Below are positions 1-10,548 of a DNA stretch of 10,548 bases, piece by piece. Every line of letters begins with the position of its first letter. Positions within the stretch are counted from its first letter, which is position 1. The notes below the pieces were generated by a model, which saw only the letters and a program-made list of their open reading frames with translations, made no database searches and was not told the DNA's origin. The stretch covers positions 1-10,548 of the forward strand of contig JAGGSF010000051.1 of the NCBI GenBank assembly GCA_021159235.1, read 5' to 3'. This DNA is from Deltaproteobacteria bacterium. Lineage in GTDB: Bacteria > Campylobacterota_A > Desulfurellia > JAGGSF01. Made by a program: the position numbers and the translations under genes.

Positions 1-1094
1 TCTACCTCACAGGCAAGCTCACTCCATCCCTTCAACCTGTTGGCAGGATTCTGTTTGGGATTTTTTAAAAATATATATAAAAGATTATTTCCATAGGCAA
101 AGAAATCAAACAGGAAAGCAACAACCATACATAAAATAAGCAATTTCTTTTTGTTTTTTAAATAAAAAGCTGTAGCAATAGTGCCTGCTACATATGCGCA
201 TCCTGGCCAGTTGGCATAAACAGAGGTATGAATGGAAACTATCAAAAATATTAAAAAGATGGGAAATGAGAAGAAAAACAGATAATACAATTTTTTCTTT
301 AAACAAAAGAACATGGAGATAATATATACAATAAAGAATACAGGGCTTAATGCTCCTGCCTGTCCGCCGATATAATCACCTAAGGAAGAAAACGACAACC
401 ACCTGCCTTCTCCTATCTTTGTTAAATGGAAAAGATGAAAAAAGTTTGCAAAGCTGTGTTCAAATGACCATATAAACACGGGCATGGAAACAATAATTAT
501 TGCCAAAAGCATAAATATAAACCGATTGGAGATAATTATTCTGCCCTTTTTTGTGAACAGAAGGTATATAATAAGAGAGAACACAAATAGATACATGGAG
601 TATTTTGCAAGAAAGCCCAATCCTATGAGAACACCTAAAAAGATCCAGGAAACAGTGTTTTTATTTTCCATTTTGTAGGCATAGATGAAAGAAAATGTCC
701 ACAACAAGAGCAATGGTGCATCTACATGACTGATTATTGCACCGGCATTTGAAATGGGTAGAAATTCACCTATAAGAACAGTTAGAAACGCTGTTTTTGT
801 ATCAAAGACCTTTTTCGTAAAGTATAAGACTGCCAGGTAAGATATGGTAGAAGTGATGAGAGCCAGACTTCTTACCCCCAACACATTATCTCCAAATACA
901 GCAGTTGTCATCCTGAGAAGATAAGCTATAAGCGGTCCTTTCGTGTAATAACTGATGCCTAAATGTCTGGACCAGTTCCAGTATTGTGCTTCATCGGGGG
1001 AAAGGTCTATTGAGCATGAGAGAATATACAACAAGCGAAACGATGAAAAGAGTAAAATTAAAAACCAGCTTAAATAGAGGTATCTTCTTTCCAT
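1..1094 (-). CDS. GT39 / PMT-family membrane glycosyltransferase (C-terminus beyond window)
   Basis: A frame open from ATG at 1094 to the left edge gives 364 codons with no stop. The product is very hydrophobic with many predicted membrane spans. After the first span comes the GT39 signature SPDEAQYWNW (residues 32-41), whose Asp34-Glu35 pair corresponds to the catalytic acidic motif of the first extracytoplasmic loop, then YYTKGPLIAYLLR (49-61), HVDAPLLLLW (from 123), a SLGDYIGGQ loop, ANWPGCAY, and a NPANRLKGWSEL segment typical of the family. Family members transfer a sugar from a polyprenyl-phosphate carrier to lipid or protein on the outer face of the cytoplasmic membrane. The start lies inside the PAP2 gene (25-base overlap) and lacks a clear Shine-Dalgarno site, so translation is probably coupled. 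Sugar and acceptor cannot be told from sequence; an ArnT-like or a protein-mannosyltransferase-like role are both possible. Confidence 0.88.
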   Translation of the reverse strand, partial: MERRYLYLSWFLILLFSSFRLLYILSCSIDLSPDEAQYWNWSRHLGISYYTKGPLIAYLLRMTTAVFGDNVLGVRSLALITSTISYLAVLYFTKKVFDTKTAFLTVLIGEFLPISNAGAIISHVDAPLLLLWTFSFIYAYKMENKNTVSWIFLGVLIGLGFLAKYSMYLFVFSLIIYLLFTKKGRIIISNRFIFMLLAIIIVSMPVFIWSFEHSFANFFHLFHLTKIGEGRWLSFSSLGDYIGGQAGALSPVFFIVYIISMFFCLKKKLYYLFFFSFPIFLIFLIVSIHTSVYANWPGCAYVAGTIATAFYLKNKKKLLILCMVVAFLFDFFAYGNNLLYIFLKNPKQNPANRLKGWSELACEV

Positions 1095-1597
1095 ATTTTC
1101 TTAAATAAAAAGGAAACAGTTAAACCAACTACAATACCAAAAATTGCACCAGCTAAAACATCTAAAGGAAAATGAACCCCTTCATACACTCTCCCTATAC
1201 TGACCAAAAATGCTAAGGGATAAAAAAAATAAGCAGACCCTTTCCAGAATGAATATAAAACAGTAGCGAATGCAAATATGTTCATTGCATGATTGCTGGG
1301 AAATGAAAAAGAATTTATATAAAGCAAGGGATGAAGGTCCGGAATGTTCAACATACAGGGTCTGGCTCTGCCGAAAAATGGTTTCAGGATATAGGAACAG
1401 AGCGTATTGGACACAATGGCAGCAACAATTATGGTTAAAATAATCCAGAAAGCATATCTTCTAAATCTTAAAAACAGTGCAATTATGAGCGGAACAATAA
1501 TGAAGGTAAGGTTGTATTTATCTGTGATAAACAAAAAGAACTTATCCAATACAGGATTTCGCAGATGGTTTATGAACAGTAAGAGAGTTGTATCCAC
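1070..1597 (-). CDS. PAP2-superfamily membrane phosphatase (undecaprenyl-diphosphatase or lipid phosphatase-like)
   Basis: A 175-residue integral membrane protein with all three PAP2 motifs: K72-x6-R79-P80 (KPFFGRARP), PSNH at 100-103 (the family usually has PSGH), and R136-x5-H142-x3-D146 (GRVYEGVHFPLD). The N-terminus (MDTTLLLFINHLRNPVLDKFF) is typical of small bacterial PAP2 enzymes, which supports the GTG start at 1597; an in-frame stop lies three codons upstream. Such enzymes dephosphorylate lipid pyrophosphates or phosphates at the membrane, commonly recycling undecaprenyl pyrophosphate. The downstream overlapping GT39 gene uses a polyprenyl-phosphate carrier, so a role in carrier recycling or envelope lipid modification is a reasonable inference. 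No ribosome-binding site precedes the start, and the promoter lies directly against it, which suggests a leaderless mRNA. Confidence 0.9.
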   Translation of the reverse strand: MDTTLLLFINHLRNPVLDKFFLFITDKYNLTFIIVPLIIALFLRFRRYAFWIILTIIVAAIVSNTLCSYILKPFFGRARPCMLNIPDLHPLLYINSFSFPSNHAMNIFAFATVLYSFWKGSAYFFYPLAFLVSIGRVYEGVHFPLDVLAGAIFGIVVGLTVSFLFKKIWKEDTSI

Positions 1598-1603
1598 AAT
1601 CGG

Positions 1604-1632
1604 AGTTTATTATATGCAACCCTTTGTGTCAA
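1604..1632 (-). promoter_or_regulatory. Promoter for the PAP2-GT39 pair
   Basis: On the minus strand TTGACA (1632-1627) is followed after 17 bases by TAAACT (1609-1604). The -10 hexamer occupies positions -12 to -7 relative to the GTG start, so transcription should begin at or beside the start codon. An overlapping TATAAT (1614-1609) is an alternative -10 but has no -35 at proper distance; it too would leave a leader of only about five bases. Confidence 0.6.
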
Positions 1633-1639
1633 CAGGTTC

Positions 1640-1668
1640 TTGACTTTTCACATGAACTTTACTATTTT
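1640..1668 (+). promoter_or_regulatory. Promoter for tRNA-fMet
   Basis: TTGACT (1640-1645), a 17-base spacer, then TATTTT (1663-1668). The expected start near 1675 would give a leader of about seven bases before the mature tRNA. Its -35 box lies back to back with that of the divergent PAP2 promoter, seven bases apart. Confidence 0.6.
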
Positions 1669-1681
1669 ATAGTGTGTTTGT

Positions 1682-1758
<77 letters not shown>

Positions 1759-1763
1759 ATTCC

Positions 1764-1795
1764 TTGACAAACACATTCAATTTACATAATATAAT
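1764..1795 (+). promoter_or_regulatory. Promoter for the ffh operon
   Basis: TTGACA at 1764-1769 followed after 17 bases by TAATAT (1787-1792), overlapping a perfect TATAAT at 1790-1795 (20-base spacing). Depending on which -10 is used, transcription starts near 1799-1802, leaving a 12-15 base leader that contains AGGAG (1806-1810) before the ATG at 1814. Confidence 0.7.
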
Positions 1796-1815
1796 CTCCT
1801 GCTGTAGGAGATTAT
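1791..1815 (+). repeat. Perfect inverted repeat masking the ffh ribosome-binding site
   Basis: Arms ATAATCTCCT (1791-1800) and AGGAGATTAT (1806-1815) are perfect complements around the five-base loop GCTGT. The 3' arm contains the AGGAG ribosome-binding site and the first two bases of the ATG. The 5' arm overlaps the -10 region and lies mostly upstream of the predicted transcription start. There is no T-run after it, so it is not a terminator. Confidence 0.85.
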
Positions 1816-3146
1816 GTTTAGCAGTTTAAGTGATAAGATAAACAGTACTATAAGAAAGGTTAAAGGGAGAGGTAGACTTACCGCACAGGAATTAGATGAA
1901 GTATTGCGGGAAATAAAACTCTCCCTGTTAGAAGCGGATGTTCACTACAAAGTAACAAAGTCCTTCATAAATAAAATCAGAGAAAAAACAATAGGAAAAG
2001 AAATAGAAAAGAGCCTCAGTCCGGGAGAAGTCATCAGCAGCATCGTGTATGAAGAGATGGTTCATATCTTAGGGGAAAAGAACGAAGCATTGAATCTCTC
2101 GGGGAATCCTCCCTTCACCATTATGATGGTTGGACTTCAAGGCTCAGGCAAAACAACCACAACTGCAAAATTGGCTCACCTTCTTCGCACCAAGGGAAGA
2201 AATCCCATTGTTGCATCCTGTGATCCTTACAGACCAGCAGCAAAGGAACAACTATCCATTATAGCAAAAAAGGCAAATGTAGCAGTATTTGAAGACGACA
2301 GCTCATCGGCAGTGGACACAGCAAAAGCTTGTCTAAAATTTGCCAAGCAAGAAGGGAAAGATGTAATAATACTGGATACTGCAGGAAGGTTGCATATAGA
2401 AGAAGATTTAATGCAAGAACTGGAAGAGATAAAAAAGATTACATCCCCCAAGGAAATCTTGTTCGTTGCCGATGCGATGATGGGTCAGGAAGCAGTAAAC
2501 ATCGCTTCAGAATTTAATAGCAGATTAAATCTTTCCGGTGCTATATTTACAAAGATAGATGGTGATGCCAGGGGGAGGAGCGGTGCTCTCCATCAAAAGT
2601 GTGACAGGACTTCCCATTAAATTTATAGGAACAGGAGAAAGAGTAGAAGATATTGAATTGTTTCATCCGGACAGGATTGCTTCTCGTATACTGGGCATGG
2701 GTGATATGCTCACCTTGGTAGAAAAGGTTAAACAAGCAGAAACAAAAGATACGCACATCATCAAAAAATTAAAAACCCGACAATTCACACTTGATGATTT
2801 TTTAGAGCAGATAAGAAAAGTGAAAAAAATGGGATCATTGGCCAGTATGATAAAGCTCATTCCAGGATTAAACAGGATCAGATTAGAAAACATAGAAGAA
2901 ATGGATAAAGAGACAAAACATATAGAAGCTATTATACTATCCATGACAAAGGAAGAAAGAAAAAACTTTCGCATCATAAATGCCTCAAGAAAAAGACGCA
3001 TAGCAAAAGGCAGCGGAACAAAGGTGCCTGATGTAAACAGGCTACTTAAGCAATTCAATGAACTATCACATATGATGAAAGGATTGAATAAAAGAAAAGC
3101 AATGCAGATGATGCAAAACTTAGGTTCCTATCCAAAAATGTTTTGA
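1814..3146 (+). CDS. ffh: Signal recognition particle GTPase Ffh (SRP54), interrupted by an apparent +1-base frameshift
   Basis: The GTPase subunit of the signal recognition particle binds 4.5S RNA and signal peptides and docks nascent membrane proteins at FtsY. Frame 1 runs from ATG 1814 to a stop at 2618-2620 and holds the N domain, P-loop GLQGSGKTT (residues 107-115), DTAGR (188-192) and TKID (246-249). At the conserved DGDARGG the frame is lost in a five-G run (2571-2575); removing one G joins it to the second frame, which continues GGAVLSIKSVTGLPIKFIGTGE and the methionine-rich M domain with its RNA-binding motif SRKRRIAKGSGT. The restored protein is 443 residues, normal for Ffh. The break falls inside the G domain, so neither half should work alone. 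A sequencing or assembly indel is the likeliest cause in this essential gene. AGGAG precedes the ATG by only three bases. Confidence 0.93.
2571..2575 (+). other. Frameshift site in ffh (G5 run)
   Basis: GCC-AGG-GGG-AGG-AGC is read in the upstream frame; GCC-AGG-GGA-GGA-GCG is needed to encode the invariant A-R-G-G-A. The run therefore carries one G more than the frame needs. Confidence 0.85.
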
Positions 3147-3161
3147 TAAAAGGAGTAGGGT

Positions 3162-3410
3162 GTGAGTGTTGTGATCAGGTTGAAAAGAGGGGGCAAAAAG
3201 AAAAGACCCGCTTATAGGATTGTGGTGGCAGATAAAAAAGCTCCGAGGGATGGAAAAACGATAGACACTATTGGTATATATAACCCATTCTTGGATGATG
3301 CCGAAAAAGTAAAATTAAATAAAGAAAAACTGGATGCATGGATTAAAAAAGGTGCACAGATAAGTGAAGTAACAAAAAGCATACTGAAACCTATTTTAAA
3401 ATCATTGTAA
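3162..3410 (+). CDS. rpsP: 30S ribosomal protein S16
   Basis: An 82-residue product with the S16 N-terminal signature [19 protein letters not shown] followed by [12 protein letters not shown] and IGIYNPF, which fixes the GTG start at 3162 (a second GTG at 3171 would remove conserved residues). AGGAG at 3151-3155 lies six bases upstream of the start. S16 binds 16S rRNA early in 30S assembly. The gene follows ffh by 15 bases and precedes khpA by 14, as in many bacterial ffh-rpsP operons. Length and sequence are ordinary. Confidence 0.97.
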
Positions 3411-3424
3411 ATGGAGGTAGCCCG

Positions 3425-3655
3425 ATGAAAGATTTAATTGCTAACATCGCTAAGTTCCTCGTAGACAAGCCAGAGGAGGTGGAAGTATCTCAAATGGAAG
3501 GTGAGAAAACAACAGTGATTGAACTGAAAGTAAATCACAATGATTTAGGAAAGATTATAGGAAAACAGGGAAGAACAGCACAGGCAATGAGAACTATACT
3601 CACTGCCGCATCAACAAAGATAGGCAAAAAAGCCCTGTTAGAAATACTGGAATGA
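3425..3655 (+). CDS. khpA: KH-domain RNA-binding protein KhpA (YlqC family)
   Basis: A 76-residue single KH domain. The GxxG loop is visible as [15 protein letters not shown] (roughly residues 42-56), and the N-terminal [21 protein letters not shown] is characteristic of the YlqC/KhpA group. Characterised members bind RNA, often with KhpB, and influence cell division or sRNA action in Gram-positive bacteria. GGAGGT (3413-3418) precedes the ATG. Position between rpsP and trmD is the standard one, but the rimM gene that usually follows is absent: trmD begins 21 bases later. Confidence 0.93.
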
Positions 3656-3676
3656 TAATAAAAAAGGGGAGTATAG

Positions 3677-4339
3677 GTGAAATTTTTCATACTATCCATA
3701 TTCCCCGATATGTTTCAGTCTCCGTTTTCAGAAGGAGTTATAAAAAGAGCCCGGGAGAAAGAACTGGTGGAAATAGAATTGATAGATATAAGGGATTTTA
3801 CGCTAACGAAACACAGACAGGTTGATGATTACCCCTACGGTGGCGGATGTGGCATGATACTGAAACCCGAACCTATCTACCTGGCAATGGATTTTGTGAA
3901 AGAAAAGGTAAAAGATATATGGACCATAATACTCACACCCAAGGGAGAGATATTCCATCAGGAGATAGCAAAAAATCTGGCTAAAAAAGAAAATATTGCC
4001 CTGATCTGCGGTAGATATGAGGGATTTGATGAAAGAATAAGATATCTGGCCGATATGGAGTTATCCATAGGAAGGTATATCTTAAGCGGAGGAGAAATAG
4101 CGGCAATGGTGATAGTAGATGCAGTCACAAGACTTGTTCCAGATGTCATAGAAAATCCAAAATCTTTAGAAGAAGAAACCTTCTGTAATGGAGACTGGAT
4201 AGAATATCCACAATATACCAGACCTTATGAATTTAGAGGAATGAAAGTGCCAGACATATTACTTTCCGGGAATCATAAGAAAATAAGGGAATGGAGAATG
4301 AAAATGGCCAAGAGGAGAAAAGATGAAAAATACATATGA
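3677..4339 (+). CDS. trmD: tRNA (guanine37-N1)-methyltransferase TrmD
   Basis: TrmD methylates N1 of G37 in tRNAs that read CNN codons, using S-adenosylmethionine bound in a trefoil knot, and so prevents frameshifting. Visible motifs are [29 protein letters not shown] (residues 50-68), [13 protein letters not shown] (109-121), YILSGGE (134-140), RLVPDVI (152-158), YPQYTRP and [18 protein letters not shown] 3677 is the start, with AGGGGAG upstream. Two positions differ from the usual family sequence: SIGDY is SIGRY (Arg133), and the Asp of the D-S-F motif, the proposed general base, is Glu167 (EETF). The protein is 220 residues, about 20-25 short of normal, because the RRT...RPDLL tail is missing. 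The stop overlaps rplS by 17 bases. Confidence 0.95.
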
Positions 4340-4673
4340 ATTTGAAAAGTCATACATTGAAAAGCAGGGGAAAAAATTGCCCGAGATAAGGCCTGGGGAT
4401 ACGGTGAAAGTGCATACAAGGATAAAAGAGGGAGAGAAAGAAAGAATACAGATATTCACCGGTGTTGTGATCAGAAACAGAGGCTCGGGCCTGAATAAAA
4501 CCCTTACCGTAAGAAAGATGTCTTACGGTATAGGAGTAGAAAGAATATTCCCTTTATACAGTCCATCTGTAGAAAAGATAGAAATAACAAGAAGAGGCAG
4601 GGGAAGAAGGGCTCGCCTTTACTATTTGAGAGAAAGGAGAGGAAAGTCTGCACGCATTAAAGAAAAGAGATAA
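4323..4673 (+). CDS. rplS: 50S ribosomal protein L19
   Basis: A 116-residue protein with hallmark L19 segments: [55 protein letters not shown] and the basic end [21 protein letters not shown]19 sits at the interface of the ribosomal subunits. The ATG at 4323 lies inside the end of trmD, preceded by GAGGAG (4312-4317). Its own last 26 bases overlap the proposed CTG start of yraN, so trmD, rplS and yraN form a chain of overlapping, probably coupled genes. Confidence 0.97.
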
Positions 4674-5013
4674 CAGAAACTGGGGAAAGGAAGTAGAGAA
4701 AAAAGCTGTCTCCTTTCTGAAGAAGAACGGGCTAAAGATTGTTACATGTAATTTTTACACCCGTTGCGGAGAGATAGATATCATCGCTAAGGATGGAGAA
4801 GAATGGGTATTTGTTGAAGTAAAGGGAAGGAAAAATAAGAAATTTGGTTTACCTCAGGAAGCGGTAAGCCGGAAAAAACAAAAGAAGATAAAAGATGTTG
4901 TTCTGCTCTTTTTGCAGAAGATGCACTTAAACATAGAAAACACGCCTGTAAGATTTGATGTTATCTCCTTTTTAGAAAATGAAGGAATTGAATGGATAAA
5001 AAATGCCTATTAG
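4648..5013 (+). CDS. yraN: YraN/UPF0102-family putative nuclease, probable CTG start
   Basis: The frame encodes 121 residues from CTG at 4648 to TAG at 5011-5013. Family landmarks are the N-terminal helix [46 protein letters not shown] (a PD-(D/E)xK-like E-x-D...E-V-K core), the K-rich [10 protein letters not shown] helix, PVRFDVISF and the characteristic end EWIKNAY. No ATG, GTG or TTG exists between the upstream in-frame TGA (4627-4629) and the conserved core; the first ATG (4920) lies after the core. CTG 4648 is preceded by AAGGAG (4634-4639) at an ideal eight-base spacing and gives an N-terminus of family-typical length, so it is the preferred start. Function is unproven in the family; a nuclease-like fold is inferred. 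Its place after rplS matches the usual gene order, though rnhB is missing. Confidence 0.87.
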
Positions 5014-5330
5014 GTAAAGATTTTAAACGGCACATCTTTTCTCTTCTTAATATCTCCCCTTCTGATGGCCTCTTCTAAATCCTTCTTCAACTGTTCTACT
5101 ACTTCCTTTCTAAAATCCTTAATGTATCCTCTTTCCTTGGCCACTTCAACTAATCTTTCGCCCGTTTTCTTCCCACACCACTCTATTGTTTCTCTGGGGA
5201 AGTAAGTTGCACCACAACCCGGACACCTATAAACTTCAACATCTTTTACCTTCAAACACTCCCCTTTGACCGGTCTTTTGAAAGGTGTTACCACCTTTCT
5301 CATTTCTCTACCACAAAACTTACACTTCAT
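5010..5330 (-). CDS. YgiT-type zinc-finger protein
   Basis: A 106-residue protein beginning MKCKFCGREM, with CxxC at residues 3-6 and again at 36-39 (YRCPGCGATYF) about 30 residues later. This matches the YgiT-type (MqsA N-terminal-like) zinc-binding domain, often found in antitoxins. The C-terminal 60 residues are a charged helical region (DFRKEVVEQLKKDLEEAIRRGD), not an evident Xre helix-turn-helix, and no MqsR- or RelE-like toxin is adjacent. ATG 5330 is chosen because AGGGG lies five bases upstream and the protein then begins at the zinc finger; ATG 5357 would sit inside a hairpin. It is the last gene after the CoA-transferase pair. Its TAA and the TAG of yraN overlap tail to tail. Regulator or metal-binding accessory are both possible. 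Confidence 0.75.
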   Translation of the reverse strand: MKCKFCGREMRKVVTPFKRPVKGECLKVKDVEVYRCPGCGATYFPRETIEWCGKKTGERLVEVAKERGYIKDFRKEVVEQLKKDLEEAIRRGDIKKRKDVPFKIFT

Positions 5331-5343
5331 CTTATCCCCTCGC

Positions 5344-5383
5344 ACCTGGGGTGGCATGTGCCACCCCAGGTCTTTGTTTTTTA
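5344..5383 (+). terminator. Strong GC-rich hairpin with T-rich tail; probable plus-strand terminator
   Basis: Arms ACCTGGGGTGGCA (5344-5356) and TGCCACCCCAGGT (5359-5371) are perfect 13-base complements around TG. On the plus strand the stem is followed by CTTTGTTTTTT, as expected for an intrinsic terminator stopping read-through from the ffh-yraN operon. On the minus strand it lies between the CoA-transferase beta stop and the zinc-finger gene but lacks a U-run, so there it may act as an mRNA-stabilising or partly attenuating stem. Confidence 0.7.
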
Positions 5384-6400
5384 CTAATCGGCTACCTTGA
5401 CATAAACAGATTTCCCTGTCTCCTTTTCCTTCTCAAGTTCTCTAACCGTCTTCCTTACTAAGTAGATTCTGGTAGGATCCACCAGCATCCTTAACACCTT
5501 CAACTCATCTATAGTAGGAGTAGGTGTAAAGGGCACCTCATCGGTGGGCTTCAATACCTTGCCGCTTTTATCTTTCAACTCCCATCCGACATTATCAATC
5601 ACATCCTTCAGACTGCATCCAGGATGAACAGACCTCAGCCTCATATCATAGATACCTTCCTCTGGATAGTTCTCCATTATGCACAAATCAGATGCCATAA
5701 CACCCTTTCCGCCTCGAGGCACACCATAGTCCCATCTGGTTTCACCTTCCGGACCCCTGGCTGCAGCCATAGTGGTGAGATAACAAACATGAGGAGGAAA
5801 TCTTCTCTTTTCCTGAACCATAATGGAGAGGAGAAAATCAGACTGCTGACCGATAGGATTAGAACCGCCGGAGCCTGTGAATCTTACATTTGGACCCAGT
5901 TTTAAAAACTTCTTTCTCTCCTCGTTTGGAGTCATTCCTTTTACATGTATAGACTGCCAGTAGCTTCTGGGTTTTTCCCAGATTGCAGTAGCATTGATAT
6001 TTCCATATTCATCATACTCTGCTCCACCCAGAGCACCACCGGTAACATATCCCCTCTGCTCATAGGTGCCAAATGAATTGGTCATTCCCAGTGCGGTAGA
6101 TGCCATATAACAACCACGAATGTCGGCAACAGAGATGGGCACATGTTCAAACTTGGGGTCTAACATCCCCGCTTCCATGATGATAACTGCCGTGGGATTT
6201 ACCGTGAGCTGAGCTTCCATCACCACCAAGACCGGCAATCCTGTCCCTATGAACATAGATGCTCCTTTGGGTATCTCCCTGGAACCGGCAATAGCCAGAA
6301 GCTCTATGGTTGAAAATGCATCCGGGGGAATATTGTAACTCTTACAATATGCTTCATAATCACTATCACTTATTGTGGATTTAAATACCTCATCAGCCAT
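5384..6400 (-). CDS. Glutaconate-type (family I) CoA-transferase, beta subunit
   Basis: The 338 residues align by eye with GctB of Acidaminococcus over most of their length: IGTGLPVLV (51-59), AVIIMEAGMLDP (71-82), VPISVADIRG, EYGNINATAI (131-140), RFTGSGGSN (173-181), QEKRRF (196-201), and a C-terminal DVIDNVGWEL...VDPTRIYLV. Glu76 in IIMEAG corresponds to the glutamate of GctB (IIVESG) that forms the glutamyl-CoA thioester intermediate, so transferase chemistry appears retained. It is about 70 residues longer than GctB because of an N-terminal extension and an insertion near residues 145-170. The ATG at 6400 has AGAGGTGA upstream and follows the alpha gene by 36 bases. Substrates cannot be assigned; a dicarboxylic or aromatic acyl-CoA, or an IpdAB-like ring-cleavage role, are alternatives. 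Confidence 0.88.
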   Translation of the reverse strand: MADEVFKSTISDSDYEAYCKSYNIPPDAFSTIELLAIAGSREIPKGASMFIGTGLPVLVVMEAQLTVNPTAVIIMEAGMLDPKFEHVPISVADIRGCYMASTALGMTNSFGTYEQRGYVTGGALGGAEYDEYGNINATAIWEKPRSYWQSIHVKGMTPNEERKKFLKLGPNVRFTGSGGSNPIGQQSDFLLSIMVQEKRRFPPHVCYLTTMAAARGPEGETRWDYGVPRGGKGVMASDLCIMENYPEEGIYDMRLRSVHPGCSLKDVIDNVGWELKDKSGKVLKPTDEVPFTPTPTIDELKVLRMLVDPTRIYLVRKTVRELEKEKETGKSVYVKVAD

Positions 6401-6436
6401 AATTCACCTCTCTTTATTTATATTTTTTAAATTACA

Positions 6437-7696
6437 CTAAGAAATAGGTCTGTACAGGTCTGGCTTATAACCATAAGCCGCATCCGCTCTCAACTCATAC
6501 AGACGCTCCATGCCTACCGCTCCACTGGGGCATTCAAATTTTGCCTCAATCTTTCCCCATTTGAAGTAATCCCTTCCTACCTTATTCTGATAGAAGTCCC
6601 ATTCATCCTTACCTACCTGATTGCGCCAGTAATCTTCCAGTGCTTGCTTTCCTTCCACACCTCCAGCCGCAGCACGGTTTATCTGAATATAGAACTTCCA
6701 CCACATCCAGTCATAATCATATACATAGGTGCAACCGGTGGGATAGCAGGACCAGGGTGCATCAATGATAACATCCGTCATCAAGCAGGGAATCTGATTC
6801 TGCTGCGGACGATATCTCAACTCTTCCTCTGGAACAACCTGTTCCGCAGTTATTACCAGATACTTTGCAGAGATAGACTGTTCCACATCGGGGACCAGCA
6901 ATCCCTCTATTCTTGCTGTTCCTTTCACCCCCACTCTCTGAACATGGGTGGTGGTTACAAACGGTATACAAGGTGGATAGAGGATGGCAATTACACCTTT
7001 CTCCCCTGTATATTTATTGACCCTCTTTCTCAGTTTCTCATAGAAGATACCATCTTCTTCGGCGCAGGTCTTATTCATGGTCGTGTCTGGTTCATCACCG
7101 GGTGAAAACTTATTCTTGGGGTCATATTGATGCGGTCTCAGTCCCCAACCATCAAATGGATCCTTTATGATTGCATGTCTCTTTGGTGGAATATCAGGAT
7201 GAATCCAGGTGCCATCCGGATTTTTCCCTCTCAAGCCTGCCTTACCGAATGTATCGTATTCCAGCAGGTCACTCCCCAACTCTGTCATGCCGGTGGCAAA
7301 CTGGTGACCAAAATAACCGGCCTGGGTTCTCAATGCCCAGGAATAATTGGTATGGTCCATCACCGCCTCAAGGTTTCCATCCTCCAGACCCTTTCTTATC
7401 TCATAAGAAACGGGCTGAATGGTCTCCAATCCCAAGTATGTCATCTCAACCCATGCCAGTTGATTGGCACCCGCCAACATCATCATCGGGGTAGCGCCAG
7501 CATTGGTCTGCATATAGAGATCGGGTATATTCTGACGAATGGCTTCTCTGGCTGTAGAGGCATTGGTTCTGGTGTAACCAAACCCACCCAAGCACCATGC
7601 CCTGCGCGGCCTGATATACTTCTTTACAGCATCCTTAAGGTCCATTAGTTTATCACTCTTTGGTTTCTCAATGTTTGGATCTACCTGGTTCGCCAT
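6437..7696 (-). CDS. Glutaconate-type (family I) CoA-transferase, alpha subunit, enlarged
   Basis: A 419-residue partner of the beta subunit. The N-terminal part (MDLKDAVKKYIRPRRAWCLGGFGYTR, residues 18-43) and the later block VTTTHVQRVGVKGTARIEG...DVEQSISAKYLVITAEQVVPEEELR followed by IPCLMTDVIIDAPWSCYPTGC and YDYD match GctA in order. GctA is about 320 residues; most of the extra length is an insertion around residues 150-235 (including DPFDGWGLRPHQYDPKNKF) plus a C-terminal extension ending in ELRADAAYGYKPDLYRPIS. The ATG at 7696 is preceded by GGAGGT and overlaps the end of the 139-aa gene by 16 bases. Alpha and beta together should form the heteromeric CoA-moving enzyme. No signal peptide or membrane segment is seen, so it is cytoplasmic. 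Confidence 0.88.
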   Translation of the reverse strand: MANQVDPNIEKPKSDKLMDLKDAVKKYIRPRRAWCLGGFGYTRTNASTAREAIRQNIPDLYMQTNAGATPMMMLAGANQLAWVEMTYLGLETIQPVSYEIRKGLEDGNLEAVMDHTNYSWALRTQAGYFGHQFATGMTELGSDLLEYDTFGKAGLRGKNPDGTWIHPDIPPKRHAIIKDPFDGWGLRPHQYDPKNKFSPGDEPDTTMNKTCAEEDGIFYEKLRKRVNKYTGEKGVIAILYPPCIPFVTTTHVQRVGVKGTARIEGLLVPDVEQSISAKYLVITAEQVVPEEELRYRPQQNQIPCLMTDVIIDAPWSCYPTGCTYVYDYDWMWWKFYIQINRAAAGGVEGKQALEDYWRNQVGKDEWDFYQNKVGRDYFKWGKIEAKFECPSGAVGMERLYELRADAAYGYKPDLYRPIS

Positions 7697-8100
7697 GATT
7701 TACCTCCAAATTCTTCAAAAAATTTGTTTAACTTTTCCCTCTCCTTTTCAATAATGTCTTCAATATCTTCTGCTCTTTTCTTGTCTGCCGAATCCTCAAA
7801 TAAACTTTCTTCGGGATAATCAATGGGCAATCCTATCCTATCAGCCAGCATCTCTATAAATTCTCTTACCTCAATATACTTCAAGCCGGTTGTAACAATA
7901 TCAAGGGTGTAATCCTCATTGAAATATATGGTAGGATAGGCTACATCGCTGTCTGGTGGTTCAATGGGAATAAGGCGAAATCCTCTCCCCTCAAAATCCA
8001 TAATCGTACCCAAGGGTTTTACCTTCTCTCTTATTTCACTCAGTGTGAACATATCACCACCAATAATCCTGCCCTTTACAAAGGTAAATTCTCCCGCCAT
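7681..8100 (-). CDS. Unrecognised 139-aa protein of the CoA-transferase operon
   Basis: I recognise no family. The N-terminal two thirds look like an alpha/beta fold (FVKGRIIGGDMFTLSEIREKVKPLG, GFRLIPIEPPDSD, YPTIYFNEDYTLDIVTTGL), followed by a helix (EVREFIEMLADRIGLP) and a strongly charged C-terminal helix (KKRAEDIEDIIEKEREKLNKFFEEFGGK) that could mediate coiled-coil contact. There are no cysteines, signal peptide or membrane span. Its ATG overlaps the stop of the 123-aa gene (TAATG), and its end overlaps the transferase alpha gene by 16 bases, so the three are translationally coupled. That arrangement suggests a stoichiometric partner or accessory subunit of the transferase; this is inference from context only. 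Confidence 0.82.
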   Translation of the reverse strand: MAGEFTFVKGRIIGGDMFTLSEIREKVKPLGTIMDFEGRGFRLIPIEPPDSDVAYPTIYFNEDYTLDIVTTGLKYIEVREFIEMLADRIGLPIDYPEESLFEDSADKKRAEDIEDIIEKEREKLNKFFEEFGGKSWRTR

Positions 8101-8471
8101 TATTTCAATTCCTTCCTCTTAGCCCACAACTCTCTAATAACAGTTTCAATTCTTTCCTTTGCCAGATTTATCACCTCTAAACCGTTATTCAGATAATCCA
8201 ATGTTGTCCTCAATTCAGATTCTATTATGTCCGCGGTCGACCTCTTTTCAAGCAAAGGCACCAGCTTACCTATCTTATTCACTGCTCCGGGAACATTTTT
8301 GAACTGCCACATCCAGGTATCAAAGTAATAGTTGATCATCATCAACTTTCTATCCTCTGCAGCAAGCCTCTTCCATATCTCCACCTTTTCTTTTACCTCT
8401 TCTTTCCGCACCTCCTTCGGTTCTTCTTTTTTAACCACCTTTTCCCTGAAGGTCTTTGGATAAACTATCAT
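8100..8471 (-). CDS. Unrecognised 123-aa helical protein, first gene of the CoA-transferase operon
   Basis: No family recognised. Residues 8-33 form a highly charged Lys/Glu stretch (KKEEPKEVRKEEVKEK); the rest appears all-helical, with an aromatic-rich segment MMINYYFDTWMWQFKNVPG (about 44-62) and two amphipathic helices ending in ERIETVIRELWAKRKELK. It could be a small helical-bundle subunit. The ATG at 8471 is preceded by AAAGGAGGTGA, an almost perfect complement of the 16S rRNA tail and the best ribosome-binding site in the window, which suggests strong expression. It is the promoter-proximal gene of an operon continuing into the 139-aa protein and the transferase subunits. Confidence 0.82.
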   Translation of the reverse strand: MIVYPKTFREKVVKKEEPKEVRKEEVKEKVEIWKRLAAEDRKLMMINYYFDTWMWQFKNVPGAVNKIGKLVPLLEKRSTADIIESELRTTLDYLNNGLEVINLAKERIETVIRELWAKRKELK

Positions 8472-8477
8472 ACTTTC

Positions 8478-8488
8478 TCACCTCCTTT
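8478..8488 (-). promoter_or_regulatory. Extended Shine-Dalgarno site of the transferase operon
   Basis: AAAGGAGGTGA on the minus strand, six bases before the ATG at 8471; far stronger than the other ribosome-binding sites in this window. Confidence 0.9.
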
Positions 8489-8507
8489 TACATAATTTTG
8501 TTTTTTA

Positions 8508-8536
8508 AATATAACTAAACATTTATTAAATGTCAA
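8508..8536 (-). promoter_or_regulatory. Promoter of the CoA-transferase operon, with overlapping palindrome
   Basis: On the minus strand TTGACA (8536-8531) and TATATT (8513-8508) are 17 bases apart, a near-consensus sigma-70-type promoter. Transcription should start near 8501 and give a leader of about 30 bases. A 15-base palindrome (arms ACATTTA and TAAATGT around one base, 8519-8533) fills most of the spacer and enters the -35 box; it is a candidate operator, though AT-rich sequence produces such repeats by chance. Confidence 0.8.
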
Positions 8537-8552
8537 GCATTTTTTTAATTAA

Positions 8553-8879
8553 TTAAGCTGCTTTTATTCCTGTTTTTGCTACATAGACATTTACTCCCTT
8601 ATCAGAGAAAAATGTTAAAAGAGCATTTATCTCTGCAGACGAATTGCCCAGCCTGCCTATCTCGGATACTATGAGATTGTCCCCCTCCTTTAACTCAGCA
8701 AAAATCTTTTTACCCAATATTCTTTCTCTCCAGCCTGTATAACGTGGCACTTCTTCCTTTATATATTCTACTGGTTCCAGCTGATTTTTTGCCGCAAAGT
8801 CTCCTATTACAGCCTTCTGAATAAGCTCCGTTTGTTCCTCTCCTGGAGATATCTGAATATATCCTATTGTCTTTGCCAT
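8553..8879 (-). CDS. Stand-alone, degenerate serine-recombinase (resolvase) N-terminal domain protein
   Basis: A 108-residue protein resembling the resolvase/invertase catalytic domain: GYIQIS (residues 6-11, usual GYxRVS) with Ser11 in the nucleophile position, then GWRERILGKKIFAELKEGDNLIVSEIGRLGNS (49-80), matching the family's W/D-R...L...GD-L-V-S-x-L-D-R-L-G-R-S. Against Tn3 or gamma-delta resolvase, Arg8 is Gln9, Asp67 is Gly75 and Arg71 is Asn79, while Ser10 and Arg68 equivalents remain. There is no helix-turn-helix domain. ATG 8879 is chosen over TTG 8891 because GGAGG sits five bases before it. The open, well-started frame suggests a retained, re-purposed protein rather than a decaying transposase fragment; recombination activity is doubtful. 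It follows the 66-aa gene by 27 bases. Confidence 0.72.
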   Translation of the reverse strand: MAKTIGYIQISPGEEQTELIQKAVIGDFAAKNQLEPVEYIKEEVPRYTGWRERILGKKIFAELKEGDNLIVSEIGRLGNSSAEINALLTFFSDKGVNVYVAKTGIKAA

Positions 8880-8906
8880 TACATCCTCCAAACTAAAATT
8901 CTATCA

Positions 8907-9107
8907 TCAATCCAGCGGTGGGCCCAATTGTATAACATCTGTCTCTATATTGATAACCACCTCTCCCACCTTAGGAAGCTTCATATATCTCTTTCTTATC
9001 CTCTCTCTGGCTTCCTCCTTATTCTTTGCTCTTATCACATTCGTTGTAGCCATCTGATTTCCATTCTCATACAAAACTAAAGCCAACACTTTATAGGTAT
9101 TCAGCAT
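8907..9107 (-). CDS. Unrecognised 66-aa protein
   Basis: A small frame, MLNTYKVLALVLYENGNQMATTNVIRAKNKEEARERIRKR and so on, that looks like a beta-alpha-beta unit: a strand (KVLALVLYENG), a second strand (ATTNVIRA), a basic helix (KEEARERIRKRYMKL) and a terminal strand (GEVVINIETDVIQL). No family recognised. It ends 27 bases before the resolvase-like gene on the same strand and probably shares its transcript. No Shine-Dalgarno site precedes ATG 9107; TTTAAT at positions -12 to -7 could drive a leaderless mRNA but has no convincing -35. Upstream lies the divergent dnaA promoter. Confidence 0.6.
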   Translation of the reverse strand: MLNTYKVLALVLYENGNQMATTNVIRAKNKEEARERIRKRYMKLPKVGEVVINIETDVIQLGPPLD

Positions 9108-9191
9108 TCTGTTATTAAATTAACACACTCTACTTTAAATTGCAAGTAAAACTTCACGGTAAATCGCATATCTATACCTACAATCAGTTGC

Positions 9192-9220
9192 TTGAAAAAC
9201 CCCTGCCAAAAATCTATAAT
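9192..9220 (+). promoter_or_regulatory. dnaA promoter, placed for a leaderless transcript
   Basis: TTGAAA (9192-9197), a 17-base spacer and a perfect TATAAT (9215-9220). The ATG at 9229 is only eight bases past the -10 box, so transcription should start within a base or two of the initiation codon. No Shine-Dalgarno sequence lies between (ATAAAAAC). Confidence 0.8.
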
Positions 9221-9228
9221 ATAAAAAC

Positions 9229-10518
9229 ATGTGGGACAGGTTGCGTGACGAACTATACAAGCAATACGGAAAGGAGTGTGAAGTGTGGATATCGCAGATT
9301 ACAGATGAAAAGATTGGAAAAGAAGACCTCATTCTTTCTGTTCCCAATCTCTTTGTGCAGAAATGGATAGAAAATCACTACTTGGATACGATGGAAAAAA
9401 TATTAGAGAGAATAGAGGGTAAAAAGGTAAAAATAAGGATAAAAAATAGTGAATATATAAAGAAACAGAACAAAAGGAAGGATAATGTTGGTAGAAAGTA
9501 TACATTTAACAATTTCGTAGTAGGCCCCAATAACCAATTAGCTTATGCCGCCAGTTATGCTGTAGCCGAACATCCTGGTGAGGCTTATAATCCACTGTTT
9601 ATATACGGCGGAGTGGGTTTAGGAAAAACACATCTTCTACATGCCATCTACAATCATGCTTATAATATAAACAACAACTTGAATATCATTTACATCTCCA
9701 GTGAAGAATTTACCAACGAACTCATCACCTCCATTCAAAACAAGACGATGTTAGAGTTTAGAAGTAAATATAGAAGTATAGACTTACTCCTTGTAGACGA
9801 TATACAGTTTATCTCTGGTAAAGAGAGAACAGCAGAAGAGTTTTTTCACACCTTCAATACACTATACGGAAGACAAAAACAGATCGTGATTACTTCAGAC
9901 AATCCCCCACACCTCATTCCCGATATAGAAGATAGATTGAGATCGCGATTTAACTGGGGGCTTATTGCGGATATCCAACCTCCAGAGTTTGAAACACGAA
10001 TAGCTATTATTAAAAGAAAAGCACAATCCAATAATATAGAGATAAGTGATGATGTAGTAAACCTCTTAGCGGAATACATAGATACAAATGTGAGAGAAAT
10101 AGAAGGAACACTTATAAAACTCGGTGCTTATTCCTCAATCATGAAACACCCTATAGATCTTGAATTTACAAAGAATGTTCTTAGTGAAGAAATCGCCTAC
10201 AAAAAGGAAAAATTGAGTATGGAAAACATCCAGCAGGCTGTTGCTGATAACTACCATATCACATTAGAAGATATGTTATCAGGTAAAAGAAATAAAGAAA
10301 TTGTCAAACCCCGAGAAATTGCCATATATCTGATAAGAAAACTAACCAACCACTCTCTATCAGAAATTAAGTCAAAATTTAATATGAATAGTCATGCGAC
10401 GATCATTCATGCTGTCAAAAAGATAGAAAAATTAATACAAGAAGATGAAGTTTTTAGACATGAAATAGAAAATCTGGAAAAAAGATTGCCGATCATGTCA
10501 AAAAATAAACACTTATGA
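9229..10518 (+). CDS. dnaA: Chromosomal replication initiator DnaA
   Basis: A 429-residue AAA+ initiator that binds DnaA boxes, oligomerises with ATP and opens oriC. Domain I is residues 1-70, a short lysine-rich linker follows, then the AAA+ core: Walker A GGVGLGKT (127-134), Walker B LLLVDDIQF (186-194), sensor 1 IVITSDNPP (219-227), the arginine-finger region LRSRFNWGL (237-245) and sensor 2 NVREIEGTL (287-295). Domain IV (from about 361) has REIAIYLIRKLTNHSLSEIKSKFNMNSHATIIHAVKKI. Domains I-II are short, so the protein is compact. In domain IV the residues aligned with E. coli Pro423, Asp433 and Thr435, which contact the DnaA box, are Ser, Ser and Ala. dnaN is not in the window. Confidence 0.96.
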   Translation: MWDRLRDELYKQYGKECEVWISQITDEKIGKEDLILSVPNLFVQKWIENHYLDTMEKILERIEGKKVKIRIKNSEYIKKQNKRKDNVGRKYTFNNFVVGPNNQLAYAASYAVAEHPGEAYNPLFIYGGVGLGKTHLLHAIYNHAYNINNNLNIIYISSEEFTNELITSIQNKTMLEFRSKYRSIDLLLVDDIQFISGKERTAEEFFHTFNTLYGRQKQIVITSDNPPHLIPDIEDRLRSRFNWGLIADIQPPEFETRIAIIKRKAQSNNIEISDDVVNLLAEYIDTNVREIEGTLIKLGAYSSIMKHPIDLEFTKNVLSEEIAYKKEKLSMENIQQAVADNYHITLEDMLSGKRNKEIVKPREIAIYLIRKLTNHSLSEIKSKFNMNSHATIIHAVKKIEKLIQEDEVFRHEIENLEKRLPIMSKNKHL

Positions 10519-10533
10519 ACATACTTATGAACA
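10511..10533 (+). repeat. Tandem 11-base repeat resembling DnaA boxes
   Basis: ACTTATGAACA occurs at 10511-10521 and again at 10523-10533, a 12-base period overlapping the dnaA stop codon. The core TTATGAACA differs from the E. coli DnaA box TTATCCACA only at positions 5 and 6. The window ends 15 bases later, so a longer array cannot be seen. Confidence 0.6.
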
Positions 10534-10548
10534 ACAGCAATTATATAT

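Follow-up and report, generated by a model that had tools for sequence, protein, structure and literature searches.

The window analyzed here, a stretch of 10,548 nucleotides, is the entire contig C36 of the 1.13-Mb genome G000, and all of the genes described lie on its minus strand. In the order typical of the Desulfurellia, two small genes encoding proteins of 123 and 139 residues (ORF123 and ORF139) are followed by the alpha and beta genes of an enlarged CoA-transferase and, in the window, by a Zn-ribbon gene (Table 1). The layout described in an earlier note on this DNA, a TAATG link between the small genes and a 16-base overlap with alpha, agrees with our coordinates: base 8100 is common to ORF123 and ORF139, and the ORF139 stop at 7681 lies within the alpha gene, which starts at 7696. 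Nearly all Desulfurellia relatives show similarly tight junctions, mostly TAATG, TAGTG, or a TAA or TAG with ATG immediately after. Direct reading revealed a strong Shine-Dalgarno sequence, AAAAGGAGGTGAG, ahead of ORF123, and the GGAGG ribosome-binding site is kept in all Desulfurellia relatives. The promoter that had been proposed ahead of the operon was recovered as a TTGACA-17-TATATT site that ranks in the top two of 13 over the 4.6 kb scanned; we regard it as promoter-like, as a consensus match is no proof of function.

Table 1. Features of the four-gene unit and its flanks in the window
Feature	Coordinates	Strand	Basis
Promoter-like sigma-70-type site, TTGACA-17-TATATT, 5' of operon	8508..8536	-	Consensus scan, 11/12 matches
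Shine-Dalgarno of ORF123, AGGAGGTGAG	8477..8486	-	Direct reading; GGAGG kept in all relatives
ORF123, predicted helical, putative accessory protein, family-less	8100..8471	-	AF2 helices; adjoins every long-alpha locus
ORF139, putative accessory protein, predicted beta-alpha-beta4-alpha core and acidic tail, family-less	7681..8100	-	AF2; homologues at long-alpha loci
Alpha subunit, enlarged class I CoA-transferase, 419 aa	6437..7696	-	PF01144; 1poi_A profile, E 2e-38
Alpha insert, residues about 146-230 (~85 residues)	7007..7261	-	Gap between two 1poi_A stretches
Alpha C-terminal extension, residues 373-419	6440..6580	-	Past end of 1poi_A match
Beta subunit, class I CoA-transferase, 338 aa	5384..6400	-	PF01144; 1poi_B, E 2e-21
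Beta Glu76 codon	6173..6175	-	Aligned with catalytic Glu of 1poi_B
GC-rich hairpin after beta	5344..5371	-	Predicted; same place, different sequence, in most of eight relatives
Zn-ribbon protein, fifth gene	5010..5330	-	YgiT-finger match

The hairpin after beta is probably an attenuator, a terminator or the 3' end of the four-gene unit. It is predicted in seven relatives (L077, L076, L105, L075, L024, L023 and L079), with a less clear fold in L020, and its recurrence at this position suggests that the four genes form a bounded unit and that the Zn-ribbon gene lies behind an attenuator. The listed start of that gene, 5357, falls within the hairpin; the likely start is an internal methionine (MKCKFCG) at 5330. 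The Zn-ribbon protein harbors a YgiT/MqsA-like finger, and its orthologues follow beta at L020-L024, L075-L077, L079 and L105, a position at which the gene was seen in Desulfurellia only. Upstream of the unit, at 8553-8891, lies a gene for a 112-residue lone serine-recombinase catalytic domain, and related genes of 111 residues are found within a few kilobases of the unit at Hippea-like loci (L076 6522-6857, L079 6179-6514 and L105 11861-12196).

Both large proteins match PF01144, the Coenzyme A transferase domain, above its cut-off, and their sequences identify them as a class I CoA-transferase pair of the glutaconate type. Beta Glu76 sits in an MEAG motif that is kept in all of the beta homologues examined from both lineages described below. 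The alpha subunit is unusual, with an insert at a position where 1poi_A has about 27 residues and a C-terminal extension, which supports the earlier description of the transferase as enlarged. The insert is better conserved between phyla than the core (55% versus 45% identity), and it contains a DPFDGWGLRPH run that is invariant in five aligned sequences. At 419 residues, compared with a normal length of about 320 with a short linker, alpha is thus a variant and not an ordinary member of its family, and it is diverged from all curated NCBIfam models.

The small proteins had been called unrecognised, and HMM searches bore this out: neither ORF123 nor ORF139 matched a curated Pfam or NCBIfam family above cut-off, and acyl-carrier families in the same collections were among those with no match. 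No convincing PADLOC model or PDB sequence match was obtained for either protein; a single weak Cmr6 match to ORF123 (E 0.01) was dismissed as an indication of a defence protein. Both genes are under purifying selection and hence are not chance ORFs, as the dN/dS values between close species pairs are low, 0.016-0.080 for ORF123 and 0.050-0.148 for ORF139, with 0.016-0.076 for alpha. Beyond the closest pair, identity to relatives is about 41-52% for the small proteins versus 71-85% for alpha and beta, and this faster evolution fits accessory roles but equally loosely attached ones. Charge also varies, the pI of ORF123 being 9.5 in the window compared with 5.1 in L055.

The two proteins had been described as small and helical, which holds for the first and fails for the second. 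ORF123 is predicted by AF2 to form long packed helices (pLDDT 83), and a Foldseek search with the model found no PDB chain. The predicted ORF139 core is instead mixed, with the order beta-alpha-beta-beta-beta-beta-alpha (block pLDDT about 75-90), and is followed by an acidic, helical, low-confidence tail with pLDDT mostly below 50; a homologue from a second phylum has 99 residues and lacks the tail, and the structure alignments were built without the second-phylum homologues. The predicted elements of the core follow one another as in a single TBP-like or KA1-like repeat. The Foldseek matches are middling, the best reaching Z of about 8 with TBP, CENP-N, TTM and KA1 chains, which is within the usual background for common arrangements, and so we draw no function from them. 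DNA binding, as the likeness to TBP might suggest, was set aside because ORF139 is strongly acidic (pI 4.6).

The main evidence is that the small genes and the long alpha occur together. With ORF139 alone as query, 16 of 146 genomes gave a match; all 16 are Desulfurellia, and each has ORF123 and alpha adjacent. Alpha as query, a search independent of the small genes, returned loci from Hippea sp., Desulfurellaceae MAGs and Desulfurella acetivorans A63; it recovered those same 16 Desulfurellia genomes and two from an unrelated family. Long-alpha loci are thus present in 16 of the 25 genomes of the Desulfurella/Hippea group. In a second, unrelated phylum, of which one family was sampled, 12 of 12 genomes have the long alpha, and among 386 genomes sampled around that phylum it was seen (E < 1e-25) only there and in Desulfurellia. 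When profiles of the two small proteins were run separately over 337 relatives of the window, both identified the same 18 genomes; outside these 18, the searches gave just weak fragments within long ORFs and one decayed copy, in G012. Homologues of the small proteins that are widespread apart from the transferase, the finding that would have counted against the earlier proposal, were accordingly not seen over the 337 genomes.

HMM searches over all loci showed that ORF123 adjoins every long alpha in both lineages and that only three long-alpha loci are without ORF139: L061, where the frames are broken, and L069 and L070, which are cut off by contig ends. By contrast, ORF123 and ORF139 were each detected at 0 of 14 loci of ordinary short transferases (L043-L054, L057 and L058, with L043 and L057 being one place). 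The second phylum has the order ORF123-alpha-beta-ORF139, and at one locus (L056, 9700-10329) a tandem second ORF139 homologue lies behind beta. Because the order differs between the lineages while the linkage is kept, selection appears to maintain the set, rather than only the inheritance of one arrangement. Losses are also shared: profile searches of the nine Desulfurellia genomes that lack alpha found neither ORF123 nor ORF139, although, with several incomplete MAGs among the nine, single absences weigh less than the pattern. In one of the genomes without alpha, the Hippea-like G012, the orthologous site retains a faint ORF123 tail and an ORF139 reduced to codons 3-40 (L103 7095-7214, G012:C30), between an intact OXCT-type transferase and a C-N hydrolase. 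ORF123 has decayed there even though it lies upstream of the deletion by which alpha was lost. Collectively, the strict association of these adjacent genes in two unrelated lineages and two gene orders attests to a conserved neighborhood, in keeping with the four-gene functional unit that had been proposed, and we consider it very probable that the four genes are a selected functional unit.

Beyond the four, no neighboring gene is constant across the lineages. In Hippea-like genomes an OXCT-type CoA-transferase gene is divergent from the unit, back to back with it, and its product is 83-90% identical to that of D. acetivorans. This gene was not found in the window's genus, whose genomes are small (G000, G001 and G002); the literature places a succinyl-CoA:acetate-type transferase in all sequenced Desulfurellaceae. 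The notion that the unit replaces succinyl-CoA synthetase in the window's genus was dropped because all eight genomes checked contain SucC and citrate synthase. A UbiD near the Hippea unit was rejected as a substrate clue because it is a menaquinone-pathway enzyme. The second-phylum neighbors comprise a PaaK-like CoA ligase, an M24 peptidase, an IOR-like alpha/beta pair, an isochorismatase-like hydrolase, MeaB and IclR regulators. They hint, as a guess, at carboxylates from amino-acid breakdown as substrates.

We moderately favor, as the most likely mechanism, a class I CoA-transferase with ORF123 and ORF139 as stable accessory subunits. The operon would then encode one enzyme system, in which a glutaconate-type alpha/beta pair, as its sequence relationships suggest, moves CoA from an acyl-CoA to a carboxylic acid by way of a covalent glutamyl-CoA thioester on beta Glu76. 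We infer that the helical ORF123 and the alpha/beta-folded ORF139 bind the alpha/beta core stoichiometrically. They would dock most likely at the conserved alpha insert, which is missing from ordinary transferases. Once docked, they may shape or gate the acyl/acid pocket or hold the complex together. Points that weigh against this reading are the variable charge of ORF123, the faster evolution of both small proteins and the poor confidence of the ORF139 tail. More tentatively, the unit may define an as yet undescribed four-subunit subclass of class I CoA-transferases in which ORF123 and ORF139 are obligatory, dock on the alpha insert and confer a new substrate range or regulation.

The translation order in Desulfurellia raises another explanation, that ORF123 and ORF139 act as chaperones for assembly or stability, which would be produced just before alpha and leave once the large subunits have folded or paired. 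Indeed, both are translated before alpha and coupled to it there, both are small and fast-evolving, and ORF123 is predicted to be a helical bundle. However, in the second phylum translation of ORF139 comes after that of beta, so that translation before alpha is not required, and the ordinary class I transferases at the 14 loci, which have the same fold, do without helpers. We therefore regard chaperones as unlikely, though the next most likely reading after accessory subunits. It is rather improbable that the small proteins serve as adaptors or regulators linking the transferase to another enzyme for channelling, be it the OXCT-type CoA-transferase of Hippea or, in the second phylum, the ferredoxin oxidoreductase and CoA ligase, to give examples. 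The divergent OXCT-type gene beside the Hippea unit and the PaaK-like ligase, IOR-like pair and M24 peptidase near the second-phylum unit are consistent with such a role, but these candidate partners differ by lineage, and in the window's genus, where the OXCT-type gene is missing altogether, none of them adjoins the unit; only the four genes themselves are constant.

The reaction could also be a different one, with the alpha/beta fold running a non-transfer reaction, as hydrolase or decarboxylase in the manner of IpdAB or AibAB, and the small proteins shaping an altered site. Alpha is enlarged and lies outside the curated NCBIfam models, and the fold does host other chemistry, for example the AibAB decarboxylase (PMC7756340). 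In AibB, however, Cys56 stands where the catalytic glutamate is present in every beta examined here, which makes CoA transfer the default reading and an altered reaction the least probable of the four explanations.

To our knowledge, glutaconate-type CoA-transferases are simple alpha/beta enzymes. A lineage of them that is never without two extra proteins would revise that picture, and ORF123 and ORF139 would become two new protein families whose role can be tested; our data suggest that they are two additional parts of a CoA-transferase, not described before. G009, a complete genome of 1,694,430 bases that we take to be Hippea maritima, carries the alpha/beta pair. As H. maritima is reported to have only one CoA-transferase (PMC9768450), the pair in G009, if the assignment is correct, would be a second, unreported in that study. 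The same work left three of the four D. acetivorans CoA-transferases without an assigned function (PMC9768450), and the unit bears on Desulfurella CoA-transferase activities beyond those that its characterized enzyme explains.

The literature searched contained no class I CoA-transferase with accessory subunits and nothing on a four-gene unit in Desulfurella. The naphthalene transferase ThnP was rejected as a counterpart, as it is single-chain and Cat1-like with its catalytic glutamate replaced. The characterized CoA-transferase from the same organisms, AHF96498 of D. acetivorans, is a succinyl-CoA:acetate CoA-transferase (PMC9768450). Its likely Hippea orthologue adjoins the unit, with an identity of 83% to the D. 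acetivorans gene, the figure reported for AHF96498 (PMC9768450); it differs from the present enzyme in being a single fused chain of about 556 residues, of the OXCT1-type family and without small partners. AibA/AibB, the 3-methylglutaconyl-CoA decarboxylase (PDB 5mzw family), shares the two-subunit CoA-transferase fold with a weak sequence match, and its catalytic glutamate has been replaced by Cys56 of AibB (PMC7756340). The beta subunit here differs from AibB in retaining the glutamate. Citrate lyase and malonate decarboxylase are multi-subunit enzymes that combine a CoA-transferase-type alpha subunit with a small extra subunit, an acyl carrier bearing a prosthetic group, whereas ORF123 and ORF139 show no carrier-family match in Pfam or NCBIfam, although either might be a diverged carrier. 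The closest known system is GctA/GctB of Acidaminococcus fermentans (PDB 1poi), the best PDB match for both large subunits, with which the present pair shares the two-gene alpha/beta layout, the GTGLP loop and the catalytic glutamate. Compared with GctA, alpha here is about 100 residues longer, owing to the conserved insert and C-terminal extension, and, in contrast to GctA/GctB, two extra small genes are linked to the transferase.
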